A DNA stretch of 64,000 nt from Arthrobacter ipis (GTDB lineage: Bacteria; Actinomycetota; Actinomycetes; Actinomycetales; Micrococcaceae). The DNA lies in contig NZ_JAAOXD010000003.1 in assembly GCF_014694315.1 (NCBI RefSeq), positions 1-64,000 of the forward strand, given 5' to 3'. This document shows positions 1 to 64,000 of the stretch, in pieces; within the stretch, counting starts at the first letter, position 1; each line of letters begins with the position of its first letter. The position numbers and the translations under genes were made by a program. The notes beneath the pieces are model-generated. The model was not told the DNA's origin and made no database searches. It saw nothing but the letters and a program-made list of their open reading frames with translations.

Positions 1-15
1 AAGCCCACCATCAAG

Positions 16-82
16 AGCAACGCGGGGTCACTTCGCGCCCAATCCGGAGGGTTTATTGGGCGCGAAGTGACCCCGCGTTGCT
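16..82. terminator. Perfect 28-bp inverted repeat, probable bidirectional terminator
   Basis: Arms at 16-43 and 55-82 are perfectly complementary over 28 bp and enclose an 11-nt loop. The hairpin lies just past the stop of the minus-strand hydrolase at 86. There is no clear T-run on either side, so this could also be a dispersed repeat element rather than a simple terminator. The perfect stem is seen directly; the function is inferred from its position. Confidence 0.6.
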
Positions 83-85
83 TTG

Positions 86-922
86 TTAGCCGGCGAAGAA
101 CTCGCTGAGCTCGGTGATGAGCCTGTCCGGGGCGCGGTTGACGCCGTCGTGCCCGAAGCCGGGCAGGATGGTGTAGCTGGAGCCGGAGAGGACGTCGTGG
201 ATCTGGCCGCAGGCCACGCCGAAGTAGGCCGGGCTTTTCTCGCCGACGATGATGAGCGTCTCCAGCGGCAGGGCCAGGAACGGTTCGGCGGGCATGTCCG
301 CGGCGATGATTGCCTTGATCTCCCGGACGCCGGTGCGCATCATTTCGCGCATCTGCTTGCCAACCGAAGTGCCCGCCGTGAGCTTGTTGGCGAGGGTCAT
401 CATGGACAGCGGCATGCGGGAGGAGAAGGCGCTTTCGGCCTCGAGCCCGCGGAGCAGGACGGCGAGGGCGCGGTCGTCGTCGCCGGTGGCCGTCGCCCGT
501 TCGTATTCCGTGGTCCAGTTGGCCGTGACGCTGTGGTTGACGGAGACCGCGGGGTCGTACACGGCGAGCCGCTCCACCGGCAGGGTCCTGGCCGCGTGCA
601 GGGCGACGGCCCCGCCAAAGCTGTGGCCGAAGACGTCGGTGCTGTCCGTGTGCTTCATAACCGTATCGAGGTCGCGGATGTCAACGTCCAGGGTGTAGTC
701 GCCGGCCTGCTCCGAGGAGGCGCCCCGGCCGCGGCGGTTGAACGTGTGCACGGGCCGGCCGAGGGAGGCGCTGAGCTTCTGCGCGAAGCGGGTGTAGTCC
801 GCCGCCGTCACCATGGAGGCCGTAACCACAACCACGCCGGAGCCGGCCGTGGCCAACTCAGCGCCCGTGCTGAACAGCTCGAGCTTGCCGCCGTCGGGTG
901 TGCTGATGATCTCGCGAGTCAT
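86..922 (-). CDS. Alpha/beta fold hydrolase
   Basis: A 278-aa soluble alpha/beta hydrolase with no signal peptide. The nucleophile elbow GHSFGG places the catalytic serine near residue 101, and a late GFGHDG motif near residue 258 supplies the likely catalytic histidine. The substrate cannot be told from sequence; relatives are esterase- or thioesterase-like. It lies directly downstream of a paralogue on the same strand that shares the NRRGRG and HSFGG blocks, so the two look like a tandem duplication. A TAGGCT hexamer ends six bases before the ATG, and GGAG lies in the same interval, so the message may be leaderless. Confidence 0.8.
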   Translation of the reverse strand: MTREIISTPDGGKLELFSTGAELATAGSGVVVVTASMVTAADYTRFAQKLSASLGRPVHTFNRRGRGASSEQAGDYTLDVDIRDLDTVMKHTDSTDVFGHSFGGAVALHAARTLPVERLAVYDPAVSVNHSVTANWTTEYERATATGDDDRALAVLLRGLEAESAFSSRMPLSMMTLANKLTAGTSVGKQMREMMRTGVREIKAIIAADMPAEPFLALPLETLIIVGEKSPAYFGVACGQIHDVLSGSSYTILPGFGHDGVNRAPDRLITELSEFFAG

Positions 923-982
923 GCTCCGAGCCTATCGGAGGCCGGCGTGTGCCGACAGCCGGCCATGGCCGAGCGGCGGCGG

Positions 983-1948
983 CTACCCGCGCCGGCGCTT
1001 CCTGCCCTGGGGGGTGATGGTCCCGTCGGTGCCGTTCAGGAAGCGGGCAATCCGAATGGCCAGGCGTTTGCCCGGCCGGATCGGCCCCTCGTGCAGCTGG
1101 CCCGGGACCACCGCGAAGTCGATCGCCGGCACGGCCGACGCCAGCTGCCGGCCGGTGTCGGCGAAGTATCCCGGGCTCCAGCCGCCGCTGAGCATGAGTG
1201 TGGGGGTGGCCAGGTGCGTGAAATCCGCGAGCTCCGCGTCGGCGTCGAGCACGGCCCGCATTTCCTTGACGGCCGTGGGCAGCAGCTCACGCATTTCCGC
1301 GCCGACGTTGGTCCGGGCTGACATGATGCTGAGCATCCGCAGCGCGCCGAGGGGCAGGTACGACAGCGGCCCGGCCGTGGCCAGCCCCTGCACCAAATGC
1401 GCCCACGCGTGGTTGAGTTGCCCATCCGTCACGGCCTGCTCCAGTTCCGGCCGCCAGCGGTGGTGCAGGTTGCCGGAAAGGGACACCGCGGCGTCGTAGG
1501 TGACGAGCCTGCGCAGCGGCATGTCGCGTGCAGCCTGGAGTGCAACGAAGCCGCCGAAACTGTGCGCCACCACGTCCTCAGAACCCGTCGCCTTCATCAC
1601 GGCGGCCAAGTCCCCGATCTCGGTCTTGACCGAATAGTCGTCCGGCTGCGGCGCGGAACCGGCGCGGCCCCGGCGGTTGTAGCAGTGCACCGGCCGGCTC
1701 AGCAAGAGGCTCAGGTTGCGGGCGAACGGCCGGTACAGCGCGTCGGTCACCAGTGTTCCGTGAATAACGACGACGCCGGGCGCCGTGACCGTGGCCGGGT
1801 CACCTTTCGCGGAGGTGCCGTTGCCGGTGTTATCGGCGGAGTCGCCGGCAGAATTATTCCCTTCGGCACAGGTGGGTTGCGCGGGCCTGAAGGAGTGCAC
1901 CTCAAGCCGGCTGCCGTCGTCGTCCGTCTCAACTGTCCAGGTCTCCAC
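983..1948 (-). CDS. Alpha/beta fold hydrolase, paralogue of its neighbour
   Basis: A 321-aa alpha/beta hydrolase with the nucleophile elbow AHSFGG (serine near residue 130) and the NRRGR block seen in the hydrolase just downstream. It differs by an Asn/Gly/Asp-rich insertion at about residues 28-55 and by a basic C-terminal tail. The GTG start is chosen because a TAGACT hexamer sits exactly six bases upstream, which fits a leaderless transcript. The two paralogues probably arose by tandem duplication and may be cotranscribed. The substrate is unknown. Confidence 0.78.
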   Translation of the reverse strand: METWTVETDDDGSRLEVHSFRPAQPTCAEGNNSAGDSADNTGNGTSAKGDPATVTAPGVVVIHGTLVTDALYRPFARNLSLLLSRPVHCYNRRGRAGSAPQPDDYSVKTEIGDLAAVMKATGSEDVVAHSFGGFVALQAARDMPLRRLVTYDAAVSLSGNLHHRWRPELEQAVTDGQLNHAWAHLVQGLATAGPLSYLPLGALRMLSIMSARTNVGAEMRELLPTAVKEMRAVLDADAELADFTHLATPTLMLSGGWSPGYFADTGRQLASAVPAIDFAVVPGQLHEGPIRPGKRLAIRIARFLNGTDGTITPQGRKRRRG

Positions 1949-1976
1949 AGCCCGAGTCTATGCCCCACCCCCTTTG

Positions 1977-2039
1977 GAGTTTTTGTCCAGATATCGTGCC
2001 CTAATGGCCCCGGAAGTCCGAATATCCGGACAAAAACTT
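1977..2039. promoter_or_regulatory. Long inverted repeat in the hydrolase/lysS divergent promoter region
   Basis: Arms of about 18 bp at 1977-1994 and 2022-2039 (both contain a TTTTTGTCC core or its complement) are separated by 27 nt between divergent genes. Its T-rich and A-rich ends stand out in this GC-rich region. It may be an operator or a transcript hairpin. No T-box specifier or antiterminator layout is evident. Confidence 0.45.
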
Positions 2040-2045
2040 CAAGGT

Positions 2046-2078
2046 GGGAAGTCCCGAACTCCGATGCGGGAAGTCCCG
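2046..2078 (+). promoter_or_regulatory. Repeated GGGAAGTCCCG motif before lysS
   Basis: GGGAAGTCCCG occurs at 2046-2056 and 2068-2078, spaced 22 bp, which is two helical turns. A related CGGAAGTCCG lies at 2011-2020. The second copy abuts a TAAACT hexamer at 2080-2085 that is the likely -10 element of lysS. The spacing suggests cooperative binding of a dimeric regulator; this is inference. Confidence 0.4.
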
Positions 2079-2093
2079 GTAAACTTGATGATT

Positions 2094-3626
2094 GTGACTT
2101 CCCAAAACACCCCCGCCCCCAAGAACGCCGCAGAACCGCTCGACGCCAGCGAACAGATGCGCATCCGCATGGACAAGCGCGCCAAGCTGATCGAGCGCGG
2201 GTCGGAGGCGTACCCGGTGGGTGTTGAGCGCACGCACTCGCTCGGCGAGATCCGCGAAAAGTACGCCCATTTGCAGGCCGACGAGACCACCGGCGACGTC
2301 GTCGGCGTCACCGGCCGCGTGGTGTTTGTACGGAACACCGGCAAGCTGTGCTTCGCCACGCTGCAGGAAGGCGGCACGGACGGCAAGGGCACCCGGCTGC
2401 AGGCCATGCTCAGCCTGGCGAACGTGGGCGAAGAGGCCCTGGCCGACTGGAAGGCCCTGGTTGACCTGGGCGACCACGTTTTCATCAGGGGCGAAGTCAT
2501 CTCCTCGCGCCGCGGTGAACTCTCCGTCATGGCTGAGTCCTGGTCCATGGCCTCCAAGGCGCTCCGCCCGCTGCCGGTGCTGCACGCCGAACTCAACGAG
2601 GAGACCCGCGTCCGCCAGCGCTACGTGGACCTGATGGTCCGCGACGAGGCTCGCGAGATGGTGTACACCCGCGCCGCCATCACCCGTTCCATCCGCGAGA
2701 CCCTGTTCCGCCACACCTACGTCGAGGTGGAAACGCCCATCCTGCAGCTGGTCCACGGCGGCGCCCTCGCCCGGCCGTTCGAGACGCACATGAACGCGTT
2801 CGACCAGAAGATGACGCTGCGCATCGCCACCGAGCTGTACCTCAAGCGCGCCGTCGTGGGCGGCATCGACCGCGTCTATGACATGGGCCGCGTGTTCAGG
2901 AACGAGGGCGTGGATTCAACCCACAGCCCGGAGTTCACCACGCTTGAGTGCTACGAGGCCTGGGCAGACCAGTTCGTCATGGCCGAGCGCATCAAGGAGA
3001 TCATCCTGGACGCCGCGGACGCCGTGGGTGCGGGACGCGTGCTGCAGACCGAAGCCGGGGAGATTAATCTCGACGGCGACTGGGCCTGGGTGGCCGTGTA
3101 CCCGGGGCTTTCCGAGGCCGTGGGCCAGGAGATCACCCCGGACACCACGCTTGAAGAGCTGCGCGCCGTTGCCGGGAAGCACGATGTCAAGGTCGATCCC
3201 AAGTGGGACGCCGAGAAGTTGGCCGTGGAACTCTTCGGCGAAATCGTGGAACCCACCCTGCTGAACCCCACGTTTGTCTACAACTACCCGCCCTCAGCCC
3301 AGCCGCTGGCCAGGCCGCACCGGGAAGACGGCCGCCTGATCGAGGCCTGGGACCTGATCATCGGTGGCATGGAACGCGGCACCGCGTTCTCGGAGCTCAT
3401 TGACCCTGTCATCCAGCGCGAACGCCTCACCGAGCAGTCCAGGCACGCCGCCGCCGGCGACGTCGAGGCCATGCAGCTGGACGAGGACTTCCTCCGCGCC
3501 CTGGAATACGGTGCGCCGCCGATGGGCGGCATCGGCCTGGGCATCGACCGCCTGGTCATGCTGTTTACCGGCGCCGGCATCCGCGAAACAATCCTCTTCC
3601 CGCTCCTCAAGCCCGAAGGCCACTGA
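2094..3626 (+). CDS. lysS: Lysine--tRNA ligase (class II)
   Basis: Charges tRNA-Lys with lysine in the cytoplasm. The protein is about 510 aa, normal for bacterial LysS: an N-terminal OB-fold anticodon-binding domain (about residues 60-170), then the class II catalytic core. Motif 2 is visible in MGRVFRNEG followed by HSPEFTTLECYEAW, and motif 3 in GIGLGIDRLVML near the C-terminus. The GTG at 2094 is preferred because a TAAACT -10 hexamer ends eight bases before it, fitting a leaderless mRNA. The ATG at 2088 would be too close to that hexamer. The stop overlaps the start of the next small membrane gene. Confidence 0.96.
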   Translation: MTSQNTPAPKNAAEPLDASEQMRIRMDKRAKLIERGSEAYPVGVERTHSLGEIREKYAHLQADETTGDVVGVTGRVVFVRNTGKLCFATLQEGGTDGKGTRLQAMLSLANVGEEALADWKALVDLGDHVFIRGEVISSRRGELSVMAESWSMASKALRPLPVLHAELNEETRVRQRYVDLMVRDEAREMVYTRAAITRSIRETLFRHTYVEVETPILQLVHGGALARPFETHMNAFDQKMTLRIATELYLKRAVVGGIDRVYDMGRVFRNEGVDSTHSPEFTTLECYEAWADQFVMAERIKEIILDAADAVGAGRVLQTEAGEINLDGDWAWVAVYPGLSEAVGQEITPDTTLEELRAVAGKHDVKVDPKWDAEKLAVELFGEIVEPTLLNPTFVYNYPPSAQPLARPHREDGRLIEAWDLIIGGMERGTAFSELIDPVIQRERLTEQSRHAAAGDVEAMQLDEDFLRALEYGAPPMGGIGLGIDRLVMLFTGAGIRETILFPLLKPEGH

Positions 3627-3814
3627 TGATGGACTATGTCGCCGTGCTGCTGCCCTCGCTGGTGGTTGGCCTGATCTTCTGGTTCGCCATGAAGTCGATC
3701 TTTAACGCGGACAAGGCCGAACGCCAGGCCGAAGCCCGCGCACAGGCTGAAGCTGACGCGCAGGCGGCAGCCGGGGATGATTCTCCCGAGCCGCCGAGTA
3801 AATCAGACAAATAG
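3626..3814 (+). CDS. Small single-pass membrane protein downstream of lysS
   Basis: A 62-aa protein with one hydrophobic helix (about residues 5-22) followed by an Ala/Glu/Gln/Arg-rich charged tail predicted to lie in the cytoplasm. The first ATG overlaps the lysS TGA; a second ATG at 3629 could serve instead. This coupling suggests cotranslation with lysS. The function is unknown; it resembles short actinobacterial proteins often found next to lysS and lsr2. Confidence 0.7.
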   Translation: MMDYVAVLLPSLVVGLIFWFAMKSIFNADKAERQAEARAQAEADAQAAAGDDSPEPPSKSDK

Positions 3815-3863
3815 CAGGCGACTTTTAATGCCCCCAGTTATCCCCAAGGAACCATTGCGTGTT

Positions 3864-3893
3864 TTGACGCGTTGCCTTATTGGGGGAGATACT
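3864..3893 (+). promoter_or_regulatory. Sigma-70-type promoter of lsr2
   Basis: TTGACG at 3864-3869 and GATACT at 3888-3893 are separated by 18 bp, giving a predicted 5' UTR of about 50 nt to the lsr2 ATG. The surrounding DNA is less GC-rich than the flanks, as is common upstream of lsr2. Confidence 0.55.
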
Positions 3894-3951
3894 TCACGTG
3901 GATACATCCTGCTTATCTGATTACACGTCCTTTCCAAAAGAGAGATTTTTG

Positions 3952-4278
3952 ATGGCACAGAAAGTCAATATCGTCCTTGTGGACGATCTGGATGGGGGAT
4001 CTGCGGACGAAACCGTTCGCTTCGGCCTGGATGGCGTCGGTTATGAAATTGACCTGTCCTCGGCCAATGCTTCAGAACTGCGGTCATCACTGGAACGCTT
4101 TGTTTCATCGGCCCGCAAAACGTCAGGCGGCCGGCCTGCCCGTGCCAAGGCATCGGGCGGCCGCAACCAGGACTCGGCCCAGATACGCCAGTGGGCGCGG
4201 GATCACGGTTACACCGTAAACGCGCGCGGCCGTATTCAGGCAGAAATCCAGGAAGCCTACCAAAAGGCCAATTCCTAA
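3952..4278 (+). CDS. lsr2: Lsr2 family nucleoid-associated protein
   Basis: An H-NS-like DNA-bridging protein that silences AT-rich and horizontally acquired DNA in Actinobacteria. It has 108 aa: an N-terminal beta-rich dimerisation domain (MAQKVNIVLVDDLDGG...), a flexible Gly/Arg/Ala linker around residues 60-75, and a C-terminal domain with the WARDHGY block and the RGR minor-groove clamp in VNARGRI. The ATG at 3952 gives the conserved N-terminus, with an AAAGAGAG ribosome binding site upstream. A longer upstream in-frame start exists but adds non-conserved residues. The adjacent clpC is the common actinobacterial arrangement. Confidence 0.95.
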   Translation: MAQKVNIVLVDDLDGGSADETVRFGLDGVGYEIDLSSANASELRSSLERFVSSARKTSGGRPARAKASGGRNQDSAQIRQWARDHGYTVNARGRIQAEIQEAYQKANS

Positions 4279-4327
4279 CTCGGTGCCCTGACAGCCAGTT
4301 AGTGCACAAAACGTCCTGAACGTATGT

Positions 4328-4357
4328 GCGGCGCCCCCGGTTGACGGGGGCGCTGCG
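4328..4357 (+). terminator. Terminator after lsr2, followed by a gene-free stretch to clpC
   Basis: The inverted repeat GCGCCCCCG / CGGGGGCGC (4331-4339 and 4345-4353) is followed by GCTTT. Between it and 4674 I see no convincing gene. A degenerate AATAAACGG / CCGTTATT repeat lies at about 4382-4402, and the remainder is presumably the clpC promoter and leader. AGGAGTG at 4674-4680 is the clpC ribosome binding site. Confidence 0.65.
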
Positions 4358-4687
4358 CTTTAACGGGCCGTTGCCGTCCGCAATAAACGGAACCGCCGTT
4401 ATTCAGGACCGCCCGCCAAGCGGGTTATCGATGCGCGCGCTAATCCGTGGCCTTGGGAACATTCCGTCCCGGGTGATTTCCAACACGCTGTCAAAGGAAA
4501 CGGTAATTGCCCGCCGGGCGGCAGCCTGATGGTATTCAAAGCCTGCAGCGGCATTGCGCCGCGAGGCTGGTGCGGCAGCTGCGTGGACCTGCGCAAGGCC
4601 CCCGGTTTCCCCTGTGGCGAACAAGCTCCCCAAGTCAGGGTTCCCCCACGTAGCATCAAAGTACGTCGTAGCTAGGAGTGTGGCGAA

Positions 4688-7180
4688 ATGTTTGAGCGAT
4701 TTACGGACCGTGCCCGTCGCGTAGTTGTGCTTGCCCAAGAAGAGGCACGCATGCTGAACCACAATTACATTGGTACCGAACACATCCTCTTGGGTCTGAT
4801 CCATGAGGGTGAGGGCGTTGCCGCCAAAGCTCTTGAGTCCTTGAGCATTTCGCTCGACGGCGTCCGCGAGCAGGTGCAGGAGATCATCGGCCAGGGCCAG
4901 CAGGCTCCCTCGGGCCACATCCCCTTCACGCCGCGTGCAAAGAAGGTGCTGGAGCTTTCGCTGCGCGAAGCCCTGCAGCTGGGCCACAACTACATCGGCA
5001 CGGAGCACATCCTGCTGGGACTCATCCGCGAGGGTGAGGGCGTGGCAGCCCAGGTGCTGGTGAAGCTCGGTGCCGACCTGAACCGGGTCCGCCAGCAGGT
5101 CATCCAGCTGCTCTCCGGCTACCAGGGCAAAGAGACCACCGGTGCCGGCGTCGGCCAGAGCCAGGCAGAGGGTACCCCCGCCGGCTCGGTTGTGCTGGAC
5201 CAGTTCGGCCGGAACCTGACGCAGGCTGCCCGCGAGAACAAGCTGGACCCTGTGATCGGACGCGAGCAGGAAATGGAACGCGTCATGCAGGTCCTTTCCC
5301 GCCGCACCAAGAACAACCCCGTGCTGATCGGCGAGCCCGGCGTCGGCAAGACCGCCGTCGTCGAGGGCCTGGCCCAGGCGATCGTGCGCGGCGACGTGCC
5401 GGAGACCATCAAGGACAAGCAGCTCTACACGCTGGACCTTGGCTCCCTCGTGGCCGGCTCCCGCTACCGCGGTGACTTCGAAGAGCGCCTGAAGAAGGTC
5501 CTCAAGGAAATCCGCACCCGCGGCGACATCATCCTCTTCATTGACGAGATCCACACCCTCGTGGGTGCCGGTGCCGCCGAAGGCGCCATCGACGCGGCCT
5601 CGATCCTGAAGCCGATGCTGGCCCGCGGCGAGCTGCAGACCATCGGTGCCACCACGCTGGACGAGTACCGCAAGCACATCGAGAAGGACGCCGCCCTCGA
5701 GCGCCGCTTCCAGCCCATCCAGGTCAAGGAGCCCTCGGTTGCGCACGCGATCGAAATCCTCAAGGGCCTGCGGGACCGCTACGAGGCGCACCACCGCGTC
5801 ACCATCACCGACGGCGCCCTCGCCTCGGCCGCGAACCTCTCCGAACGCTACATCTCGGACCGTTTCCTCCCGGACAAGGCGATCGACCTCATCGACGAAG
5901 CCGGAGCCCGGCTCCGCATCCGCCGCATGACCGCTCCGCCGGAGCTCAAGGAGATGGACGAGCGCATCTCCGAGCTGAAGATGGAGAAGGAGTCCGCGAT
6001 TGACGCGCAGGACTTCGAGGGTGCTGCCGCGCTGCGCGACAAGGAGCAGAAGCTCATCACCGAGCGCTCCGAGAAGGAACGCCACTGGAAGACCGGCGGC
6101 ATGGACGACATCTCGGAGGTGGACGAGGACCTGATCGCCGAAGTCCTCGCGAACTCCACGGGCATTCCGGTCTTCAAGCTGACCGAGGAAGAGTCCTCGC
6201 GCCTGCTGAAGATGGAGGACGAGCTGCACAAGCGCGTCGTCGGCCAGAACGAGGCCATCAAGGCGCTGTCCCAGGCCATCCGCCGCACCCGTGCAGGCCT
6301 GAAGGACCCGAAGCGTCCGGGCGGTTCGTTCATCTTCGCCGGCCCCACCGGCGTCGGCAAGACCGAACTCGCCAAGGCCCTCGCGGAGTTCCTGTTCGGT
6401 GAAGAGGACGCCCTCATCACGCTGGACATGTCCGAGTACTCCGAGAAGCACACGGTGTCGCGTCTCTTCGGTGCCCCTCCGGGCTACGTCGGCTACGAAG
6501 AGGGCGGGCAGCTGACCGAGAAGGTCCGCCGCCGTCCGTTCTCCGTGGTCCTGTTCGACGAAGTGGAGAAGGCCCACGCGGACCTCTTCAACTCGCTGCT
6601 GCAGATCCTGGAAGACGGCCGCCTGACCGACTCCCAGGGCCGCGTGGTGGACTTCAAGAACACCGTGATCATCATGACCACGAACCTCGGAACCAGGGAC
6701 ATCTCCAAGAGCGTTGCCACCGGCTTCCAGTCCGGCACCGACACCCAGACCGGCTACAACCGGATGCGCGCCCGGGTCACGGAGGAGCTCAAGCAGCACT
6801 TCCGCCCCGAGTTCCTCAACCGTGTTGACGACGTCGTGGTGTTCCCGCAGCTGACGCAGGACGAGATCATCGAGATCGTGGACATGTTCGTGACGCGCCT
6901 GGAGAAGCGCCTCAAGGACAAGGACATGGGCATCGAGCTGACCAAGACAGCCAAGGTGCTCCTGGCCACCCGCGGCTACGATCCTGCCATGGGTGCCCGG
7001 CCGCTGCGCCGTACCATCCAGCGCGAGATCGAGGACCAGCTCTCCGAGAAGATCCTCTTCGGCGAGCTGCACCCCGGCGACATCGTGGTGGTGGATGTGG
7101 ACGGCGAAGGCGACGACGCAAAGTTCACCTTCGCCGGCAACGCCAAGCCGCGCATCCCGGAAATCGCCCCCAGCGCCTAG
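4688..7180 (+). CDS. clpC: ATP-dependent Clp protease ATP-binding subunit ClpC
   Basis: A Hsp100 unfoldase that feeds substrates to the ClpP1P2 protease; essential in many Actinobacteria. The 830-aa protein has two N-terminal Clp_N repeats (each with [14 protein letters not shown]), a first AAA+ module with Walker A GEPGVGKT near residue 215 and Walker B ILFIDEIH, a UVR linker near residues 440-465, and a second AAA+ module with Walker A GPTGVGKT near residue 552 and a C-terminal D2-small domain. The start follows AGGAGTG with good spacing. The length is full and I see no anomalies. Confidence 0.97.
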
Positions 7181-7230
7181 CACTGGGCGCCCGGCACCCA
7201 GCGCCTGGCATCCAGCCGCACTCCAGCGCC

Positions 7231-7274
7231 AAGAGGCCCCGCCAGCCCCCGAAAGGGAGCAGGCGGGGCCTCTT
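7231..7274 (+). terminator. Terminator after clpC
   Basis: Perfect 13-bp arms AAGAGGCCCCGCC (7231-7243) and its complement (7262-7274) form a strong hairpin downstream of clpC. The right arm ends in TCTT, so it fits a rho-independent terminator. Confidence 0.8.
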
Positions 7275-7371
7275 GCTTGCCCTCCCGCCGGCACAAGAGG
7301 TGCTGAAAGTACTGGTTCACCAACAGTGAACCCTTTTGTGATCCAGCGCACATGAGGTGTTGAATCGGCAC

Positions 7372-9507
7372 ATGTCAACTGAAGATGCAGCGATCCTGCG
7401 TGAGCAACCGGCGACCCCCTTCCACGACCTCGACCACTACCTGGCGATCCCGCGCGTCAGTGGCCTGGCCCTCAGCCCCGACGGCCAGCGGCTGGTAACC
7501 ACGGTCGCCACGCTCAACAGCAAGGGCACCGAATACGGCACGGCGCTATGGGAGCTGGACCCGGCGGGCGGGAAGCAGGCCCGCCGGATCACCCGCAGCG
7601 CCAAGGGCGAAGCCGGCGCCGCGTTCGCGGCCAACGGCGACGTCTACTTCACGTCCGCCCGGCCGGATCCGGACCGGGAGGCCGACGGCGATCCCGTCAG
7701 TGCGCTCTGGGTTCTCCCCGCAGATGGCGGCGAGGCCCGCGTGGTGCTGTCGCGGGCCGGCGGCGTGGACAAGGTCATGGCGGCCAGGGACGCCAACGCG
7801 GCCTTCGTCACCGCGTCCGTTCTTGCCGGCTCCGCCGACGAGGAGGCCGACGCCGAACGCCGCAAGAGCCGCAAGGACAACAAGGTGGCGGCCATACTGC
7901 ACAGCGAGTATCCGGTGCGGTACTGGGACGCGGATCTCGGCCCTGCCCAGCCGCGGCTCTTCGCGGTGGAGCCGGGGCCCGAGCCGGAACCCGGCAAGCC
8001 CGCCACCGTGGACAGCGCCGCGCCGCTCACCCTTCGCAACCTCACCCCGGAGGCAGGCTCCCGCCTCCGGGAGGCCGTCTCGGTGGTCAGCCCGGACGGT
8101 AAGACCATCTACACGAGCCTGCTGAGGCCGCTGCCGAAGGCGGACCTGCGCTCGGTGCTCGCCGCCGTTGACGTCGCCACCGGCACTCAGCGGGTCCTCC
8201 TCGACGAGCAGGGCGTGAACTACTTCCCCGGGCCGGTCAGCCCCGACGGGGGCCTGCTCGCCGTCGTCAGTGAAAGCGACACAACGCCGCAGCAGGCACC
8301 GCAGGTCAAGCTGCATCTCCTCGATGTCTCCGGGGAAGCCGGTCCGGAGGACCTGCAGCCCCTGGCGCAGGAATGGGACCGCTGGCCCCACCCGGAAGCG
8401 TGGCTCCCGGACGGCTCTGCCCTCCTGGTCACGGCAGACGACGACGGCGCGTCGCCGGTATTCAGCGTCAGCGTTGCGGCAGGTGCCGCCCGGGAGAGCG
8501 CCGCCCTGGGGAGTGTCACCCGGGTGACGCCGGACGCAGCGGCCTACACCGACGTCGTCGTTTCACCGGACGGCCGCAGTGCCTATGCGCTGCGGAGCTC
8601 GTACGAGTTCCCCGCCGAGCCTGTCCGGATCGACCTCGCCAGCGGGGACGTCACGCGGCTGCCGTCCCCGGCGGAACGGCCGAAAACCGAGGGGTCGTTG
8701 GAGCGGGTGGAGGCGACGGCGGCCGACGGTACCCGCGTGCCCGCCTACCTGGCCCTGCCGGCCGGCGCCTCCGCGGAGAGCCCCGCGCCGCTGCTGCTGT
8801 GGATCCACGGCGGCCCGCTGGGCTCCTGGAATGCCTGGACCTGGCGCTGGAACCCGTGGCTGCTCACCGCCCGGGGGTACGCTGTCCTGCTGCCGGACCC
8901 CGGCCTGTCCACGGGCTATGGCCAGGAGTACATCCAGCGGGGCTGGGGCGGCTGGGGCAAGGCGCCGTTTACGGATCTCATGGCCGCCACGGATGCGGTG
9001 GTGCAGAGGCCGGACATTGACGAAACCCGCACGGCCGCGATGGGTGGCTCCTTTGGCGGCTACATGGCCAACTGGGTGGCCGGGCAAACGGACCGCTTCA
9101 AGGCGATCGTCACCCACGCCAGCCTCTGGGCGCTGGACCAGTTCGGGCCCACCACCGACGCGTCGCAGTACTGGCTCAAGGAGATGACGGCGGAGATGGC
9201 GCTGGAGAACTCTCCGCACCTGCACGTCGAGAAGATCCGGACGCCCATGCTGGTCATCCACGGTGACAAGGACTACCGGGTGCCCATTGGGGAGGGCCTG
9301 CGGCTCTGGTACGAGCTGCTCTCCAAGTCCCAGCTCGCGTCCGACGAGAACGGGCAGACCAGCCACAGGTTCCTCTTCTACCCCGACGAGAACCACTGGA
9401 TCCTGCAGCCGCAGCACGCCAAGGTCTGGTACGGCGTGGTTCAACACTTCCTGGCCAGGAACGTCTTAGGTAAGGACACCGAGCTGCCGGCGGATCTGGG
9501 CCTCTGA
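7372..9507 (+). CDS. S9 family peptidase (prolyl oligopeptidase / acylaminoacyl peptidase type)
   Basis: A cytoplasmic serine peptidase of about 711 aa with an N-terminal beta-propeller (repeated LSPDG and VSPDG blades, about residues 25-420) and a C-terminal alpha/beta hydrolase domain. The catalytic triad is Ser 560 in GGSFGGYM, Asp 634 in HGDKDYRVP and His 675 in DENHW. It probably cleaves short or N-blocked peptides. The ATG at 7372 is preferred, with TGAGGTG upstream; an in-frame GTG at 7357 would add five residues. No signal peptide. It stands between clpC and argA as a separate unit. Confidence 0.9.
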   Translation: MSTEDAAILREQPATPFHDLDHYLAIPRVSGLALSPDGQRLVTTVATLNSKGTEYGTALWELDPAGGKQARRITRSAKGEAGAAFAANGDVYFTSARPDPDREADGDPVSALWVLPADGGEARVVLSRAGGVDKVMAARDANAAFVTASVLAGSADEEADAERRKSRKDNKVAAILHSEYPVRYWDADLGPAQPRLFAVEPGPEPEPGKPATVDSAAPLTLRNLTPEAGSRLREAVSVVSPDGKTIYTSLLRPLPKADLRSVLAAVDVATGTQRVLLDEQGVNYFPGPVSPDGGLLAVVSESDTTPQQAPQVKLHLLDVSGEAGPEDLQPLAQEWDRWPHPEAWLPDGSALLVTADDDGASPVFSVSVAAGAARESAALGSVTRVTPDAAAYTDVVVSPDGRSAYALRSSYEFPAEPVRIDLASGDVTRLPSPAERPKTEGSLERVEATAADGTRVPAYLALPAGASAESPAPLLLWIHGGPLGSWNAWTWRWNPWLLTARGYAVLLPDPGLSTGYGQEYIQRGWGGWGKAPFTDLMAATDAVVQRPDIDETRTAAMGGSFGGYMANWVAGQTDRFKAIVTHASLWALDQFGPTTDASQYWLKEMTAEMALENSPHLHVEKIRTPMLVIHGDKDYRVPIGEGLRLWYELLSKSQLASDENGQTSHRFLFYPDENHWILQPQHAKVWYGVVQHFLARNVLGKDTELPADLGL

Positions 9508-9553
9508 CCTCCGGGCCGGAAGCGACCGCGACCGTCGCCGTAAGATGGGGGCT

Positions 9554-10063
9554 GTGACTGACTCCTTCACCGTTCGCCCTGCCCGGACCAGCGATGTGGC
9601 TGCCATCAAGAAACTGGTGGCGCCGCTGGCGGAAGAGCGAATACTGATGGCCAAGGAGACGGTGGCCTATTACGAGAGCCTGCAGGAGTTCCTGATAGCC
9701 GAGTCGGCAGCCGGCGAGGTCATCGGCTGCGGCGCCCTGCACGTCATGTGGGAGGACCTCGCAGAAGTCCGGACCCTTGCCGCCTCGGATGCCTGGCGAG
9801 GCAGGGGAGTGGGACACGTACTCGTCGAGAGTCTCCTGAAGCAGGCCGCCGCGCTGGGCGTTTCGCGGGTGTTCTGCCTGACCTTCGAGGTGGACTTTTT
9901 TAAGCGGCACGGTTTCGAGGTCATGGCGGACCAGTCGGCAGTCGATCCGCAGGTGTACTCCGAGCTGCTGCGCTCGCATGACGAAGGCGTGGCGGAGTTC
10001 CTGGACCTTGCGCGCGTGAAGCCCAACACGCTGGGCAACACGCGGATGATCAAGGCTCTCTAG
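9554..10063 (+). CDS. argA: Amino-acid N-acetyltransferase (short-form N-acetylglutamate synthase, GNAT)
   Basis: The first committed step of arginine biosynthesis: acetylation of glutamate using acetyl-CoA. The 169-aa protein is a single GNAT domain with the acetyl-CoA-binding loop WRGRGVGHVL and the conserved FEVDFFKRHGFE block near the C-terminus. It lacks the amino-acid kinase domain of classical ArgA, as in the actinobacterial short form (Rv2747 type). A TAAGAT hexamer at 9541-9546 lies seven bases before the GTG, so the mRNA is probably leaderless. The ATG at 9545 overlaps that hexamer and is therefore unlikely. Confidence 0.85.
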   Translation: MTDSFTVRPARTSDVAAIKKLVAPLAEERILMAKETVAYYESLQEFLIAESAAGEVIGCGALHVMWEDLAEVRTLAASDAWRGRGVGHVLVESLLKQAAALGVSRVFCLTFEVDFFKRHGFEVMADQSAVDPQVYSELLRSHDEGVAEFLDLARVKPNTLGNTRMIKAL

Positions 10064-10172
10064 GGTTTGCCCCGATCTCCGCGTGGTGAAACTCAGCGGG
10101 TAAGAGCCGCTCAAAGTGGCCCCGTAGCACTCCTTTTCTTTTATAAATTTGCTGGATAAACTCGTGGAGGCC

Positions 10173-10202
10173 GGAAGGGGCAGCATTGGGGGCTGTCCCT
10201 TC
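10173..10202 (+). promoter_or_regulatory. Hairpin upstream of dhaK
   Basis: GGAAGGGGCAGC at 10173-10184 and GCTGTCCCTTCC at 10191-10202 pair with one mismatch in the 235-bp gap between argA and dhaK. It could terminate argA or act in the dhaK leader. The AT-rich TTTTCTTTTATAAATTT tract just upstream (about 10133-10149) is unusual in this DNA and is a likely promoter region. Confidence 0.4.
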
Positions 10203-10298
10203 CGCCGTTTCCGAACTACCGCGCAGCAGGTGCCGGTAGTAGGGTCAAAGCACATCCTGACGGATGCCAATAAAGGACCGAGAGCCCAGGAGCCGGCC

Positions 10299-11300
10299 GT
10301 GAAAAAGCTCATCAATGACCCCCGCGCTGTTGTGGATGAATCCGTGGAGGGATTCGGCCTAGCCCATGCAGACCTAGTGACCGTCAGTGCCGATCCGAAG
10401 TACGTCACCCGCAAGGATGCCCCCGTTGCCGGCAAGGTCGGCCTGGTGTCCGGCGGCGGCAGCGGGCATGAACCGCTCCACGCCGGATTTGTGGGGCGCG
10501 GCATGCTCGACGCCGCTGTCCCCGGCGCCGTCTTCACCTCACCCACCCCCGACCAGATCATTCCGGCCACGCTCGCCGTGAACTCCGGTGCAGGGGTGGT
10601 CCACATCGTGAAGAACTACACCGGCGACGTCCTGAACTTCGAAACGGCGGCCGAGATGGCCCAGGCCGAGGGCGTGGAAGTCCGCACAGTGCTCGTCAAC
10701 GACGACGTCGCGGTGGAGGATTCGCTGTACACGGCCGGCCGCAGGGGCGTGGGGGGCACGGTCCTGGTGGAGAAGATCGCCGGAGCCGCGGCCGAGCGCG
10801 GCGACGACCTCGACGCGGTGGCGGTCATCGGCGACCGCGTGAACCAGAACGTGCGGACCATGGGCGTTGCGCTCACGGCCTGCACGGTGCCCCACGCCGG
10901 CACCCCGAGCTTCGACCTCGCGGACAACGAGATCGAAATCGGCATCGGGATCCACGGCGAGCCGGGCCGGCACAAGATCGCCATGGAAAACGCCGACGGC
11001 ATCACCGGCCGCCTGCTGGAACCGATCCTCAGCGACCTCGGAACGGCGTCGGGGGAGAAAGTGCTCCTGTTCGTCAATGGCATGGGCGGAACGCCGCTGA
11101 GCGAGCTGTACATCGTTTACCGCCGGGCCGCGCAGATCCTGGCGGAGCGGGGCCTCACGGTGGAGCGTTCCCTGGTGGGGAACTACATCACGTCCCTCGA
11201 AATGCAGGGCTGTTCCATCTCGGTGCTGCGGCTTGACGACGAGATGACGGTCCTCTGGGATGCGCCCGTGCACACGCCGGCCCTGCGTTGGGGCGTGTAG
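10299..11300 (+). CDS. dhaK: Dihydroxyacetone kinase subunit DhaK
   Basis: The substrate-binding subunit of PTS-dependent dihydroxyacetone kinase, which phosphorylates dihydroxyacetone to its phosphate. The 333-aa protein has the glycine-rich [14 protein letters not shown] motif at the N-terminus and the GIHGEPG motif in which His 219 covalently binds the substrate as a hemiaminal. The GTG at 10299 follows AGGAG by six bases and gives the conserved KKLINDP start. It is followed immediately by dhaL and dhaM, the complete three-subunit system in one operon. Confidence 0.95.
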
Positions 11301-11302
11301 CG

Positions 11303-11929
11303 GTGGGGCTGGACGTGACCTGGGCCGTCAAATGGCTGACGCTCTCGGCCCAGGCAATGGCGGAGCACAGGGTGGAGCTCATCGAGCTGGACAGGGCCAT
11401 CGGCGACTCTGACCACGGCGAAAACATGGACCGCGGCTTTCAGGCGGTGCTCGACAAGCTGGCCGAGACTCCTCCCGAAACCCCCGGCGCAGCGCTCAAG
11501 CTGACGGCCATGGCGTTGATGTCGAAGGTTGGCGGGGCTGCGGGTCCGCTCTACGGCACTGCATTCCTGCGGGCCGCAACCACGCTGGGCGATGCCGCGT
11601 ACATTGACGCTGCATCGCTCGCTGCAGCACTCGCAGCGGCGCGGGACGGCATCGTGGCCAGGGGGAAGGCCGAGACGGGCGACAAGACGATGGTTGACGC
11701 CTGGACCCCTGCCGTTGACGCAGCCGCAGCGGCAGCGGCCGACGGCGACACGCTCGCGGTCCTGATCGCCGCGGCGGAGGCTGCCGAGGCCGGCGCCATG
11801 GCCACTGATCCGCTCGTGGCGCGCAAGGGCAGGGCCAGCTACCTCGGGGAGCGAAGCGCCGGCCACCGGGACCCCGGAGCCGCCTCAAGTGCCCTCATCC
11901 TCCGCGCCGCTGCGGGAGCCGCCGCATGA
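11303..11929 (+). CDS. dhaL: Dihydroxyacetone kinase subunit DhaL
   Basis: The ADP-binding subunit that keeps its nucleotide bound and transfers phosphate from DhaM to the dihydroxyacetone held by DhaK. About 208 aa. The GDSDHGENMDRG block provides the Mg-ADP-coordinating aspartates, and KTMVDAWTPA is the conserved loop in the second half. The GTG at 11303, directly after the dhaK stop, is the simplest start. The end overlaps the dhaM start by four bases (ATGA), so translation is coupled. Confidence 0.93.
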   Translation: MGLDVTWAVKWLTLSAQAMAEHRVELIELDRAIGDSDHGENMDRGFQAVLDKLAETPPETPGAALKLTAMALMSKVGGAAGPLYGTAFLRAATTLGDAAYIDAASLAAALAAARDGIVARGKAETGDKTMVDAWTPAVDAAAAAAADGDTLAVLIAAAEAAEAGAMATDPLVARKGRASYLGERSAGHRDPGAASSALILRAAAGAAA

Positions 11930-12669
11930 CGGTGCGGATCGTGGTGGTTTCGCACAGTGACAAGATTGCCGACGGCGCCGTGGAGCTCGCGGCCCAGATG
12001 GCACCGGACGTGATGATGGTTCCGGCCGGTGGAACGTCGGACGGCCGGATCGGCACCAGCATGGAAAAGGTGATGGCGGCGCTGGAAACCGCTGCCGGAG
12101 CCGATGGTGTGGTGGTGCTGACCGATCTGGGCTCGGCCGTGATGACCGCGGAATCGGCCATGGAATTCGCCGAGGGCAGCGGCACCGTGCTCCTCGCCGA
12201 CGCCCCCATCATCGAGGGCCTCGTGGCGGCAGCGGTGGCGGCCCAAGGGGGAGCCAGCGTTCACGCTGTCCGGCGTGCAGCCGAGGCGACCCACGGCTAT
12301 CCCGCGCCGCGGCCCAAGGCAGAGAATTACGCGGCCGCTGCCACCGCCGGAAAGGAGCCCGGAACGCAGACCGCTGCCGGCCAGGCCGCAGGTGAGCCGG
12401 AACCTCTGGCCCCGGATGCCAGCGGCGACTTCGAGCTCGTCAACCTCGCAGGAATGCATGCCCGGCCGGCCGCCAAGTTAGCCGGCGGCCTGTCAGCGCT
12501 GGATGCGGACGTGACCGTGAACGGGGTGGACGGCGCCTCCATGACGGGGCTGATGACACTGGGTGCCGGCAAGGGATCGGTACTGCACGTGGAAGCGTAC
12601 GGACCCGACGCCGAGCGCGCCGTGGAGTATGTGGCGGGGCTGGTACGGGACGGTTTCGGGGAACCCTGA
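11926..12669 (+). CDS. dhaM: DhaM: PTS EIIA domain fused to HPr
   Basis: The phosphoryl donor to DhaL. The 247-aa protein has an N-terminal mannose-type EIIA domain with the active histidine in VVSHSDKIADG (residue about 10), an Ala/Pro-rich linker around residues 120-165, and a C-terminal HPr domain with the phosphorylatable histidine in GMHARPAAKL. It lacks the EI-like third domain of E. coli DhaM, so general enzyme I must phosphorylate it. The start overlaps dhaL. A hairpin follows the stop. Confidence 0.93.
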   Translation: MTVRIVVVSHSDKIADGAVELAAQMAPDVMMVPAGGTSDGRIGTSMEKVMAALETAAGADGVVVLTDLGSAVMTAESAMEFAEGSGTVLLADAPIIEGLVAAAVAAQGGASVHAVRRAAEATHGYPAPRPKAENYAAAATAGKEPGTQTAAGQAAGEPEPLAPDASGDFELVNLAGMHARPAAKLAGGLSALDADVTVNGVDGASMTGLMTLGAGKGSVLHVEAYGPDAERAVEYVAGLVRDGFGEP

Positions 12670-12675
12670 GAGGGT

Positions 12676-12714
12676 TCAGGCAGGCTGGTTCAGGCAGCTA
12701 CCTGTCCTGCCTGA
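12676..12714. terminator. Hairpin between convergent dhaM and lipoprotein genes
   Basis: TCAGGCAGG (12676-12684) pairs with CCTGCCTGA (12706-12714). It lies at the meeting point of two convergent genes and probably ends both transcripts. No T-run is present. Confidence 0.5.
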
Positions 12715-13195
12715 GGCCTGCCGCATCCAGCACCACTGAGGCGGAGATGAACCGCCCGCATTGCTCGCCGAACGGATAGCTGGCCCTGGGGGCGAAGCGC
12801 AGCGTGCGGACGGGCAACGGCTCGCCGTCGGTGTACCGCCCGCTGGCCGTGACGTCGACCGGGGACTCGCCCAGCGTGTCCAGATTTAGCATTCCCCGCT
12901 GCGTGCCGTCCGGCTTGGACGTTGCCGAGCACGTGCCGTCGGGCTTGGAATCATCGGCGCAGCCCAGATCCACGGGGACGGAGCCCGCTACGAGCTCGAG
13001 ATTCTCCTCTTTGCATTTGCCGTCCTGGCAGGCCTTCACATGCAGCGTCTTCACTTCGGGCGCGTAGCCTGCGGCCACCGTCACCGCGACCCCTGACGCC
13101 GGGCCCATTGCCGGGCACGCCGCCGCGAATGCATGGCACCCCGAAAGGAGTGCCGTCGTCGTGATTGTGGCCAAAAGTACCCCTGTCTTGCCCAT
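12698..13195 (-). CDS. Hypothetical lipoprotein
   Basis: A 165-aa protein with a short signal peptide ending in the lipobox LLSGC (lipidated cysteine near residue 20). The mature part has four further Cys residues in C-x4-C and spaced pairs that could form disulphides. The C-terminal half contains DGEPLPVRTLRFAP, typical of a beta-sandwich, but I do not recognise the family. A TACCCT hexamer five bases before the ATG may be a -10 element. It faces dhaM convergently and shares no obvious partner. Confidence 0.75.
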   Translation of the reverse strand: MGKTGVLLATITTTALLSGCHAFAAACPAMGPASGVAVTVAAGYAPEVKTLHVKACQDGKCKEENLELVAGSVPVDLGCADDSKPDGTCSATSKPDGTQRGMLNLDTLGESPVDVTASGRYTDGEPLPVRTLRFAPRASYPFGEQCGRFISASVVLDAAGLRQDR

Positions 13196-13338
13196 ACTTC
13201 AGGGTAGATCCGGTGTCCCGAAGGGGAACCGGGCCGGCCAAAACTGGCGCCCTCATCGTTACCCGGGTCCGTGCCGTGGGTGCCTAATTGAGACCAAAAC
13301 CCGGCGTGGCAGGTGCCAGCCGGTCCGGGGCGAGGCTG

Positions 13339-14292
13339 TCAGGCGGGCAGCCGGTACCCGCCCTGGTGCAGTTCGGCCAGGCCGTCCTCGAGGAGGCCCG
13401 CCAGAGCCCGTTCCAGCTGCTCCGGGGCACAGTTCAACCGGTGCAGGGCGGCCAGCGGCACGCCGATGCCGGCGGCTTCGAACCCGAGGTCGGCGGGGGC
13501 CTGCCGGAACATCTCCGCCGGCACCGGCGAGTCCGCCAGCCGGAGGACGGCCATCACACCGCCGCGGACCTGGCGGTCGGTGCCGTGCCACGCTTGGCCC
13601 TTGGGCGTATACGACGGCGGCGGCTCACCGGCGGCGAGCCAGGCGCACCGGTCGCGTACGGGGCAGACGGCGCACTTGGGTGCGCGGGCCGTGCATACCA
13701 GCGCCCCCAGCTCCATGACCGAAGCGTTCCAGCGGACGGAACTGCCGGCGTCGGACGGCAGGAGTTCCGCGGCAAGCCGCATCTCCGCGGCCGTCAGGGC
13801 CGGGGCGGGCAGGGCGGAGCCTGAAAAGAGCCGCGCGTGGACACGGCGGATGTTGGTGTCCACCACCGTCTCGCGACGCCCAAAGGCGAAGGCGGCGACG
13901 GCGGCCGCCGTGTAGCTGCCCACCCCCGGCAGTCCGAGCAACTCGGCGTAGTCCTGCGGGACCCTGCCGCCGTGGTCTCGTTCGATGGCGGCCGCGGCAG
14001 CATGCAGCCTGAGCGCGCGCCGCGGATAGCCCAGCCGGCCCCAGGCCCGGACCGCCTCGCCGGCGGGTTCCCGTGCCAGCGCTGCAGGCTCCGGCCACCG
14101 GCGCAGCCACTCTTCCCAGACCGGCAGCACACGGACCACGGGGGTCTGCTGCAGCATGATCTCGCTGACCAGCACGCCCCAGGGCGGGCAGTCGGGCGAG
14201 CGCCACGGCAAATCCCGGGCTTCGGCGTCGAACCAGTCCTCCAGTGAGGAGTGGACGTCCGTCAGGTCGGGGCAATCAGCTGTGGTTTTGAT
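13339..14292 (-). CDS. mutY: A/G-specific adenine glycosylase MutY, unusual start
   Basis: Removes adenine mispaired with 8-oxoguanine. The catalytic glutamate is in VSEIMLQQT, the helix-hairpin-helix in LPGVGSYTA, the catalytic aspartate in VDTNIRRVHAR, and a 4Fe-4S cluster motif C-x6-C-x2-C-x5-C follows VCTARAP. The only canonical in-frame start is TTG at 14211, which would cut into the conserved WFDAEARDLPWR block. That block is encoded upstream, where the frame is open back to a stop at 14304-14302. A TAGAGT hexamer at 14304-14299 lies exactly six bases before an ATC at 14292, the spacing of the leaderless genes here, so ATC is used as a tentative start. The true start is uncertain. Confidence 0.88.
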   Translation of the reverse strand: MKTTADCPDLTDVHSSLEDWFDAEARDLPWRSPDCPPWGVLVSEIMLQQTPVVRVLPVWEEWLRRWPEPAALAREPAGEAVRAWGRLGYPRRALRLHAAAAAIERDHGGRVPQDYAELLGLPGVGSYTAAAVAAFAFGRRETVVDTNIRRVHARLFSGSALPAPALTAAEMRLAAELLPSDAGSSVRWNASVMELGALVCTARAPKCAVCPVRDRCAWLAAGEPPPSYTPKGQAWHGTDRQVRGGVMAVLRLADSPVPAEMFRQAPADLGFEAAGIGVPLAALHRLNCAPEQLERALAGLLEDGLAELHQGGYRLPA

Positions 14293-14341
14293 GCCAACAC
14301 TCTAGTTGAAAACCGCGACGGCGGTTCCCGACCCTGCGCCG

Positions 14342-14788
14342 TCAGCTGGCCTCCTGCTCCGCGGGAGGCAGTCCTTCCTGCCGCGCGGGCAGCCGCCTGA
14401 CATGGCCGTGCAGGGTTTCGCCGCCGCGGCCGTTGGGCGCCGGAACAGCAAGGGCCACTACGAAGCTGGCGCTGTTCGGGTCCACTGAGCGGATGGTCAG
14501 GCTGCGCGTTCCTTCCGGTATTGACGGCGCAAAGAACTGCAGCTGGCGGGAGCCGACGGTGGCCACCTCATCCAGCTTGTACTCTGTGCCGAAATGGTCA
14601 TGGATAACGATTTCGGGGGTTTGCGGCTCTTCGTTATTGACTGAGGCGAGATGCAGGTTCACCACGATCCCGGTGTCCCAGATCTCAACCGCAAGCACCG
14701 TGAACGCAGTGCCCTGGCTCTGATGTTTGCCAAACGTCAGCGGCAGTAGAACGCGTTCGAGGTGACCGCCAGACACGTGATCTACCAT
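14342..14788 (-). CDS. Hypothetical protein, predicted beta-rich
   Basis: A 148-aa soluble protein of unknown function. The sequence alternates short hydrophobic strands and turns (EIVIHDHFGTEYKLDE, LQFFAPSIPEGTRSLTIR), suggesting an immunoglobulin-like or similar beta-sandwich. The C-terminal 30 residues are charged and probably flexible. The ATG at 14788 is chosen because GGAGAGG lies seven bases upstream. An in-frame GTG at 14878 would add 30 residues but has no ribosome binding site. It lies beside mutY on the same strand, with no evidence of a functional link. Confidence 0.6.
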   Translation of the reverse strand: MVDHVSGGHLERVLLPLTFGKHQSQGTAFTVLAVEIWDTGIVVNLHLASVNNEEPQTPEIVIHDHFGTEYKLDEVATVGSRQLQFFAPSIPEGTRSLTIRSVDPNSASFVVALAVPAPNGRGGETLHGHVRRLPARQEGLPPAEQEAS

Positions 14789-14949
14789 CAGTGGTCCTCT
14801 CCAACTCGGCCCGGTAAGTGGTATCCGGGATTCAATTTTAGTAAGCGTGCTGACAGTTGTCACCCGAATTTGAGTCACGAATTGGACATGGTGGGGCTGT
14901 GGCGGCGTGGTGGTGCAGCAGAAGCCTGGCCGTTCCTTAGCCTAGAAGG

Positions 14950-15675
14950 ATGGGCAGGCAAGACACTCCGAACTCCGGCGCGGGCCGGAACCGGTCGCCG
15001 AAACCGGCGGCACAGAAAACGGCACCCGGGAAAACGGTGCCCCGCGCGGGCCGCAAGCCGAGCCCCGCCGTGTACCGCCGTCGTCGGCTCTTTGCCGGCG
15101 TGGCGCTGCTGCTGGTCCTGGGCCTGATCGCCGGCGGTGTCGCAACGGTTTCCAGCCTCCTCGGCGGCGCCGAGCGGGCCGTCTCCGCGCAGGACTCCGC
15201 GCAGGGCTCCGCAACGCCGGGCAGCACCGCGCAGCCGGGCGCAACGCCGTCGGCCAGCCCTTCTGCCACCCCCTCCGCCTCGCCCACGTGCGACCAGAAG
15301 CTCGTGACGGTCAAGGCGGCCACCAACAAGACGTCCTACGCCGCAGATGAGAAGCCGGTGCTGAGCCTCACGGTCACCAACGGCGGGAAGCTTCCCTGCA
15401 AGGTGAACATCGGCACGTCGCAGATGGACTTCCTGGTCACCAGCGGCTCGGACCGCGTCTTCTCATCCGCCGACTGCCAGGCCGCCAGCACTGACCTGGT
15501 CAAGACCATCGCGCCCGGTAAGAGCGAAACGGCGAACTTCCCGTGGCCGCGCAACCGTTCGGTGCAGGGCTGCGAGACGGTGCCGGACGGTTCGGTTGCC
15601 GGCAGCGGGTACTACGTGTTCATCGCAAAGCTTGGCGCCAAGGTCAGCCCGCCGACGGTCTTCCAGCTCAGCTGA
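14950..15675 (+). CDS. Membrane-anchored hypothetical protein with extracytoplasmic domain
   Basis: 241 aa: a basic Pro/Lys/Arg-rich cytoplasmic N-terminus (about residues 1-47), one transmembrane helix (FAGVALLLVLGLIAGGVA, about 48-68), a Ser/Ala/Pro/Thr linker (about 75-112) and an extracytoplasmic domain with three or four cysteines. The domain resembles DUF4232-like beta-sandwich proteins (LSLTVTNGGKLPCKVNIG...), but the assignment is loose. The start is preceded by AGAAGG. It is convergent with disA across a short palindrome. Confidence 0.72.
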   Translation: MGRQDTPNSGAGRNRSPKPAAQKTAPGKTVPRAGRKPSPAVYRRRRLFAGVALLLVLGLIAGGVATVSSLLGGAERAVSAQDSAQGSATPGSTAQPGATPSASPSATPSASPTCDQKLVTVKAATNKTSYAADEKPVLSLTVTNGGKLPCKVNIGTSQMDFLVTSGSDRVFSSADCQAASTDLVKTIAPGKSETANFPWPRNRSVQGCETVPDGSVAGSGYYVFIAKLGAKVSPPTVFQLS

Positions 15676-15706
15676 CGCTGCCTGTTCCATCGGTTGCTCC
15701 ACAAGT

Positions 15707-15730
15707 GCCCTTTTGGGCGCCCAAGAGGGC
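15707..15730. terminator. Near-perfect 24-bp palindrome between convergent genes
   Basis: GCCCTTTTGGGC followed directly by GCCCAAGAGGGC is self-complementary over 24 bp with a single G-T pair. It lies between the plus-strand membrane protein gene and the minus-strand disA, so a bidirectional terminator is the simplest reading. Confidence 0.45.
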
Positions 15731-15804
15731 TGGCCCACGCCGGCAGGGTTCCCTGGCCGAGCTTGCGAGGCGAGGGTGCCGGTGGGGAGGAGCACTCGAC
15801 GGGG

Positions 15805-16881
15805 TTAGAGGAACCGGTCCAGCAGGCTGGCTTCGGCCATGCGGCTGAGGCCCTCACGGACCGTGCGGGCGCGCTGGTCGCCGATGCCGTCCACGGTCAT
15901 CAGGTCGTCAATGGTTGCGGCCATGAGGTACTGCAGCCCGCCGAAGTGGTCCACCAACCTGTCCGCGACGGCCTTCGGCACGGCCTTGAGCCCGGACAGG
16001 AGCCGGTAGCCCCGGGGCTGCACCACTGCGTCCAGGGTGTCCACGCCGCCGGCGAATCCGATGATCCCCGCGATCTTGCTGAGGTCGATCAGTTCGGTGG
16101 GACCGAGGTTGAGGAGCGCGCTGACCGCGCCGTCGATGTCCTCCGGAGATGCTTTCGGCCCGGCGTAGTCGCGGATGATGATGTCGCTGCCCGGGCCGCG
16201 GCCCACCGTGAGCTCGTCCAGCTGGAGGGACAGGAGCCTGCCGTCCTCGCCAAGCTCCAGAACATACTGCGAGATTTCCTCGGAGATCCGGCGCACCATC
16301 TCCTGACGCTGCAGGGTTACGGCCACATCGCGGACCGTCACCATGGCCTCGATCTCCAGGGCAGAGAGCGAACTGGTCACCTGGTCCAGGCGGGAACGGT
16401 AGCGTTCCAGCGTGGCCAGGGCCTGGTTGGCGCGGGCCAGGACCTTTTCGGAGCCCTCGAGCACATGCCGCAGCCCGTTGACGTACAGCGCGATGATCTG
16501 CATGGACTGGCTCACCGATATGACCGGGACGCCTGTCTGGATGGCCACGCGTTCCGCGGTCCGGTGCCGGGTGCCCGATTCCTGCGTTTCGATGCTCGAG
16601 TCCGGGACGAGCTGAACTGCCGCGCGCAGGATGTTGCTGGCATCCTTGTCGCAAACAATGGCGCCGTCCATCTTGGCCAGTTCGCGGAGCCGGGTGGGCG
16701 AGAAGTCGATGCCGATGTCGAAGCCGCCGGAACAGATCGAATCGATGGTCCGGTCCGAGCCCAACACGATCAGCGCGCCGGTGCGTCCGCGGAGAATGCG
16801 TTCCAGGCCGTCCCGCAACGCGGTCCCCGGGGCCACCCTCCCCAAAGTCGCCTTGAGCGATTCTTCAGGGCTGCGAGCCAT
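15805..16881 (-). CDS. disA: DNA integrity scanning diadenylate cyclase DisA
   Basis: Makes cyclic di-AMP from two ATP and scans DNA for lesions or branched structures. The 358-aa protein has an N-terminal DAC domain with the DGA motif at residues 72-74 and RHR at 105-107, a helical linker, and a C-terminal helix-hairpin-helix domain (ending in TIDDLMTVDGIGDQRA). The ATG at 16881 follows GAAGGGA with good spacing; an in-frame TTG at 16896 is less likely. radA lies 7 kb away and mutY nearby on the same strand. Confidence 0.96.
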   Translation of the reverse strand: MARSPEESLKATLGRVAPGTALRDGLERILRGRTGALIVLGSDRTIDSICSGGFDIGIDFSPTRLRELAKMDGAIVCDKDASNILRAAVQLVPDSSIETQESGTRHRTAERVAIQTGVPVISVSQSMQIIALYVNGLRHVLEGSEKVLARANQALATLERYRSRLDQVTSSLSALEIEAMVTVRDVAVTLQRQEMVRRISEEISQYVLELGEDGRLLSLQLDELTVGRGPGSDIIIRDYAGPKASPEDIDGAVSALLNLGPTELIDLSKIAGIIGFAGGVDTLDAVVQPRGYRLLSGLKAVPKAVADRLVDHFGGLQYLMAATIDDLMTVDGIGDQRARTVREGLSRMAEASLLDRFL

Positions 16882-17020
16882 AGATATTCCCTTCAAAGGT
16901 GCAGGCGGGCCTGCAGGTTTACCGGTTTCCGATAGTCCGCCGGCAGGATCAAAAGTACTCGGTTTCCCGCATGCACCATCCTAGAGGTAGATTACCCCAG
17001 CAACCGCACGGGCAAGCCTT

Positions 17021-17093
17021 AAAGTGCCCCGTCGGGGGCGTGCGGAACAGGCATCCGGAGTGCGTCCGACGGCGGCTGGCCGAGGGGCACTTT
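17021..17093. promoter_or_regulatory. Inverted repeat with 53-nt spacer between disA and prfC
   Basis: AAAGTGCCCC (17021-17030) and GGGGCACTTT (17084-17093) are perfectly complementary, and an inner CCCCGTCGGGG hairpin overlaps the left arm. The 313-bp gap between these divergent genes holds no gene. A possible prfC -10 (TAAACT, 17128-17133) lies downstream of it. The structure could be an operator pair or a structured RNA. It does not match the c-di-AMP riboswitch as I know it. Confidence 0.35.
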
Positions 17094-17209
17094 TGGCCCG
17101 CCTTCAATACGGATTCCGCCCCTGCGATAAACTTGAAGCCTTGGCTGGCAGGTTCCGCCGCCACCTTTTCCAATCAGGATCCCCCGCGGATCGCAGTGAA
17201 AGTAGCACC

Positions 17210-18823
17210 GTGTCCCAAGAAGTGCAGAGCCCCGCCCGAGTGCACGAGATCCACAAGCAGGCCTCCCGCCGCCGGACGTTCGCCGTCATCTCCCACCCGG
17301 ACGCCGGCAAGTCCACGCTTACCGAGGCCCTCGCCCTGCACGCCAAGGTGATCGGCACCGCTGGCGCTTCCAGCGGCAAGGCCAACCGCAAGGAGACGGT
17401 CTCGGACTGGATGCAGATGGAGAAGGACCGCGGCATCTCCATCAGCTCGGCCGCCCTGCAGTTCTCCTACCGGGACACCGTAATCAACCTGCTGGACACC
17501 CCCGGGCACGCCGACTTCTCCGAGGACACCTACCGCGTGCTCGCCGCCGTCGACTGCGCCGTGATGCTCGTGGACGCGGCCAAGGGCCTTGAGACGCAGA
17601 CCATGAAGCTGTTCGAAGTCTGCAAGCAGCGGAACCTCCCCATCATCACGGTCATCAACAAGTGGGACCGCCCGGGCCTGGACGCCCTGGCCCTCATGGA
17701 CGAGATTACGGAGCGCACCGGGCTGCAGCCCATGCCCCTGACCTGGGCCGTGGGCATCTCCGGTGATTTCCGCGGCGTCTGGGACCTGCGCAACGACAGG
17801 TTCGCGCGTTTCCAGCGGAACAACGCCGGCGCCAGCATTGCCCTCACCGAGTACTTCACTCCCGAAGAGGCCGCCGAAAGCCAGGGCGGCAACTGGACGG
17901 ACGCCGTCGACGAGGCTGGCCTGGTCATCGAGTCCAACCTCGCCTTCGACGTCGAAAGCTTCCACGCTGGCAAGGCCACTCCCATCCTGTTCAGCTCCGC
18001 GGCGCTGAACTTCGGCGTCAAGGAACTTCTGGACGCCCTGGTGGACTTCGCCCCGCCGGCTGCGCCCCGGCCTGACATCGAGGGCAGGCCGCGTGCCGTC
18101 GAATCGCCGTTCTCCGGCTTCGTGTTCAAGGTCCAGGCAGGCATGAACAAGGCCCACCGCGACCACGTGGCCTTCATCCGCGTCTGCTCCGGCGTGTTCG
18201 AGCGCGGCATGGTGGTCACCCAGACCCGCACCGGAAAGTCGTTCGCCACGAAGTACGCCCAGCAGGTCTTCGGGCGGGAACGCGAGGTCATCGACGAGGC
18301 CTACCCCGGCGACGTCGTGGGCCTGGTCAACGCGTCCTCGCTGCGCGTTGGGGACAGCTTGTTCCTCGAGGAAGCCGTGGAGTTCCCGGCCATTCCGCTG
18401 TTCGCCCCCGAGCACTTCCAGGTTGCCCGGTCCAAGGACCCCAGCCGCTTCAAGCAGTTCCGCCGCGGCATCGAGCAGCTTGAGCACGAGGGCGTCATCC
18501 AGGTGCTGCGCTCGGACGTCCGTGGCGACCAGGCTCCCGTGCTTGCCGCCGTCGGGCCCATGCAGTTCGAAGTGGTGGAGGACCGCATGGCGCACGACTT
18601 CAGCGCGCCGATGCGGCTGGAGCGCCTTCCGTACTCCATGGCCAGGATCTCGACGGCGGACGCCATGCCGGCGCTGGCCAACGTGCCGGGCGCCGAGGTG
18701 CTGCTGCGGTCCGACGGCGAATACCTGGCCCTCTTCAACGACGTCTGGGCCCTGCGCCGCATCGAGAAGAACCATCCGGACCTCACACTGGTGCCTATCG
18801 GGACGCACAACCCCGCAAAGTAA
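17210..18823 (+). CDS. prfC: Peptide chain release factor 3
   Basis: A GTPase that recycles release factors RF1 and RF2 after peptide release. The 537-aa protein has the G1 loop HPDAGKST near residues 29-36, DTPGHADF (G3) and NKWD (G4), followed by translation-factor domains 2 and 3 typical of RF3. The GTG at 17210 gives the conserved start (SQEVQSPARVHEIHKQASRRRTFAVI in part). A longer frame upstream is open but not conserved. RF3 is patchily distributed in Actinobacteria but common in Micrococcaceae. Confidence 0.94.
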   Translation: MSQEVQSPARVHEIHKQASRRRTFAVISHPDAGKSTLTEALALHAKVIGTAGASSGKANRKETVSDWMQMEKDRGISISSAALQFSYRDTVINLLDTPGHADFSEDTYRVLAAVDCAVMLVDAAKGLETQTMKLFEVCKQRNLPIITVINKWDRPGLDALALMDEITERTGLQPMPLTWAVGISGDFRGVWDLRNDRFARFQRNNAGASIALTEYFTPEEAAESQGGNWTDAVDEAGLVIESNLAFDVESFHAGKATPILFSSAALNFGVKELLDALVDFAPPAAPRPDIEGRPRAVESPFSGFVFKVQAGMNKAHRDHVAFIRVCSGVFERGMVVTQTRTGKSFATKYAQQVFGREREVIDEAYPGDVVGLVNASSLRVGDSLFLEEAVEFPAIPLFAPEHFQVARSKDPSRFKQFRRGIEQLEHEGVIQVLRSDVRGDQAPVLAAVGPMQFEVVEDRMAHDFSAPMRLERLPYSMARISTADAMPALANVPGAEVLLRSDGEYLALFNDVWALRRIEKNHPDLTLVPIGTHNPAK

Positions 18824-18885
18824 CCGCGCCAACGCGGGGCTCCGGCTCCCGAACGGTCTCCCAACCAACGAAGCAAGGTATCGCC

Positions 18886-20154
18886 GTGCCCACAAACCAG
18901 CCGTCTGCCGCAACACCAGTTACAGGATCACCCAGCGCTTCGGGATCAACCAGTGTCGTCGTGACCGGCATGGGTTCCATGAACCCGCTCGGGGCAACCG
19001 TGGCCCGGACCTGGGAGGCGATGCTGGCCGGCCGGTCGGGCATCGCGGCGCTGGAAGACGGTTGGGCTGAAGCCCTGCCGGTGCGCATCGCCGGCCGGGT
19101 CACTGCGGACCTGGGCGCGTTCCTGAGCACCCGCGAGCTGAAGCGGATGGACCGCTGCGGGCAGCTGGCGCTCGTTGCCTCCCGCGAAGCCTGGGAGCAG
19201 GCGGGGAAGCCGGGCGTTGAACCGGAGCGGTTGGCCGTCGTCATCGGCTCGGCCTACGGCGGCATGGACACCGTGCTCGCACAGGTCAGGGAACTGGACA
19301 ACGGCGGCCCGCGCAAGGTTTCGCCGCACACCCTGACCCGGCTCATGGTGAACGGGCCGTCGGCGTGGGTTTCCATCGACCTCGGAGCCAAGGGCGGGGC
19401 ACACACTCCGGTCAGCGCCTGTGCGTCCGGGGCCGAGGCGATAGCCCAGGGTGCCGAAATGATCAGGTCCGGGGCGGCCGACGTCGTAATTGCCGGCGGC
19501 GTTGATGCCGCCGTCAACGACCTGATCATCAGCGGTTTCTCGCAGATCCGCGCGCTCTCCACGCGCAACGACGATCCGGAGCGGGCTTCGCGGCCGTTCG
19601 ACCGGGACCGCGACGGGTTCGTCCTGTCAGAAGGGGCGGGGATCGTGGTGCTGGAGAGCGAGGACCATGCACGTGCCCGGGGCGCAGAAGTGCTGGGCGG
19701 CATCGCCGGGGCAGCCGTGACCTCGGACGCGAACGACATCGTGGCAGCAGATCCGGACATGCAGGTACGGGTCATGGAGAAGGCCCTCGCCTCCGCCGGC
19801 CTCCGCGGGACGGACATCGGATTCGTGCACGCGCACGCCACCTCGACCCCCGTGGGCGACCGGCTGGAGGCACAGGCCATCCAGACCATTGCCGGTGACC
19901 AGGTCCCGGTGACCTCCACGAAGTCGCTCACCGGGCACCTGCTCGGCGGAGCGGGAGCGCTCGCCGCCATCGCCACGCTGCAGGCTCTCCGGACCGGCGA
20001 CCTGCCCGGCACCTACAACGTGGACGCCCTTGACCCCGAGGTGGACCTCAACGTCATCACCGGCACCGTCAGCGGGAGCACCGCGACGGCGGGACTCGTC
20101 AATGCCTTCGGGTTCGGTGGGCACAGCGCGGCGCTCGTGGTCACCCGCGCCTAG
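18886..20154 (+). CDS. fabF: Beta-ketoacyl-ACP synthase II-like enzyme
   Basis: A condensing enzyme of the thiolase fold, elongating acyl-ACP with malonyl-ACP. It has 422 aa, and the Cys-His-His triad is visible: Cys 179 in VSACASGA, His 317 in HAHATST and His 351 in TGHLLGG. An Ala/Ser/Thr-rich 20-residue N-terminal extension precedes the core. It stands alone, without acyl carrier protein or other fab genes, so it may be an accessory KAS II rather than the housekeeping copy. The GTG start follows AAGGT. Its end overlaps the convergent ycnI gene by four bases. Confidence 0.88.
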   Translation: MPTNQPSAATPVTGSPSASGSTSVVVTGMGSMNPLGATVARTWEAMLAGRSGIAALEDGWAEALPVRIAGRVTADLGAFLSTRELKRMDRCGQLALVASREAWEQAGKPGVEPERLAVVIGSAYGGMDTVLAQVRELDNGGPRKVSPHTLTRLMVNGPSAWVSIDLGAKGGAHTPVSACASGAEAIAQGAEMIRSGAADVVIAGGVDAAVNDLIISGFSQIRALSTRNDDPERASRPFDRDRDGFVLSEGAGIVVLESEDHARARGAEVLGGIAGAAVTSDANDIVAADPDMQVRVMEKALASAGLRGTDIGFVHAHATSTPVGDRLEAQAIQTIAGDQVPVTSTKSLTGHLLGGAGALAAIATLQALRTGDLPGTYNVDALDPEVDLNVITGTVSGSTATAGLVNAFGFGGHSAALVVTRA

Positions 20155-20966
20155 TTCCGCTGCGGTTTCCTGGTCCGCAGCAGGGCCGCCGTCCCGACGG
20201 CCAGGCCGAGCAGGCCTGCGCCGAGGCCGACGATGCCGAACGTGTTGTCAGGCGCGGCCGCGACCGGGGTTGTCGACGCTGCCGCGGCTGTGTCCGTAGC
20301 TGCGGTGTCCGCAGCTACGGCGTCTGTCGTGCTGCCTGCGGCGGGAGCCGCCGCAGCAGCCGGTGCCGCATGCGAGTGCTCGTCCGCCGCCGCGGTGGTG
20401 ACGAATGAGGGGACCGGGTGCTCGGGCTCGGGCTGGCCGGCAGTCTCGGGCTGGTTCCACTTCACCACCGTTCCGTCCGAGTAGGTCTGTGCCGCAGGCA
20501 AGGCCACAGTGGTCCCGGCCTCCGGAAGCCGGCCGACCGAGATGGAGAACGTCTGGTACTCATGCTGGCCGAGTTGGTGAGCCGCATCGGCGGTCCAGGT
20601 GACCGTGGCCGCTGCCTTGGTGATCTTGGCGCCTTCCACCGTGACGGGTGCGGGCAGGGCCGCCTCGGTGATCTTCGCCGTCCAGCCGTCCATGGGCTTG
20701 ACCGAGACGGAGGTGAACGGCGTCGCCGTCGGCAGGGTGACGGTGACCTTGGTGGTCTTGGCGGTATCGGACTCGTTGGGAACCCGGAAGGTCAGCTGCG
20801 AGAAGCCGCCGGCCGAGGTGGAGGCGGGGTCCACATGGACGTGGGCAGATGCCGAGCCCACCCCCAAGACCATGAGGCCGGCTGCCGCGGTGACGACTGT
20901 GGCGGTTTTCAGGGCGGAAGTTTTCAGTGTCCGGGACTTCGTTGCACGGGTGGTTGAGGTGGTCAT
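20151..20966 (-). CDS. YcnI-family copper-associated membrane-anchored protein (copy 1)
   Basis: 271 aa: an N-terminal signal peptide ending in ASA, a mature N-terminus beginning His-Val-His (a likely copper site in this family), the YcnI/DUF1775 beta domain (about residues 42-180), a His- and Ala/Thr-rich linker (180-235) and a C-terminal transmembrane anchor followed by RTRK. YcnI proteins bind copper outside the membrane and sit with copper transport genes in Firmicutes and Actinobacteria. The upstream neighbour on the same strand is a polytopic membrane protein, and a homologous pair lies in mirror orientation. The N-terminal His should become residue 1 after cleavage. Confidence 0.87.
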   Translation of the reverse strand: MTTSTTRATKSRTLKTSALKTATVVTAAAGLMVLGVGSASAHVHVDPASTSAGGFSQLTFRVPNESDTAKTTKVTVTLPTATPFTSVSVKPMDGWTAKITEAALPAPVTVEGAKITKAAATVTWTADAAHQLGQHEYQTFSISVGRLPEAGTTVALPAAQTYSDGTVVKWNQPETAGQPEPEHPVPSFVTTAAADEHSHAAPAAAAAPAAGSTTDAVAADTAATDTAAAASTTPVAAAPDNTFGIVGLGAGLLGLAVGTAALLRTRKPQRN

Positions 20967-21082
20967 GACAGGGCCTTTCGCGGGTGCTGCCGCGCTCGTG
21001 TCGAGGGGCAGCGGGGTGAGGGATGGTCAGGCGGCGTCCCGGCACCCCTCCGCACGCTCGTTGGCCATGCGCAGGAAGGTTA

Positions 21083-21772
21083 TTAGATGGTGCGCGGGAG
21101 GGCGGCCATGGGCGGACCGCGAAGGGTGTCGTGCCGCTGGTTGCGGCGCTGGGCAGCGACGAAGACCGTTGGCCAGGCCACAGGACGGTGGCGGGCGGGC
21201 GTGAGCCCGGCGGGCCGGGGGAGCCGCACCAGCGGACGGAGCCATGCCAGGAGCTGCCACAGTGTCGCCTCGCCCCGCCGCAACAGCCAGGCGGTTGCCA
21301 GCATGGCGAGGAGGTGGCTTGCCAGCATGGCGGGCCAATTGGCGCCATCGTCAATGGCCAGGGTTCCCATTGCCGGGGTGCAGTTCGGGCCCGCATGCCC
21401 GTAGTGCGCAAACCCGCCCGTCGGCGGCGTCAGGCCGCTGCGTAACTGGGCGAACGGCAGCTGGGCAAGCGGCGGGGCCAGCGGCGGGGCAATGGTCAGC
21501 TGGGGCAGGCAGGAAGCACCGGGCGAGAAAGCTGCGAAGGCCGTGTGCAGCGTCAGCTGGCCGGCGCCGAGCAGGGCGAAAAGGACAGCGAACGACAGCT
21601 GCCGCCGCGCGAGCCAGGCGGCCGGGGCCAACAGGACTGCCGCAGCCACGGCAACAGTTCGGATGCCCGGAAGCTGCCCGCCGCCCAGCAAGTGGCCTGC
21701 TACGGCCAGGGAGACCGCTACGGCGGTGACCAGGGCGGCGCGGAAGTGGCGCAGGGGACCTTGTAGTTCCAT
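21083..21772 (-). CDS. Polytopic membrane protein paired with YcnI (copy 1)
   Basis: 229 aa with about four to five hydrophobic segments and a His-rich, Pro-rich loop near residues 105-145. The blocks GHLLGGGQLP and LLGAGQLTLH are shared with the protein encoded divergently at 21986, so the two are paralogues. The ATG at 21772 follows GGAGGCA; an upstream in-frame start lacks a ribosome binding site. The conserved His and Gln in membrane segments could bind metal, but no known copper-transporter motif is present. It probably works with the adjacent YcnI protein. Confidence 0.7.
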   Translation of the reverse strand: MELQGPLRHFRAALVTAVAVSLAVAGHLLGGGQLPGIRTVAVAAAVLLAPAAWLARRQLSFAVLFALLGAGQLTLHTAFAAFSPGASCLPQLTIAPPLAPPLAQLPFAQLRSGLTPPTGGFAHYGHAGPNCTPAMGTLAIDDGANWPAMLASHLLAMLATAWLLRRGEATLWQLLAWLRPLVRLPRPAGLTPARHRPVAWPTVFVAAQRRNQRHDTLRGPPMAALPRTI

Positions 21773-21985
21773 CGGTGCCTCCCTCCGCCGGGCCCGGAGC
21801 TGCTGTGACACCCCGACCGTAAACGCGGCAGCGTGGGAAAACCTTGGGTCCAGAACCGGTTTGTTACAGGTTTGGGCGGCCAGGAATGGTGGTCCGGATG
21901 ATGGGGACAGGGCAGCGGCAGGGGCCGGCCCGTAGAATTGCTGTGACGCCCGCTGTGCCCGTCGATCTTACGGAAAGGACCGCTG

Positions 21986-22627
21986 ATGATGCCCCGTGCC
22001 TCGTTCCGGCTTTTCCGTACTGGGCTGATCGGCTCGCTCATTATCGGGTTTGCCGCCGGCGGGCACCTTGCGGGCGGCGGCCAGCTTCCCTCAATGGCCA
22101 TCCTGGCGGCGCTGTTCGCCGTGACACTGGTTCCCGTCGCTGCACTGACGCGGTTCCGGCTCTCCGCCCCTGCCTTGGTGTCATTGCTGGGTGCCGGCCA
22201 ATTGTGGCTGCACTGGGCCCTCGATGCGCTGGGCGGCGCGGGTGCGGCCGCACCGGAGTCCGCGGCCCTGATGCCGGGCCATGCCGGCCACGCGGATGCT
22301 TTAGGTCCGGGTGCCATACCTCCAGAGGCGCTGGCCGCCGCAGGCTCGGCAGCCGCCGGAAGCGTCCATCCCGGGGCATCCGACGGCGTCATGTTCGCCG
22401 CGCACGCCGTGGCCACCCTGTGCACCGCAGTCCTGCTGGCGCGCGGGGAACGCGTGCTGTCAGCCCTTGCTTCCTGGCTGCAGCCGCTTATCCGCCTGCC
22501 CGAACCGGCAGTTATCCTTCCCGCCCGCATCCCCGCGCCATTTCCAGCCCCGGCTCTCCTCCCGCGGACGCGCCTGGGCGTCCGGCTGCCAACCCGGCGC
22601 GGGCCGCCGGTGCCTTTGGCCGCCTAG
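21986..22627 (+). CDS. Polytopic membrane protein paired with YcnI (copy 2)
   Basis: 213 aa with four to five membrane segments. It carries GGHLAGGGQLP and LLGAGQLWLHWAL, matching the divergent paralogue at 21083-21772, and a His-containing loop (MPGHAGHADALG) near residue 90. Two ATG codons at 21986 and 21989 follow AAGGACC. The C-terminus is basic and Pro-rich. It is followed in the same direction by a second YcnI gene, giving a symmetric outward-facing arrangement about position 21880. Confidence 0.7.
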   Translation: MMPRASFRLFRTGLIGSLIIGFAAGGHLAGGGQLPSMAILAALFAVTLVPVAALTRFRLSAPALVSLLGAGQLWLHWALDALGGAGAAAPESAALMPGHAGHADALGPGAIPPEALAAAGSAAAGSVHPGASDGVMFAAHAVATLCTAVLLARGERVLSALASWLQPLIRLPEPAVILPARIPAPFPAPALLPRTRLGVRLPTRRGPPVPLAA

Positions 22628-22785
22628 ACAGGTTCCTTTCAGAACGGGCTGGTCCTTTACGGACGGTTCCGCTTTTCAGGCAGGGCCCGACGGCGGCGTT
22701 GCAGCTACCTGCCCGTGTCGCCTTGATGGCGCATCGACGGTGCACGGGCCCTGACTGATTTTTTTCTTTGAAAGGCATTACCCTC

Positions 22786-23559
22786 ATGAACACCTCCATT
22801 CGCCGTACCCTCAAGACCGCAGCAGCTGCCTCGCTCACGGCCGGGCTCCTCGCCGCCGGTGCCGCCGCCGCCTCCGCGCACGTCACGGTGGACCCCTCCG
22901 CAACTGCCGAGGGCGGCTTCACCAAGCTGACGTTCAGCGTTCCGAACGAATCGGAGACGGCCAAGACCAACCGGCTGGAGGTTAAGCTCCCCACCGACAC
23001 CCCGCTGACTTCGGTCTCCGTGAAGCCCATGGACGGCTGGAAGGCGCAGGTGATCACCTCCACCCTGCCGAAGCCGGTCGAAATTGCGGGCGCAACGGTC
23101 ACCAAGGCCCCCACCAGTGTGATCTGGACCGCCGATGCGGCCCACCAGATCGGGCAGAAGGAATTCCAGACCTTCACTCTGTCCGTCGGCCGGCTCCCCG
23201 CAGCGGGGACCACCCTGATGCTGCCCGCGGCCCAGGGCTACACCGACGGCACCACCGTCAATTGGGCCGACGCGGCCGAGGCCGAACACGACCACGCGTC
23301 CGCAACCTCCTCGGCCGCAGCTTCTGCTCCGGCCGCTGAAACGAAGGAGCACCACCCCGCGCCCTCCTTCGTGGTCACCACGGCGGAAGCCGCTGATGGT
23401 TCCGCAACGGCCACGCCGGAGGCCGCGCCGGCATCGGAAACGCAGGCAACAGGTTCCAACGGCGGCCAGACCGCGGGCTGGATCGGGCTGGTGGCGGGTC
23501 TCCTTGGCCTCGCTGCAGGGGCCACGGCCCTGGTCCGCACCCGGGCGGTCAAGAAGTAG
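22786..23559 (+). CDS. YcnI-family copper-associated membrane-anchored protein (copy 2)
   Basis: 257 aa: signal peptide ending in ASA, a mature N-terminus beginning His-Val, a YcnI domain clearly homologous to copy 1 (shared VSVKPMDGW and TADAAHQ blocks), an Ala/Glu/His-rich linker (about residues 165-225) and a C-terminal transmembrane helix followed by RTRAVKK. The ATG at 22786 is used; an in-frame TTG at 22768 overlaps the AAAGG ribosome binding site. It differs from copy 1 mainly in the linker, so the two may differ in copper binding or partner. Confidence 0.87.
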   Translation: MNTSIRRTLKTAAAASLTAGLLAAGAAAASAHVTVDPSATAEGGFTKLTFSVPNESETAKTNRLEVKLPTDTPLTSVSVKPMDGWKAQVITSTLPKPVEIAGATVTKAPTSVIWTADAAHQIGQKEFQTFTLSVGRLPAAGTTLMLPAAQGYTDGTTVNWADAAEAEHDHASATSSAAASAPAAETKEHHPAPSFVVTTAEAADGSATATPEAAPASETQATGSNGGQTAGWIGLVAGLLGLAAGATALVRTRAVKK

Positions 23560-23578
23560 ACCAAGTTCACCAACAGCA

Positions 23579-23626
23579 GCGGCCCGTGCCTTCTCCTGGA
23601 GCTAACAGGGGAACGGCGCGGGCCGC
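23579..23626. terminator. Bidirectional terminator between ycnI copy 2 and radA
   Basis: GCGGCCCGTGCC (23579-23590) pairs with GGCGCGGGCCGC (23615-23626), extended by an inner TTCTCC/GGGGAA pairing. It lies between convergent genes, so it probably ends both. Confidence 0.7.
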
Positions 23627-23667
23627 ATTTGCTGAACCGCGAACGAATGCGCCAATCTAGCTAGTGC

Positions 23668-25047
23668 TCAGGGCTTGGTGATGAGCAGTTCCAGGACCTC
23701 GGTCAGGTGGCCCACCTCCTTCACGTTGAAGCCTGCCGGGACCGGGCCGGGACCGGTGGGGCTGGCGGGAACCACGGCGTGCGTGAACCCCAGCCGATGG
23801 GCCTCATGGATACGCTGGTTGATGCCCGGGACCGGGCGCACCTCGCCGGCCAGGCCCACCTCGCCGAAGGCGATCAGGCGCTGCGGCAGGGGTTTCTTGT
23901 GCTTCGCGGACGCCACTGCCAGTGCCACCGCCAAGTCGGTGGCCGGCTCGCTGAGCTTCACGCCGCCCACCGTGGCCACGTAGGAATCGTCCTTCTGCAA
24001 CTGGCACCCGGCACGCTGCTGCAGCACTGCCAGGAGCATGGCCACCCGGGAACTGTCCAGGCCGCTGGTTGCCCGGCGGGGCTGTGAGTTCTGGGTGTCG
24101 GCGAGCAGGGACTGCACCTCGGCAAGCAGCGGCCTGCGGCCCTCCATGGTCACGGTGATACAGGTGCCGGATACCGGGTCCTTGGTGCGGGTGACGAACA
24201 GTCCGCTCGGATCGGCGAGGCCCAGGATGCCGTCCTCGGTGAGGTCGAAGCACCCCACGTCGTCGGTGGGCCCGTAGCGGTTCTTGACCGCCCGGAGCAA
24301 GCGGAGACGGGAATGGCGCTCGCCCTCGAACTGGCACACGACGTCCACCAGATGCTCCAGCAGGCGGGGCCCGGCGATGGAGCCGTCCTTGGTCACATGT
24401 CCCACCAGCAGCGTGGTCATGTTCCGGCGCTTGGCCGCCGAGATGATGGAAGCAGCCACCTCGCGGACCTGGGAGACGCCGCCGGAACTGCCCTCCACGT
24501 CCGCGCTGCTGAGCGTCTGCACGGAGTCCACCACCAGCAGCTTCGGTTCCACCTTCTCCACCTGGCCGAGCGCCTGGCCAAGGTCGGTCTCCGCTGAGAG
24601 GTAGAGGGTGTCTGCGATCGCGCTGATCCGCTCCGCCCGCAGCTTCACCTGGGCAGCCGATTCCTCGCCTGTCACATACAGGACGCTCTGCCCGGTCCGG
24701 GCGAACTTGGCGGCCACGTCCAGCAGCAGCGTGGACTTTCCGACGCCCGGCTCGCCTGCCAGCAGGATGACGGCGCCGGGCACCACTCCGCCGCCGAGCA
24801 CGCGGTCCAGTTCGTCTACCCCGGTGGGCAGGTAGGCGGCGGTGGTGGCGTCAATATCGGCAATGGGGCGGGCTGGCTCCAGAACTGTAGTGGCCGCCGT
24901 CGTACGTGCCACCGCGGCGCCGGTTTCCTCAACGGTGCCCCACGCCTGGCACTCACCGCACCGGCCCACCCACTTGACCGTGGTCCAGCCGCATTCCGCG
25001 CATTTATAGCCCGGCGCCTTGGCAACCCGGGAAGTCTTTGTAGCCAT
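23668..25047 (-). CDS. radA: DNA repair protein RadA
   Basis: A RecA-like, DnaB-type ATPase that processes recombination intermediates. The 459-aa protein has an N-terminal C4 zinc finger (CAECG... CGECQ, about residues 16-33), Walker A GEPGVGKST near residue 94, the RadA-specific KNRYGP motif near residue 255, and a C-terminal Lon-like domain. A TAGTGT hexamer ends six bases before the ATG, with GGAG between. disA, which RadA/DisA biology links functionally and which is often adjacent, lies upstream in the window, separated by prfC, a fabF-like gene and the copper block. Confidence 0.96.
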   Translation of the reverse strand: MATKTSRVAKAPGYKCAECGWTTVKWVGRCGECQAWGTVEETGAAVARTTAATTVLEPARPIADIDATTAAYLPTGVDELDRVLGGGVVPGAVILLAGEPGVGKSTLLLDVAAKFARTGQSVLYVTGEESAAQVKLRAERISAIADTLYLSAETDLGQALGQVEKVEPKLLVVDSVQTLSSADVEGSSGGVSQVREVAASIISAAKRRNMTTLLVGHVTKDGSIAGPRLLEHLVDVVCQFEGERHSRLRLLRAVKNRYGPTDDVGCFDLTEDGILGLADPSGLFVTRTKDPVSGTCITVTMEGRRPLLAEVQSLLADTQNSQPRRATSGLDSSRVAMLLAVLQQRAGCQLQKDDSYVATVGGVKLSEPATDLAVALAVASAKHKKPLPQRLIAFGEVGLAGEVRPVPGINQRIHEAHRLGFTHAVVPASPTGPGPVPAGFNVKEVGHLTEVLELLITKP

Positions 25048-25118
25048 TGCTCCACACTAACCGTCCGGTCTGACAAAACTTGGCCGGCGGGTCTGGACCA
25101 GCTCAACCAGCGGAGTTC

Positions 25119-26243
25119 CTACAGCGGGGGCAGGAGGTCGCGCGCCTCGCCGGAATCGATGCCGGTGGCTTCCAGCAGGTCCACCATGAGCGGACGGAAC
25201 AGCATCACCACGGTCTCGCCCTCGAGCTTCTGCACCTTCAGCATCCTCGGATGCAGCCGCCCGGCGATCTCGCCCAGGTCCTGCCGCGCGCTGCGCAGGT
25301 GGGCATGGCGGGCGCCCTCCTGCACTTCAGCGAGGCCGAGCGAGAGCTCATCCACGGCCGCCCCTGTCTCCAGCAACACCTCGGCGATGTTCTCCGTGGC
25401 TTCGTCGGACAGCGCGGCGTGGTTGATGGAACTGGTGAGCCGCCGCGCGAAGACACGGCTGTTGCGCAGGGCAAGGTCGATGTACTCGAGCGATTGCTCC
25501 AGCCGGTCCAGCTCATCCCGGTGGCGCCGGTGGGCGGGCGCCAGCGTGGCCACCTCGCCGGATGCCCGCAGCGAGTGCCGCATGGCGTCCACCAGCGGCT
25601 GGCTGTTCCGGCCCCGGACCAGGGCATGCCAGGCCCGGGTGGAGTCGCTCTCAACCAGTGCCGCAGCGCATTCCCGCAGCACTTCCGCGAGTTCATGGAG
25701 CAGCTTCTGGACGTCCTTGCGCGGTTCCCGGCGGGGATCCTTGGGCGCCAGGATGGTGACCAGCAGCGCGACCACACCGCCCACCACGGCGTCGATGCTG
25801 CGGGTGAAGGGGCCGCCGGCAGGCGCCGGCAGCAGCACCACCAGCAGCGACTGCAGCGCCAGCTGGGTAGTGAAGATGTTGCCGCTGTCCAGGAAGCGGG
25901 CCAACAGGATGGAGGTCAAAAGCACGACGGCGGCCTGCCAGATCCCGGCCCCGAGCCAGTGGAGCAGCATGTCGCCCACGGCGATGCCAATGGTGCAGCC
26001 CAGGCCCACCTCCATCACCCTCCGCATGCGCAGATCGCGGGAGAAACCGAGGGCGATCAGGGCGGACGTGGCGGCGAACAGCGGGCCGGTATGGCCCAAG
26101 ACGTACTCGGCGAATGCGTAGGCTCCCACGGCGCCAAAGGTCATCTGGATACCGGGGACCAGCGAATTCCGGCTCCGGACCATTCCAGTCCTGATCCGGC
26201 CGCGAAGGAAACGTCTGCTGGCGGAGAGTCCGGTCTGGGGCAT
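25119..26243 (-). CDS. FUSC-type / aromatic acid exporter family membrane protein
   Basis: 374 aa with about five to six N-terminal transmembrane helices (residues 25-165) and a long, mostly helical cytoplasmic C-terminal half. The arrangement matches half-size FUSC/ArAE proteins linked to efflux of aromatic acids. No substrate can be assigned. A TAGACT hexamer at 26255-26250 lies exactly six bases before the ATG, and no ribosome binding site is evident, so the transcript is probably leaderless. Confidence 0.75.
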   Translation of the reverse strand: MPQTGLSASRRFLRGRIRTGMVRSRNSLVPGIQMTFGAVGAYAFAEYVLGHTGPLFAATSALIALGFSRDLRMRRVMEVGLGCTIGIAVGDMLLHWLGAGIWQAAVVLLTSILLARFLDSGNIFTTQLALQSLLVVLLPAPAGGPFTRSIDAVVGGVVALLVTILAPKDPRREPRKDVQKLLHELAEVLRECAAALVESDSTRAWHALVRGRNSQPLVDAMRHSLRASGEVATLAPAHRRHRDELDRLEQSLEYIDLALRNSRVFARRLTSSINHAALSDEATENIAEVLLETGAAVDELSLGLAEVQEGARHAHLRSARQDLGEIAGRLHPRMLKVQKLEGETVVMLFRPLMVDLLEATGIDSGEARDLLPPL

Positions 26244-26334
26244 GGCTTCAGTCTATGGCGGGAGATGGCACGGACCGGGAACCAACGGACCGGTTACAAG
26301 CCCGGGTGACCCGCCCCGGAACCGCGAAAGAAAA

Positions 26335-26364
26335 GGCCGCCGTCGCTATGCGGCGACGGCGGCC
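26335..26364 (-). terminator. Strong rho-independent terminator (minus strand)
   Basis: GGCCGCCGTCGC (26335-26346) and its exact complement at 26353-26364 enclose a short loop, and on the minus strand the stem is followed by TTTTCTTTC. It sits 20 bp past the aldehyde dehydrogenase stop, so it was probably that gene's own terminator before the fusion. Confidence 0.85.
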
Positions 26365-26384
26365 ATTACGTTCGGGTGGTTGGG

Positions 26385-26505
26385 TTAGCCGTTGATGACC
26401 TGGGGGATGCCGAGGTGTTTGAGGCCTTCGACGCCGAATTCGAGGCCGTAGCCGGATTGTTTGGCCCCGCCGAAGGGGACGCGGGGGTCCACGGCGCCGT
26501 GTTGC
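26385..26505 (-). pseudogene. Remnant of aldehyde dehydrogenase, last ~39 codons only
   Basis: Read on the minus strand this segment encodes HGAVDPRVPFGGAKQSGYG, then a FGVEGLKHLG block and a stop. This is the characteristic C-terminus of NAD(P)-dependent aldehyde dehydrogenases (PFGGxKxSGxGxE). No start, catalytic cysteine or upstream ALDH sequence is present; the sequence switches to the NlpC/P60-type linker at about 26500. It is a gene fragment left by deletion. Confidence 0.85.
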
Positions 26506-27653
26506 CGGGGCCGCAGGCGCGGGCGATGCCTGTGAAGGAGCGGCCTGGGCCGGCGTCCGGGACGGCGCGGAAGCGGACTGCTCCGCGGAGGCCGCACTCG
26601 CCCTGCCTGCAGCCGCAGCGTTCGCCGCCGGTGCCTGGTCTGCATCCGCAGCATTCGCCGCTGCTGCCTGGTCTGCGGCCGCCTGGGCCGCGGCGGCACG
26701 TTCAGCTGCCGCAGTTACGGCGGCGAGGAGGGCCTGCTGGCGCTGGCGTTCCAGGCCATCCACGCGGGCGGACTCAAGCGCCGCCGTCGTGTTCCGCAGC
26801 GAGGCAAGCTGCCCCACGAGGACAGTCCGCTGCGCCTTCGCGTCCGCCACCGCCTTCACCTGGGCCGCATTGGCCTGATCGGCCTGTGCCTTGAGCGTCT
26901 CGGCGGTCTTCGCGGCGTCGTCTGCAGCGCGGCGGGCATCGGCGGCAGCAGCGGTGAGGGATTCGGCGGCTGCTGCAGTGGTTTCTGCTGCGGAGAAGGC
27001 CCTGCTCCGGCCGTCTGTGAGCGCCTGCAGCGTTGCCGCCTTGGCGAGGACGTCGCCCGAACCCGTAACCAGCCCGCTCAGCTCCGGATTGAGGCCACCG
27101 TTCCGGTACAGGTCCCCGGCCAACTGGCCCACGGCCTTGCGGCTCTTGGACTGTTCCTTGTCCGCGGCAGCAGCCCTGGCCGTGGCCACCGCGGCCGCGT
27201 CCGCCCTCGTGTTCAGCTCCACGAGGGCGTTGCTGTAGGCGTTGTTGGCTTCGAGCGTGCGTTCGAACGTGGCTTCCTGGGCCGTGGCGGCGTCGGCCAG
27301 GATGCCCTCAATGTCGGCAACCTTTGCCGCCGTCGCACTTTCACTGGACTTGGCGGCAGCGATGTCCGCGGGGGAGGGGATATCCCGCGACGCCGGAACC
27401 GTCAGGGCTGTTGCCCCGAAGACCGATGTTGGTGGGCTGACCGCGACCGCCCGGTCAGCGGTCGCAGGTGCCGCGAGGGTTCCAAAGAGGACGACGGCGG
27501 TGCATAGGACTGCCGCTGTGCGGCCGGGGCCGGTCAAACTCATTCATAACCTCGCAAGTCAGGGCGGGGCGAACGAGTCGGGAGGCAGCACGGAAGTGCT
27601 CCTCTGAAGATGCCCAGCCCTCTGAGGTTAGGGCCCGGATTGCCACATTGGCA

Positions 27654-27690
27654 ACACTGGTCACATCAATAACATAAACAACACCAGTGT
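27654..27690. promoter_or_regulatory. Inverted repeat in the promoter of the truncated cell-wall gene
   Basis: ACACTGGT (27654-27661) and ACCAGTGT (27683-27690) are perfectly complementary and flank an AT-rich 21-bp spacer. The spacer is the likely promoter of the minus-strand gene starting at 27543. An operator role is inferred from this layout. Confidence 0.4.
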
Positions 27691-27765
27691 CATTTGGGTG
27701 GAGATGCGGGGGCGTGTCGCGTCGCCGTCACCCGCGGCAGTAACCAACAGGACCAGGAAACGCCG

Positions 27766-28686
27766 TCAGGCGTGCTGAGGCGATTCGTGCTCGTAGTGGC
27801 TGGCCGGTTCCAGTTGGAAGGTGCAGTGCTCGGTGTCGAAATGCGAGCCCAGGCAGGTGGTGAGTTTGTCCAGGGCCTGGTCCGCGCCCTTCGCGCTCAG
27901 CACGTCGTCCTCCACCACCACGTGGGCGGAAAACACCGGCACGCCGGATGTGATGGTCCAGATGTGGATGTCATGGACGGCGACCACGCCCGCCACCGAG
28001 AGGATGTGTTCGCGGATCATGCTGACTTCCACGCCTTTCGGAGTGGCCTCCAGCAGGACATCGACCACGTCGCGGAGCAGGTGCCAGGCCCTCGGAAGGA
28101 TCATCAGCGCGATGATCACGGAGGCGATGGTGTCCGCCGCGAGATAGCCGGTGAACTTTATGACCAGCGCCGCGGCGATCACGGCGAACGAGCCGAGGAG
28201 ATCGCCCAGCACCTCCAGATAAGCGCCGCGGACGTTAAGGCTTTCCTGCTGGGCCCTGCGCAGGATCAGGAGCGAGACGAGGTTGGCGGCCGCACCGAGG
28301 ATGGCGGCGTACAGCATGATGTCGGTGTGCACCTCGGGTGCGGAGCCAATGCGGCGGATGGCTTCGGTAAAGATGACAGCCGCTACCACCACCAGGATCA
28401 GGGCGTTGGCGAGGGCGGCCAGGACTTCCGCGCGTTGGTAGCCGTAGGTCCGCAGATCGCTGGCCGGCAGTGCTGCGATCCATGCTGCCATCAAGGCGAT
28501 GAAGACGCCGGCCGAGTCAGAAAGCATGTGGCCCGCATCGGCCAGCAGGGCAAGCGAGCCGGAGAGCAGGGAACCGACCAGTTGGATGAGCATCACGGAG
28601 AGAGTGATGGCCAGAACCGCGATCAGCCTGCTGCGGTGCCTGCCCGTTGCCGTGAGGCCGTGGGCATGGTTGTGGTCGTGTCCCAT
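27766..28686 (-). CDS. Cation diffusion facilitator (Zn/Co/Cd efflux)
   Basis: A proton-coupled divalent metal exporter. 306 aa: a His-rich N-terminus (GHDHNHAHG), six transmembrane helices, metal-site residues in ADAGHMLSDS (helix II) and EVLGDLLGS (helix V), and a cytoplasmic C-terminal domain with VHDIHIW. The ATG at 28686 gives the family N-terminus; a longer frame upstream would run into the preceding gene. The upstream zincin gene ends only 10 bp away, so the two are likely cotranscribed. Confidence 0.9.
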   Translation of the reverse strand: MGHDHNHAHGLTATGRHRSRLIAVLAITLSVMLIQLVGSLLSGSLALLADAGHMLSDSAGVFIALMAAWIAALPASDLRTYGYQRAEVLAALANALILVVVAAVIFTEAIRRIGSAPEVHTDIMLYAAILGAAANLVSLLILRRAQQESLNVRGAYLEVLGDLLGSFAVIAAALVIKFTGYLAADTIASVIIALMILPRAWHLLRDVVDVLLEATPKGVEVSMIREHILSVAGVVAVHDIHIWTITSGVPVFSAHVVVEDDVLSAKGADQALDKLTTCLGSHFDTEHCTFQLEPASHYEHESPQHA

Positions 28687-28696
28687 GCCTACAAGG

Positions 28697-29125
28697 CTAG
28701 TCCCACCCGAGTTCGTGAAGCCGCTGGTCGTCGATTCCGAAGTGGTGCGCAATCTCGTGGATCACCGTCACCGCCACCTCCTCCACCACGTCCTCGCGCG
28801 AGGAGCAGATGTCCAGGATGGGCTGGCGGTAGATGGTGATGCGGTCCGGAAGCGATCCGGCATCCCACCAGGAGTCACGCTCGGTCAGCGGGACGCCCTC
28901 GTAGAGCCCCAGTAGCACCGTGTCCGGGTCCTCGCCGGGCTGCGGGACGTAGTCGTCGTCGATGAACACCGCCACGTTGTCCATGGCCCGCGCCACCTCG
29001 GCCGGAAGCTGGTCCAAGGCGTCGCTGACGGCCGCTTCGAAGTCGGCCTCGGACATGTCGAAACCCGGAGAGTCGCCGGCTCCGTCCGGCACGATCGGGA
29101 GGCCGGGCGGCAGGTTTGCGGGCAT
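28697..29125 (-). CDS. Minimal zincin-type metallopeptidase family protein
   Basis: 142 aa with the HEIAHHFGIDD zinc-binding signature (HExxHxxGxxD) near the C-terminus, the mark of the minimal zincin family (formerly DUF1025). The N-terminal half has a conserved helix (FEAAVSDALDQLP). The substrate is unknown; the family lacks a demonstrated target. A TAAAGT hexamer at 29137-29132 lies six bases before the ATG at 29125, so the mRNA is probably leaderless. It precedes the metal exporter on the same strand. Confidence 0.88.
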   Translation of the reverse strand: MPANLPPGLPIVPDGAGDSPGFDMSEADFEAAVSDALDQLPAEVARAMDNVAVFIDDDYVPQPGEDPDTVLLGLYEGVPLTERDSWWDAGSLPDRITIYRQPILDICSSREDVVEEVAVTVIHEIAHHFGIDDQRLHELGWD

Positions 29126-29134
29126 ACCCAAACT

Positions 29135-30133
29135 TTAGCGGGATCTCCGCCGGGTCAGCCCCACACCGAGGAGGCAGATGGCGCCGCCGACGAGTCCCCA
29201 GACCGTCGGGATTTCGCTGAGCACCAGCCATGAGATCAGCACCGTGGTGCCCGGCACCAGGTAGGTGGTGGCAGCCAGCTTGCCGGCATCGATCAGCGAG
29301 AGGGCGTAGGCCCACGTGGTGAAGGCGATGGCGGTGGGAAAGATGCCCAGGTAGACCAGGCCAAGGGTGGCCGGCAGCGGCGCCGCCTGCAGTTCCTGCC
29401 CCAGCTGGCCGGCGAAGGGCAGGCAGCAGACCAGGCCCACCATGATCCCGAACCACGTGGCCTGACCGGCCGGAAACTTCCGCAGCACGGGCTTCTGGAT
29501 GATGACGCTGACCGCGGCGAGTGCAGCAGCGAGGAGGCAAAGCAGCACGCCTGCCACGTCCGCCGTCGACCGCGTCCCCGAACCCAACGCGATGACCGCG
29601 ACGCCGCCGAACGCCACCAGGCTGCCGATGATCAGCCAGCGCGGAAAGCCCTCCTTGAGGATGACGCCTGCCATCACCGCCACCAGGATGGGGTTCACGT
29701 TGATCAGCAGGGCGCTGGTTCCGGCGTCGAGCGAATGCTCCGCGGCGTTGAGTGCCACGTTGTACCCGCCGAACCACATGACGCCATAGGCGAGGATCGG
29801 CCACCACTCGCGGCCCCGCGGCAGCGCCCGCAGCTTGGGCAGCACCACCGCGCCGAGCACGACGGCGGCAATCGCCAACCGTCCCAGCGTCAGGGCTCCG
29901 GGGGAGAAGCTTGGGCCGACGGCGCGGATGCCCACGAAGGCGGAGGCCCAGAGCACCACCGTCACCACGACAGCGGCGACCCCCAGCGCGTTCATGGAGG
30001 GAGCGGGCTTCCAGAGAGCGGGTAATTCGTGAGCGGGTCCTTCGTGAGCGGATCCTTCCGGCGCCGATCCTTCAGGGGAAGGGCCGTCGGGGGAGTGGGG
30101 CTGGAGGGGGCTGGTGCCGGCGCTGGATGCCAT
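29135..30133 (-). CDS. EamA/DMT family transporter
   Basis: A drug/metabolite transporter of 332 aa with ten predicted helices in two EamA repeats. The N-terminus is unusual: residues 10-45 contain degenerate PEGSA/HEGPA repeats before the first helix. A TAGATT hexamer at 30145-30140 lies exactly six bases before the ATG, so the transcript is probably leaderless and the repeat-bearing N-terminus is real. The substrate is unknown; relatives export amino acids or metabolites. Confidence 0.85.
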   Translation of the reverse strand: MASSAGTSPLQPHSPDGPSPEGSAPEGSAHEGPAHELPALWKPAPSMNALGVAAVVVTVVLWASAFVGIRAVGPSFSPGALTLGRLAIAAVVLGAVVLPKLRALPRGREWWPILAYGVMWFGGYNVALNAAEHSLDAGTSALLINVNPILVAVMAGVILKEGFPRWLIIGSLVAFGGVAVIALGSGTRSTADVAGVLLCLLAAALAAVSVIIQKPVLRKFPAGQATWFGIMVGLVCCLPFAGQLGQELQAAPLPATLGLVYLGIFPTAIAFTTWAYALSLIDAGKLAATTYLVPGTTVLISWLVLSEIPTVWGLVGGAICLLGVGLTRRRSR

Positions 30134-30254
30134 GGTGCCAATCTAGCTCCGTTCCCCGCACGGTGGCTGGCGGAAATCGGCCATGTCTAGCCAAGAAACT
30201 GCCAATGTGGCGGCCTTCGATTTGCCTGCCGTTTGGGTGCGCTCCGGGCCGATT

Positions 30255-30283
30255 TTGGATATTCCGGGGAGAGGCTCTATAGT
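30255..30283 (+). promoter_or_regulatory. Promoter of the tRNA cluster
   Basis: TTGGAT (30255-30260) and TATAGT (30278-30283) with a 17-bp spacer form a good sigma-70-type promoter about 85 bp before tRNA-Glu. The 235-bp gap between the EamA gene and the tRNAs otherwise holds nothing recognisable. Confidence 0.65.
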
Positions 30284-30374
30284 TTTACAGGTCCAGTTCG
30301 GAGGAACGCGAAGGGACAAGAACGAAAGGCTTCGGCCCTTTATTTTTGCCCTTGTTCAACCAGATTGAGTCCAG

Positions 30375-30447
30375 GCCCCCATCGTCTAGCGGCCTAGGAC
30401 ACCGCCCTTTCACGGCGGCGGCACGGGTTCGAATCCCGTTGGGGGTA
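30375..30447 (+). tRNA. tRNA-Glu (anticodon TTC)
   Basis: A 73-nt cloverleaf. The anticodon stem CCGCC/GGCGG encloses CTTTCAC, with anticodon TTC. The T-arm has GGGTTCGAATCCC, and the acceptor stem GCCCCCA/TGGGGGT closes with a G-U first pair as in other actinobacterial tRNA-Glu. No CCA is encoded. Confidence 0.97.
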
Positions 30448-30541
30448 CGCAAGGAAGTGGTCAAGGCAGGCAAAAAAGTCTGGTAGGCTGGAGTCCTTGA
30501 AAAAACGCGGTAGTGATACTGCGGAAAGCAAGAAATAGCAA

Positions 30542-30615
30542 GGCCCTGTAGCGCAGTTGGTTAGCGCGCCGCCCTGTCACGGCGGAGGTCGCGGGTTCAA
30601 GTCCCGTCAGGGTCG
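30542..30615 (+). tRNA. tRNA-Asp (anticodon GTC)
   Basis: A 74-nt cloverleaf with acceptor stem GGCCCTG/CAGGGTC, anticodon loop CTGTCAC (GTC) in a CCGCC/GGCGG stem, T-arm GGGTTCAAGTCCC, and discriminator G73 as expected for tRNA-Asp. No CCA is encoded. Confidence 0.97.
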
Positions 30616-30663
30616 CTTTGTTTGCCGGAAGAGATTCCGGCATTCATGGTGACATGTCACCTA

Positions 30664-30736
30664 GGCTCTGTAGCTCAGTTGGTAGAGCGTTCGACTGAAA
30701 ATCGAAAGGTCACCGGATCGACGCCGGTCGGAGCCA
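30664..30736 (+). tRNA. tRNA-Phe (anticodon GAA)
   Basis: A 73-nt cloverleaf with acceptor GGCTCTG/CGGAGCC, anticodon loop CTGAAAA (GAA) in a TCGA/TCGA stem, T-arm CCGGATCGACGCCGG and discriminator A73. It is the last of three tRNAs on this strand and is followed by a strong terminator. Confidence 0.97.
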
Positions 30737-30766
30737 CGTTTCGGCAAGCTCAACGCAAGCAGCTTA

Positions 30767-30798
30767 AACCCCGCTGTTCCATTAGGAACAGCGGGGTT
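30767..30798 (+). terminator. Terminator of the tRNA cluster
   Basis: AACCCCGCTGTTCC (30767-30780) and its exact complement (30785-30798) form a 14-bp stem with a four-base loop, followed by a T-run. A textbook rho-independent terminator. Confidence 0.93.
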
Positions 30799-30822
30799 TT
30801 TTCGTTCCCAGGGGGTCTGCTG

Positions 30823-30857
30823 TCCTTGCTCCTTGCTCCTTGCTCCTTGCTCCTTGC
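30823..30857 (+). repeat. Five tandem copies of the heptamer TCCTTGC
   Basis: TCCTTGC is repeated five times without interruption and runs directly into the 32-bp array that follows. Such arrays change length by slippage. The region is not convincingly coding. Confidence 0.95.
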
Positions 30858-30997
30858 TCCTGCGGCTTTTCTGGTAACGCTTCCTCAGGTCCTGCGGTCT
30901 TTCTGGTAACGCGTCCTCAGGTCCTGCAACCTTTCCGGCTACGCGTCCTCAGGTCCTGCGGCCTTTCCGGCCACGCGTCCTCAGGTCCTGCAAAAGG
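30858..30997 (+). repeat. Minisatellite: four 32-bp tandem repeats plus a partial fifth
   Basis: Units at 30858-30889, 30890-30921, 30922-30953 and 30954-30985 share the frame TCCTGCGG..TTTC.GG..ACGCGTCCTCAGG, with a truncated unit to about 30997. Units diverge at a few positions. The period of 32 is not a multiple of three, which argues against coding. The first bases of the unit (TCCTGC) resemble the preceding heptamer, so the two arrays may share an origin. Confidence 0.93.
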
Positions 30998-31319
30998 TGC
31001 GGAGGTGTGCCCTCCGGGTGCGCCACTGCACCCCACCGACTGTCACACGCCCGGCGTCTGGGGAGCGGCAGGGAAGCCGGCATATCAGCCCGGTCCCCAT
31101 CGAAGATCCATGCCTGGCTCACTGGGCGCCAGCCGTTGTGGGGCACTTTGGGGGCTTCGGCGTCGTACATCACGAAGACGGCCGGCGCGTCCCGTCTCAA
31201 TATGCCCCGTTTTGGTCGGCCGGACCCGTGCTGGCGATGTGAGCAACGCCATTGATGACGCAAATATGAAGACAAGTTTGATTGCGGCGCTGAAGTGGGG
31301 CACGCGCGCGCTAACGAGA
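30998..31319. other. Gene-free stretch, possibly decayed coding DNA
   Basis: No convincing gene is visible. On the minus strand, 31076-31220 in one frame reads like ordinary protein (VFVMYDAEAPKVPHNGW, then AWIFDGDR), but it has no recognisable start, stop or family and loses character on both sides. It may be a remnant of a lost gene. The direction opposite to the levansucrase and the adjoining repeats fit a rearranged junction. Low certainty. Confidence 0.35.
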
Positions 31320-31333
31320 TGTAAGCGCTTGCA
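31320..31333. promoter_or_regulatory. LacI-type operator upstream of levansucrase
   Basis: TGTAAGCGCTTGCA is a near-perfect palindrome with the central CG of LacI/GalR-family operators. A copy differing at one base lies at 38240-38253 between the alpha-glucosidase and sugar ABC genes. The LacI regulator encoded at 41913 is the obvious candidate for both sites. Confidence 0.75.
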
Positions 31334-31386
31334 CCCTTTGCGGGCCCGGCCAAGGATGATGACCGAAAGCCGTGTTGAACTCGGCT

Positions 31387-31398
31387 GACAACGTTGTC
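31387..31398. promoter_or_regulatory. Second LacI-type operator overlapping the levansucrase promoter
   Basis: GACAACGTTGTC is a perfect 12-bp palindrome with central CG, followed at once by TAGCGT, a possible -10 element. Its half-site differs from that of the operator at 31320, suggesting a second LacI-family regulator. The likely transcript would have a leader of roughly 190 nt before the ATG. Confidence 0.65.
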
Positions 31399-31591
31399 TA
31401 GCGTGGAGTGTGGGCCGCGAAATGTATGACATTTCCGATCGCCCACCGCGGGGTCCCACCCAAACCCCGCTTCTCCCTCGACACAACGGCGTCCTCGATG
31501 ACGCATGCCGTGTCACCGAGGGTCTCCGGAGTGCGGGGACAAGGGCAGCTGCCCGTCTTCCACGAACGTAACTCCGCGAGAAGAGCAAAAC

Positions 31592-33187
31592 ATGCACAAG
31601 CACCCCAACACCCCCCGGATGCTGCGGTGGCGCCCCGCCGCCGCAGCTCTGGTGGCAACTGTCGCCGCCACGGCGTTCCTCGCCGTGCCCTCGGCGCAGG
31701 CAAACGAGCCGTCGGATCCGCCGGCGAGCACTCAGATGCCGGCCCCGACTCCGGGCTTCCCCCTGCCGACGCCGCACACCCAGACGGCACACGATCCGGC
31801 GTCGGACTTCACCTCAAAGTGGACCCGTGCGGATGCCAAGCAGATCATGGCGCAGAGCGATTCCAAGGTTAAGCCGGGGCAGAACTCCATGAGCCCCGAC
31901 GTCACCATGCCGGAGATCCCCGAGGACTTCCCTGCCATGAACGACGACGTGTGGGTCTGGGACACCTGGTCGCTGACCGACGAGAACGCGAACCAGATCA
32001 GCTACAAGGGTTACGACGTGATCTTCTCGCTGGTCGCTGACCGGCACGCAGGCTACGGTTTCGACCAGCGCCACTGGAACGCACGCATCGGCTACTTCTT
32101 CCGCAAGACCAACGCCGACCCGGCCAAGGACAAGTGGAACTACGGCGGACACCTGTTCCTGGACAACACGTCCATCGGCAACACCGAATGGTCTGGCTCC
32201 ACGCGCCTGATGCAGGGCAACCACGTGAACGTCTTCTACACGGCCACCACGTTCTACGACGTCAAGGAGCGCAACGCCGGAGGCGGCGGCATCGCCCCCG
32301 ACGCCGCCATCGCCAAGGCGCTCGGCAACATCCATGCGGACAAGAACGGCGTGACCTTCGACGGCTTCCAGCACACCAAGCTGCTCGAACCGGACGGAAA
32401 GATGTACCAGAACAAGGCGCAGAACCCGGGCTTCGCGTTCCGCGACCCGTACACCTTCGCTGACCCGGCACACCCCGGCAAGACCTTCATGGTGTTCGAA
32501 GGCAACACCGGCGGCAAGCGCGGCGACTACCGCTGCGAGAACGAGGACCTGGGCTACGCCAAGGGTGACCCCAACGCCGAGAACCTTTCCGAGGTCAACA
32601 GCAAGGGTGCCTACTACCAGACGGCCAACGTTGGCCTCGCCGTGGCTGAGAACAAGGATCTGACCAAGTGGCACTTCCTGCCGCCGATCCTCTCCGCCAA
32701 CTGCGTCAACGACCAGACCGAGCGTCCGCAGATCTTCATCCAGAATGAAGGCGGCAAGAACAAGTACTACCTGTTCACCATCAGCCACCAGTTCACCTAC
32801 GCTGCAGGCATGCGCGGACCCGACGGCGTCTACGGCTTCGTGGGCAACGGCGTCCGCTCCGACTACCAGCCGATGAACAACAGCGGCCTGGCCCTCGGCT
32901 CCCCGACCGACCTGAACCTGCCGTCCGAGTCCCCGGAAGCGCCGACGCCGAACCAGAACGGCCGACAGTTCCAGGCCTACTCGCACTACGTGCAGCCGGG
33001 CGGCCTGGTCCAGTCCTTCATCGACAACGTGAACGGCGTCCGCGGCGGCTCCCTGTCGCCCACCGTGAAGCTCAACTTCCGCGACGGCGTGTCCAAGGTT
33101 GACCGCAGCTTCGGCAAGAACGGCCTCGGCCCGTTCGGTTACCTGCCCACCAACGTCCACGTTGGCGGCAACGGCCTCTACAAGTAG
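31592..33187 (+). CDS. Secreted levansucrase (glycoside hydrolase family 68)
   Basis: Splits sucrose and transfers fructosyl units to make levan or fructo-oligosaccharides outside the cell. The 531-aa protein has a signal peptide ending near ANE (about residue 36) and the five-bladed GH68 fold. Catalytic residues: nucleophile Asp 124 in VWDTW, stabiliser Asp 285 in FRDPY, and acid/base Glu 377 in TERPQ; the EWSGSTRL block is present. The ATG follows GAGAAGAG. Two LacI-type operators upstream suggest sugar control. A terminator follows. Some family members make inulin-type or difructose anhydride products, so the exact product is uncertain. Confidence 0.93.
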   Translation: MHKHPNTPRMLRWRPAAAALVATVAATAFLAVPSAQANEPSDPPASTQMPAPTPGFPLPTPHTQTAHDPASDFTSKWTRADAKQIMAQSDSKVKPGQNSMSPDVTMPEIPEDFPAMNDDVWVWDTWSLTDENANQISYKGYDVIFSLVADRHAGYGFDQRHWNARIGYFFRKTNADPAKDKWNYGGHLFLDNTSIGNTEWSGSTRLMQGNHVNVFYTATTFYDVKERNAGGGGIAPDAAIAKALGNIHADKNGVTFDGFQHTKLLEPDGKMYQNKAQNPGFAFRDPYTFADPAHPGKTFMVFEGNTGGKRGDYRCENEDLGYAKGDPNAENLSEVNSKGAYYQTANVGLAVAENKDLTKWHFLPPILSANCVNDQTERPQIFIQNEGGKNKYYLFTISHQFTYAAGMRGPDGVYGFVGNGVRSDYQPMNNSGLALGSPTDLNLPSESPEAPTPNQNGRQFQAYSHYVQPGGLVQSFIDNVNGVRGGSLSPTVKLNFRDGVSKVDRSFGKNGLGPFGYLPTNVHVGGNGLYK

Positions 33188-33210
33188 CCGTCACTGTTGC
33201 AATAATCGGG

Positions 33211-33251
33211 AGGCGCCCGGACCTGGTGAGTGTTGCCGGGTCCGGGCGCCT
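33211..33251 (+). terminator. Terminator after levansucrase
   Basis: AGGCGCCCGGACC (33211-33223) pairs with its complement at 33239-33251 and is followed by TTTT. A strong rho-independent terminator. Confidence 0.88.
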
Positions 33252-33270
33252 TTTTGCTGCCCGTGAATAC

Positions 33271-33297
33271 CTGTATATCGAATCCCTATATATACAG
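33271..33297. repeat. AT-rich 27-bp inverted repeat
   Basis: CTGTATAT (33271-33278) and ATATACAG (33290-33297) flank an 11-nt spacer that is also AT-rich. It is an isolated low-GC island between the levansucrase terminator and the next promoter (TTGGAA 33341, TAGACT 33366). It resembles a GntR- or phage-type operator, or an Lsr2-bound site. No other feature is seen in this 200-bp gap. Confidence 0.55.
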
Positions 33298-33455
33298 AGC
33301 CGTCTGAGGCACGACTGCAAAGTGCACCTGGCCTGTCAACTTGGAAAGAGGCGCGCCGGCCGGGCTAGACTCGCACGCCGGGGGACCGGGCAGGCGTTCT
33401 TCGGCTGCCCAGCCAGGCCGCCTCAGGCGGCAAAACCACGCCAGGAATGGAAACC

Positions 33456-33914
33456 GTGAAATATCTTGCCCGCCCGCTGTACGCCGCTGCCCTTTTTGCC
33501 GTAGTGGCACTTACCGCCTGCTCCGCGCCTGCCTCCGGCAGTGCGCCGTCGGAGTCTGCAACATCCACGACGCCGGCCCGCAGCGCCGCTCCGACCGCGT
33601 CCGCGAGAGCCGCTTCCGGTCCGTACGGCGGCTACGCCTCGCCGGCTGAAGCCTGTGACGCCATCTCCACGCAAACCACGGGGGCGTCCCTGCTGCCCCT
33701 CTCCGCCGCCCAGGGCAAGACCGCGGAACTGGAGCAGAAGAAAGCGGAGCTTGCGGAGACGGCACAGCGGGTGCCGGAGGCGCTGAAGGCGGACTTCGCG
33801 CGGTTCAACGAGGTGGCGCTGGCGGGGCTCTCCGACCAGAGCGTGTATTCAAACGGCGAGTTCGAGGTCGCCATGGCCCCGGTGACCGGCTGGCTGTCTG
33901 CGAACTGCCACTAA
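33456..33914 (+). CDS. Small hypothetical lipoprotein
   Basis: About 152 aa with a lipoprotein signal ending in LTAC (lipidated Cys near residue 22), a Ser/Ala/Thr/Pro-rich tether to about residue 55, and a small helical domain with two cysteines (ACDAIS near residue 67 and the C-terminal NCH) that may form a disulphide. The GTG at 33456 follows AGGAATGGA; the ATG at 33447 lies inside that ribosome binding site. No family recognised. It is a single gene with its own promoter. Confidence 0.7.
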   Translation: MKYLARPLYAAALFAVVALTACSAPASGSAPSESATSTTPARSAAPTASARAASGPYGGYASPAEACDAISTQTTGASLLPLSAAQGKTAELEQKKAELAETAQRVPEALKADFARFNEVALAGLSDQSVYSNGEFEVAMAPVTGWLSANCH

Positions 33915-34024
33915 GGCTCCACGGGGATTGCGCTGCGCACGGGCCCGCGGGGACGCGGTGCGCGAGGCCCCTGACGTTGTCCGGCCCAGGGGATAGGGTT
34001 GTGTTCAACAGAAGGGGAGTGCTG

Positions 34025-34480
34025 ATGGAATACCAGAATCCACAAACCGCCGCCGTTCGCGTGGACCCTGCCCTGACGCCGGCTGCAGCCGGCGGGCGGA
34101 CCGTGATCTCCGAGACCGCCGTGGCCAAAGTCGCCGGGATCGCGGCCCGGGCCGTGCCCGGCGTGTACTCCCTGGGGACGGGGTCCTCCCGGGCACTCGG
34201 TGCCATCAGGGACGCGGTGGGCAGCTCCGATCACGCCGCAGGCGTGCACGCCGAGGTCGGCGAAACCCAGGTGGCAGTAGACATCACCCTGGTGGCGGTC
34301 TACGGCGCTCCGCTGCATGCCCTGGCCAACCAGGTACGCGCAAGCGTTTATGAGGCCGTCGAAAAACTGGTGGGCCTGCAGGTCATCGAGGTGAACGTCG
34401 AGATTAACGACGTCTACATTGCGCCGCCGGTGAAGCCGACGGGTGCGCCGGCCGTCACCGAGAGGGAGGCGGTCCTGTGA
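34025..34480 (+). CDS. Asp23/Gls24 family envelope stress protein
   Basis: 151 aa. The Asp23/Gls24 domain covers about residues 25-135 (TVISETAVAKVAGIAARAVPGV, in part, and INDVYI near the end). The family is abundant at the membrane in Gram-positives and linked to envelope stress. The ATG at 34025 follows AAGGGGAG. It starts a five-gene operon in which every neighbour overlaps by a few bases, ending with an AmaP-like membrane anchor, so this protein is probably held at the membrane by its partners. Confidence 0.9.
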   Translation: MEYQNPQTAAVRVDPALTPAAAGGRTVISETAVAKVAGIAARAVPGVYSLGTGSSRALGAIRDAVGSSDHAAGVHAEVGETQVAVDITLVAVYGAPLHALANQVRASVYEAVEKLVGLQVIEVNVEINDVYIAPPVKPTGAPAVTEREAVL

Positions 34481-34668
34481 GCCCCACTGTCGTTGGAATC
34501 GCGGCGGGCGCCTTCGTGGCGTTCATGTCGCTACAGTTCGGCCTTTGGGGCTTCCTGATTTCCCTGCTGTTCATGGGAATCGGTGCGCTCCTGGGCCGCG
34601 CCGCAGAAGGGAAACTGGACCTTCGCAGCGTCATCGACGCCATCAGCGGGCGGCGCTCATCCTCATGA
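34477..34668 (+). CDS. Small membrane protein of the Asp23 operon (DUF2273-like)
   Basis: 63 aa with two close hydrophobic segments (about residues 3-20 and 22-41) and a short basic tail. Similar short proteins accompany asp23/amaP in Firmicutes and Actinobacteria. The GTG start overlaps the Asp23 stop by four bases. Confidence 0.75.
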   Translation: MSPTVVGIAAGAFVAFMSLQFGLWGFLISLLFMGIGALLGRAAEGKLDLRSVIDAISGRRSSS

Positions 34669-35066
34669 GCGGGGCAGGCGACACGAGCCAGGCAGCCGAA
34701 GCAGCGACGCCGGGCCGGCAGTACAGCGGCCATAACAGGATCAGCACCCAGGCGCTCACCAGCCTGGCCAAGGCTGCCGCTGCCGATGCCCTGGGCATTC
34801 ATGCCCACGACGTGCGTGCCGACTGGACGGACGACGGCGGCCTGCTGGCTTTGTCACTCGTCGCCCCCATCCGGATTCCCAGCCTGACTGCCGTCCTCCG
34901 CGACCCGGGACGTGTCCCGGCGCTGGGCGGCTCCATCTGGGACAGGACCGTGCACGCCAAGACCGACATTTTGACCAAGGTCACCGAACTCAGCGGTGCG
35001 AGTCTGAGCAGGGTGGACATCCGCATCAGCGGAGCCCACGTCACGGAAGGGGGCAGGGTGCGGTGA
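34665..35066 (+). CDS. Asp23-operon hypothetical protein
   Basis: 133 aa, soluble, no signal peptide. The core (about residues 30-125) has alternating strands and helices with LAKAAAADALGIHAHDV and ILTKVTELSGASLSRVDIRI blocks. The layout recalls a diverged Asp23/Gls24 domain, so it may heterodimerise with the first protein of the operon. The ATG overlaps the previous stop (ATGA). A longer upstream frame lies within the preceding genes and is not needed. Confidence 0.7.
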   Translation: MSGAGDTSQAAEAATPGRQYSGHNRISTQALTSLAKAAAADALGIHAHDVRADWTDDGGLLALSLVAPIRIPSLTAVLRDPGRVPALGGSIWDRTVHAKTDILTKVTELSGASLSRVDIRISGAHVTEGGRVR

Positions 35067-35713
35067 GTTCCGTCGTCGAACAGCAGCATGAGGCCGGCGG
35101 GGACCCGGCGCAGGGCAGTTCCGGTGCGGCGCACGCCGCCGGCATCGACATGCGCCGCGTCCTGCACCGTGAGACCCACTCCTCACGCGCCGTGGCAGCA
35201 GTCATCGCCGGTTCCCTGGTCATCCTGCTCTGCCTTTACGCACTCCTGGAATCCGCGGTGCGCGCCATCGGGCAGCCGCCCTGGCTCATCGATCCGCAGA
35301 CGGCAGCCGAACGGATCGTAGCCCTTCCGGCCGGTCTGCCGCCGCTGCTGCTGGGTGCTGCCGGAGCCGTGACCGCTGCCGTAGGTCTCTTCTTTTTCCT
35401 GAGCGCGGTCCTGCCCGGGCGCCGGGCCAGGCATCTGCTGGCTGACCGGCGGATTGCCGTGGTGGTTGATGATGAGGTCATCGCGGCCGCCCTTGCCCAG
35501 AGGGCTCGCGTGGCGGCCAACGTCACGCAGGAACAGGTGATGGTGGTGGTTTCCCAGCGGCAGGTGTCGGTCAATGTCCGCCCCACATCCGGAGTTCCGA
35601 CCAGCGAGAATGCCATCCTGCAGGCGGTGGAGGACGAACTGGCGGCGATGGAACTGTCGCCCATGCCCCAGGTAACCGTCAACCTATCGACCTCCGGGGT
35701 GGTGGGCGCGTGA
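35063..35713 (+). CDS. DUF6286-like membrane protein of the Asp23 operon
   Basis: 216 aa: a soluble N-terminus, two transmembrane helices (about residues 42-65 and 95-118), then a cytoplasmic C-terminal domain with the VTVNLSTSG end. The C-terminal part resembles the Asp23-like fold seen in AmaP proteins. The GTG start overlaps the preceding gene by four bases. Confidence 0.75.
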   Translation: MSSVVEQQHEAGGDPAQGSSGAAHAAGIDMRRVLHRETHSSRAVAAVIAGSLVILLCLYALLESAVRAIGQPPWLIDPQTAAERIVALPAGLPPLLLGAAGAVTAAVGLFFFLSAVLPGRRARHLLADRRIAVVVDDEVIAAALAQRARVAANVTQEQVMVVVSQRQVSVNVRPTSGVPTSENAILQAVEDELAAMELSPMPQVTVNLSTSGVVGA

Positions 35714-36321
35714 ACGGCACACCCAGGCTTCTCAACCGGATCCTTCTCGGCATTCTTGGCTTCAAGCTGCTGGTGATCGGCGTGCTGCTTGTACTCCTGG
35801 CGGCCGTCCCCGCTGTCGCGGCGTGGTGGCCCTCCTGGTCCAGAGGTGTGTCGGACAACGTCAGTGCGGCCTTCGAGGGCACACAGTTCCCCGGCCGGCA
35901 GGGGAGTTGGCTGTGGGTGGTCCTGGCCCTCGCAGTGGTGCTGCTGATCGGCCTCATGGTTGCGTGGATCGCGCAGCAGGGCAAGGGCCGCACCGACCTT
36001 CTGCTGGCGGCCGAGGATGCGGGCGGCGTTCCCGGCGACATCAGGATCGGCGGGGGAGTGGCCGAGCAGGCACTGAAGAACGCCCTGGCCGACCGCCCCG
36101 ACCTCGCCGGTGCCACGGTCTCGATCTACGACGTCAAGGGCCAGCCGGCGCTGAAGCTCCGGCTGCACCCACGGCCGGGTGTGGCTCCGCAGGCCGTCGC
36201 GGCCGAAGCGGCGGACCTGGTTGACGCGCTGAGCGCTGTGGTGGGCCTGCAGACGCCGGTTCTGGTGCACATCGCGGCCGGCGCGCGGACCCGCTTCAGC
36301 CGCGCCGAGCGGGTCCGCTAG
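35710..36321 (+). CDS. AmaP-like alkaline shock response membrane anchor
   Basis: 203 aa with two N-terminal transmembrane helices (about residues 12-38 and 68-92) and a C-terminal cytoplasmic domain of Asp23-like character (IRIGGGVAEQALKNALADRP). AmaP tethers Asp23 to the membrane in staphylococci; the same role is inferred here from domain layout and operon position. The GTG start overlaps the preceding gene. A terminator shared with the convergent glucosidase follows. Confidence 0.78.
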   Translation: MNGTPRLLNRILLGILGFKLLVIGVLLVLLAAVPAVAAWWPSWSRGVSDNVSAAFEGTQFPGRQGSWLWVVLALAVVLLIGLMVAWIAQQGKGRTDLLLAAEDAGGVPGDIRIGGGVAEQALKNALADRPDLAGATVSIYDVKGQPALKLRLHPRPGVAPQAVAAEAADLVDALSAVVGLQTPVLVHIAAGARTRFSRAERVR

Positions 36322-36337
36322 CTCCGTCATCCAGAGC

Positions 36338-36366
36338 TCTGGCTAGCCGGAAACCGGTTAGCCAGA
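36338..36366. terminator. Bidirectional terminator between the Asp23 operon and alpha-glucosidase
   Basis: TCTGGCTAGCCGG (36338-36350) and CCGGTTAGCCAGA (36354-36366) pair over 13 bp with one G-T and a three-base loop. Confidence 0.8.
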
Positions 36367-36381
36367 ACCCGTCCGTGCCGC

Positions 36382-38214
36382 CTATCCGGCCACGAGGTAT
36401 GCCGCACTGTTGGGCGCAACCACGGCTTCATCAGTGCCTGATTCTGCAGCGCTCGACAGCGCCACCCGGTAACCGTCGGGGACCGGAGTGGGGTCCGCTC
36501 CGGTGTTGGCGACCACCAGGAGATCACGGTTGTGGAATGCCAGGACACCCAGTACTGGGTCGTGGTTGTCCGCCCAGCAGAAGGTTCCGGATCCCAGACC
36601 GTGGTTCCGGCGTGCGGTGAGCGCGGCGCGGTACAGCTCCAATGTGGAGCCTTTGACGCCGTCCTGCCGGTCCGCGGCCAGACCTTCGAAGGATTCGGGC
36701 TGGGGCAGCCAGGGCGCGGCCGGGTCCTGCATAGTGGACGCCTCTGCGAAGCCGTACCCAGGTGCTGCGGATTTCCAGGGCAGCGGCACCCGGCAGCCGT
36801 CGCGCCCGCGCTCAATGCCGTTGGTCCGGAAGAACGTGGGGTCCTGCCGGGCTTCGGCGGGCAGCGTGGTGTGCTCCGGGAGGCCAAGCTCCTCGCCCTG
36901 ATAGATGTACGCGGAGCCGGGGAGGGCCAGGGACACCAGCGAGGCGGCCCGGGCACGGGCCAGGCCCAGGGCTGCATCGGGCTGCTCGTCCTCGGCGGCA
37001 ATCCCCTTCGGGAAGGTGGTGGGATCCTGCAAACCGAAGCGGCTCGGATGGCGCACCGTGTCATGGTTGCTCAGGACCCAGGTGGACGGTGCGCCCACGG
37101 ACGCGGCAGCCTCGAGGGAATCCTCGATGGCCACGGCCATCCGCCGGGCATCCCAGCCGGCCAGCAGGAAGTCGAAGTTGAAGGCCTGCTGCATCTCGTC
37201 CGGCCGGATATACCGCGCGAGACGTTCTGCCGGTTCAACCCACGCCTCGGCCACCAGCATGCGGTCGCCGTCGTACGCGGCCAGGACCCGGTTCCAGTCC
37301 CGGTAAATCTCATGGACGCCGTCCTGGTCAAAGAACGGCGACGGCGGATACAGCGGCGACACTGGTTCGTGTTCCGCGCCCTCGGCGGCGTCCCCGACGG
37401 CGGTGTGCGCCGTATGCGGCTCAACTGCCTCTCCGTGGGCGCCCGGGGGATCCGTCACATGGGCGGCTTCGGCGGAGCCTTCCACCATGGCGGCGACACC
37501 TTCCCAGTCCGGAAGCCCGGCCTCCTTCACCATACCGTGGGCCACATCCACCCGGAAGCCGTCCACGCCCCGGTCCAGCCAGAAGCGGAGCACGGAGCGC
37601 ATCTCCTCCCAGACCTCGGGGTTTTCCCAGTTGAGGTCCGGCTGCTTCGTGTCGAAAAGGTGCAGGTACCAATCCCCGGGGGAGCCGTCGGCGTTTGTGG
37701 TCCGCGTCCAGGCCGGTCCGCCGAAGATGGACTTCCAGTTGTTCGGCGCGAGGTTGCCGTCGCCGGAGCCGGGGACCTCATCCTTCCCCGGCCGGAACAT
37801 GTAACGCTCACGGGCGGCCGAGCCGGGTTCCGCCGCGATGGCCTCCTGGAACCACACATGTTCATCGGAGGTGTGGTTGGGGACCAAGTCGACGATCACC
37901 TTCAGCCCGCGGGCGTGGGCCTCCTCCAGCATGGCGTCGAAGTCGGCCAGCGTACCGAACATAGGGTCCACCTGCCGGTAATCGGCGACGTCGTAGCCGC
38001 CGTCCGCCTGAGGGGACCGGTAGAACGGCGAAAGCCAGACGGCGTCGACCCCGAGCTGCTGCAGGTAGGGCAGGCGTGCCGTGACGCCGGGCAGGTCACC
38101 CATGCCGTCACCGTTCCCGTCGGAAAAGGAGCGGGGATAGATCTGGTAAACAGCTGCGTGGGCCCACCACGCCGTTTTCTCGGAAGCCGGCGTGCTGATG
38201 GGGCGGTGGGTCAT
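36382..38214 (-). CDS. Alpha-glucosidase (glycoside hydrolase family 13)
   Basis: Hydrolyses terminal alpha-glucosidic bonds of maltose, sucrose isomers or trehalose-like sugars in the cytoplasm. The 610-aa TIM-barrel enzyme has nucleophile Asp 223 in GFRVDVAHG, acid/base Glu 323 in VAEAWVE and Asp 385 in SNHDTVRH; it begins with the usual WAHAAVYQIYPRSF. An Ala/Glu/Pro-rich insert lies at about residues 245-285. The start follows GGAGAGG. It is divergent from a sugar ABC system with a LacI operator in between, so uptake and hydrolysis are coordinated. Confidence 0.93.
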   Translation of the reverse strand: MTHRPISTPASEKTAWWAHAAVYQIYPRSFSDGNGDGMGDLPGVTARLPYLQQLGVDAVWLSPFYRSPQADGGYDVADYRQVDPMFGTLADFDAMLEEAHARGLKVIVDLVPNHTSDEHVWFQEAIAAEPGSAARERYMFRPGKDEVPGSGDGNLAPNNWKSIFGGPAWTRTTNADGSPGDWYLHLFDTKQPDLNWENPEVWEEMRSVLRFWLDRGVDGFRVDVAHGMVKEAGLPDWEGVAAMVEGSAEAAHVTDPPGAHGEAVEPHTAHTAVGDAAEGAEHEPVSPLYPPSPFFDQDGVHEIYRDWNRVLAAYDGDRMLVAEAWVEPAERLARYIRPDEMQQAFNFDFLLAGWDARRMAVAIEDSLEAAASVGAPSTWVLSNHDTVRHPSRFGLQDPTTFPKGIAAEDEQPDAALGLARARAASLVSLALPGSAYIYQGEELGLPEHTTLPAEARQDPTFFRTNGIERGRDGCRVPLPWKSAAPGYGFAEASTMQDPAAPWLPQPESFEGLAADRQDGVKGSTLELYRAALTARRNHGLGSGTFCWADNHDPVLGVLAFHNRDLLVVANTGADPTPVPDGYRVALSSAAESGTDEAVVAPNSAAYLVAG

Positions 38215-38239
38215 GGTTGCCTCTCCGGTAACAATTAGG

Positions 38240-38253
38240 TGTAAACGCTTGCA
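38240..38253. promoter_or_regulatory. LacI-type operator between alpha-glucosidase and sugar ABC genes
   Basis: TGTAAACGCTTGCA is a near-palindrome with central CG, differing at one base from the levansucrase operator at 31320. It overlaps a possible -35 (TTGCAT) for the plus-strand operon. A smaller palindrome GTGACAGTCAC lies at 38277-38287. One site can control both divergent promoters. Confidence 0.75.
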
Positions 38254-38340
38254 TATCTTCGGGCAACGTTACTAGTGTGACAGTCACCACATCAACCGCA
38301 CGAATGATTTCCATGTCACTCAGCGAGGAGTCTCCAACCA

Positions 38341-39636
38341 ATGAAAACCCCTAAGTTCTTACTCCCGGTTGCCACTGCCGGCGTGCTCGCCCTGACCCTG
38401 TCTGCCTGCGGGGGCGGCGGGGGCGGCACCACTGGCGGCGGCGGTGCCGGGGGCGGTGACGCCGCCAACAACCTCGACGGCCGCGGTCCCATTACCTACG
38501 TTCAGGGCAAGGACAACAGCAACGTCGTCCGCCCCTTGATCGAGAAGTGGAACGCCGCCCACCCGAACGAGAAGGTGACGTTCAAGGAGCAGACGGACCA
38601 GGCGGACCAGCAGCACGACGACATCGTGCAGCACTTCCAGGCCAAGGATGCCAGCTACGACGTCGTGGACGTTGACGTCGTGTGGACCGCAGAATTCGCC
38701 GCCAAGGGATGGCTCCAGCCGCTGAAGGACAAGATGGCCTTCGATACCAGCGCCATGCTGAAGCCGACCGTCGACAGCGCCACCTACAAGGGAACGCTGT
38801 ACGCAGCCCCGCAGACCTCCGACGGTGCCCTGCTCTACTACCGCAAGGACCTGGTTCCCACCCCGCCCAAGACGTGGGACGAGATGATGGGCATGTGCTC
38901 CATCGCCAAGCAGAACAAGATCGGCTGCTACGCCGGGCAGTTCAGCAAGTATGAGGGCCTGACCGTGAACGCCTCGGAGGCCATCAACTCCGCCGGAGGC
39001 TCCGTTCTGGATGCAGATGGCAAGCCCAGCCTGAACACCGACCAGGCGAAAGCAGGCCTGGAGAACCTGGCCAAGGCCTACGCCGACGGCAACATCCCGA
39101 AGGAGGGCATCACCTTCCAGGAGGAGCAGAGCCGCCAGGCGTTCCAGGACGGAAAGCTCCTCTTCCTGCGCAACTGGCCCTACGTCTACAACCTGGCCAG
39201 CACCGAAGGATCATCCAAGGTGAAGGACAAGCTGGGCATCGCCCCGATTCCCGGCAAGGACGGCCCCGGTGCCTCCTCGCTGGGCGGTCACAGCCTGGCT
39301 GTCAGCGTTTACTCCAAGAACAAAGCAACTGCCTTGGACTTCCTGAAGTTCATGACGTCTGAAGAGACCGAGAAGTTCTACGCCACGCAGGGTTCGCTGG
39401 CTCCCGTGCTGGGCAGCCTTTACACAGACGCCACCCTGGTGAAGAAGCTTCCGTACCTGCCCGTCCTGAAGACCTCGATCGAGAACGCCGTGCCGCGACC
39501 GGTCAGCCCGTTCTACCCGGCGGTCACCAAGGCGATCCAGGACAACGCCTACCCTGCCATCAAGGGCGAGAAGCCGGTGGACGCTGCACTGTCTGACATG
39601 CAGAAGTCCATTGAATCCGCCGGTGCAGGATCGTAG
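38341..39636 (+). CDS. Sugar ABC transporter substrate-binding lipoprotein
   Basis: 431 aa with a lipoprotein signal ending in LSAC (lipidated Cys near residue 23), a Gly-rich tether and a family 1 sugar-binding fold. Context and sequence resemble trehalose/maltose- or alpha-glucoside-binding proteins (ThuE type). The ligand is inferred only from the adjacent alpha-glucosidase. The ATG follows GCGAGGAG. Two permeases follow at short spacing. Confidence 0.9.
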   Translation: MKTPKFLLPVATAGVLALTLSACGGGGGGTTGGGGAGGGDAANNLDGRGPITYVQGKDNSNVVRPLIEKWNAAHPNEKVTFKEQTDQADQQHDDIVQHFQAKDASYDVVDVDVVWTAEFAAKGWLQPLKDKMAFDTSAMLKPTVDSATYKGTLYAAPQTSDGALLYYRKDLVPTPPKTWDEMMGMCSIAKQNKIGCYAGQFSKYEGLTVNASEAINSAGGSVLDADGKPSLNTDQAKAGLENLAKAYADGNIPKEGITFQEEQSRQAFQDGKLLFLRNWPYVYNLASTEGSSKVKDKLGIAPIPGKDGPGASSLGGHSLAVSVYSKNKATALDFLKFMTSEETEKFYATQGSLAPVLGSLYTDATLVKKLPYLPVLKTSIENAVPRPVSPFYPAVTKAIQDNAYPAIKGEKPVDAALSDMQKSIESAGAGS

Positions 39637-39643
39637 TTCTGCC

Positions 39644-40681
39644 ATGGCAACCGAAGTAGGCCCGACGCCGGTCAAGGCACCGGCGTCGGGCGGCACCCCG
39701 ATCCACCACGGCCCCAAGGGCGTAGGTGAGGACAACAAGATTCTGAGTCAGGGAAAGTGGGCCTCGTGGCTCCTCGCCCCGACCGTCATCGCCCTTGCCG
39801 TGGTGATCGTGTACCCGATCATCAGCGCAATCGTGATGTCCTTCCAGAAGGATGCCGGCCTGGATCCGGCCACCGGCCTCTTTACGGCAGGCGGATCGGC
39901 AGGCGTCCAGAACTACGTCAACTGGCTCGCCCAGCAGTGTGCCGCCCCGGCAGGCGGAACGGTGGCGTGCCCGCCGGGTACGCTGGGTGCGCAGTTCTGG
40001 TCGGCCACGGCAACAACGTTCTTCTTCACCGTGGTTACCGTAACCTTCGAGACCGTCCTGGGCTTCTGGATGGCAATGATCATGGCCCGCACCTTCAGGG
40101 GCCGGAGCATGGTCCGTGCTGCTGTACTGGTGCCCTGGGCCATTCCCACCGCCGTCACCGCGAAGCTCTGGTTCTTCATCTTTGCCTTTGAAGGCATCGC
40201 CAACAAGCTGTTCAACACCTCGATCCTGTGGACAGGCAGCGAATGGCCGGCGAAGTGGGCAGTGGTCATCGCGGACGTCTGGAAGACGACCCCCTTCATG
40301 GCCCTGCTGATCCTCGCTGGACTCCAGATGATCCCGGCCGAGGTTTATGAGGCCGCCAAGGTCGACGGTGCCACTGCCTGGCAACGCTTCCGGCTGATTA
40401 CGCTGCCACTGGTGAAGCCCGCCCTCATGGTGGCCATCCTGTTCCGCACCCTGGACGCGCTGCGAATGTTCGACCTCCCGTACATCCTGACCGGCGGCGC
40501 AAACAACACCACTACCCTGTCCATCCTGGTGATCAACCAGATCAGACAAGGGTTCAATGCCGCCGCGGCGTTGTCGACCATCACCTTCATCATCATTTTT
40601 CTTGTCGCGTTCATCTTTGTCCGGTTCCTGGGGGCAAATGTTGTTGAACAGAGCGGCGCCACCGGTAAGGGGAAGAAATGA
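39644..40681 (+). CDS. Sugar ABC transporter permease (MalF type)
   Basis: 345 aa with six transmembrane helices and a long N-terminal cytoplasmic segment. The EAA loop is visible in EAAKVDGATAWQRF, which contacts the ATPase. There is an extracytoplasmic loop with a cysteine pair near residues 100-115. The ATG at 39644 lies seven bases after the binding-protein stop. It overlaps the second permease by four bases. Confidence 0.92.
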   Translation: MATEVGPTPVKAPASGGTPIHHGPKGVGEDNKILSQGKWASWLLAPTVIALAVVIVYPIISAIVMSFQKDAGLDPATGLFTAGGSAGVQNYVNWLAQQCAAPAGGTVACPPGTLGAQFWSATATTFFFTVVTVTFETVLGFWMAMIMARTFRGRSMVRAAVLVPWAIPTAVTAKLWFFIFAFEGIANKLFNTSILWTGSEWPAKWAVVIADVWKTTPFMALLILAGLQMIPAEVYEAAKVDGATAWQRFRLITLPLVKPALMVAILFRTLDALRMFDLPYILTGGANNTTTLSILVINQIRQGFNAAAALSTITFIIIFLVAFIFVRFLGANVVEQSGATGKGKK

Positions 40682-41577
40682 CCGCCGCGACATCCTCCGC
40701 CACAAGCCTGCGGGCGGAGCAGGACCGAGGCCGCCGCAACGCACAGAACAAGGAAAAGTGGGCGCAGGGCAGGACATACATCAGCGCCGCCGTCATCCTG
40801 ATCTGGTGCCTGGCACCGGCGTACTGGATGGTGGTGACGGCGTTCCGCGAGGTGGGCTTCACCTACGACACCTCGATCCTGCCCAGCCATGTCACGCTGG
40901 ACAACTTCAACACCGCGTTCGACACCTCGTTCGGCAACCGGTTCGGCCAGGCGCTGCTCAACAGCGTCTTCATCGGCGGCGTCGTCACGCTGGTGTCGCT
41001 GATTATCGGCGTTTTCGCGGCGTATGCGCTAGCGCGGCTGAACTTCCGGTTCAAGTACCTGGTGCTCGGCTTCATTCTGGGTGCATCCATGTTCCCGGGC
41101 GTTGCCCTGATCACCCCGCTGTTCCAGCTGTTCACCAACATCGGCTGGATGGGCACGTACCAGGCGCTGATCATCCCGAACATTTCATTCGTCTTGCCGC
41201 TGACGGTGTACACCATGACCTCCTTCTTCCGGGAGATGCCATGGGAGCTGGAGGAATCGGCCCGGGTGGACGGCTGCACGCAGGGCCAGGCCTTCCGCAA
41301 GGTCATCATGCCCCTCGCCGCGCCGGCCATCTTCACCACGGCGATCCTGGCGTTCATCTCCTCCTGGAATGAATTCCTGATCGCCAGCCAGCTGTCCAGC
41401 GATGCAACCCAGCCGGTAACGGTGGCCATCGCCAACTTCGCCGGGGCCCAGCCGAACCAGGTTCCGTACACGGCCATCATGGCGGCGGGCACCATCGTCA
41501 CCATTCCGCTGGTCATCCTGGTGCTGGTGTTCCAGCGCAAGATCGTGGCCGGCCTGACGGCGGGCGCTGTCAAGTGA
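40678..41577 (+). CDS. Sugar ABC transporter permease (MalG type)
   Basis: 299 aa with six transmembrane helices and the EAA-type loop EESARVDGCTQGQAF. It partners the preceding permease. No ATPase gene follows, so the complex must use a shared MsiK-type ATPase encoded elsewhere. The start overlaps the previous stop (ATGA). Confidence 0.93.
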   Translation: MTAATSSATSLRAEQDRGRRNAQNKEKWAQGRTYISAAVILIWCLAPAYWMVVTAFREVGFTYDTSILPSHVTLDNFNTAFDTSFGNRFGQALLNSVFIGGVVTLVSLIIGVFAAYALARLNFRFKYLVLGFILGASMFPGVALITPLFQLFTNIGWMGTYQALIIPNISFVLPLTVYTMTSFFREMPWELEESARVDGCTQGQAFRKVIMPLAAPAIFTTAILAFISSWNEFLIASQLSSDATQPVTVAIANFAGAQPNQVPYTAIMAAGTIVTIPLVILVLVFQRKIVAGLTAGAVK

Positions 41578-41837
41578 CGCACGGAGCAGCACCACAGGGC
41601 AGGAAGCCGCAACCGATCGCGCCCAAGCGCGTCCGGTCCGGCGAGGACTTCGACATCATCATCGGATTCCTTGGCTTCTGGGCCGTGGTGCTGCTCGTCG
41701 TCACCGTCTGGATGGAGGTGACGGCGCAGCCCGCCGTCTTCTGGGCGCTGGGGCTGCTGGCCACGCTGCTGGCACTGTATGGCATGGTCAGGCTCCGCAG
41801 GCGCCTGCCGGCGCGCACGGCCACGCGGCGCAAGTAA
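41574..41837 (+). CDS. Small membrane protein in the sugar ABC operon
   Basis: 87 aa: a basic N-terminus, two transmembrane helices (about residues 27-45 and 52-72) and a basic Arg-rich C-terminus. The GTG start overlaps the MalG-type stop by four bases, so it is translated with the transporter. Such proteins recur behind actinobacterial sugar permeases, but their role is unknown; it might stabilise the transporter. Confidence 0.7.
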   Translation: MTHGAAPQGRKPQPIAPKRVRSGEDFDIIIGFLGFWAVVLLVVTVWMEVTAQPAVFWALGLLATLLALYGMVRLRRRLPARTATRRK

Positions 41838-41912
41838 AACCTGCGGGACTAAAATGGATTCCTGCCGCCGGGAAACTGCACGGCGGAATGTATGAGGCTT
41901 GGAGAGGACATC

Positions 41913-42968
41913 GTGGCGCGCACTACTGAAAGGGCACAGCGCGGTGGCCACTCAGGAGTCAGTATCGAGGACGTCGCCGCGGCCGCGGGAGTTTCCACGG
42001 CAACCGTGTCCCGCGCCGTGCGGGGACTGCCCAGGGTCTCACCGGCAACCCGGGAAAAAATCCTGGAGGTGGCAGCGGCGCTGGGCTACGTTGCCTCATC
42101 CTCCGCGTCGGGCCTTGCCACGGGACGCACCAAGACCATTGGCGTGCTGGCCCCGTTTGTGAGCCGGTGGTTCTTCTCGAAGGCCATCGAGGGTGCGGAC
42201 CGCGAACTCCATGCCCGGCAGTACAACCTGTCACTCTTCAACCTGGGCGGCCACGGCAGCCACCGCGAGCGGCTGTTCAGCAAGACCATGGTCTACAAGC
42301 AGATCGACGCCCTCCTGGTCCTGTGTATGGCGCTGACCCGGGACGAGCTGGAGCACCTGCAGAAGATCGACATCCCGCTGGTGGTGGTGGGCGGCCACGT
42401 GGAGGAATGTGCCTACATCGGGATCGACGACTACGCGGCAGCCTCCACCGCCGTCAAGCACCTGATCGAACTCGGCCACCGGGACATCGCGCTGCTGCAC
42501 GGCGACGATGAAACCGACCTCAACTTCGATGTTCCCCGGGTCCGCATCCTGGCCTTCCAGGACGTCATGACAGCTGCCGGCCTGGAAGTCCGCCCCGAGT
42601 GGGACGAGTGGGGCGACTTCACCGTCCGCAGCGGCCAGGAGGCGTTCCGGCGGCTGTGGGCCCAGCCCGGCGAGAAACCCACCGCCATCTTCTGTGCCTC
42701 AGATGAAATGGCCATGGGCGTCATCTTCGAAGCCAACCGCGTCGGCGTCCGGGTGCCGGAGGACCTGTCGGTGATCGGCATAGACGACCACGATTTTTCC
42801 GACGCCATTGGACTCACCACAGTAGGGCAGCGGCCCGACGAGCAAGCCGAGCTTGGCACCAAGATGCTGCTCGACGAACTCCTGGGGATCCCCGGTTCGG
42901 TGCAGTCCTCCGTCGCGCCGCACCGCCTGATCGTCAGACGCACGACGGCGCCGCCCCGGTCCTCCTAG
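41913..42968 (+). CDS. LacI family transcriptional regulator
   Basis: 351 aa: N-terminal LacI helix-turn-helix (SIEDVAAAAGVSTATVSRAV, about residues 16-35) with a hinge helix, then a periplasmic-binding-protein-like sugar sensor domain. The GTG at 41913 follows GGAGAGG by five bases. It lies just behind the sugar ABC operon and most likely represses it and the divergent glucosidase through the operator at 38240. The matching operator before levansucrase suggests a wider regulon. Confidence 0.92.
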   Translation: MARTTERAQRGGHSGVSIEDVAAAAGVSTATVSRAVRGLPRVSPATREKILEVAAALGYVASSSASGLATGRTKTIGVLAPFVSRWFFSKAIEGADRELHARQYNLSLFNLGGHGSHRERLFSKTMVYKQIDALLVLCMALTRDELEHLQKIDIPLVVVGGHVEECAYIGIDDYAAASTAVKHLIELGHRDIALLHGDDETDLNFDVPRVRILAFQDVMTAAGLEVRPEWDEWGDFTVRSGQEAFRRLWAQPGEKPTAIFCASDEMAMGVIFEANRVGVRVPEDLSVIGIDDHDFSDAIGLTTVGQRPDEQAELGTKMLLDELLGIPGSVQSSVAPHRLIVRRTTAPPRSS

Positions 42969-42987
42969 CAGCGCAGCTGGGTGCGGG

Positions 42988-43887
42988 TTACGAGGCCCGG
43001 GCCAGTTGGCGGATCGGGATCCAGCGGGAAGCCAGCCGGCGGTAGGCGGCGGCCGCGCCGGTCATGTCACCCTCTGCGAGGCACTCGATCCCCAGCCGCA
43101 CGTCCATGGGGGAGTCGTCCGGGTAGACCTTGTCCGCCACCGCGCCGTAGTCCAGTTCCACCATCGAGCCCGCGTGGAAGAGCTCCAGCCATTCGGTGAG
43201 CTGCGTGAGGTCGTCCAGCATGTCAAGGTCGGGCGCCGCGAGGGCCAGGTTCGCCACGGCGTAGCGCACCCGGTCAAGGGCGTCGGAGATGGGCGCCCAC
43301 ACGCGCACGGTGAGGATCCTGCCGCCGGCCTCCACGACGTCCTGCGGGTCGGACTCAAGGAACAGTGAGAACCAGCTGAAGGGGATGCCCCAGGTGGAGG
43401 CCCGGGTGTGCACCCGGGTGATGCCGTCGCGTGCGTTGACCAGGTCGATGCGTTCCTGGTGCCTGTCCCGCTGCTCCTCGGGAATCAGCAGTTCGGCCAG
43501 GGGCCCGTGGATGCCCTCGATCAGCGCGTTTGCCGCCAGCCCGGCCCGCAGCACCAGTTGGCTGGGACAGTAAAGCAGCCCAACGCTGTCGGCCGTTTCC
43601 TCCTCAGCGCTTTCCTTGCCGGCATCCTCCACGGGGACACCCGGGGCGCGGGTGACGCGCACCAGGTCGGTCCGACCGGTAGGGAACGGATCGCCGCCCG
43701 GGCGGGTGATCCGCCCCAGGGAAGCCTGCAGCTCCGCGTTTTCGACGGCGGCGCGGGACACCGCCCGCTCACCGGCTGACTTGATGGCGGCCTGCTGATC
43801 CTCGGGAAACGCATCCAGAGGTTCATAGACGCGCAACGTTGAGGAAAACGGGAGCCCGGCCTGGCCCCGGTAGAGGTTGCCCGTCAT
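42988..43887 (-). CDS. Conserved actinobacterial hypothetical protein
   Basis: 299 aa, soluble, no signal peptide or known catalytic motif. The N-terminal start TGNLYRGQAGLPFSSTLRVYEPLDAF is distinctive, and the C-terminal half is helical and repeat-like (EWLELFHAGSMVELDYGAVA; CLAEGDMTGAAAAYRRLA). I do not recognise a function. The ATG at 43887 has GGCAGG upstream. It is convergent with the LacI gene and lies next to exonuclease III on the same strand. Confidence 0.72.
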   Translation of the reverse strand: MTGNLYRGQAGLPFSSTLRVYEPLDAFPEDQQAAIKSAGERAVSRAAVENAELQASLGRITRPGGDPFPTGRTDLVRVTRAPGVPVEDAGKESAEEETADSVGLLYCPSQLVLRAGLAANALIEGIHGPLAELLIPEEQRDRHQERIDLVNARDGITRVHTRASTWGIPFSWFSLFLESDPQDVVEAGGRILTVRVWAPISDALDRVRYAVANLALAAPDLDMLDDLTQLTEWLELFHAGSMVELDYGAVADKVYPDDSPMDVRLGIECLAEGDMTGAAAAYRRLASRWIPIRQLARAS

Positions 43888-43920
43888 GAATGCCTGCCTG
43901 TCATCAGCCGTCAGCCTCCA

Positions 43921-44727
43921 TCAGTCGGTCAGTTCCACAATCACCGGTGCGTGGTCGGAGGCGCCCTTGCCCTTGCGTTCCTCGCGGTCGATCGACGCGC
44001 CGGAAACGCGCGAGGCGAGGGCCGGCGAGGCGAGCACGAAGTCGATCCGCATGCCCTCCTTCTTGGGGAAACGCAGCTGGGTGTAGTCCCAGTACGTGTA
44101 GACGCCCGGGCCGGGGGTGTAGGGGCGCACGACATCGGAATAGCCCACCGACTCGAAGGCGTGGAACGCCGCCCGCTCCGGTTCGCTGACGTGGGTGTAG
44201 CCCTGGGTGAGGAACAGGTCGATGTCCCAGACGTCGTCGTCCGTGGGGGCGATGTTCCAGTCGCCCATCAGCGCGACCTGCTTGGACGGGTCCTCGGAGA
44301 TCCAGCCGGCCGCGTGGTTCTTCAGCGAATCAAGCCACTTGAGCTTGTAGGGCATGTGCTCGTCGTCGAGGGAGCGGCCATTGGGGACGTAGAGGCTCCA
44401 CACCCGTACCCCGCCGCAAGTGGCGGCCATGGCACGTGCTTCCTGGACGGGATCCTTGCCCGCCTTGCCGAAATGCGGCTGGTCGGTGAAGCCGCGTTCG
44501 ACGTCGTCCAGGCCCACCCGCGAGGCGATGGCCACACCGTTCCACTGGTTGACGCCGAAGTGTGCCACCTCGTAGCCCATGCGCTCGAAGAGCTCCCACG
44601 GAAAGTTGTCGTCCTTGCACTTGGTTTCCTGGATGGCCAGGACGTCACAGTCAGAGCGCTGCAGCCACGCCTCCACACGGTCGGCACGGGCACGCAGCGA
44701 GTTCACATTCCAAGTAGCTATCTTCAC
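43921..44727 (-). CDS. xth: Exodeoxyribonuclease III
   Basis: A base-excision-repair nuclease with AP endonuclease and 3' repair activity. The 268-aa EEP-family enzyme has the metal-binding Glu in AIQETK, the GDWNIAP motif and the C-terminal SDHAPV. The GTG start has a TAAGTT hexamer exactly six bases upstream and no ribosome binding site, so the mRNA is probably leaderless. It opens KIATWNVNSLRAR as in the family. It stands alone, divergent from the valine operon. Confidence 0.94.
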   Translation of the reverse strand: MKIATWNVNSLRARADRVEAWLQRSDCDVLAIQETKCKDDNFPWELFERMGYEVAHFGVNQWNGVAIASRVGLDDVERGFTDQPHFGKAGKDPVQEARAMAATCGGVRVWSLYVPNGRSLDDEHMPYKLKWLDSLKNHAAGWISEDPSKQVALMGDWNIAPTDDDVWDIDLFLTQGYTHVSEPERAAFHAFESVGYSDVVRPYTPGPGVYTYWDYTQLRFPKKEGMRIDFVLASPALASRVSGASIDREERKGKGASDHAPVIVELTD

Positions 44728-44924
44728 AGTCCTAACTTACCGAACTTGGACGCGGATGGGACTCCCGGCGGATGGCGGCCCGCTTCTGCCCCAGGCCCCG
44801 CCCGCACCGCGTCCAAGCCGGGTCCGAACCTGCTGCCCGCCTCATTTGGAGGACTCTGGAATTTAGTAGGAAGTCCGAGTAGATTCAGCACCAAAGATGA
44901 CCGGGGTCATGCAAAGGAGCATCC

Positions 44925-46424
44925 ATGGTTCACGAACTAACCCACTACATTGGCGGCCGGCGGGTAGACGGCACCTCCGGCCGGTACGGCGACGTCTTTG
45001 ATCCCTGCACCGGCGAGGTCCAGGCCAAGGTGCCGCTGGCGGGCGCGGAAGAAGTCCGGAACGCCATCGCGAACGCCGAAAAAGCCCAGCCGGAGTGGGG
45101 CGCCATGAACGCCCAGCGGCGTGGCCGCATCCTGCTCAAATTCGTGGACCTCGTGAACGAGAACATGGACGAGCTCGCTGCACTCCTGTCCTCGGAACAC
45201 GGAAAGACCCTCGCGGACGCCAGGGGCGACATCCAGCGGGGCATCGAGGTGGTGGAGTTCGCCGCCGGCGCCCCGCACCTGCTCAAGGGCGAGTTCTCCG
45301 ACGACGCCGGAGCGGGCATCGACGTGCACTCCATGCGCCAGCCGCTGGGCGTGGTTGCAGGCATTACGCCCTTCAACTTTCCCGCGATGATTCCGCTGTG
45401 GAAGTCCGGACCTGCGCTCGCCGCCGGCAACGCGTTCATCCTCAAGCCGTCCGAACGCGATCCGTCCGTTCCGCTGCGCCTGGCGGAGCTCTACTCCGAG
45501 GCGGGCGTGCCGGACGGCGTCTTCAACGTGGTCAACGGCGACAAGGAAGCCGTGGACGCGCTGCTCGAGGACGAGCGCGTGCAGGCCATCGGCTTCGTCG
45601 GCTCCACCCCGATTGCCCAGTACATCTACGCCACGGCGGCGGCCCACGGCAAGCGGGCGCAGTGCTTCGGCGGCGCCAAGAACCACATGGTGATCATGCC
45701 GGACGCGGACCTGGACATGGCTGCCGATGCCCTGATCGGGGCCGGCTACGGTTCGGCCGGCGAGCGCTGCATGGCAGTGTCCGTTGCCGTTCCGGTGGGG
45801 GAGGAGACCGCGAACAGCCTGGTGGCGCGGCTGCAGGAGCGGATCAAGTCCCTCAAGGTGGGCCACAGCCTGGCCAAGGACTCCGACTTCGGGCCGGTGG
45901 TGACGCCCGCGGCCAAGGAGCGGATCGAGGGCTACATCAAGTCCGGCGAGGAGGAGGGTGCCTCGCTCCTGGTGGACGGCCGCGGCCTGGCCGTGGACGG
46001 CTACGACGGCGGGTTCTGGGTGGGCCCCACGCTGTTCGATAACGTCACCAAGGACATGAAGATCTACCGCGAGGAAATCTTCGGGCCCGTGCTCAGTGTC
46101 CTCCGTGCGTCCGACTACGACGAGGCGCTGCGGCTCTGCAGTGAGAACGAGTTCGGGAACGGCGTGGCCATTTTCACCCGCGACGGCGATGCGGCCCGCG
46201 ACTTCGCCAGCCGGGTTCAGGTGGGCATGGTGGGCATCAATGTGCCCATCCCGGTGCCCATTGCCTACTACACCTTCGGCGGCTGGAAGGCGTCCGGGTT
46301 CGGTGACCTCAACCAGCACGGCGCCGACGCCTTCCGCTTCTACACCAAGACCAAGACCGTGACCTCGCGCTGGCCCTCCGGTATCCGGCAGGGTGCCAGC
46401 TTCATCATGCCGGAAGGAAGCTGA
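44925..46424 (+). CDS. mmsA: Methylmalonate-semialdehyde dehydrogenase (CoA-acylating)
   Basis: The final step of valine (and myo-inositol) catabolism, giving propionyl-CoA and CO2. The 499-aa ALDH-superfamily enzyme has catalytic Cys 282 in GERCMAVS and the MmsA-specific INVPIPVP and FGGWKASGFGD blocks. The ATG follows AAAGGAG. It leads an operon with HIBYL-CoA hydrolase, mmsB and enoyl-CoA hydratase, which fixes its role in valine rather than inositol breakdown. Confidence 0.94.
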   Translation: MVHELTHYIGGRRVDGTSGRYGDVFDPCTGEVQAKVPLAGAEEVRNAIANAEKAQPEWGAMNAQRRGRILLKFVDLVNENMDELAALLSSEHGKTLADARGDIQRGIEVVEFAAGAPHLLKGEFSDDAGAGIDVHSMRQPLGVVAGITPFNFPAMIPLWKSGPALAAGNAFILKPSERDPSVPLRLAELYSEAGVPDGVFNVVNGDKEAVDALLEDERVQAIGFVGSTPIAQYIYATAAAHGKRAQCFGGAKNHMVIMPDADLDMAADALIGAGYGSAGERCMAVSVAVPVGEETANSLVARLQERIKSLKVGHSLAKDSDFGPVVTPAAKERIEGYIKSGEEEGASLLVDGRGLAVDGYDGGFWVGPTLFDNVTKDMKIYREEIFGPVLSVLRASDYDEALRLCSENEFGNGVAIFTRDGDAARDFASRVQVGMVGINVPIPVPIAYYTFGGWKASGFGDLNQHGADAFRFYTKTKTVTSRWPSGIRQGASFIMPEGS

Positions 46425-47482
46425 TGACTGAACCTGAACAACAGGTGCTGTTCGAACAACGGGGCAAGCTGGGGGTGGTCACGCTCAACCGGCCCAAGGC
46501 AGTCAACGCGCTCACGGCCGGCATGGTCACCGCCGTGCTGGAACAACTCACTGCCTGGGCAGGTGACGACAGCGTTGCCACCGTACTGGTCCAGGGTGCC
46601 GGCGACCGCGGCCTGTGCGCGGGCGGGGACATCGTGGCCATCTACCGCGACATCCTCGCTGGCGGCGACGAAACGGCCGGCTTCTGGGCGGACGAATACC
46701 GGCTGAACTCACTGATCGAGCGGTTCCCCAAACCCTACGTCGCCTTCATGGACGGCCTGGTGCTGGGCGGCGGCGTGGGCATCTCCGCGCACGGCTCCCT
46801 GCGCATCGTCACCGAGCGCACACGGACCGGGATGCCGGAGACCACCATCGGGTTCGTGCCCGACGTCGGCGGGACCCTCCTGCTGTCGCGCTCACCGGGG
46901 GAGACGGGTACGCATGCCGCCCTCACCGGCGCCCACCTGAGCGGTGCGGATGCGCTGTTCCTGGGGCTCGCCGACTACTTTGTCCCGTCCGGCAGCCTCG
47001 CGGACCTCGCGGCGGCGCTGGAAAACGAAAGCGCGGAAGGCGCCGTCGTACGCTATGCCGAAAAGCCGCCCGCCTCGGCGCTGGAGGCGCAGCGGGACTG
47101 GATCGACGCGTGCTATTCAGCGGACGACGCCGAGGAAATCGTCCGGCGGCTGCGCGCCGGGGGCGGGGAAGCAGCGGCCGCCGCCGACACCATCGAGGCG
47201 AAGTCGCCCACCGCCGTCAAGGTGACCCTGGCCTCGCTCCGCCGGTCGCGCGGGCTGACGCTCGACGAGGCGCTCGCCGAGGAATACCGGGTGGGACTGC
47301 GCTGCCTCGCCGGACCGGACTTCCGGGAGGGGATCCGGGCGCAGGTGGTGGACAAGGACCGCAACCCGCAGTGGCAGCCGGAAACGCTGCAGGAGGTACA
47401 CGCGGACGACGTCGAGCGGTACTTTGCGCCGTTGGGGGACCGGGAATTGGTGCTGTGGGAAAGGGAGTCGGACCATGCCTGA
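46424..47482 (+). CDS. 3-hydroxyisobutyryl-CoA hydrolase
   Basis: Cleaves 3-hydroxyisobutyryl-CoA to free acid in valine degradation. 352 aa, crotonase fold with GDRGLCAGGDI (oxyanion hole), the MPETTIGFVPDVGG acid-base block, and the extended C-terminal domain (LRCLAGPDFREGIRAQVVDKDRNPQW in part) typical of HIBCH. The ATG overlaps the mmsA stop by one base, and its end overlaps mmsB by eight bases. Confidence 0.92.
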   Translation: MTEPEQQVLFEQRGKLGVVTLNRPKAVNALTAGMVTAVLEQLTAWAGDDSVATVLVQGAGDRGLCAGGDIVAIYRDILAGGDETAGFWADEYRLNSLIERFPKPYVAFMDGLVLGGGVGISAHGSLRIVTERTRTGMPETTIGFVPDVGGTLLLSRSPGETGTHAALTGAHLSGADALFLGLADYFVPSGSLADLAAALENESAEGAVVRYAEKPPASALEAQRDWIDACYSADDAEEIVRRLRAGGGEAAAAADTIEAKSPTAVKVTLASLRRSRGLTLDEALAEEYRVGLRCLAGPDFREGIRAQVVDKDRNPQWQPETLQEVHADDVERYFAPLGDRELVLWERESDHA

Positions 47483-48395
47483 TGAAGTAAAACCGCGCGT
47501 CGCGTTCCTGGGATTGGGTCACATGGGCGGACCCATGGCGGTCAACCTGGTCAAGGCAGGCTACGAGGTCATCGGGTTCGACGTGGTGCCAGCCGCGCTG
47601 GACGCCGCGCGCGAGCACGGCATCCCCGTCGCTTCGACTGCCGCGGAAACCATCCCCGGAGCAGAGATCGTGCTCACGATGTTCCCGAGCGGGCAGCATG
47701 TGCTGGACGCTTACCGCGGCAACGACGGGGAGCCGGGACTGCTGGCCGCCGCGGCGCCGAACACCATGTTCCTGGACTGCTCCACCATCAATGTGGACGA
47801 GGCACGGGAAGCCGCCCGGCTGGCCCTCGAGGCCGGGCACCGCTCCGTGGACGCGCCGGTTTCCGGCGGCGTGGTGGGGGCGGAAGCCGGGACCCTGACG
47901 TTCATGGTCGGTGCGCTGCCGGAGGACTTCGAAACAGTGCGGCCGCTGTTCGATGTCATGGGGAAGCGCGCGGTGCTGTGCGGAGAGCACGGCTCCGGCC
48001 AGGCCGCCAAGGTATGCAACAACCTCATCCTGGGCGTCTCGATGATCGCGGTCAGCGAGGCGTTCGTCCTCGGGGAGAAACTGGGGCTGACTCACCAGGC
48101 GCTGTTCGATGTCGCGTCCGCGGCATCGGGCCAGTGCTGGGCCCTCACCACCAACTGCCCGGTCCCGGGACCGGTGCCCACCAGCCCGGCCAACCGCGAC
48201 TACCAGCCCGGGTTCGCCGGCGCATTGATGGCCAAGGACCTGCGACTGGCGCTGAACGCCCTCCAATCCACCGGCGTGGCCGCCCGGATGGGCCCCCTGG
48301 CCTCCGAGATTTACGACGCCTTCGCCGCGGAAGGCGGGGCCGGCCGGGATTTCTCCGGCATCATCACCGATATCCGGGACAAATCAGGACAGTAG
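47475..48395 (+). CDS. mmsB: 3-hydroxyisobutyrate dehydrogenase
   Basis: Oxidises 3-hydroxyisobutyrate to methylmalonate semialdehyde with NAD. 306 aa with a Rossmann GLGHMGGPMA motif at the N-terminus, the APVSGGVVGAEAGTL substrate block, catalytic lysine in GQAAKVCNN, and a C-terminal helical domain. The ATG at 47475 lies inside the end of the hydrolase gene, so translation is coupled. A longer upstream frame is spurious. Confidence 0.94.
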   Translation: MPDEVKPRVAFLGLGHMGGPMAVNLVKAGYEVIGFDVVPAALDAAREHGIPVASTAAETIPGAEIVLTMFPSGQHVLDAYRGNDGEPGLLAAAAPNTMFLDCSTINVDEAREAARLALEAGHRSVDAPVSGGVVGAEAGTLTFMVGALPEDFETVRPLFDVMGKRAVLCGEHGSGQAAKVCNNLILGVSMIAVSEAFVLGEKLGLTHQALFDVASAASGQCWALTTNCPVPGPVPTSPANRDYQPGFAGALMAKDLRLALNALQSTGVAARMGPLASEIYDAFAAEGGAGRDFSGIITDIRDKSGQ

Positions 48396-48452
48396 GCTTA
48401 GTTTCAGGACGTACCAACGTTTAAGGACGTACCAACCACGTGAGGGGCATGG

Positions 48453-49232
48453 ATGACGCACGAGTACGGAAACATTCTGGTGGAGCGCCGCGGGCGCGTT
48501 GGGCTCGTCACCCTGAACAGGCCCGAGGCGCTGAACGCCCTGGACAGGACCACCCTGGAAGAACTGGTGGCGGCGGTTTCGGAGATGGACGCGGACCCCG
48601 GCGTTGGCGCCGTCGTGATTACCGGCTCGGGGAAGGCCTTCGCTGCCGGCGCTGACATCAAGGAGATGGCGGACAAGGGCTACCTGGAGATGTACGACGC
48701 CGACTGGTTCCGGGGGTGGGAAGACCTCACCAGGCTGCGGATTCCGTTGATCGCGGCCGTGTCCGGTTTCGCGCTGGGCGGCGGCTGCGAGCTGGCCATG
48801 ATGTGCGACTTCATCATCGCCGGCGACAACGCCAAATTCGGCCAGCCCGAGATCAACCTCGGCGTCGTGCCGGGCATGGGCGGGTCCCAGCGGCTCACCC
48901 GCGCCGTGGGCAAGGCCAAGGCGATGGACATGATCCTCACCGGCCGGTTCATTGACGCGGCCGAGGCGGAGCGCTCAGGCCTGGTGGCACGGGTGGTGCC
49001 CACCGCGGACACCGTGGAGGAGGCGCTGAAGGCCGCGGAGGTCATCGCGTCCAAGTCGAAGCCGGCCGCCATGCTGGCCAAGGAAGCCGTTAACGCGGCC
49101 TTCGAAACGGGGCTGGCGCAGGGCGTGCTGTTTGAACGGCGGCTGTTCCATTCGCTCTTCGCCTCCGAGGACCAGAAGGAAGGCATGGCTGCTTTCGCGG
49201 AGAAGCGCCAGCCGGAGTTCAGGCACCGGTGA
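48453..49232 (+). CDS. Enoyl-CoA hydratase
   Basis: Hydrates methacrylyl-CoA or similar enoyl-CoA in the valine operon. 259 aa with the crotonase oxyanion motif AAGADIKEM, and catalytic glutamates in [11 protein letters not shown] and [12 protein letters not shown]. The 57-bp gap before it contains AGGACGTACCAAC twice (48406-48418 and 48424-48436, spaced 18 bp), which could be a regulator half-site pair. The last bases overlap the next membrane gene. Confidence 0.92.
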
Positions 49233-50050
49233 GCACCCGGCTGACCGGGGAGCGCACCGTGAAGGGGACTTCCCTGCGCGTTGTCCCGGCGGCCATGGTC
49301 TCGCTGGCCGGCTTTGTCCTGTTCGCGCTGGACCAGAGCCTGTTCGGGTATGCCCTGCTCGCTTCAGCGCTTATGCTCGCGGCCCTGGTGGACCGGCTGC
49401 TGTTCCGCGACCTCGCGCTGATTGCGGCCGGAGTGGCCATCATCAGTGCCGTGCCGATCACCACCGACGTCAGCACCTCCCACATGCTGGTCATGGGCTC
49501 CGCCATGATCGCGGCCGTGGGGATCCCCTATGCTGTGTCGCGCTTCGTCACCAAAGAGCATGCGGTGGTGTTTCCGGTCCGGACCGGGCAGAAATGGACG
49601 CGTGCGGAGAAGTGGTACCTGCCCGCCGTCGTCGTGATCGGCTACGCCTTGCTGCCCGTGTACATGATCCGGACCGGGGTCTACACGAACTGGCCCGCCG
49701 TGCACGACCCCGAGGGTATCGCGCGGCTCTTCGTCGGCACCAACGCCCTGGGCATCTGGGATGAGCTGTTCTTCATCTGCACCTGCTTCGCCCTGCTGCG
49801 CCGCCACCTGCCCGACTGGCAGGCCAACCTGCTGCAGGCCGTGCTGTTCACGTCGTTCCTGTGGGAACTGGGATTCAAGTCCTGGGCGCCGTTTTTCATC
49901 TATCCCTTCGCCCTGCTGCAGGCCCGCATCTTCACGGTGACCAAGTCGCTGTCGTACATCGTGAGCGTGCACCTGCTCTTCGACTTCGTGCTGTTCCTGG
50001 TGCTGCTCCACGCGCACAACCGGACGTGGATCGACATCTTCCTGTACTGA
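49229..50050 (+). CDS. CPBP-like polytopic membrane protein
   Basis: 273 aa with about eight hydrophobic segments. The region [16 protein letters not shown] followed later by HLLFDFVLF recalls CPBP intramembrane proteases, but the canonical EExxxR motif is incomplete (only one of the paired glutamates), so proteolytic activity is uncertain. The GTG start overlaps the enoyl-CoA hydratase stop, so it may be cotranscribed without sharing the pathway. Confidence 0.7.
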
Positions 50051-50197
50051 CTCCCGGGTCCCATTCCACCCGGCAAACTCCACAGCGGGATTCTGAAATG
50101 GCCGCCGGGATTTCACCCGCAGTTAATCGCGATGCCCTAGCCTTGCACTTCAGGCAAAAGTGTTTATTCCGGCAAACGTGCGAAAAGGGGAACGATC

Positions 50198-50461
50198 GTG
50201 GCCGACATCGCTGCTGTACTGGGACGGCTCACCGCGGCCGAGCTTGAGGAAATCCACGCCACAGGCCCGCAGGGGCACCTGAGCCGCAGGATCGTGGAGG
50301 CGCTGGACCGGGCTGCCGGCGGTCCGGGCGGCGGCCGCGGCTACTACGTGCCGGCCGGAAGTGTCAGCGGAACAGGCAGCCCCCACGTTGTGTTGAGGAG
50401 CGACGTCGCGGCCTGGCTTTTCGGGCATGCCGCGCCGGCCGCTGTCTCCGACCCCGCTTAG
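50198..50461 (+). CDS. Small hypothetical protein
   Basis: 87 aa, no signal or membrane segment. N-terminal helix (AAVLGRLTAAELEEIHA), a Gly-rich middle and a hydrophobic end. The GTG follows AAAAGGGGA. The 3' end overlaps the convergent ArsR gene by four bases. No family recognised. Confidence 0.6.
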   Translation: MADIAAVLGRLTAAELEEIHATGPQGHLSRRIVEALDRAAGGPGGGRGYYVPAGSVSGTGSPHVVLRSDVAAWLFGHAAPAAVSDPA

Positions 50462-50871
50462 CCTGCGGCCTGTGCTGCCGGTGCCAGAGCGGACGCCGGC
50501 GCAGGGCTGCGGTCCGCGTTGGAGCCGTTGCCATCCGCTGCGCCGTTAGGTTGCCGCAGGACGCCAACGTCGAGGATCGTGCCCAGCAGGCCGCGGGCCG
50601 CTTCGAGGACCTCGCTTACTTCGGGTGACGTCAGTTCGTAGAACAGGCGGCCGTCCTTCCGGGACGGAACAATCAGCCGCTGGCGCCGCAGAATGCCGAG
50701 GTGCTGGGAGAGGTTGGAGGCCTCAAGCCCGGTGCAGTCCCGCAAGTTGCTCACGGTCTCGGGGCCGTTGACGAGCATCTCCAGGACCAGGATGCGTGCA
50801 GGGTGGCCCATGGACTTGAACAGGTCGGCCTTTACCCCGGTGTGGATCACGCCGTCGGGCATGTCGCCCAT
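50458..50871 (-). CDS. ArsR family transcriptional regulator
   Basis: 137 aa with a winged helix-turn-helix (SMGHPARILVLEMLV; GLEASNLSQHLGILRR) and an Ala-rich disordered tail from about residue 105. It lacks the CxC metal-binding motif of ArsR/SmtB sensors, so it probably does not sense metal through that site. Starts at 50871 or 50862 are possible. The gene faces the DUF1508 gene across a 333-bp gap with one palindrome. Confidence 0.85.
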   Translation of the reverse strand: MGDMPDGVIHTGVKADLFKSMGHPARILVLEMLVNGPETVSNLRDCTGLEASNLSQHLGILRRQRLIVPSRKDGRLFYELTSPEVSEVLEAARGLLGTILDVGVLRQPNGAADGNGSNADRSPAPASALAPAAQAAG

Positions 50872-50970
50872 TCTGGATTCCTTCCACTGTTACTTGCCGC
50901 ATGCTTCTCGGCCGGTCTTGCCGGCCCGCCAACCTCGGTGCCCCCAAAGGCGTATAGACCCAAGTATAGA

Positions 50971-50986
50971 GACAGAACGGTCTGTC
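50971..50986. promoter_or_regulatory. Palindrome between ArsR and DUF1508 genes
   Basis: GACAGAACGGTCTGTC has perfect six-base arms around ACGG and follows TATAGA, a possible -10 element for the plus strand. It looks like a TetR- or ArsR-type operator. The rest of 50872-51204 holds no gene, and 51064-51120 is relatively AT-rich. Confidence 0.5.
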
Positions 50987-51204
50987 CCCGACGACTGGGG
51001 GGAGAACTTTTGCCGGCGGACCGGGGAGAGGGGTGCTGCGGCCGCGGACCGCCCTTGCCAAGAGCCCGGAACTAGTTCACAATTTCATAAATTCCTCAAT
51101 TACCGCCCCGGCTCATCCGCGGGAGCGGTAAGGAGAAAAAACCTCAGCTGCTTCCGGTGACGACGACGTCCCGGACGCCGTGTTCCCGTATCCAGGAGGG
51201 CTAA

Positions 51205-51480
51205 ATGGCTGGCATGTTCGAACTCTTCATTGACGCAGAGGATTCCTTCAGATTCCAGCTCACCGCCCCGGACGGCACCGTGATGGCAGTATCCCGCCCT
51301 TTTCCCAGCAAGGCTGCCGCGGTCGAAGGCATCGCTGCCGTTCGTGAGTACGCCGGGATGGGACATGTGAAGGAGCTGCCAAAGGCCCCCGTGGGCCGCT
51401 TCCTCGGATGCCGCCCCCACGCTGCCGTTCGACCCCTGTACATGCGGGTGCCCCTCCAGTGCCGGGGGATGGCCGGGTAG
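51205..51480 (+). CDS. DUF1508 (YegP-like) protein
   Basis: 91 aa. The first 60 residues match the DUF1508 pattern (FELFIDAEDSFRFQLTAPDG; SFPSKAAAVEGIAAV-like). Only a single repeat is present, while E. coli YegP has two. The C-terminal 30 residues are diverged. The ATG follows AGGAGGGCTAA. Function unknown. A PAS-ANTAR gene lies 17 bp downstream and is probably cotranscribed. Confidence 0.8.
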   Translation: MAGMFELFIDAEDSFRFQLTAPDGTVMAVSRPFPSKAAAVEGIAAVREYAGMGHVKELPKAPVGRFLGCRPHAAVRPLYMRVPLQCRGMAG

Positions 51481-51497
51481 GGCGGCAGGGAGCCGCG

Positions 51498-52187
51498 ATG
51501 AGCCTTCCGAAAACCGTACGGGCGTACTCGAGCGCCCTCGGGCCGGCAGGCTGTGTTGCCGGCACGTTTAATTACGACGCCATTTCGGGGCGGCTTGAAT
51601 GGTCCGATGAGCTGTACACGCTCCACGGTTACCGCCGGGGCGAGATCGTGCCCACCGTGGAGCTTCTCTACGCCCACAAGCATCCGGACGACAGGGACCG
51701 CTGCCATGACATCTTCACGGCGGCCTGCGAAGCGGGCGGATTTTTCTGCAGCTACCACCGCATCCTCGATGCCCGCATGCGGGAACACCGTGTCCTCACC
51801 GCCGGCGAGGCGCTCATGGAGGACGGCAGGCTCATTGCTGTTGAGGGGTTCATCGTTGACCTGACCAGCACCCTGCAGTGGGAAACGGAAAGGGCGGCAC
51901 GTGAGGCGGTTGAAGGTGCCCTTGGCACGCGAAGCACCATAGAACAGGCGAAGGGCATCCTGGTGGGCATCCTGCGAATTGGTTCCCAGGCCGCTTTCGA
52001 CCTGTTGGCCAAGTACAGCCAGGCCACCAACATCAAGGTGGCCAGCACGGCTGCAGACCTGGTACAGCTGGCCAACAACCCGCAGCAGGCGGCATTGCTT
52101 GACACGTTCGTCCAGGAGCTCCAGCGGGGCACGGACGGCCTGGCGGTCCGTGCTGCCGGGCAGTCGGTGAAGCCCGTCAGTCCGTAA
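51498..52187 (+). CDS. PAS-ANTAR RNA-binding antiterminator
   Basis: 229 aa: a PAS fold (about residues 20-125, with GRLEWSDELYTLHGY) followed by an ANTAR domain (about 140-200, with STIEQAKGILVGIL) that binds paired hairpins in nascent RNA to prevent termination. The ATG at 51498 follows AGGGAG. The sensor signal and RNA targets are unknown. ANTAR targets should be dual hairpins with exposed loops near a terminator, none of which is obvious beside this gene. Confidence 0.85.
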   Translation: MSLPKTVRAYSSALGPAGCVAGTFNYDAISGRLEWSDELYTLHGYRRGEIVPTVELLYAHKHPDDRDRCHDIFTAACEAGGFFCSYHRILDARMREHRVLTAGEALMEDGRLIAVEGFIVDLTSTLQWETERAAREAVEGALGTRSTIEQAKGILVGILRIGSQAAFDLLAKYSQATNIKVASTAADLVQLANNPQQAALLDTFVQELQRGTDGLAVRAAGQSVKPVSP

Positions 52188-52193
52188 AGTCCG

Positions 52194-52700
52194 TCAGCCC
52201 GTGAAGTCCCCGGCGCCACGGCGGAAATCGCCCAGGATCCGGATGAGCTGGTTCACGTCCTCCTCGCCGAAACCGGACTGGCCGAAAACCTCGGCGTTGA
52301 GTACCGCCGTCGCCCTTTTCGCCAACGTACGGCCCTCAGCCGTGAGCTCGATCAGCGTGGTGCGCCCGTCCGTGGGATGCGGTGAGCGGACCACCAGTCC
52401 CGCTGTCTGGAGGCGGTCCACGGCGTTGGTCACCGAGGTGGGATGGACCTGCAGCAGGGCGCTCGCTTTGTTCATCGGCAGGGCGCCGCTCCTGGCGAAG
52501 CTGAGCAGCGCCAGCAGTTCGTACCGGGCGAAGGTCAGTCCGAACGGCTTCAGAACCCCCTCGATGCGGGCCAGCAGGATCTGCTGGGTGCGCATGATTG
52601 CCGTGATGGCTGCCATCGGTGCGGCCACGTCACTCCAGCCGTGGCTCTCCCAGTTGCGCTGTGCATCGGCAATCGGGTCGCGGGGCAGCGGAGGGCTCAC
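52194..52700 (-). CDS. MarR family transcriptional regulator
   Basis: 168 aa with a winged helix (ALLQVHPTSVTNAVDRLQTAGLVVRSPHPTDGRTTLIELT in part) and dimerisation helices at both ends. The gene lies four bases downstream of the acyl-CoA synthetase on the same strand, so both are cotranscribed. It probably represses the divergent synthetase/dehydrogenase promoters via the inverted repeat at 54552-54589, with an acyl-CoA or aromatic acid as signal. Confidence 0.9.
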   Translation of the reverse strand: MSPPLPRDPIADAQRNWESHGWSDVAAPMAAITAIMRTQQILLARIEGVLKPFGLTFARYELLALLSFARSGALPMNKASALLQVHPTSVTNAVDRLQTAGLVVRSPHPTDGRTTLIELTAEGRTLAKRATAVLNAEVFGQSGFGEEDVNQLIRILGDFRRGAGDFTG

Positions 52701-52703
52701 GGC

Positions 52704-54524
52704 TCAGCCCTGGCTTCTCAGGCCCGGGAAATCCGTCTCGGAGTATTCCGTGCCCAGACCGAGGGGAACGCCGGCCGCCCCGTGTTGGGTGCCGTCCGAG
52801 TGGCGAAGCTCCTCGCTGCGCCGCAGCTCGACGCGGCGGATTTTTCCCGAAATGGTTTTCGGCAGCTCGGCAAACTCAAGCCTGCGGATGCGCTTGAACG
52901 GCGCCAGGTGGTCGCGGCAGTAGCGCAGGATTTCCTCGGCGAGCTCGGGTCCCGGTTCGTGGCCGGCAGCCAGCACCACGAATGCCTTGGGCACCGACAG
53001 TTTTAGCGGATCAGGGGAGGGAACGACGGCGGCCTCCGCCACCGCCGGGTGCTCGATGAGCACGCTCTCCAGCTCGAATGGGGAGAGCCGGTAGTCGGAG
53101 GACTTGAAGACGTCGTCGTCCCGGCCCACGTACGTTATGACGCCGTGCTCGTCCCGGCTGGCCATGTCGCCCGTGTGGTAGTAGCCGCCGCGGAACGCTT
53201 CGGCCGTCTTCTCCGGGTCGCCGTAGTACGACTTCATCAGCCCGGCGGGGCGGGGATCCAGGCGCAGGCACAGCTCGCCGTCGTCCGCTTCTTTTCCCGT
53301 CACGGGATCGACGAGGACCACGTCGTACCCCGGCAGGGGCTGGCCCATGGCGCCGATCTTGACGGGCTGGGCGGGGGTGTTGGCCACCTGTACCGTGGTC
53401 TCGGTCTGGCCGAAGCCGTCGCGGATGGTCTGGCCCCAGGCGCGCTGGACCTGGCCGATGACCTCCGCGTTGAGCGGCTCGCCGGCAGAAACAACCTTGG
53501 TGGGCGGATTTTTGAGGAGGCTGAGATCGGCCTGGATGAGCATCCGCCAGACGGTGGGCGGAGCGCAGAAGCTGGTGACCTTCTCCCGTTCCATCTGCTC
53601 CATCAGGGCCCTGGCATCGAAGCGTTCGTAGTTGTAGACGAACACGCAGGCCTCGGCTATCCACGGGGCGAACAGGTTGGACCAGGCGTGTTTTGCCCAG
53701 CCCGGAGAGGCCACGTTGAGGTGCACGTCGCCCGGCTCCAGGCCGATCCAGTACATCGTTGACAGGTGGCCCACCGGGTAGGACGTGTGGGTGTGTTCCA
53801 CGAGCTTGGCCTTCGAGGTGGTGCCCGAGGTGAAGTAGAGAAGCAGGGTTTCGTCCGCCAGAGTGGGTGCGTCGGGGGTGAACTCGCTGGTGGAGGCGGT
53901 GGAATCCGCGTACTGCAGCGCCTGCGCATTGGCGGCGCCGGCCTCAGTGCTGCCGGCGCGTGCGCTGCCAGTGGTGCTTGCTCCGCCAGTCGTGCGTGCG
54001 ATGCCGCTCGTGCCGGCGTCGGGCATTTCGATAAGCCGGTAGCGGCCGGGCACCTCGGCGAACTTACCGAGGTTTGAACTGCCGACGGCGGCCCAGCCCG
54101 CCTCCCCGCGCTCCACCCGGTCCTTCAGGTCCGCGGGACCCATGAGCGTAGTGGTGGGGATCAGCACGATGCCAAGCTTGATGCCGGCCAGCACCAGTTC
54201 CCACAGTTCCACCTGGTTGCCCAGCATGATGATCATGCGGTCGCCGCGCTTCACGCCCTGGCTGCGGAGCCAGTTGGCCACCTGGTTTGACCGGCCCGAC
54301 AGTTCGGCGAAGCTGCGCCGGGTGGCCGAGCCGTCCTGTTCCACGATCACCAGCGCCGGGTTGGCGGCGCTGGCAGGATCGGTAGCGATGGCGTCAAACC
54401 AGTCGAGTGCGAAGTTGAACTCCTTGGGCCGCGGCCATTCGAAGCTGGCCCTCGCCTGGAGGTAGTCCTGGCGCAAAGCGAGCAGCTGGTCACGTGCGGC
54501 ACGGAAGTCGTCGGTGACTGTCAA
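52704..54524 (-). CDS. Acyl-CoA synthetase (AMP-forming)
   Basis: Activates a carboxylic acid to its CoA thioester. About 606 aa: the P-loop FTSGTTSKAK near residue 230, DGFGQTE, YHTGDMASRDEHG, and the catalytic lysine in LPKTISGKIRR. An Ala/Ser/Thr/Gly-rich insert of about 45 residues (near residue 170) is not conserved. The TTG at 54524 is chosen because AAAGGTG lies just upstream; a GTG at 54551 touches the operator arm. The acid is uncertain (medium-chain or aromatic). Cotranscribed with marR. Confidence 0.88.
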   Translation of the reverse strand: MTVTDDFRAARDQLLALRQDYLQARASFEWPRPKEFNFALDWFDAIATDPASAANPALVIVEQDGSATRRSFAELSGRSNQVANWLRSQGVKRGDRMIIMLGNQVELWELVLAGIKLGIVLIPTTTLMGPADLKDRVERGEAGWAAVGSSNLGKFAEVPGRYRLIEMPDAGTSGIARTTGGASTTGSARAGSTEAGAANAQALQYADSTASTSEFTPDAPTLADETLLLYFTSGTTSKAKLVEHTHTSYPVGHLSTMYWIGLEPGDVHLNVASPGWAKHAWSNLFAPWIAEACVFVYNYERFDARALMEQMEREKVTSFCAPPTVWRMLIQADLSLLKNPPTKVVSAGEPLNAEVIGQVQRAWGQTIRDGFGQTETTVQVANTPAQPVKIGAMGQPLPGYDVVLVDPVTGKEADDGELCLRLDPRPAGLMKSYYGDPEKTAEAFRGGYYHTGDMASRDEHGVITYVGRDDDVFKSSDYRLSPFELESVLIEHPAVAEAAVVPSPDPLKLSVPKAFVVLAAGHEPGPELAEEILRYCRDHLAPFKRIRRLEFAELPKTISGKIRRVELRRSEELRHSDGTQHGAAGVPLGLGTEYSETDFPGLRSQG

Positions 54525-54551
54525 GGGGGCACCTTTCGCCTGGGGATTCAC

Positions 54552-54589
54552 GTCCTAGTGATCCACATCACTGTGCAATATACTAGGAC
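54552..54589. promoter_or_regulatory. MarR-type operator shared by divergent synthetase and dehydrogenase promoters
   Basis: GTCCTAGT (54552-54559) and ACTAGGAC (54582-54589) are perfectly complementary, 22 bp apart. TATACT (54579-54584) on the plus strand and TATATT (54582-54577) on the minus strand are likely -10 elements that overlap the right arm. Binding here would block both promoters. Confidence 0.75.
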
Positions 54590-54619
54590 ATCCAACGGTT
54601 TGGAAGAGTGAAGGGACCT

Positions 54620-55876
54620 ATGCCCGTGCAGCCACAAGGACGTGACAACGGACAGCCCGCAGAGGCTACAACGGGGGAAACGGGGAAAGCCACAGCGGGG
54701 GAAGCGGGGACCGTGGCGCCGCCGTTTGCCGATGCCGATCTCATGTATGTTGCGGACATGCTTCCGCCTGCTGAGCTGACCCGCTATCTCGAAATCCGGG
54801 ACTTCCTGCAGTCCAGGGTCCGGGCCCAGTCCATCGAATACTGGAACCGGGAAGAGTTCCCGTTCGGGCTGCTCGCGGAGCTCGGGAAGCACGGGCTTGG
54901 CGGGCTGCAGACGGACGGGACATCCACGCTCTTCAAGGGCCTCATGTACGTTGAGGTGGCCCGCGCCGATGTCTCCCTGTCGGCTCTGGTTGGCATCCAC
55001 AACGAACTGATCGTCGGCATGATCGACGCTCTGGGGTCGGAGGAGCAGAAGCAGCGGTGGCTGCCGGGACTGACCGCCTTCACCCAGCTGGGGGCCTTCG
55101 CGCTGACCGAGCCGGAGCACGGCTCGGACATCGCTGGCGGGCTGGCCACCACGGCCCGGCTGGAGGACGGCGAATGGGTCATCGACGGGGCCAAGCGGTG
55201 GATAGGCGCCGGAACCATCGCCGACTTTGCGCTCGTGTGGGCCCGGGACGCTGCCGACCAGCAGATCAAGGGCTTCATTGTCGAGACGGACCGCCCCGGC
55301 TACACGGCGACCAAGATCAGCAACAAGATCGGGCTCCGGATCATGCAGAACGCCGATATCCAGCTGGACGGCGTCCGCATTCCGGAGACCAATATGCTCC
55401 CCGGCGCCACGGATTTCACCAAGGCCAACGAACTGCTCAGGGATTCCCGGGCCTGGGTGGGCTGGCAGGCAGCAGGCATTCAGCTCGCGGCCTTTGACGT
55501 TGCCCGTTCCTATTCGCTGCAGCGCCGCCAGTTCGGCAAGGAGCTGGCACGCTTCCAGCTCATCCAGCAGCAGCTTGCCGAGATCCTGGGCAACGCCTCG
55601 GCCTCGCTGGCCCTGATGGCACAGCTGGCCCGGATCCAGGAGGAGGGCAGGCTGGAAATGGCCCAGGCGGCGATGGCCAAGGCCACCACCACCCGGCTGG
55701 CCCGCGCTTCCGTGGCCCTGGGCCGGTCGCTGCTGGGCGGCAACGGCATCAGCAGCGACTTCGAGATGGGGAAACTCTTCGGTGACGCCGAGATCCTCTA
55801 CACCTACGAGGGCAGCTACGAGATCAATTCCCTGATTGTGGCCCGGGCCGTGACAGGAAAATCGGCCTTCGTCTAA
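54620..55876 (+). CDS. Acyl-CoA dehydrogenase
   Basis: 418 aa, FAD-dependent. After a Thr/Gly/Glu-rich N-terminal extension (about 30 residues) come the N-terminal helical domain, the beta domain (LTEPEHGSDIAGG) and the C-terminal domain with catalytic glutamate in YTYEGSYEIN. Closest in character to glutaryl-CoA dehydrogenases or broad-range ACADs. The ATG at 54620 follows GAAGGGA. Divergent from an acyl-CoA synthetase, it oxidises that enzyme's product in the likely pathway. Confidence 0.9.
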   Translation: MPVQPQGRDNGQPAEATTGETGKATAGEAGTVAPPFADADLMYVADMLPPAELTRYLEIRDFLQSRVRAQSIEYWNREEFPFGLLAELGKHGLGGLQTDGTSTLFKGLMYVEVARADVSLSALVGIHNELIVGMIDALGSEEQKQRWLPGLTAFTQLGAFALTEPEHGSDIAGGLATTARLEDGEWVIDGAKRWIGAGTIADFALVWARDAADQQIKGFIVETDRPGYTATKISNKIGLRIMQNADIQLDGVRIPETNMLPGATDFTKANELLRDSRAWVGWQAAGIQLAAFDVARSYSLQRRQFGKELARFQLIQQQLAEILGNASASLALMAQLARIQEEGRLEMAQAAMAKATTTRLARASVALGRSLLGGNGISSDFEMGKLFGDAEILYTYEGSYEINSLIVARAVTGKSAFV

Positions 55877-55884
55877 GGAGCGTT

Positions 55885-56472
55885 CTAACCAGCCAGCGCT
55901 GCAGCTTCCCGCGCTGCGGCCTCCAGTTGCTGCACGTAGGCGGCCTGCTCCGCCGCGCCCCGCTGAGGGAGGTTGGGGTCGTTGGGGCCCTGTCCGGCGG
56001 AGCCGTCGATGAGTTCGCGGATGATGTCAGCGTGCCCCAGGTGCTGCGCCGTCTCGGCACACATGTGTACCAGCATCTGGTGCAGGGTCACGTTCCTGCG
56101 TTCTTCCCGCCACCAGGGCACCACGCCCGGAGCGTCCAGGGGCAGCGCTTCGATGGTGGCATCGGTGTGCGCCGCCGAGAAGTGGTGCAGCTCGACGATC
56201 TCGGCACGCGTCTGCTCCCGGGTGGCCCACATGTCTGCGTCCGGTTCGGCCCCGTCGGCGAACCAGGGCAGCACCCGGCCACTCGGCCGGCCGAACACCT
56301 CGCCGAAATAATCCAGTTCCACGCTGGCCACGTGTTTGACCAGGCCCAGGAGATTGGTGCCGGTGGGCGTCATCGGCCGGCGGACGTCGTACTCGCCCAG
56401 GCCGTCAAGCTTGGCGAGGAGCTGGGCGCGCCGTGTCCGGAGGTAATGGTGGAGGGTCGCTTTTTCATCCAT
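55885..56472 (-). CDS. DinB-like (DUF664) protein
   Basis: 195 aa four-helix bundle of the DinB superfamily. Candidate metal-binding histidines are in LVKHVASVE, LVHMCAETAQHLGHAD (two). Members include mycothiol- and bacillithiol-dependent transferases, but the specific reaction is not known here. No signal peptide. It is convergent with the acyl-CoA dehydrogenase. Confidence 0.82.
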   Translation of the reverse strand: MDEKATLHHYLRTRRAQLLAKLDGLGEYDVRRPMTPTGTNLLGLVKHVASVELDYFGEVFGRPSGRVLPWFADGAEPDADMWATREQTRAEIVELHHFSAAHTDATIEALPLDAPGVVPWWREERRNVTLHQMLVHMCAETAQHLGHADIIRELIDGSAGQGPNDPNLPQRGAAEQAAYVQQLEAAAREAAALAG

Positions 56473-56502
56473 GGCGGCACTCTACCGGGCCGGAAACAAA
56501 AA

Positions 56503-56537
56503 ACTCCCCTGTGCGTGCCAGGCACGGACAGGGGAGT
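56503..56537 (-). terminator. Terminator after the cold-shock gene
   Basis: ACTCCCCTGT (56503-56512) and ACAGGGGAGT (56528-56537) form a hairpin with an inner GTGC/GCAC pairing; the flanks carry AAAAA and TCTTT, so it may act on both strands. Confidence 0.85.
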
Positions 56538-56550
56538 CTTTGGAAAGCCG

Positions 56551-56754
56551 TTACAGCGGGCGAATGTTCTCTGCCTGCGGACCCTTGGGGCCCTGGGTCA
56601 CCTCGAACTCGACCTTCTGGTTTTCATCCAGGGAGCGGTAACCGCTGCTGGCAATTGCTGAATAGTGGGCGAATACATCTGCTGATCCATCATCCGGAGC
56701 GATGAAGCCGAAGCCCTTTTCGGCGTTGAACCATTTAACTGTGCCTGTTGCCAT
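56551..56754 (-). CDS. Cold-shock protein (CspA family)
   Basis: 67 aa, a single cold-shock domain that binds single-stranded RNA and DNA. RNP1 is KGFGFI (residues 14-19) and RNP2 VFAHYS (27-32). The ATG at 56754 follows AAGGAAGT. A long leader (to about 56910) without genes fits cold-shock 5' UTR control. The longer upstream frame is not real. Confidence 0.93.
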
Positions 56755-56938
56755 TGCTACTTCCTTTGTAACCCTTTTTCTGGTCCTGCTCCGACAGCAG
56801 GCAGACGCGGAAATTGTTCTCCGCTGTCTCCAACCTATGGGCCATACGCCGGGCGTGCAATAGTTGCCGTCATCAGGAGTCCCACCTGTAACGGGAGATT
56901 CTGTCCACAAACGTCATTCCGAGAGGCTGTTTCCGGGT

Positions 56939-57259
56939 CTAGGGTGTGCTCCCCGGCTCCTGGCCGGTGTCCTCCCACTGCACGTCGAGATTGCGGAAAA
57001 CCGGGGGTCCGTCACACAGGGCCGCCATCTGCGCGGCGAAGTCTGACGTCTCAGGCCGGTTGGAATTTTCCATCGCCGACTCGTAGGAGTCGAATTCCAC
57101 GATGGTGAAGTAGGTCCCCGGACGGTCGCGGTCCGCCGTGGCGGTGATGCGGCGAAACGTCGGTGTGGTGGCTCCCTCCGTTCTCGACGGGCGGCCCAGC
57201 GCTTCGACCTCCTCGATGCGTGAGGTCTGGAATTCAATGATCTGCACAAACCCGGCCAT
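56939..57259 (-). CDS. Antibiotic biosynthesis monooxygenase (ABM)-like domain protein
   Basis: 106 aa with an ABM-like ferredoxin fold (AGFVQIIEFQTSRIEEVEAL; TYFTIVEFDSYESAMENS). Members range from haem-degrading enzymes to unknowns; no haem-binding histidine can be assigned. The ATG at 57259 follows AAGGAGC. An upstream frame lacks a ribosome binding site. Confidence 0.72.
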   Translation of the reverse strand: MAGFVQIIEFQTSRIEEVEALGRPSRTEGATTPTFRRITATADRDRPGTYFTIVEFDSYESAMENSNRPETSDFAAQMAALCDGPPVFRNLDVQWEDTGQEPGSTP

Positions 57260-57339
57260 GACGGCTCCTTGACGGCGGTGGTGACTGATGCCGCTCACGG
57301 TAGACCCGGCGTCGGGCCAGCGCAACCGTTATGCGGCTG

Positions 57340-57966
57340 CTACCGCATCCCCTCCCGGCGGATGGCGGTGGCGATGGCCGCGGCCCTCGTTTCCACGCCC
57401 AGTTTGGCGTAGATGTGGGCGAGATGGGTCTTGACGGTGGCCTCGGAGATGAACAGCCGTTGCCCCAGCTCCCTGTTGCTGAGCCCCTCGGTGAGGAGGC
57501 TCAGCAGCTCGGCCTCCCGCGGTGTCAGCACCTCGTCAGGGCTGCGTAGCTGCTGGAAGAGTCGGGAGGCCACCGGCGGGCTCATGACGCTCTTGCCCTG
57601 GACGGCGCCCCGGACGGCGGCGAAGATCTCCTCGGGCGCGGCGTCCTTCAGGAGGTAGCCCATGGCCCCGGCATCCACGGCCCGGACAATGTCGGCGTCG
57701 GAATCATAGGTGGTGAAGACCAGAACGGCCTGCCTGCGGTTGCGTTCGCGGAGCTTCCGGATCGCCTCGATCCCGTCCATGCCCGGGCCCATGGCCAGGT
57801 CCATCACCACGACGTCGGGGGCGTGCCCTTCCACAGCGGCCAGGGCTTCCTCGCCCGAGGAGGCCTCCGCCACCACCTCGATGTCCGGCTGCGTCCCCAG
57901 CAGGGCCTTTAGTCCGCTGCGGACCACGAGATGGTCGTCGACCAGGAGCACAGTGATGGCGCTCAT
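57340..57966 (-). CDS. NarL/LuxR-type response regulator
   Basis: 208 aa: receiver domain with phospho-acceptor Asp 56 in VVMDLAM and Lys in the switch region, then a LuxR helix-turn-helix (LTPREAELLSLLTEGLSNRE, in part). It overlaps the sensor kinase gene by four bases. By synteny with the HbpS-SenS-SenR system it is a candidate SenR counterpart. The DNA target is unknown. Confidence 0.92.
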   Translation of the reverse strand: MSAITVLLVDDHLVVRSGLKALLGTQPDIEVVAEASSGEEALAAVEGHAPDVVVMDLAMGPGMDGIEAIRKLRERNRRQAVLVFTTYDSDADIVRAVDAGAMGYLLKDAAPEEIFAAVRGAVQGKSVMSPPVASRLFQQLRSPDEVLTPREAELLSLLTEGLSNRELGQRLFISEATVKTHLAHIYAKLGVETRAAAIATAIRREGMR

Positions 57967-59159
57967 TCTTCCCCCCTTGCCGGCAGCTGCGCCGCCACAA
58001 CAGTTCCCTCGCCCGGGGCGCTTTCCACCGAGAAGGCGCCGCCCAGCTGCTCCACCCGCTGCCGCATGGCCCGCAGTCCGTATCCACCGGCGTCCGACGG
58101 CGGTGCTACCGCCGCCGGATCGAAGCCCGCGCCGTCATCGTAAATGTCCAGCGTGACCGCATCCGGCAGGAAGCCGAGGGTGATGGTGGTGGTGTCCGCG
58201 GAGGCGTGCAGCTTGATGTTCGAGGTGGCGCTCTGCACCACCCTGAGGAGGGCATGGCGGACCTCGCCGGCCACTTCCCGGGGTTCGCCGGTGACCAGCA
58301 GCCTGGCGTCCGGCACGTACTGCGAGGCGGCCTGCAGCAGGGCGTCCGGCAGCGGCGAGGCGTCGAGGCCGGGGGACGCGAGTTCGTGGACCAGGCTGCG
58401 GGTGTCGGAGAGGTTCCGGCGCAGCAATTCGCTGGCCTGCCGGAGATCCTGCCGGGACGCCGGCTCCGGCCAGGCACGGTTCGCGGCCTCGAGCAGGAGC
58501 AGGCTGCTGGCGAGGCCCTGGGTCACGGTGTCGTGAATCTCCCGGGAGACGCGCTCACGCTCCGCGATGGTGCCCGCCCGGCGCTCGCTGGCCGCCAGCT
58601 GCCCCTGGGCCAGCGACACTTCACGGTGCAGGCGCCGCTGCTCGGCGGCGTCGTGCTCAATGCGGTCGTAGATCAGCGTCAGCAGGACGCCGGCGGCGAG
58701 CGGTCCCAGGAGCATCGCCAGATCAGTGCCGTCGCTGAGCCGGAACAAGCCCGCGGCGGTTGCTGCCGCCGTCGCCCCCGCCGCCGCGTAGGCGACCGCC
58801 CCGGTGAAGGCGATGCGGCAGAGGAAGAACAGCGCAAACGAGCACCAGGCGAAGCTGGGTGCGGAGACCACCAGGACGGCCCAGACGGCGACCAGGACGA
58901 ACATCCACACGGCCCAGGGGCGCCGGCGCTGGGCGAGCACGGCGATGACGGCGTACAGGGCGCAGGCGGCGGCCGCCAGCGCGAGGACCAGCAGGTTGTC
59001 CTGGGCGCTGTGCCGCATCACGTAGCGCACCACCGAAGCCACGATGAGCACGGCGAACCCGAGGTGGACCGCAGCGTCGATCCGTCCCAGCCGGCTGCCC
59101 GCTATAGGGCCCGTGCGTGCGGGAAGTAGTTCCGGTGCAGTGGGGGCGGTGAAGGGCAT
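57963..59159 (-). CDS. HisKA_3 sensor histidine kinase
   Basis: 398 aa with five or six N-terminal transmembrane helices (about residues 28-165), a short cytoplasmic linker, the HisKA_3 box with phospho-acceptor His 209 in REIHDTVTQG, and a HATPase domain with GYGLRAMRQR. The ATG at 59159 gives the membrane domain directly; a longer upstream frame is not conserved in character. The five-helix sensor layout and the divergent HbpS-like gene recall SenS of Streptomyces. The extracytoplasmic signal could be haem or redox state via HbpS. Confidence 0.9.
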   Translation of the reverse strand: MPFTAPTAPELLPARTGPIAGSRLGRIDAAVHLGFAVLIVASVVRYVMRHSAQDNLLVLALAAAACALYAVIAVLAQRRRPWAVWMFVLVAVWAVLVVSAPSFAWCSFALFFLCRIAFTGAVAYAAAGATAAATAAGLFRLSDGTDLAMLLGPLAAGVLLTLIYDRIEHDAAEQRRLHREVSLAQGQLAASERRAGTIAERERVSREIHDTVTQGLASSLLLLEAANRAWPEPASRQDLRQASELLRRNLSDTRSLVHELASPGLDASPLPDALLQAASQYVPDARLLVTGEPREVAGEVRHALLRVVQSATSNIKLHASADTTTITLGFLPDAVTLDIYDDGAGFDPAAVAPPSDAGGYGLRAMRQRVEQLGGAFSVESAPGEGTVVAAQLPARGEE

Positions 59160-59233
59160 GGGCGGGTCCGGTTCCGGTGGGAGACGTGCTACGAACCATG
59201 CTATTGCCCGCACTGTTGCTGGTCTCTCAGTCT

Positions 59234-59257
59234 TTCGGCTGATACCGCCAGCCGGAA
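59234..59257. promoter_or_regulatory. Imperfect inverted repeat between kinase and HbpS genes
   Basis: TTCGGCTG (59234-59241) and CAGCCGGAA (59249-59257) pair with one extra base. It lies in the 221-bp divergent promoter region and may be the response regulator's binding site. Low certainty. Confidence 0.35.
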
Positions 59258-59380
59258 GTACCAGCCAGTCCCAACTGATGGCCTGATGCGCCAGCGGCGG
59301 CACAGGTCCACGATGGAAAAGTAGCCGCCTGGCTGCGCCCGCAAACATGGGCTGCGCCCCCCTTATCGAAGGAGAACCAC

Positions 59381-59962
59381 GTGAAGAAGTCCCAGAAGAT
59401 ATTTGCCGCCGCGGCGGCCGGAGCGCTCGCCCTCACCGCCGGTGCCGCCGCCCTCACCAATTCGGGATCAGGGCCTTCCCCCGCAGCGGCTTCGGTAGAG
59501 CCCGCGGCGGCTGTTCCCGCCGCGGATGTCCAGCCGGGTGCGGACAACGTCGTCGCCCAGAACCGGATCACCGTTGGCGCCTCGGCGAAGGCAGTGGGCG
59601 CTGCGCTCGCCAAGTGCCAGGCCGACAAGCTGCCTTTCGTCACGGTGGCCCTGGTGGACCGGTTCGGCACCGTCCAGGCACTCCTGCGTGGCGACAATGC
59701 AGCCGAGCACACCATCGAGTCGGCCAAGCGCAAGGCGTACACTGCCGCAGCGCTCGGCAGCCCCACCAGCGAACTTGCCAAGCGCATCTCCGGCAACGGG
59801 CCGAGCATCGCGGACCTTCCCGGCACTCTGTTCCTCCCGGGCGGTGTCCCGCTGAAGGTGAACGGCGTCTCCGTGGCGGGCATCGGCGTTGGCGGCGCCC
59901 CCGACGGCAAGCTGGATGAAGCCTGCGCCGAGGCTGGCGCCGCCGTGATCGCCGCCAAGTAG
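59381..59962 (+). CDS. HbpS-like haem-binding secreted protein
   Basis: 193 aa with a signal peptide (about residues 1-25, ending near GAAA) and an Ala/Pro linker, then the HbpS/GlcG domain (ITVGASAKAVGAALAKC; VALVDRFGTVQALLRGDNA; GVPLKVNGVSVAGIGVGGAPDG in part). HbpS of Streptomyces binds haem, senses oxidative stress, and modulates the SenS kinase outside the membrane. The divergent kinase/regulator pair here makes the same arrangement likely. The ATG follows GAAGGAGA. Confidence 0.87.
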   Translation: MKKSQKIFAAAAAGALALTAGAAALTNSGSGPSPAAASVEPAAAVPAADVQPGADNVVAQNRITVGASAKAVGAALAKCQADKLPFVTVALVDRFGTVQALLRGDNAAEHTIESAKRKAYTAAALGSPTSELAKRISGNGPSIADLPGTLFLPGGVPLKVNGVSVAGIGVGGAPDGKLDEACAEAGAAVIAAK

Positions 59963-59972
59963 GTTCCGCGCT

Positions 59973-60263
59973 GTGGTTGATGACGGGCACGACGGCAGCC
60001 GGGCGGCCAGGGTCTTTCGCTCGCCGGCCTGGCGCTGCTCGTTGCGTGTCCCCGTGAACCGCGTCAACAAGCTCGGCTGGACCGCTGTTCAGGAAGCCAT
60101 CCTCCTGAACAATGGAGGCCCGAGGCAGCAGGACGTGGTGCGGCAGCTGCTGGACGCCGGAGCGGACCCCAACATCCGGGACCCGCAGGGCAGGACGGCT
60201 GTGGAGAACGCCGAGCGTCTGGGCTTTGCCGAGATCGCCCGGCTTATCCGGTCGCGGAGCTGA
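59973..60263 (+). pseudogene. Ankyrin-repeat protein fragment
   Basis: 96 aa in an open frame. The C-terminal 70 residues hold two ankyrin units (KLGWTAVQEAILLNN... and QGRTAVENAERLGFAEIARL). The first 27 residues are unlike ankyrin. Actinobacterial proteins of this type usually have additional N-terminal units, so this looks N-terminally truncated. Starts: ATG-equivalent at 59973 or GTG at 60054, neither with a good ribosome binding site. It follows the HbpS gene by 10 bp, so it might still be translated. Confidence 0.5.
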
Positions 60264-60331
60264 CGGTGCTGAACTGGCCAGCTTTGGGACTGCCAGCCGC
60301 CAGGTTCGGCCGTTTCACCGTGCCCGCAGCG

Positions 60332-61006
60332 TCAAATCTGGGCCGGTTCGGCGAGCTCCGGGGCAACCGTGAACTCTGCGTCGGTCTTCTCACGAATTTC
60401 CGCCTCCGTAACGCCGGGGGCCAGGCGGGTGAGGGTGAGTTGGCGGCCGCTGTCGTCGTTTTTGTGGAGGTCGAAGACGGCGAGGTCGCTGATGATGCGG
60501 TCCACGACGCTCACGCCGGTCAGGGGGAGGGTGCAGTCGGTGACGATTTTGGGGCTGTCGTCTTTGGCGTTGTGTTCGGTGAGGACCACGACGCGCGGGG
60601 TTCCGGCGACGAGGTCCATGGCGCCGCCCATGCCCTTGACCATCTTGCCGGGGATGGTCCAGTTGGCGAGGTCGCCGTTGCCGGAGACCTGCATGGCGCC
60701 GAGGATGGCGACTTTCACGTGGCCGCCGCGGATCATGCCGAAGGACGTGGCGGAGTCGAAGATGCTGCCGCCGGGCAGGATGGTGACGGTCTGTTTGCCG
60801 GCGTTGATGAGGTCGGCGTCCTCCTCGCCCTCGTAGGGGAACGGGCCCATGCCGAGCAGCCCGTTCTCACTTTGCAGGACCACACGGACACCGTCGGGCA
60901 GGTTGTTGGCCACCAGGGTGGGGATGCCGATGCCCAGGTTGACGTAGTCGCCGTCGTTCAGTTCCTCGGCCGCGATTGCGGCCATCTCATTCCGGGTCCA
61001 GGCCAC
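60332..61006 (-). CDS. scoB: 3-oxoacid CoA-transferase subunit B
   Basis: The beta subunit of succinyl-CoA:3-ketoacid CoA-transferase, used in ketone-body or beta-ketoadipate breakdown. 224 aa with catalytic Glu 47 in SENGLLGMG and the [12 protein letters not shown] block. The GTG at 61006 follows AAGGAG. It lies 13 bp after the alpha subunit. The IclR regulator beside it suggests aromatic (beta-ketoadipate) or ketone-body substrate control, but the exact acid is not fixed by sequence. Confidence 0.9.
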
Positions 61007-61019
61007 GGGAATCTCCTTG

Positions 61020-61751
61020 CTAGTTGTTGACGAGTTCGGGACTGGTCTGCTCAGCGCGGGGGCGAAAGGTGCGCTGTTCGATGTCCTTGACCCTGTTGCT
61101 GGCATGGACAAGGTGCTGGACGTAGACGCCGGGCGTGACGATGTGGTTCGGGTCCAGCGCGCCGGGTTCGACGATGACCTCCGCTTCGGCGACGGTCACG
61201 GCACCCGCGGTGGCGACCACCGGGTTGAAGTTCCGGGCGGTATGGCGGTAGATGAGGTTGCCGTCCGTGTCGGCGGTGTGGGCATGGACCAGTGCGACGT
61301 CGGCCCTAATGGCGCGCTCCCGGACGTACGTTTCGCCGTCGAACACCTCGTGCGGTTTGCCCTCAGCCACCAGGGTGCCCACCCCGGTTTTGGTGTAGAA
61401 GGCAGGGATGCCGGCGCCGCCGGCGCGCAGCCGCTCGGCCAGGGTGCCCTGCGGGGTGAACTCCACCTCCAGGACCCCGGCGAGGTACTGCTCGGCGAAC
61501 AGCCTGTTCTCACCGACGTAGGACGCGATCACCTTCCGGACCTGGCCGGCCTCGATCAGGATCCCCAGGCCCTTGCCGTCCACGCCCATGTTGTTCGACA
61601 CCACCGTCAGATCCTTCACGCCTGAATCGCGTACCGCCTCGATCAGGTCCGCCGGGATGCCGCTGAGGCCGAACCCGCCCACTGCAAGGGTCATCCCGTC
61701 CCGCAGGACACCGTGCAGGGCCTCGGCGGCTCCGGATTTCATTTTGGACAT
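61020..61751 (-). CDS. scoA: 3-oxoacid CoA-transferase subunit A
   Basis: The alpha subunit, forming the active dimer with the product of the next gene. 243 aa with the [17 protein letters not shown]-terminal motif and the oxyanion/CoA-binding [15 protein letters not shown] region. The ATG at 61751 follows GAGGAGA. The stop is immediately before the ribosome binding site of the beta subunit. Confidence 0.91.
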
Positions 61752-61778
61752 CGCATCTCCTCGTTGAGCTGTCTCGCA

Positions 61779-61793
61779 GTCCACTTTATGGAC
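61779..61793. promoter_or_regulatory. IclR-type operator, site 1
   Basis: GTCCACTTTATGGAC is a near-palindrome, repeated with small change at 61898-61912. It overlaps the scoA leader. Confidence 0.6.
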
Positions 61794-61875
61794 GCTGGTT
61801 CTGACTGTGGAGCGTAGGCGGGCCTGCATGGCAGCGTCAAGACTCTACGGCCCGTCTCCCGTCGCGTTTTTACAC

Positions 61876-61912
61876 TGTGGACGCTAGGCTAAGTACTGTC
61901 CACAATATGGAT
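61876..61912. promoter_or_regulatory. IclR-type operator, site 2
   Basis: TGTGGAC (61876-61882) and GTCCACA (61898-61904) form an inverted repeat, and GTCCACAATATGGAT (61898-61912) is a second copy of site 1. It lies just before the iclR start, suggesting autoregulation plus scoAB control. Confidence 0.65.
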
Positions 61913-61926
61913 CATTAGGAGAAGTC

Positions 61927-62709
61927 GTGAATCAGGCACCGATCCAGGGCGCACAGGTCGTCAGCCGCATCGCAGGCCTCCTGCGCATCGTGGGACGCAA
62001 GCCGGAAGGAAGCCCGCTCGTGGAGCTTGTGCGGGACTCGGGGCTGACACGCCCCACGGTGCACCGCCTGCTCACGTCACTCGCGGCCGAGGGCCTCCTC
62101 GACCACGACCCCCTGAGCGGGAACTGGGTGCTCGGCCCCGAGGCCCTGCTGATGGGCTCGGTTGCTGCCGCGCGCTTCCCGCTGGAGGACCTCGCGAGGC
62201 CCAGTCTGCGCCGGCTTGCCGAGGAGACCGGCGAGAGCGCCTTCTTCTCCATCCGCCGGGGCTCTGAGACCGTGTGCCTGCTGAGGGAAGAAGGCAGCTT
62301 CCCCGTCCGCTCCTTCGTGCTGCACGAAGGTGTCCGGTTTCCGCTGGGCGTGGCATCCGCAGGAACGGCGATCATGGCGTTCCTGCCCGAAGCGGAACAG
62401 GAGCAGATCCTGGCCGATTGGGCCGCCCACGCCGGCAGATACGCCGCCGGGCACCCGGAGGAGGTGGTCCGGAAGAACCTGCAGCAGACCCGCCGCCGGG
62501 GCTACTCCGTGAACCCGGGACTGGTCCTCGAGGGCAGTTGGGGGATGGGCGCGGCGGTCTTCGACCAGGCTGGCCGGCCATCCTGGGCGTTGTCCCTGAC
62601 CGGCATCGAGCCCCGGTTCCGTGGAGACCGGCGCGAACTGCTGGGGCGGCTTCTGTTGGAGGAGGCCCATCGGCTCACCGTCCGGCTCCAGAGGCGCAAC
62701 GCCAACTGA
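61927..62709 (+). CDS. IclR family transcriptional regulator
   Basis: 260 aa: N-terminal winged helix-turn-helix (LVELVRDSGLTRPTVHRLLTSL, in part) and the C-terminal IclR effector domain (about residues 85-250). The GTG follows GGAGAAG. Divergent from scoAB with paired operators between them, so it very likely controls them, in the manner of PcaR/PobR. Confidence 0.92.
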   Translation: MNQAPIQGAQVVSRIAGLLRIVGRKPEGSPLVELVRDSGLTRPTVHRLLTSLAAEGLLDHDPLSGNWVLGPEALLMGSVAAARFPLEDLARPSLRRLAEETGESAFFSIRRGSETVCLLREEGSFPVRSFVLHEGVRFPLGVASAGTAIMAFLPEAEQEQILADWAAHAGRYAAGHPEEVVRKNLQQTRRRGYSVNPGLVLEGSWGMGAAVFDQAGRPSWALSLTGIEPRFRGDRRELLGRLLLEEAHRLTVRLQRRNAN

Positions 62710-63056
62710 ACATTTTGCACCTCGACAAACACATTGAGGCGGAGCACGATAGGGACTGTATCTGAAATAGCGGGCCGGGCGGCTACGGCCGCAAGCCGGT
62801 CACGAATCAGGGCTCTGACGGCTCAACAGAACCGCAACTTATCCCTTCGAGAACCGGAAAGTCCCGTGTTGTCGCCTAGTCCGGTGGCGGGTCCGGTTCC
62901 GGGGCCTTTTTCCTTCGCTGGGCTGGGTGACAAGGGAAAACAGAAGGGTCCCGCTGGCCCCCGTGCCGCTCTGGCATCGGTCCGGCGCCGCAATCTGCGG
63001 TTCGGCACCTTCCCGGCCGGCCGCACAGCGGCTGCCAACATCCAGCGCAATAAGGA
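62710..63056 (+). other. Gene-free stretch with a hairpin before the cupredoxin
   Basis: No convincing gene. GAACCGGA (62851-62858) and TCCGGTTC (62892-62899) form a hairpin followed by a CCTTTTTCC tract at about 62904-62912, which could terminate iclR or act in the cupredoxin leader. The open frame across this region has no family resemblance. Confidence 0.45.
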
Positions 63057-63065
63057 ATGAGTCGC

Positions 63066-64000
63066 ATGACTCTCGAAACAACAAACCACGGAAGGCCGCG
63101 CCTGCTGCGCCTTCTCTTCGCCTCCTTGGCGGCCATGCTCCTGCCCCTCTCCGTCAGCAGCGCAGCCTTTGCCGACGATGAGGACTCACCGAAAACCTGG
63201 ACTGTCCAAGTCGGCTCGGAGTCCTCAGATCAGGCCATCCAGGGCATGTCCTTCCTTCCGTCGAACATCTATATCAACGCCGGAGACAGCGTCAAGTGGG
63301 TTGCAAACTCCGCGGAAATTCACACGGTCACATTCCTGGCGAAAGGGCAGCCGCTCAAGCCGTTCAACCCCTTTGACCCGAAGCAACTGGGCCGACAGGG
63401 CGGCACGGGCTACGACGGCCACTCCTACTACAACTCCGGAATCATGGCCAATGTCTCCAACACCGGCTTCAAAGCGGTCGAGCAGTACAGCCTGAAGTTC
63501 ACGCACACTGGCAATTTCACCTACTACTGCATCGTCCATGGCATGGCGATGAAGGGTGCCGTCCATATCCGGGCTGCCGGAACCGGGTACCCGTTCACGC
63601 AGTCGCAGTACGACCGTCAGAACAAGAAGGAGGAACGGAAGATCGTGCGGGACGGCGAGAAGCAATGGCAGGCTGCCCGCAAGCAGGCCAACAACCACAA
63701 AGTGATCGCTGGAACGGATAACGGAACTGCCATGCTGATGCGGTTCGTCCACCACGAGATTGTGGTCCACCTCGGCGACACTGTGACCTTCGTGAACAGC
63801 GGAATGGGTGCACCGCACACCGTGACGTTCGGGCATGAGCCAGCCAATGTGTTCGCACCGGTGGGCAATCCCAAGGACTTTAGAGGCGGGAACCTCAGCT
63901 CCGGCCTGATGGAGCCCGGGAACAAATTCACCGTGACGTTCAACAAGGTGGGCGAGTTTGACTACATCTGCGCCCTGCATGACTACATGGGTATGGTGGG
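63066..64000 (+). CDS. Secreted two-domain cupredoxin (partial, cut by window end)
   Basis: At least 311 residues; the 3' end lies beyond the window. A signal peptide ends near AFA (about residue 35). Domain 1 has type 1 copper ligands His 86 (EIHTVTF), Cys 155 and His 158 (YYCIVHGMAM) and a Met at 160 or 162. Domain 2 has His 251 (PHTVTFGH), Cys 302, His 305 and Met 308 (YICALHDYMGM). A charged Lys/Arg-rich linker joins them. An ATG at 63057 is also possible, but AAGGA touches it, so 63066 is preferred. Probable role: extracytoplasmic electron transfer or copper handling. Confidence 0.85.
   Translation, partial: MTLETTNHGRPRLLRLLFASLAAMLLPLSVSSAAFADDEDSPKTWTVQVGSESSDQAIQGMSFLPSNIYINAGDSVKWVANSAEIHTVTFLAKGQPLKPFNPFDPKQLGRQGGTGYDGHSYYNSGIMANVSNTGFKAVEQYSLKFTHTGNFTYYCIVHGMAMKGAVHIRAAGTGYPFTQSQYDRQNKKEERKIVRDGEKQWQAARKQANNHKVIAGTDNGTAMLMRFVHHEIVVHLGDTVTFVNSGMGAPHTVTFGHEPANVFAPVGNPKDFRGGNLSSGLMEPGNKFTVTFNKVGEFDYICALHDYMGMV

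Follow-up and report, generated by a model that had tools for sequence, protein, structure and literature searches.

The mutY gene in the 64,000-nt stretch of Arthrobacter ipis DNA analysed here (the window) has no canonical start codon ahead of its conserved N-terminal block, and an in-frame ATC close behind a predicted -10 promoter box very probably takes its place. As judged from sequence comparison, mutY would be transcribed from its own promoter into a leaderless mRNA, and ribosomes would start at its 5'-terminal AUC, most likely in a weak, IF3-sensitive manner.

Read directly on the minus strand of the window, the region runs TTCAAC-TAGAGT-GTTGGC-ATC-AAA-ACC-ACA-GCT into mutY. Its elements, all on the minus strand, are (i) TCAAC (14305..14309), which adjoins the -10 box and matches the consensus TCNAY of the loci with ATC; (ii) the hexamer TAGAGT (14299..14304), the predicted -10 box, whose first triplet is an in-frame TAG; (iii) the 6-nt spacer GTTGGC (14293..14298), after which the next base is the predicted transcription start; (iv) the ATC (14290..14292), the proposed 5'-terminal AUC start codon; and (v) codons 2-5, AAA ACC ACA GCT (14278..14289), which are A/C-rich and follow the group pattern RAN RCY NNA RCC. 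From the ATC to the stop codon, the coding sequence (13339..14292, minus strand) would specify a 317-amino-acid actinobacterial MutY-type adenine glycosylase. The open reading frame as listed from TTG 14211 (13339-14211) has 290 amino acids and, because this TTG encodes the L within the conserved WFDAEARDLPWR block (codons at 14200..14235, minus strand), it lacks WFDAEARD. A preliminary description of this DNA had held that TTG 14211 is the sole canonical start and that the WFDAEARDLPWR block begins upstream of it, which a listing of the ATG, GTG, and TTG codons from the upstream stop to the block bore out. Our reading likewise agrees with its account of a frame open back to the stop at 14304-14302, of TAGAGT six bases before the in-frame ATC at 14292, and of CTG 14265 and CTG 14244 as codons in frame with mutY. 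When the first 90 nt of the predicted mutY mRNA were folded, the first 7 nt were unpaired (z -2.3).

Both the HhH-GPD fold and the Fe-S cluster motif by which a MutY adenine glycosylase is recognised were found in the product, which passed the Pfam cut-offs for PF00730 (50.4 bits), PF00633 (28.0 bits), and PF10576 (23.0 bits). Among six NCBIfam families, TIGR01084 (mutY) scored highest, at 201 bits, which lies below its equivalog cut-off of 286.5; the product is thus MutY-type by best match, short of the curated cut-off. A block equivalent to WFDAEARDLPWR, located with a pattern made for it, is present in the family loci and in order-level loci down to 52% identity.

For the comparison, 295 mutY loci were gathered from Micrococcaceae, namely 1 + 30 from the genome itself and the genus draw, 80 from named contigs (the best 80 among 99 that matched peptide patterns), 29 from the family draw, a further 60 + 55 from the genus, and 40 from the family; removal of identical 5' regions left 242 distinct ones. 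The genus draw comprised 150 genomes spaced evenly through the larger group, 146 of which were read (no match came from G134, and partial ones from G029, G031, and G131), and about 70 of the 120 genomes in the family draw were read, chiefly the better-scoring ones. In 124 of the 242 distinct regions, a TANNNT box was followed 5-7 nt later by an ATC in frame with mutY and open to the W of the conserved block, the spacing being 6 nt in 112, 7 nt in 11, and 5 nt in 1. These counts are not independent events, because the loci are related. The remaining 118 regions lacked the ATC as counted; they include L090, whose box lies just more than 200 nt from the W of the conserved block, yet which has an ATC at 7 nt. 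When all ATC sites up to 200 nt before the W were considered, the codon was in frame in 112 of 112 cases at 6 nt, 11 of 12 at 7 nt, and 1 of 2 at 5 nt. No in-frame stop codon occurred between ATC and W in any of the 124 loci, as against 57 and 60 loci with stops in the other two frames. In a pass over 102 loci that covered triplets at all spacings from 2 to 13 nt, ATC occupied the 6-nt position in 55, and ATT and ATA in none. Outside Micrococcaceae, none of the 25 order-level loci, which were the best-scoring ones, had an in-frame ATC at 5-7 nt.

The ATC sits amid changing sequence. Across 110 ATC loci, the -10 box is TACAGT in 60, TACGCT in 23, TAGAGT in 11, and one of seven other forms in the rest; the spacer takes 27 forms; and the second codon is GAC, AAA, GAA, or GAT. 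In the 100 loci with a 6-nt spacer, numbered with the A of ATC as 0, the columns that agree in 97-100 of 100 are T-17, C-16, A-14, the T, A, and last T of the box, A+4, C+7, and C+13; the ATC itself stands at 100/100 by selection. Parsimony counts were made on a clade of 59 rows that includes the window, all rows being kept. Each base of the ATC showed zero changes, so that a putative start codon lacking a 3' G, of the infC type, is conserved in 59/59 rows, whereas the third bases of codons 2 and 3 changed 4 and 7 times, and the first 240 nt from the W averaged 2.1, 1.2, and 11.2 changes at codon positions 1, 2, and 3. For a more stringent control, two gene-body columns encoding Ile in 58 of the 59 rows were compared; they showed 6 and 1 third-position changes, and third-position changes were absent from 13 of 281 ungapped codon columns. 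Columns A+4, C+7, and +22 likewise had 0 changes; A+4 and C+7 take the invariance beyond the ATC codon, and part of it may come from an element in the DNA or RNA. The zero at the ATC is therefore suggestive alone, and becomes strong only when joined with the frame, the spacing, and the lack of other starts. The preliminary description had proposed a non-canonical ATC start, and this gains support from the 59/59 rows that keep ATC behind a -10 box; the orthologue comparison that it called for turned up an ATG or GTG differing by an indel at the ATC site in 0 of the 59. At the level of sequence, the comparison thus establishes the ATC, its spacing and frame, its invariance in the clade, and the absence of any other conserved start.

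The A+C content of nucleotides 4-15 is 74% in the 110 ATC loci, compared with 59% in 29 leaderless ATG/GTG candidates. Codon 4 (14283-14281 in the window) ends in A in 87 of the 100 loci with a 6-nt spacer, as CAA, ACA, CTA, or TTA; the leucine codons CTA and TTA are rare in such G+C-rich genomes. The TCNAY motif beside the -10 box is almost invariant in these 100 loci (T 99, C 100, A 99), and in the 59-row clade its T, C, N, A, and Y changed 4, 3, 13, 4, and 5 times, against 12-21 changes at each site 19-45 nt upstream. TCNAY may serve as a binding site for a regulator or as a special promoter element; TCNAY-TANNNT-N6-RTG occurs eight times in the genome (control 3).

Substitution patterns were examined in disjoint pairs of loci. 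In 30 pairs of equal ATC-to-W length, differences at codon positions 1/2/3 numbered 108/85/149 from ATC to W, and a flat 128/141/121 upstream of the box. In 26 pairs, the counts were 25/30/54 from codon 11 onward (p 0.001), 31/21/39 in the last ten codons before the W (p 0.07), and 16/12/18 in codons 2-10 (p 0.54), where changes are few and no position bias is significant. Judged by these substitutions, codons 2-10 are by themselves no proof of translation; it is the stop-codon counts that support translation of the whole ATC-to-W stretch.

A tree of 128 MutY proteins, built with the N-terminal part removed and with many weakly supported forks, placed the window in the 59-row clade (SH-aLRT 95), in which ATC is present throughout. 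Its sister group of 32 rows, which includes Paenarthrobacter and A. bambusae, has ATC in none; the starts there are mostly ATG, and the flanking sequence differs from that of the ATC loci. ATC also occurs in L090 (Pseudarthrobacter sp. PS3-L1), entered as ATC by hand, and in four loci that group codes assign to three other genera (L116; L123 and L134; L138), so that the tree requires four state changes for ATC. The distribution would fit either an old ATC in this part of the family with several losses or multiple origins. Five Glutamicibacter-type loci (L107-L111) carry GTG exactly 6 nt behind the box, an arrangement suggesting that the ATC arose later than the leaderless layout. By eye, an ATG or GTG also follows TANNNT at 6-7 nt in several other members of the family. 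Leaderless mutY thus seems to be a wider theme, of which ATC would be a variant.

Paenarthrobacter-type mutY genes mostly read TACAGT-N7-AGT/AGC-ATG-ACA-CTT, with the ATG 54 nt before the W in L051, L059, L064, L067, L069, L070, L072, L073, L080, L082-L085, and L088. They share GACACT with the ATC-GAC-ACT loci, in a different frame, as if a small indel had put AUG in place of AUC and displaced the first codons. Separately, the MutY of L101 (WNZI01000005.1, titled Vibrio cholerae strain 35D) groups with Micrococcaceae rows, and this record looks mislabelled or contaminated.

The window and a further 400 kb of its genome (about a tenth of it) were scanned for start codons behind TANNNT boxes. 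In the strict scan, with a score limit of 8, ATG and GTG sites in coding context numbered 13 and 3 at 6 nt and 6 and 7 at 7 nt, 5 of these 29 lying within the window; the spacing of 6 nt at mutY falls within this 6-7-nt peak, in keeping with the preliminary description, which had noted the same spacing at the window's leaderless genes. Other triplets likewise occur at 6-7 nt, among them 11 places with ATC (five: one at 6 nt and four at 7 nt), CTG (four, one of them within the window), ATT (one, inside what we take to be secA), or ATA (one). At other spacings, ATC occurred 0-3 times, so the four at 7 nt are slightly high; the window mutY itself scored 3.7, below the limit. A relaxed scan accepted codons 6-7 nt after TANNNT at a coding-sequence edge, and non-canonical ones where no canonical start lay upstream. 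It returned 55 ATG and 31 GTG, followed by a background of 1-5 per codon (TTG 2, ATC 2), the two ATC places being mutY and one on contig C1 that resembles a non-coding frame. Within the scanned tenth of the genome, ATC is therefore no general leaderless start. Across the 4.5-Mb genome, TANNNT-N6-ATC-RANRCY (control 0) and TCNAY-TANNNT-N6-ATC (control 1) each match once, at mutY; both patterns were derived from mutY, so these matches are descriptive, and it is conservation between species that provides the real test.

The infC gene of the same genome (L261:1486-1488; G000:C11 near 820405) reads ATT-AGC-GAG after AGGAGC, within ACAGGAGCTTTAAC. This ATT is the expected infC start, but the assignment depends on infC homology, since the reading frame continues upstream past it and includes a GTG 33 codons away. 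An initiator tRNA with an altered anticodon was considered and rejected: the GGGCTNNNAACCC pattern occurs at 20 places in the genome, none with GAT. ARAGORN, run on five of the 20, identified two, with GGGCTCATAACCC, as tandem tRNA-Met genes (CAU), and no tRNA at the other three.

Upstream of mutY, the window holds a co-directional open reading frame of 178 amino acids without a Pfam match (14342..14878, minus strand), which ends 49 nt before the ATC, followed by a divergent gene (14950..15675, plus strand) and by an open reading frame (15805-16896, minus strand) that, by eye, is presumably DisA, a diadenylate cyclase. Of the 63 ATC loci with longer flanks, 62 have a relative of the divergent gene upstream of mutY, on the opposite strand; the single miss is L138, which spans only 306 nt upstream. 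The 178-aa reading frame lies between mutY and the divergent gene in 11, all near relatives of the window, and is close to mutY in 10. In 51 of the 63, the divergent gene is present and the extra co-directional reading frame was not found as searched, so mutY requires its own promoter there. In 19 loci assessed by their longest open reading frame, the neighbour picture is less clear than in the 63-locus comparison.

We considered four other accounts of this region. Translation might begin downstream, at CTG 14265, CTG 14244, or TTG 14211, leaving the ATC in a short untranslated leader. Although 62 of the 124 ATC loci contain some ATG, GTG, or TTG between ATC and W, and codons 2-10 are free of significant codon-position bias, we regard such a start as unlikely: the other 62 loci contain none, and the two CTG codons, offered as alternatives in the preliminary description, vary between loci, that at 14265 being TTA in L034, an Arthrobacter globiformis locus with the same ATC, and that at 14244 TTG in L004 and Leu, Ile, or Val elsewhere, so that none was seen to be conserved. 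A protein begun at TTG 14211 would lack 8 of the 12 conserved-block residues, and a GGAGG downstream of the ATC (14242-14238) has, by eye, no start at the usual distance in the window. Moreover, a leader needs no reading frame, whereas the stretch from ATC to W is free of in-frame stops in every ATC locus. A canonical start farther upstream, on a longer mRNA in which the ATC would be an internal Ile codon, is very improbable. The frame is indeed open upstream, with an ATG, GTG, or TTG, in 54 of 110 ATC loci; however, the window clade has the in-frame TAG inside its -10 box, a stop lies four codons before the ATC in 20 of the 110, no canonical start exists anywhere in 30, and in-frame stops occur in 52 over an equal length upstream of the box, where substitutions also follow no codon pattern.

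The AUC could also be a genuine but internal start, reached by reinitiation on a read-through mRNA from the upstream gene. This is improbable in our estimation, since the co-directional reading frame that would make it attractive, some 49 nt upstream in the window clade, was not found as searched in 52 of the 63 loci, 51 of which have the divergent gene, whereas a -10 box at 5-7 nt accompanies the ATC in all 124. A sequencing error or frameshift, which the preliminary description had entertained, or a decayed gene, is a negligible prospect. A lone window lacking a canonical start would look the same, but the ATC recurs in 124 distinct regions from many assemblies, and sequencing error is therefore excluded; in addition, the gene body scores above the HhH-GPD and Fe-S cut-offs, and its changes within the clade fall mostly at third positions.

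In the favoured reading, that of a leaderless 5'-AUC mRNA, the TCNAY-TANNNT element would act as the promoter of mutY, and transcription would begin at the A of ATC. Ribosomes, probably 70S particles with initiator fMet-tRNA, would start at the terminal AUC. The product would be a MutY beginning fMet-Lys-Thr-Thr..., in which a short extension precedes the WF...LPWR domain, and the AUC would have persisted while a large Arthrobacter clade diversified. We infer the exact 5' end, the fMet, and the reason for the AUC from this arrangement. According to part of a review, IF3 antagonises leaderless initiation, and starts without a 3' G are under IF3 discrimination (PMC4611024); passages from a study of reconstituted translation describe a smaller full-length fraction with more IF3 for weak third-position pairs (PMC10158994), and part of another report describes a boost to leaderless translation by downstream CA repeats (PMC9031893). 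From these papers and the A+C content of the 5' coding end comes the hypothesis that weak, IF3-sensitive initiation limits the amount of MutY or links it to the condition of the initiation machinery, with the A/C-rich 5' end aiding a weak AUC start. That selection keeps the AUC as a deliberately weak 5'-terminal start, through which MutY synthesis would report the IF3:70S ratio in the way that AUU does for infC, with the A/C-rich codons 2-5 easing its acceptance by the ribosome, is a tentative proposal, which we hold to be possible but doubtful.

If confirmed, a fixed leaderless AUC would be a real exception to published start rules. The rules for leaderless start codons derive from reporters and specify either AUG alone or AUG together with GUG. 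In the part of the mycobacterial selection study available, ATG or GTG is necessary and sufficient at the leaderless 5' end, ATC being a presumed negative control, and behind a Shine-Dalgarno sequence at the leadered position, ATC reached 0.2% after selection, low yet above background (PMC4633059). Part of the review has it that GUG, UUG, or CUG is no substitute for AUG at a leaderless 5' end (PMC4611024). For M. tuberculosis, the passages seen report no enrichment of ATC/ATT starts and name AUC, AUU, and AUA as rare starts (PMC9094748), and among 61,358 reconstructed ancestral AUG starts, the excerpted text gives one switch to AUU and none to AUC (PMC5622118). In the literature searched, which gives partial coverage, no earlier report of a leaderless AUC start codon was found; the matches listed for ATC/AUC start codons concerned mainly mitochondrial genomes, and none of those listed for Arthrobacter or mutY with a leaderless start dealt with an AUC start. 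Gene callers limited to ATG, GTG, and TTG would miss the true MutY start in the species with this ATC, and in 35 of the 124 ATC loci, no such codon exists from the upstream stop to the W of the conserved block. Similar starts should be findable through a conserved -10 box before an in-frame near-cognate codon. The mutY AUC also offers a ready natural substrate for studying terminal-codon selection by 70S ribosomes and the action of IF3 on leaderless mRNA.

Among known systems, mutY resembles the mycobacterial leaderless ATG/GTG genes, as far as these are described in the part of the source seen, in having a -10 box 6-7 nt before the codon, a predicted transcription start at the codon's first base, and no Shine-Dalgarno sequence; it differs from them in its codon, which is AUC where the mycobacterial rule demands ATG or GTG at the 5' end (PMC4633059). 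With infC, mutY shares a conserved AUH start that IF3 would be expected to disfavour, and the infC of this genome reads ATT. The AUU start of infC is discriminated by IF3, as in the autoregulation known from E. coli. The two differ in that a leader containing the Shine-Dalgarno-like AGGAGC precedes infC, whereas mutY lacks one and its codon would be 5'-terminal. The nearest earlier report is reportedly that of Baudet et al. (2010) on non-canonical initiation codons in Deinococcus deserti, a bacterium rich in leaderless mRNAs, and mutY would resemble it, going by the title of that report alone, in having a non-canonical start in a leaderless setting. Leaderless mRNAs and AUC as a rare start codon are each already known, and their fixed combination in mutY would be a variant of both.
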